NCBI GenBank assembly: GCA_013695175.1
Contig: JACDAZ010000509.1
Coordinates: 1-10,662 of the forward strand
Source: Flavisolibacter sp.
Lineage (GTDB): Bacteria > Bacteroidota > Bacteroidia > Chitinophagales > Chitinophagaceae
DNA length: 10,662 nt
Direction: 5' to 3'
Position 1 is the first letter of the stretch; each line of letters begins with the position of its first letter. The position numbers were made by a program, and so were the translations under genes. The notes below the pieces were generated by a model. It worked only from the letters and a program-made list of their open reading frames with translations. It searched no databases and was not told the DNA's origin. Below, piece by piece: positions 1-10,662 of this stretch.

Positions 1-890
1 AAAAGTATATCAGATCTAATCCCAATTACAAGTGTCTTTGCTTTTATTTTTTTCAGTGCATCTTCAATAGAATTTCGTCCCCTTCCCAAATCATGATAAT
101 CCATTGATTTACTTAAAATGTAATAACTAAATGCATTAAATCTTTTAGCCAGCTTTTCTCCCTGGTACTTTTGATAGGTTTCAGCACGAAAGATCTGTTG
201 ATCCCGTGGAAGATCTTTTGTATCTGCTGTTACGCCTTCCTGATTAAAATAATAGGTATAATAATTTCGATAGGAAAGTAGGGCAATAGCACGTGCTGCT
301 TTCATTCCTTCCATTCCGGCTGATGCATGTTCATTTTTCCATCCAGGATCGTTTTCAATACAAATACGTTGCGTTGCATTAAAAGCAATTGCCCAGGGTG
401 AGTGTTTTGCATTGGTAGCAAGAGGAAAAATAAAGTCAAAAAGTTCAGGCTCCTCTACTGCCCATTCCAGCAATTGTTGTCCTCCCATGGATCCACCTAA
501 TCCAATATGTATTTTATCAATCCCTAAAAATACTTTTAGATGTTGGTATACCCTGATCATATCCCTTGTAGTAAACAAAGGAAATTTATGATAGTATGGT
601 GTGGCTGTAACAGGATTTAGATCTAAAGGACCAATACTGCCATAACAACTTCCCGGCATATTTACACAAACAATAAAATATTCTGCCGGATCAAAATATT
701 TTCCTTCTCCTACTAAACCATACCACCATTCTGCCGGATCACTATTGGCGGTTAAGGCATGAAAAACCCACACCACATTATCTCCCTGTTTATTTAAAGT
801 ACCATATGTGGTATAAGCTAAATGAAAGCCGGGAATAGTTATTCCCGACTCCAGATGAAATTTTAGATCTGAGTGAAAGACTTTTACCAT
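1..890 (-). CDS. metX: Homoserine O-acetyltransferase, C-terminus cut by window edge
   Basis: Transfers an acetyl group from acetyl-CoA to the hydroxyl of homoserine, giving the O-acetylhomoserine used by the metY product encoded upstream in the same operon. The 296 visible codons show an alpha/beta-hydrolase fold enzyme. The nucleophile elbow is GGSMGG at residues 132-137, with Ser134 as the expected catalytic serine. The family-typical stretches HALTANSD (44-51) and VNMPGSCYGSIGP (77-89) are also present. SDIL at 293-296 carries the probable catalytic Asp294; the catalytic His and the last 50 or so residues lie beyond position 1. The start at 890 was chosen because it is the first ATG in frame and lies 10 bp after the stop of the OsmC-like gene, which implies cotranscription. 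A succinyltransferase specificity cannot be excluded from sequence, but the adjacent O-acetylhomoserine sulfhydrylase favours acetyl transfer. Confidence 0.93.
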   Translation of the reverse strand, partial: MVKVFHSDLKFHLESGITIPGFHLAYTTYGTLNKQGDNVVWVFHALTANSDPAEWWYGLVGEGKYFDPAEYFIVCVNMPGSCYGSIGPLDLNPVTATPYYHKFPLFTTRDMIRVYQHLKVFLGIDKIHIGLGGSMGGQQLLEWAVEEPELFDFIFPLATNAKHSPWAIAFNATQRICIENDPGWKNEHASAGMEGMKAARAIALLSYRNYYTYYFNQEGVTADTKDLPRDQQIFRAETYQKYQGEKLAKRFNAFSYYILSKSMDYHDLGRGRNSIEDALKKIKAKTLVIGIRSDIL

Positions 891-900
891 ATCAGATAAA

Positions 901-1356
901 TCAGGTAAGCAAAACCGAATTTGTTACTGAATAATTTATCTGTGTAATATTTGATAAATTGTCATTTACCGGGCATCGATCTTTTACTTTGGAAATTAAC
1001 TCTGTAATCACAAAATCAGGAGCATCTGAATCAATATCCAATTGCACATTAATGTTATGAAAGCCTGCCCTGTTAATTTTAGAAGTACCAAATAACTTTG
1101 AGGGATCAATGTTACCATCAATATTAATAATTAAAGAATTGATATTGATTCCTTCTTCCCGGGCTATAAGATAAAACACCACATTTAAACATCCAGCATA
1201 ACTTCCTAATAAATATTCTACCGGGTTAGCTCCCTCATCGCTGCCACCTAATAAAGGTGGCTCATCTACAATGAAAGAAAATTGTCTTGCCTTTACATCC
1301 AACTTTGTTGGGCTCAGGCTTTTACCTTGTATGGAAAAATTTAAATTATTTGACAT
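901..1356 (-). CDS. OsmC/Ohr-family thiol protein in methionine operon
   Basis: A 151-residue cytoplasmic protein of the OsmC/Ohr superfamily, whose characterised members reduce organic hydroperoxides with a reactive cysteine pair. Both cysteines are present: Cys56 in NPVEYLLGSYAGC (44-56) and Cys128 in DRCPVND (126-132). Glu47 in the NPVEYL segment matches the conserved acidic position near the first cysteine. There is no signal peptide or membrane segment, and the length is normal for the family. It starts 28 bp after metY and ends 10 bp before metX on the same strand, so it is almost certainly cotranscribed with the homocysteine-forming enzymes. No Shine-Dalgarno sequence is visible. The peroxidase role is family knowledge. 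A role in handling sulfide, persulfides or thiol oxidation during direct sulfhydrylation is inference from context. The actual substrate is unknown. Confidence 0.88.
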   Translation of the reverse strand: MSNNLNFSIQGKSLSPTKLDVKARQFSFIVDEPPLLGGSDEGANPVEYLLGSYAGCLNVVFYLIAREEGININSLIINIDGNIDPSKLFGTSKINRAGFHNINVQLDIDSDAPDFVITELISKVKDRCPVNDNLSNITQINYSVTNSVLLT

Positions 1357-1384
1357 AGTTGTATTTAATTAATTGATGAAGGAA

Positions 1385-2780
<1,396 letters not shown>

Positions 2781-2787
<7 letters not shown>

Positions 2788-2798
2788 TTACGGCATAC
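2781..2798 (-). promoter_or_regulatory. Perfect 7-bp hairpin with GNRA loop, overlapping leader ORF stop
   Basis: On the minus strand GTATGCC and GGCATAC flank the tetraloop GTAA, giving a perfect 7-bp stem with a GNRA-class loop. The 5' arm is made of codons 19-21 of the leader ORF and the loop contains its TAA stop, so translation to the end would open the stem. The following bases (TTTAGTTAATCC) are not a good T-tract, so it does not look like a simple intrinsic terminator. A competing 6-bp pairing is possible between TGCCTT (2808-2803, codons 16-17) and AAGGCA (2789-2784). A role as a switch in attenuation is inference. Confidence 0.7.
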
Positions 2799-2853
2799 AA
2801 TAAAGGCAGCAACAAAGTAAATTAAAAGAGTTTGTATATGGTCTTGACTTCAT
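2788..2853 (-). CDS. Polycysteine leader peptide (21 aa), probable cysteine attenuator
   Basis: A 21-codon ORF runs from ATG at 2853-2851 to TAA at 2790-2788, in the 5' leader of metY. The peptide begins MKSRPYTNSF, and residues 11-21 read NLLCCCLYCMP. Three consecutive Cys codons (TGT TGC TGC, 2814-2806) are followed by a fourth Cys and a Met at codons 19-20. The predicted promoter -7 element ends only 8 bp before the ATG, so the mRNA would be leaderless or nearly so. The Cys run lies just upstream of a perfect hairpin whose loop holds the stop codon. Polycysteine short ORFs that act in cis as cysteine-responsive attenuators are established in mycobacteria. By analogy, ribosome stalling here under cysteine shortage would raise metY-osmC-metX expression. 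The peptide itself probably has no function. Position, composition and hairpin together make chance unlikely, but expression is unproven. Confidence 0.72.
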   Translation of the reverse strand: MKSRPYTNSFNLLCCCLYCMP

Positions 2854-2861
2854 GGCTACTT

Positions 2862-2892
2862 CAAATTTATATTATGTAACGAGACTTAAAAA
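2862..2892 (-). promoter_or_regulatory. Bacteroidota-type promoter for the metY operon
   Basis: On the minus strand TAAATTTG (2869-2862) matches the Bacteroidota -7 consensus TAnnTTTG exactly. A TTTT (2892-2889; consensus TTTG) lies 19 bp upstream, which is the expected spacing. Transcription should start near 2859-2855, giving a leader of about 150 nt to the metY ATG and placing the polycysteine ORF at or within a few bases of the 5' end. The promoter lies directly after the ppc gene, so metY has its own promoter even though ppc is on the same strand. Confidence 0.65.
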
Positions 2893-2916
2893 ATTTATTT
2901 TAATAACAAGAGATAT

Positions 2917-5478
2917 TTAAATAGAATTTCTGCCAGCGTTAACAATTCCAAATGAAGATCTTACAACCAGTTTTTTGAATGCGTCTGTTAAAATTCCTTC
3001 CTCCCCGTTTCTTAACTCTGCAAGGGCATATTGCTGGATGGTTGTTAATGGTAAAACGATTCTTTCCCGCATTTGAATAGAAAGTTTTTCAACCGGGTAA
3101 TCTTCCATTAATTCCTCCTTTCCTGATACCAGAAGCAAATATTTTTTAGTCAGTTCAAATTCCTTAAAAATCAGGTTCCATATACCTTCATATTGGGGAT
3201 GGTTTTTTAAATACTCTGTTAAAGGAAAGAAAGTTTTTTTCATTGCCATTTCACAATTATCCAGCAAGGTTTTAAAAAATAAAGAATGCCGGTAAAGATT
3301 CTTTACAGCACTTAATTTTCCATTCTTCACTATAACCTCCATTGCGGTACCTACACCATAAAACCCGGGAACGTTGAGTTTTAACTGGCTCCAGGCCCCA
3401 ACAAAAGGTATAGCTCTTAAATCCTTAAGATCCAGACCCTTTTGTTTTCCTCTTTTTGTCGGTCGACTTCCAATATTTGTTTCACCATAATAGTTTAATG
3501 GACTCACATTTATGAGAAAATTCAAAAATTGGGGATGCTTTTTAAATTCATTATAGGTATCGTAGCTTATTGCTGCCAATTCATCAATTAATTGTTCATC
3601 TTCTGCACGCAAATTATTTGTCCTGGGAAACAAATCATTTGTTATACCTGCATGAAGCAATTGTTCTATATTAAACTGAGCTCCCTCTATATTACCAAAA
3701 GTGGAACTTACAGTTTGACCCTGTATCGTTAACTGAATTTCTTTTGTAGAAATATTACTACCCATTGATGCATAAAACTTATGAGTTTTACCACCACCTC
3801 TTGCCGGAGGCCCACCTCTGCCGTCAAAAAAGATGACACTGATCCCATGTTTTTCTGAAATGGCCGTAAGTTCTTTTTTTGCTTTAAAAATGCTCCAGTT
3901 GGCCATTAAATAACCTCCATCTTTTGTACCATCAGAAAAACCAACCATAATGGTTTGAGTCTTATTACGCCTTTCTAAATGCTCTTTATATATATTGTTT
4001 GAATAAAGCTGGTGCATTACAGAAGTAGCCAATCTCAGATCATCTATAGTTTCAAAAAGTGGAACTATATCTATATTCAGCGATGTTTTGTTCCAGCCAT
4101 TTAACAAAAACAAATGATACACTTCCAATACATTTAAAGCACTATGACTCTGGCTGATGATGTACCTGTTACAACCTCTTTCGCCATTGTATTTTTGAAT
4201 AACAGGGATTAATAGAATAGATAAAATAGTGTCTTTGGAAATATCATTGTATAAATCTTTGTCTACAGTTCCTGCAGATTTTTCTAAAGCAAAAATTTTT
4301 TCCTCATCAGATAAATTTGCGTAATCAGCTGGCAGCAGTTTTTCCTTTTCTGCAATTTCTTCCAACACTTTGTTGTGAACTGAACTTTCCTGCCTGATAT
4401 CTATTGAGGCAAAGTGCAATCCAAAAACTTCAACTTTATATTTTAGATTATTCACAAGGGAAAGGAACAAACCATTATGCTCTTTTACCAGTATTTCGCT
4501 GATAGATTGCAGGTACTGGACGATTTCGTTTTTTGTGAGTGTTGTTTTTTGTTCGGGGATGAAAATATTTTCATATAATTTCATTTCCAGCTCCAGTAGT
4601 ATTGTATCCACACCTTTAAAAGTTAGTCTTCGCTTCAATTGTCGTACATCCAGGTAATAACATTTTAAGATACTTGATCGTAATGCATCAGCAACTTTTT
4701 GAGTTGTATCAGCCGTAACATTGGGGTTTCCATCCCTGTCACCACCAGGCCAAAATCCTAAGCTAATAATATTGTGATCATTTGAAACCTGGTTACTAAA
4801 GCGGTCTTTTAACAGAGAGAGGATTCTGCCCCCGGCATTATAAAATATGTTTTCCAGGTACCATATCAGGTTCATAGCCTCATCGTAAGGTGATGGTTTT
4901 TCTTTTTTAAAAAAAGGAGTTTTTCCAAGTTGCTGCAAATACAGGTTGACCCTGTTAGTATTATTTTCTTTTAAGGCTTTAGCCAAATCATTGATAATTC
5001 CAAGAACAGGACCAGGATAAAATTGTGTTGGATGAGCAGTCAAAACAAGTCGAACAGAAAAATCATTTAATTTTTTGGACAAGGCTTCCTGAGCTCCTTG
5101 TTCAGTAACTACTGATTCAAGGTGTTTTAAAGTTCCCACACCTTTTACGTCTGTTATTTCTTTGAAGGCAGCATCTTCCAAAGCATCAAACAATACTACT
5201 TGCCGCTCCATGTATTGAATAAACCTGAACAGCAAATCTACCCTTCCCTGATCATCCTTTAAAATAGTGTACCTGTCGAAAAAATCGTTTAAAATAAAAG
5301 TGGGACTTTGGCCTTTATCATATCCCTCCTCACAATGATTTAAAAGCAAAGAGAGAAGAATACCGGTTTTTTCAATCCGGTGAAAAGGAAGCGATGTAAA
5401 CAAACTGTTGTATAGCTGGAATTTAATGCCTACATCTTTTTTAAAATATTCGAGTTCCAAACTTGATGATGACTCCAT
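2917..5478 (-). CDS. ppc: Phosphoenolpyruvate carboxylase
   Basis: Carboxylates PEP with bicarbonate to oxaloacetate, the anaplerotic source of aspartate and thus of the threonine/methionine pathway encoded around it. At 853 residues it is slightly shorter than the E. coli enzyme (883). Landmarks run in family order: LVLTAHPTQ (144-152) with the catalytic His149; GGDRDGNPNVTAD (245-257); VFGLHFASIDIRQ (351-363); VPLFETIDDL (472-481); GFSDGTKDGG (513-522) with Lys519; the glycine-rich loop DGRGGPPARGGG (552-563). The C-terminal RN pair (850-851) corresponds to the Asn that belongs to the aspartate-inhibition site in E. coli, so the protein is complete. One departure is Gln at position 152, where many PEPCs have Glu after HPT. 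The ATG at 5478 is the first in frame and lies about 32 bp downstream of a candidate promoter. It ends 209 bp before metY and is probably monocistronic. Confidence 0.95.
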   Translation of the reverse strand: MESSSSLELEYFKKDVGIKFQLYNSLFTSLPFHRIEKTGILLSLLLNHCEEGYDKGQSPTFILNDFFDRYTILKDDQGRVDLLFRFIQYMERQVVLFDALEDAAFKEITDVKGVGTLKHLESVVTEQGAQEALSKKLNDFSVRLVLTAHPTQFYPGPVLGIINDLAKALKENNTNRVNLYLQQLGKTPFFKKEKPSPYDEAMNLIWYLENIFYNAGGRILSLLKDRFSNQVSNDHNIISLGFWPGGDRDGNPNVTADTTQKVADALRSSILKCYYLDVRQLKRRLTFKGVDTILLELEMKLYENIFIPEQKTTLTKNEIVQYLQSISEILVKEHNGLFLSLVNNLKYKVEVFGLHFASIDIRQESSVHNKVLEEIAEKEKLLPADYANLSDEEKIFALEKSAGTVDKDLYNDISKDTILSILLIPVIQKYNGERGCNRYIISQSHSALNVLEVYHLFLLNGWNKTSLNIDIVPLFETIDDLRLATSVMHQLYSNNIYKEHLERRNKTQTIMVGFSDGTKDGGYLMANWSIFKAKKELTAISEKHGISVIFFDGRGGPPARGGGKTHKFYASMGSNISTKEIQLTIQGQTVSSTFGNIEGAQFNIEQLLHAGITNDLFPRTNNLRAEDEQLIDELAAISYDTYNEFKKHPQFLNFLINVSPLNYYGETNIGSRPTKRGKQKGLDLKDLRAIPFVGAWSQLKLNVPGFYGVGTAMEVIVKNGKLSAVKNLYRHSLFFKTLLDNCEMAMKKTFFPLTEYLKNHPQYEGIWNLIFKEFELTKKYLLLVSGKEELMEDYPVEKLSIQMRERIVLPLTTIQQYALAELRNGEEGILTDAFKKLVVRSSFGIVNAGRNSI

Positions 5479-5513
5479 TAATTTTCAATCATTAACTATA
5501 AAAATACACTAAA

Positions 5514-5542
5514 CAAAAGTTGAATAGACTTCTGTTCTCAAA
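5514..5542 (-). promoter_or_regulatory. Candidate promoter for ppc
   Basis: On the minus strand TTTG (5542-5539) is followed after 17 bp by AACTTTTG (5521-5514), one base away from the Bacteroidota -7 consensus TAnnTTTG. Transcription would begin near 5510, leaving a 5' leader of about 30 nt before the ppc ATG at 5478. The spacing is slightly short of the usual 19, so the match is moderate. Confidence 0.42.
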
Positions 5543-5573
5543 GACTCAATTTCTTTTTATATCTTGTACTGTA

Positions 5574-5586
5574 TTGTGCAGCGCAA
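5574..5586. promoter_or_regulatory. Imperfect dyad in the ppc-thrA divergent spacer
   Basis: TTGTGC-A-GCGCAA is a 13-bp dyad with one mismatch between the half-sites, 32 bp upstream of the candidate ppc -33 element. It is GC-rich compared with its A/T-rich surroundings and could bind a dimeric regulator of ppc, thrA or both. A short dyad like this can also arise by chance. Confidence 0.22.
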
Positions 5587-5627
5587 GTTTAAATAAATTT
5601 ATTTTTTTTTAAAATTGTCGTTCCTGC

Positions 5628-5672
5628 ATCTAATACTTAAACTACTAACTTTTTGGGTAGTATCTAATGCTT
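5628..5672 (+). repeat. Direct repeat flanking a small hairpin upstream of thrA
   Basis: ATCTAATACTT (5628-5638) and ATCTAATGCTT (5662-5672) are 11-bp direct repeats with one mismatch, start to start 34 bp. Between them lies an inverted repeat, ACTACT (5641-5646) and GGTAGT (5656-5661), forming 6 bp including one G-U pair around a 9-nt loop. The arrangement sits 60-105 bp before the thrA ATG. It may be an operator pair or leader RNA structure. Apart from this, the dyad at 5574-5586 and a nine-T run (5602-5610), I see nothing in the 254-bp spacer. I found no convincing promoter for thrA. Confidence 0.4.
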
Positions 5673-5732
5673 TTGCTGGCGCTATATAAAAAATAAGAAT
5701 AAACTTCTTTATTTAATTAATTTCAAAAGAAC

Positions 5733-8177
5733 ATGCAGGTTTTAAAATTTGGCGGAACATCTGTAGCCAATGCCGGGAATATCAAAAAAATAAAAAACAT
5801 TATTCATACAAAAGCTACCCATACCAGGACAGTTGTTGTGGTATCTGCTTTTGCCGGTGTTACTGATAAATTATTACAATGCGGATCCCTGGCAGCTGAT
5901 GGAGATAATAAATATAGTACCGAACTAAAAAAATTATCGGCACAACATTTAGAAGCCGTTAATGAGTTGATGCCGGTTTCGCACCAGAGCCACATGCAGA
6001 TTTTTGTAATGCAGCAATTAAACCAGGTTGAAGATATATGTAATGGTATATACCTATTAAATGAATTTTCTGCTAAAACCAGAGATCGCCTGGCAAGCTA
6101 TGGCGAATTAATTTCATCTAAAATTATTTCAGCTTTTTTTTCCTCTGAAGGGATAGCTAATTACTGGGTTGATGCACGTTCTATCATAAAAACCAATTCT
6201 CAACATACACATGCTATAGTTGATTTTCAAAACAGTGAAAAGTTAATCAATGAATTTTTTAATAATAATAATGATGGACTTATTATAATTCCCGGTTTTA
6301 TTGCTTCTGATGAAGGAGGACATACTACAACTTTGGGAAGAGGTGGTTCTGATTATACAGCAGCTATATTAGGAGAAGCTTTGAATGCTGCTAATGTAGA
6401 AATATGGACCGATGTTTCAGGCATGATGACAGCCGATCCACGATTGGTTAGTAATGCAAAGCCTATCAAAGTCATTTCCTATCATGAAGCGATGGAATTA
6501 TCTCATTTTGGGGCTAAGGTTATTTACCCGCCTACCCTTCAACCATTAATGAAAAAAAGTATTCCTGTCTGGATAAAAAATACTTTTTTACCGGAAGATT
6601 CCGGAACACTTATAAAATCGGATACTGTTAACAACGGAACTATGATACGCGGTATATCCAGTATAAGCCAGGTGGCATTATTGAGCCTGGAAGGTAGTGG
6701 CATGGTGGGTATACCAGGTTTTTCAAAACGGTTGTTTGAAGCTTTGGCACATCACGATATAAATGTAATTCTGATTACACAAGCCTCATCTGAACATTCT
6801 ATTTGCGTAGGTGTTGAACATCAGTCTGCAGCAAAAGCTAAAGAAATTATTGATAAAGCATTTGCCCTGGAAATTGAATTGCAGAAAGTTCATCCACTTG
6901 TTATAGAAAAAGATCTTGCCATACTGGCCTTAGTGGGCGATCAAATGAAAAGTCATCCAGGAATAAGTGGAAGAATGTTTGGTATTTTGGGTAGAAATGG
7001 AGTGAATGTTAGAGCCATTGCACAAGGTTCTTCTGAACGAAATATTTCTGCTGTTATCAATTCAAAAGATATTACCAAAGCATTAAATGCATTACACGAA
7101 GAATTTTTTGAACCATCTTATAAGCAGCTTAATGTATTTATAGTAGGTACAGGGAATGTGGGCAGTAAGCTAATTGCTCAAATAGCACAGCAACAAGCTT
7201 ATTTACAACAAAATCTTCTTTTACAAATACGGGTGGTGGCATTGGGAAACAGCCGGCGAATGATATTTAATGACAAAGGTGTAAACTTAAAAAACTGGAA
7301 GGAGGCATTAGAAAATGGTGAAGCAATGGATCTTGGAGAATACATTAACCAGATGCAACAAAAGAATCTAAGAAATTCTGTGTTTGTAGATATAACTGCC
7401 AGTGATAAAGTAGCAGCAGTATATGAACAAATTTTTATAAAAAATGTATCAATAGTTGCCTGCAATAAAATTGCCTGTTCTTCTCCCTACAATTATTATT
7501 TTAAACTAAAGGAATCAGCAAGAGATCATAATGCTTCTTTCTTTTTTGAAACGAATGTAGGTGCCAGCCTGCCTATTATAGCTACATTGAATGATTTTTT
7601 AAATAGTGGTGATACTATTACCAGGATTGAAGCAGTGTTGAGTGGTACACTAAATTTTGTATTTAATAATTATGATGGCAAAATCTCTTTTGCTGAAGTT
7701 GTAAGACAAGCCCAAAAAGAAGGATATACAGAACCGGATCCAAGACTTGATTTAAGTGGAATGGATGTGATGCGAAAAATTATGATCCTTGCCCGTGAAT
7801 CGGGAGGTAAATTAGAAATGGAAGATATTACAAATGAATCCTTCATGCCTTCATCTTGTATGAAGGGAAGTGTAGAAGATTTTTACAATGAGATGAAAAA
7901 TGAAGAAGCACATTTTAAAAAGTTATTTGCCGATGCAGAAAAAGAAGGTAAAAAATTAAAATTCGTTGCTTCGTATAAAGATGGTAAAGCCTCTGTTGGT
8001 TTAAAACATATAGCTCCTGAACATGATTTTTATCATTTATATGGTAAAGACAACATTGTTCTGTTTTATACTGATCGTTATAACGACCAACCGATGGTTG
8101 TAAAAGGTGCCGGTGCCGGGGCTGAGGTTACGGCTTCGGGAGTTTTTGCTGATATAATCCGTACAATGAAAGCATGA
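5733..8177 (+). CDS. thrA: Bifunctional aspartokinase / homoserine dehydrogenase
   Basis: Phosphorylates aspartate and, with its second domain, reduces aspartate semialdehyde to homoserine with NAD(P)H. Homoserine is the branch point to threonine and to the MetX/MetY route. The 814 residues are close to E. coli ThrA (820). The kinase domain has KFGGTSV (5-11), GELISSKI (124-131) and GRGGSDYTAAILGEAL (202-217). Two tandem ACT repeats follow at about 316-385 and 394-460; VILITQASSEHSI (345-357) resembles the threonine-responsive region of E. coli ThrA. The dehydrogenase starts with the nucleotide-binding GTGNVG (471-476), then VDITAS (552-557), ETNVGASLPII (606-616), SGTLNFVFNNY (637-647) and the catalytic segment GYTEPDPRLDLSGMDVMRK (664-682). 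The ATG at 5733 places KFGGTSV at the usual distance from the N-terminus. Threonine feedback is likely but inferred. thrB and thrC do not follow; the next gene, 33 bp on, is a methyltransferase. Confidence 0.95.
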   Translation: MQVLKFGGTSVANAGNIKKIKNIIHTKATHTRTVVVVSAFAGVTDKLLQCGSLAADGDNKYSTELKKLSAQHLEAVNELMPVSHQSHMQIFVMQQLNQVEDICNGIYLLNEFSAKTRDRLASYGELISSKIISAFFSSEGIANYWVDARSIIKTNSQHTHAIVDFQNSEKLINEFFNNNNDGLIIIPGFIASDEGGHTTTLGRGGSDYTAAILGEALNAANVEIWTDVSGMMTADPRLVSNAKPIKVISYHEAMELSHFGAKVIYPPTLQPLMKKSIPVWIKNTFLPEDSGTLIKSDTVNNGTMIRGISSISQVALLSLEGSGMVGIPGFSKRLFEALAHHDINVILITQASSEHSICVGVEHQSAAKAKEIIDKAFALEIELQKVHPLVIEKDLAILALVGDQMKSHPGISGRMFGILGRNGVNVRAIAQGSSERNISAVINSKDITKALNALHEEFFEPSYKQLNVFIVGTGNVGSKLIAQIAQQQAYLQQNLLLQIRVVALGNSRRMIFNDKGVNLKNWKEALENGEAMDLGEYINQMQQKNLRNSVFVDITASDKVAAVYEQIFIKNVSIVACNKIACSSPYNYYFKLKESARDHNASFFFETNVGASLPIIATLNDFLNSGDTITRIEAVLSGTLNFVFNNYDGKISFAEVVRQAQKEGYTEPDPRLDLSGMDVMRKIMILARESGGKLEMEDITNESFMPSSCMKGSVEDFYNEMKNEEAHFKKLFADAEKEGKKLKFVASYKDGKASVGLKHIAPEHDFYHLYGKDNIVLFYTDRYNDQPMVVKGAGAGAEVTASGVFADIIRTMKA

Positions 8178-8210
8178 TAAAAAGGATGAGAAATAAGCAA
8201 CCTTAAAACA

Positions 8211-9035
8211 ATGCAATATATAGATGTTCATGATACTGCTTTTGTAACTGCCTATTTCAGATCATTGTATAAAGATGTGAGTCAGGATAAATATGCCTCT
8301 ATATGGATCAGGGAATCCACTAAAAAATGGGCAGATGAATATTGTAGGCTTGTATCTGAATGGGAGCCAATCCTTCATTGCATCAGGAACAGGTATTTTC
8401 TGGATAAATTGACAGAAATTTCAAAAGCAGAAGATTTTCTGCTTATAAATATAGGTGCCGGTTTTAGTATGTATCCACAAACTTTAAAGGCTAGTATCAC
8501 CACTATTGAAGCTGATTTAAAAGATATAATTGCCTTCAAAAAAAATAAGGTTGTGAAGTCAGTGGCAGAAGGTTTACTACCAGCACGACAACTTTATTTT
8601 TCAGCGTGTGATATAGCTGCTCACGATGGATTAACCCAATTAAAGGAACAGATCAATCAATTAAAAGGCACTCATAAATTAATTATTTTAATAGAAGGTG
8701 TTTTATTTTTCTTAGAAAAAGAAAATATCAAAAACCTTTTCAATTTTTGCAACACCATTCAGAAACAAGGAGATTTATTATTTTCTGTTTCTTACGATAA
8801 AGCAATTGAAGAAAAAGATGTCTTTTACCGGTTAAAGAATTACTTTGAAATTAATTTATCCAGCAGGAACAATCCTTATACTACACTGAAACCTCCTTTT
8901 TATTCAGCTTTGAATAATTATTCTTTGTTAGAACATACAAGCGGTTATGATTATGGGCTGCAACTGCAGGTAATAAATGATGCGGCAGAACCGGAACTAT
9001 TAAATGAACATTTTTTTACTATGATGAGGAACTGA
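8211..9035 (+). CDS. Class I SAM-dependent methyltransferase, PPM1/LCMT-like
   Basis: A 274-residue soluble protein with the layout of the PPM1/leucine carboxyl methyltransferase/TcmP family, whose members methylate carboxyl or hydroxyl groups with S-adenosylmethionine. Motif I for SAM binding is INIGAGFS (79-86). The acidic residue that would contact the ribose lies in TIEAD (98-102). SACDI (131-135) fits the adenine-binding acidic motif. IEGVLFFLEKENIKNLF (161-177) matches the family's characteristic EGxxxYL-type helix, with Phe in place of Tyr. The extended N-terminal helical segment before motif I is also typical. The gene begins 33 bp after thrA on the same strand and is probably cotranscribed, but its substrate cannot be read from the sequence. 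It converges on the next gene with only 16 bp between the stops. No catalytic residue is obviously missing. Confidence 0.72.
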   Translation: MQYIDVHDTAFVTAYFRSLYKDVSQDKYASIWIRESTKKWADEYCRLVSEWEPILHCIRNRYFLDKLTEISKAEDFLLINIGAGFSMYPQTLKASITTIEADLKDIIAFKKNKVVKSVAEGLLPARQLYFSACDIAAHDGLTQLKEQINQLKGTHKLIILIEGVLFFLEKENIKNLFNFCNTIQKQGDLLFSVSYDKAIEEKDVFYRLKNYFEINLSSRNNPYTTLKPPFYSALNNYSLLEHTSGYDYGLQLQVINDAAEPELLNEHFFTMMRN

Positions 9036-9051
9036 TGCAAAATTTAAAGGA

Positions 9052-10284
9052 TTACTTTCTGCCAATTCTATACAATCTTCCTTCATCTGTAATAGCATAG
9101 AGAGCTTCATCAACTCCTTCAATTACGGCTCTGAACCTTTGTTGCTGGTCGGCAAGTAAACGTTCTTCACCAATCACTTTTTTATTATCAATAACAAGGC
9201 GTGCAATATGATAGCTGTTTAATCCCCCAATAAATAAATTATTTTTCCATTCAGGTATAGCATTGCCCCGGTAAAAGGACATTCCACTTGGAGATAAAAC
9301 TGGGTCCCAAAAATAAACCGGTTGTTCCATTCCTTCTTTTTGAGTGATTCCACTACCTATTTTAAGATTAGTATATTCTAAACCATAACTTATAACCGGC
9401 CAACCATAATTTTTACCCGGCTCAATTAAATTTAATTCATCACCTCCCCGTGGTCCCATTTCTGAAATCCAAACATCTCCTGTTTGTGGATGAAAATCTA
9501 TTCCCTGGATATTTCTATGGCCATACGAATATATTTCTGCCCTGGCTCCCGCTCTTCCTGAAAAGGGATTACCTGCAGCAGGTTGTCCATCTTTTGTTAT
9601 ACGCAGAACTTTTCCAAGAGCCGAATTAAGATCCTGAGCCTGTACACGTCTTTCTTTTTTAAAACGATCTGCTGTAGTAACAAATAAATTCCCTGATTTA
9701 TCAAACAGTATACGACCACCATAATGATTATCCCCGTCAAAAGCCGGTGAAGCTCTATAAATCACTCTGGCACTTTCAATGTTGCGATCATCAGCAGATA
9801 ATACTCCTTTTGCCACTGAAGCTACATTACCATCATTTACTTTCTCAGAAAACATCCAATACAACATTCTGTTAGATTGAAAATCAGGATCAAGAGTAAT
9901 ACCAAGTAATCCGCCCTGACCTTTTGCTACCACTTCAGGTATCCCGGTTATTTTTTCGCTTATTTTTCCATCTTTTGTAACTATTCTGATTGCACCTTCT
10001 TTCTCTGTTATTATAAATCTTCCATCAGCTAGAGCAGCAATGCCCCATGGACTATTTAGTTTATCTGTAATAATACGAACCTCATAAGGAGTAGATGTTT
10101 TTACGCCAGCTACTCTTGTCTGACCTTCAAAAGCAGGTTTATAACCAACATCAGGTTTTCTAATTTCAACTGGTTCACCCGGTGTTTCATTTCCTATGGC
10201 CTCTTTTCTACTGGCATCATTTTTACCAAAGCTGCATCCAATTAAAAGTAAAATTGCTGCTGCCACATTTATATAAGTTACCAT
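9052..10284 (-). CDS. PQQ-dependent sugar (aldose) dehydrogenase-like lipoprotein
   Basis: A 410-residue exported lipoprotein with the six-bladed beta-propeller of the soluble glucose dehydrogenase/YliI (GSDH) family, which oxidises aldose sugars with pyrroloquinoline quinone. The N-terminus MVTYINVAAAILLLIGC has a hydrophobic segment and a lipobox, LIGC at 14-17, so Cys17 should be lipidated. An unstructured linker rich in Glu, Lys and Pro follows (about 20-65). Propeller landmarks are LNSPWGIAALADGRF (76-90), KGQGGLLGITLDPDF (121-135), DNHYGGRILFD (185-195), GKVLRI (224-229), YGHRNIQGIDFHP (254-266) and SEMGPRGGDELN (274-285). Gln123 and His187 correspond to the PQQ-pocket Gln76 and catalytic His144 of Acinetobacter soluble glucose dehydrogenase. 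Whether this organism makes or imports PQQ cannot be judged here, and some family members have other roles. It is divergent from the ATPase gene on its right. Confidence 0.85.
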   Translation of the reverse strand: MVTYINVAAAILLLIGCSFGKNDASRKEAIGNETPGEPVEIRKPDVGYKPAFEGQTRVAGVKTSTPYEVRIITDKLNSPWGIAALADGRFIITEKEGAIRIVTKDGKISEKITGIPEVVAKGQGGLLGITLDPDFQSNRMLYWMFSEKVNDGNVASVAKGVLSADDRNIESARVIYRASPAFDGDNHYGGRILFDKSGNLFVTTADRFKKERRVQAQDLNSALGKVLRITKDGQPAAGNPFSGRAGARAEIYSYGHRNIQGIDFHPQTGDVWISEMGPRGGDELNLIEPGKNYGWPVISYGLEYTNLKIGSGITQKEGMEQPVYFWDPVLSPSGMSFYRGNAIPEWKNNLFIGGLNSYHIARLVIDNKKVIGEERLLADQQQRFRAVIEGVDEALYAITDEGRLYRIGRK

Positions 10285-10315
10285 AGCTGTTATTTAAGAT
10301 GAAAGAGTATTAATG

Positions 10316-10347
10316 CAAAGTAAAAATCATACCAGCTGAGATGGTAT
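10316..10347 (-). promoter_or_regulatory. Candidate promoter with inverted-repeat operator before the dehydrogenase
   Basis: On the minus strand TTACTTTG (10323-10316) is one base from the -7 consensus TAnnTTTG and lies about 30 bp upstream of the lipoprotein ATG. No good -33 element is seen at the normal spacing. Where the spacer would be, a perfect 6-bp inverted repeat occurs: ATACCA (10329-10334) and TGGTAT (10342-10347) around 7 bp. An inverted repeat inside the promoter is a common operator position. The rest of the 163-bp divergent spacer (10285-10447) shows nothing else I can support. Confidence 0.33.
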
Positions 10348-10447
10348 TTCAATTAAAACATTCTTCGTTTTTTGTAAAGACAGCAGGTAAAAATGAAAGG
10401 ATTACTTTTAACTAAATCAGCCTGTTTATATTTAATACTTCAACGTA

Positions 10448-10662
10448 ATGTATATTTTTCATGATCAAAAAGTGGAATTACGACGACACGACCAGGAGCC
10501 ACCAGTACCTTTCATTTGGAGTGGCATCAAAAAAAATTCCTTTGATTTTGTCTTCGGACCTTCCAAAAGCGGTAAAACCACTTTTTGTGAAAACCTTGCT
10601 ATGTGCCTTGCGGCACAGTTGCAAAAATTCTTTAACCAACCTATTTCTCCTGATGATTACAA
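10448..10662 (+). CDS. P-loop ATPase, N-terminal fragment cut by window edge
   Basis: Seventy-one codons of an ORF that runs off the right edge. A Walker A nucleotide-binding motif, GPSKSGKTT, sits at residues 37-45, following a hydrophobic beta strand (SFDFVF, 31-36) and followed by a helix (FCENLAMCLAAQL, 46-58). This is the normal P-loop arrangement. WSGI (24-27) shortly before the strand recalls RecA-like/AAA_25 ATPases of plasmid RepA or phage type, which have a similar lead-in and a PKSGK-type loop. The fragment is too short to decide. The ATG at 10448 is the first in frame. A second frame starting at ATG 10461 is also open to the edge, but it lacks any recognisable motif. Walker B and the rest of the domain are outside the window, so function is unknown. 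Confidence 0.6.
   Translation, partial: MYIFHDQKVELRRHDQEPPVPFIWSGIKKNSFDFVFGPSKSGKTTFCENLAMCLAAQLQKFFNQPISPDDY

Follow-up and report, generated by a model that had tools for sequence, protein, structure and literature searches.

Leaderless ORFs rich in cysteine codons have reportedly been described in mycobacteria, by Canestrari in 2020. Poly-Cys leaders also appear, in the excerpted text of an earlier study (Seliverstov 2005; PMC1262725), ahead of the cys operon of Mycobacterium and Propionibacterium acnes and ahead of cbs in Bifidobacterium longum, and excerpts of a further paper (PMC13236596) refer to a study of the mycobacterial poly-Cys leader. In the Rhodobacterales, a motif termed uORFC-8-2 is found before cysS; it contains tandem Cys codons, and attenuation by Cys-tRNA is proposed for it (PMC8632094). 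For the Bacteroidota, hints of attenuation by leader peptides ahead of operons for amino acids are reported in Flavobacterium psychrophilum (PMC9723704), and the same has been suggested for small ORFs (sORFs) of Bacteroides thetaiotaomicron (PMC7366714); the excerpts of these two papers name neither a Cys leader nor metY.

Here, a short Cys-rich ORF ahead of metY-osmC-metX in Flavisolibacter sp. is compared with these systems. The Bacteroidota leaders resemble those of the Actinobacteria, as the latter are described in the excerpts, in being short ORFs with a Cys run near the stop codon, located ahead of sulfur genes and lacking a conserved terminator hairpin; the ORF of the present locus has the mycobacterial type of Cys run, a CCC triplet plus a fourth Cys. 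They differ in belonging to another phylum, in targeting metY (and cysH), in having Met codons mixed in with the Cys codons, in enclosing the stop codon in a hairpin in one layout (class A, below) and in adjoining a SAM-I riboswitch in another (class B). They are also unlike uORFC-8-2, whose consensus, in the excerpt, comprises two Cys codons, two stems and a U-run, and whose target is cysS of alphaproteobacteria. As in amino-acid attenuators generally, codons of the pathway are clustered in a short upstream ORF, and these codons are kept as the rest of the ORF varies; a terminator with a competing structure, another mark of such attenuators, was not found in the window.

The SAM-II riboswitch of Sinorhizobium metA also has an AUG nearby that is not used for metA (PMC9373788); this AUG1 is in frame with metA and unused as a start in its natural context, and the excerpt has no Cys leader. 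Sensors of this type are known; the novelty lies in the phylum and target, in the combination of Met with Cys codons and in the association with SAM-I. Neither a Cys leader in Bacteroidota nor a SAM-I aptamer serving a leader ORF was found described in the accessible portions of the open-access literature.

The leader ORF and its gene neighbourhood

The window, meaning the whole stretch of 10,662 nt that was analysed, is an entire contig (JACDAZ010000509.1) from a 3.2 Mb draft assembly with 547 contigs and a completeness of 92% (GCA_013695175.1). The features under discussion are as follows.

5478 to 2917, minus strand: PEP carboxylase gene, which stands ahead of the leader ORF
2869 to 2862, minus strand: TAAATTTG, an exact TAnnTTTG read in the sequence, ending 8 nt before the leader ATG
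2853 to 2788, minus strand: leader ORF of 21 codons, MKSRPYTNSFNLLCCCLYCMP, a complete reading frame with an ATG start
2814 to 2806, minus strand: Cys triplet (CCC) read in the sequence, leader codons 14 to 16
2799 to 2797, minus strand: fourth leader Cys, read in the sequence as codon 19, with Met as codon 20
2798 to 2781, minus strand: 7-bp hairpin GTATGCC-GTAA-GGCATAC, spanning the Cys-Met-Pro-stop codons, with the stop codon within the loop
2707 to 1385, minus strand: metY, O-acetylhomoserine/O-acetylserine sulfhydrylase (PF01053; TIGR01326 above cut-off), the first gene behind the leader
1356 to 901, minus strand: OsmC-like gene (PF02566), the second gene behind the leader
890 to 3, minus strand: metX-like homoserine O-acetyltransferase gene (PF00561), truncated by the end of the window

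The first-pass annotation of this DNA, made from its letters alone, had pointed to a complete minus-strand ORF of 21 codons with CCC, a fourth Cys and a Met close to its C-terminus, to an exact TAnnTTTG element 8 nt ahead of its ATG, to a stop codon lying in a hairpin loop and to a distance of about 80 bp from the next gene. All of these elements are present as described, and the leader ORF and the metY ATG are 80 nt apart. The metX-like fragment matches TIGR01392 with an E-value of 1e-89, yet falls under the cut-off of that model. An OsmC-like gene between metY and metX is also seen at a second locus (L024; loci are given L numbers), and at L007 and L031 metX directly follows metY.

TAAATTTG matches the TAnnTTTG consensus of the -7 element. 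A clear -33 element was not seen by eye in the window. The fold of the window's leader is ordinary (z -1.5), with 17 of 200 shuffles folding equally well or better, and so the case rests on comparison. A scan of the window against Rfam at the gathering score gave no matches, T-box and every other family included, and no tRNA was found in it. The SAM-I riboswitch (RF00162), which is found before metY in many relatives, was found neither in the window nor in the window's genome. Runs of four Cys codons were matched 55 times on the two strands of this genome, and the reversed pattern six times.

Recurrence ahead of metY in the Bacteroidia

Upstream regions of metY were gathered from related whole genomes (20 of the 58 searched gave a match), from named genome contigs (the best 80 of 536 matches, many of the nearest to the window's MetY being labelled Chitinophagaceae, which suggests that family for the window) and from a class-wide set of 296 genomes, of which 65 had a close metY (E-value of 1e-140 or better) and 64 loci were read. 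A pool of 166 loci was reduced by the removal of nine duplicates to 157 distinct upstream regions, the window included. The loci are interrelated, and the p values given throughout are uncorrected for relatedness.

Taken by itself, the window's ORF might be dismissed as a functionless chance frame, having 21 codons, four Cys and an ordinary fold. Across the Bacteroidia, however, an ORF with at least four Cys in ten residues was found in 81 of the 157 distinct metY upstream regions in the sense direction, against 5/157 on the reverse strand and 10 of 1570 dinucleotide shuffles. With at least five Cys in ten residues, the counts were 57/157 sense, 0/157 antisense and 1/1570 shuffles. The shuffle and reverse-strand counts reject the chance reading, as does the placement of covariance-model matches described below, leaving it a negligible probability. 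The leader ORF is not a product of chance.

Aligning metY upstream regions of related genomes had been suggested in the first-pass annotation as a check, the expectation being a short ORF with consecutive Cys codons and a variable remainder. This pattern was recovered, and it extends beyond the lineage of the window. Conservation itself was borne out in part: the 81 regions noted above carry the Cys-dense ORF, and the other 76 of the 157 fall below the threshold, among them L003, L005, L017 and L019, which belong to the window's genus. Of 85 loci without such a leader (duplicates kept), 31 have a SAM-I aptamer within 700 nt of metY, so that SAM-I is frequent, too, where the Cys leader is missing.

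In many relatives the leader stops about 70 to 165 nt ahead of metY. The Cys run recurs at the C-terminus, the Chitinophagaceae leaders frequently terminating with a motif like CICCCCCMP or CCCICCMP, and the N-terminal parts are widely different. Both Cys codons are used in the leaders (TGT 303, TGC 167). In the dense stretch, 18.9% of residues other than Cys are Met, compared with 3.4% in the N-terminal part, an enrichment that in class A stems partly from the ATG of the hairpin itself.

The high density of Cys would also suit a functional small peptide, binding metal or thiols, that stands beside metY by coincidence. Against such a peptide, the N-terminal parts are widely divergent, the dense stretch is rich in Met as well as Cys, and the covariance-model matches lie almost always before metY and nearly always once per genome (see below). 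We regard a functional peptide as highly improbable.

Conservation of the hairpin

Among 35 aligned Chitinophagaceae leaders, 91.3% of the hairpin cells are paired, compared with 88.4% in column shuffles, none of 500 of which reached as high a value; when the hairpin partners are slid against one another in the same alignment, pairing falls to at most 42.7%. Two-sided changes occur in four cells, in four of the seven pairs, an outcome that 2 of 500 shuffles match. On longer alignments RNAalifold gave less: in class A just part of the known hairpin was recovered, and in class B six weak pairs and nothing more.

A covariance model combining the Cys codons and the hairpin was used to search 244 genomes of the family and gave 40 matches in 39 genomes (E-value of 0.01 or less). 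Thirty-seven of the 40 lie before metY, and 38 of the 39 genomes have a single match. Among the first 30 matches, 29 are before metY and the remaining one, L125, sits at the edge of its contig, where the start of metY adjoins it; among the other ten, seven are before metY and L137, L140 and L141 are elsewhere. The training set of the model overlaps some of the genomes searched, and its sensitivity is therefore not an independent measure, whereas the specificity of place is still informative.

So strongly is the hairpin kept in class A that it might have been conserved as a site for a protein or ligand, with the Cys run as a by-product. The ATGCC-type hairpin is, however, a feature of class A (25 of 34 loci by pattern), and Cys runs are found also in the other two classes and ahead of cysH. 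Conservation of the hairpin alone is thus a very unlikely account of the locus.

Three layouts of the leader region

The leader-bearing loci were sorted into three layout classes, a total of 82 loci that were assigned partly by hand, with some class A members placed by name. L018 and L181 were excluded from the class counts, and L159, L166 and L179 were added.

Class A, the type seen in the window, has its start close behind the -7 box and comprises 34 loci. A TAnnTTT[AG] box precedes the ATG in 32 of them, at a distance of 10 nt or less in 18 and of up to 40 nt in the other 14. With 8 nt between box and ATG in the window, a near-leaderless start of the leader is plausible here and in class A, judging from these spacings. 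Where SAM-I aptamers were found in class A, the distance from their end to the ORF is 130 to 465 nt or exceeds 1.3 kb. By eye, the -7 box often lies inside an imperfect palindrome like CCTACTAAATTTGTAGG (e.g. L006, L023, L043, L046 and L054), which is possibly the site of a regulator. One fixed form of the palindrome, allowed up to two mismatches, gave no match as an operator elsewhere in four genomes.

In class B, also with 34 loci (ten numbered families of the class-wide set contribute 22), the leader adjoins a SAM-I aptamer, as detected with RF00162 plus a model of our own. An in-frame leader ATG lies 6 to 11 nt after the aptamer in 28 of the 34 (median 9 nt), and the start codon nearest to SAM-I is that of the leader ORF and not that of metY. 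Because class B is defined by the nearness of aptamer and ORF, this spacing is conditional, and a count over all 87 SAM-I loci (duplicates kept) is fairer. Among these, the first ATG in any frame falls 5 to 16 nt after the aptamer in 48, of which 32 open a frame with at least three Cys in ten residues and 16 open a frame without. At some of these 16, such as L150, L151 and L158, a Cys-poor ORF with no Cys run begins at +9 after the aptamer; these leader ORFs may sense something else or may have decayed.

The 14 loci of class C have no adjacent SAM-I as judged by the script, a count that includes L160, though its ORF starts 6 nt after SAM-I and it really belongs to class B. Class C leaders contain more Met codons, with a mean of 3.64 in the last 20 residues compared with 1.56 in class B (Mann-Whitney p 8e-5, relatedness uncorrected).

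Some loci were seen by eye to be more elaborate. At L152, L153, L161 and L168 a second ORF rich in Met and Cys lies between the first leader and metY, and at L161 each of the two leader ORFs seemingly has its own terminator. Two recurring hairpins follow the leader stop at L173, L176, L182, L187 and L188, one closed by CACGT/ACGTG; the second approximates GGATA/TATCC at L176, L182, L187 and L188.

Terminators and pairing of the Cys codons

No terminator was found between the leader and metY in the window. Behind the leaders of class C, terminators were detected at 10 of 14 loci, compared with 8 of 56 shuffles. The same scan gave 5/34 in class A (7/136 shuffles), 10/34 in class B (20/136 shuffles) and 24/82 in metY regions without a leader. 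Since regions without a leader also have terminators at this frequency, terminators distinguish class C alone, and the counts do not support intrinsic termination as a general mode of output in classes A and B. In an earlier scan with looser settings, 13 terminator-like sites had appeared among the 43 rows first called class A; three of these, L013, L014 and L021, were later placed in class C.

An upstream segment competes with the terminator in four of ten class C loci tested (L014, L161, L165 and L197; p<0.05). In L165 the segment that pairs with the terminator's 5' side comes from the last part of the ORF (p 0.02), and in L197 from just past the leader stop (p 0.003); similar segments seen by eye in L199 and L174 were not significant (p 0.13 and 0.21, respectively). 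As judged by eye, the Cys codons of L161 fall partly within its competing segment, and the sign of the response would consequently be reversed there. The outputs of class C thus look like an intrinsic terminator, some with a competing upstream segment, and for part of class C only do we suggest, from these predicted pairings, transcription attenuation of the classical kind.

The same Cys sensor could act on translation. In mycobacterial poly-Cys leaders the Cys tract is said to fold onto the beginning of the gene that follows, which a stalled ribosome prevents; by this account the free Cys codons would fold onto the metY start. The lack of a detected terminator in the window fits such an output, and in some class A rows (for example L026, L054, L065 and L085) the Cys codons pair best with the metY start itself. 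Between the Cys codons and the stretch reaching to the start of metY, however, pairing does not exceed that of shuffles in the 43 rows first called class A (mean z -0.03, with 2/43 at p<0.05), and we consider a translational output of this form rather unlikely. For 11 Cytophagales-like rows the corresponding values were a mean z of -1.85 and 5/11. Pairing with the 60 nt after the stop codon, calculated for 89 leaders, shows a small excess in each class (mean z -0.76 to -0.97), and 20 of the 89 reach p<0.05.

Leaders ahead of other sulfur genes

Poly-Cys ORFs are also found at cysD loci, where at 7 of 30 they lie 51 to 74 nt before the gene ahead of cysD (antisense 2/30).

L250, L254, L256, L258, L259, L264 and L266: poly-Cys leaders of the cysD loci, about 820 to 945 nt before cysD

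Two of the seven genes behind these leaders were checked and are CysH-type APS/PAPS reductases, and the others are alike in their first residues. The cysH-type leaders mostly have no Met codons, and such codons are rarer in them than in class B and class C leaders of metY (p 0.004). One genome of the window's genus, G014, has leaders of both kinds, L004 before metY and L266 at the cysD locus. Before cysK there was no excess of Cys leaders (2/30 sense compared with 3/30 antisense). Judging from their sequences, the leaders before cysH possibly extend the system to a Cys regulon. CysD had no match in the window's own genome (G000; assembly 92% complete), and the organism may be without sulfate assimilation, subject to the completeness of that assembly.

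Proposed mechanism

The ORF of the window is most probably the leader of a ribosome-mediated attenuator of metY-osmC-metX, responding to Cys or to Cys and Met. A cysteine-responsive leader had been the reading of the first-pass annotation, and the recurrence of Cys runs before metY supports it; from these runs we infer regulation by cysteine. The pattern goes further than that annotation described, with SAM-I adjoining the leader in other families, leaders at cysH and additional Met codons in loci that have no SAM-I next to the leader. Translation of the leader and stalling of the ribosome are predicted from the sequence, and the direction of the response is drawn by analogy with classical attenuators.

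In this attenuator, the ribosome would start at the AUG near the 5' end of the transcript and read into the Cys codons of the leader, so that expression of metY-osmC-metX would be set by the supply of charged tRNA-Cys and, in many relatives, also of tRNA-Met. When Cys-tRNA is scarce, the ribosome would stall at the Cys codons and the RNA downstream would adopt a form that permits metY expression. When Cys-tRNA is plentiful, the ribosome would reach the stop codon inside the loop of the hairpin, keeping metY low. The candidate outputs in the window are transcription termination, Rho-dependent or other, and metY translation.

In trp superattenuation, a leader that goes unread leaves the genes off. 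The position of the SAM-I aptamer in class B suggests a similar arrangement, in which binding of SAM would stabilise the aptamer beside the leader AUG and so reduce translation of the leader. The leader being unread, metY would be off, and it would be turned on only if SAM and Cys were both low. This gating of the leader by SAM is proposed from spacing.

More tentatively, and with somewhat less than even confidence, we propose that metY across the Bacteroidota may be run by a composite element, in which the start codon of a Cys/Met leader would serve as the expression platform of the SAM-I aptamer. SAM would decide whether ribosomes are loaded and the charging of Cys (or Met) tRNA where they stop, making an AND gate for two metabolites. 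Where no aptamer adjoins, the Met codons of the leader would sense methionine, or a near-leaderless Cys leader would act alone, as in the window. Together with the cysH leaders, these elements would form a sulfur regulon directed by the ribosome.

Significance

Control of sulfur amino-acid synthesis at the level of RNA is hardly described for the Bacteroidota in the excerpts of the papers found. A Cys leader that recurs before both metY and cysH is a sensor that can be tested directly. If the proposed arrangement of class B is true, SAM-I would control a second sensor rather than the gene, joining SAM and Cys on one transcript. Collectively, the leaders suggest that Bacteroidota gauge their supply of cysteine and methionine by means of a ribosome reading a short leader, and many of the sORFs found ahead of metY in Bacteroidota probably have a regulatory role and are not noise.
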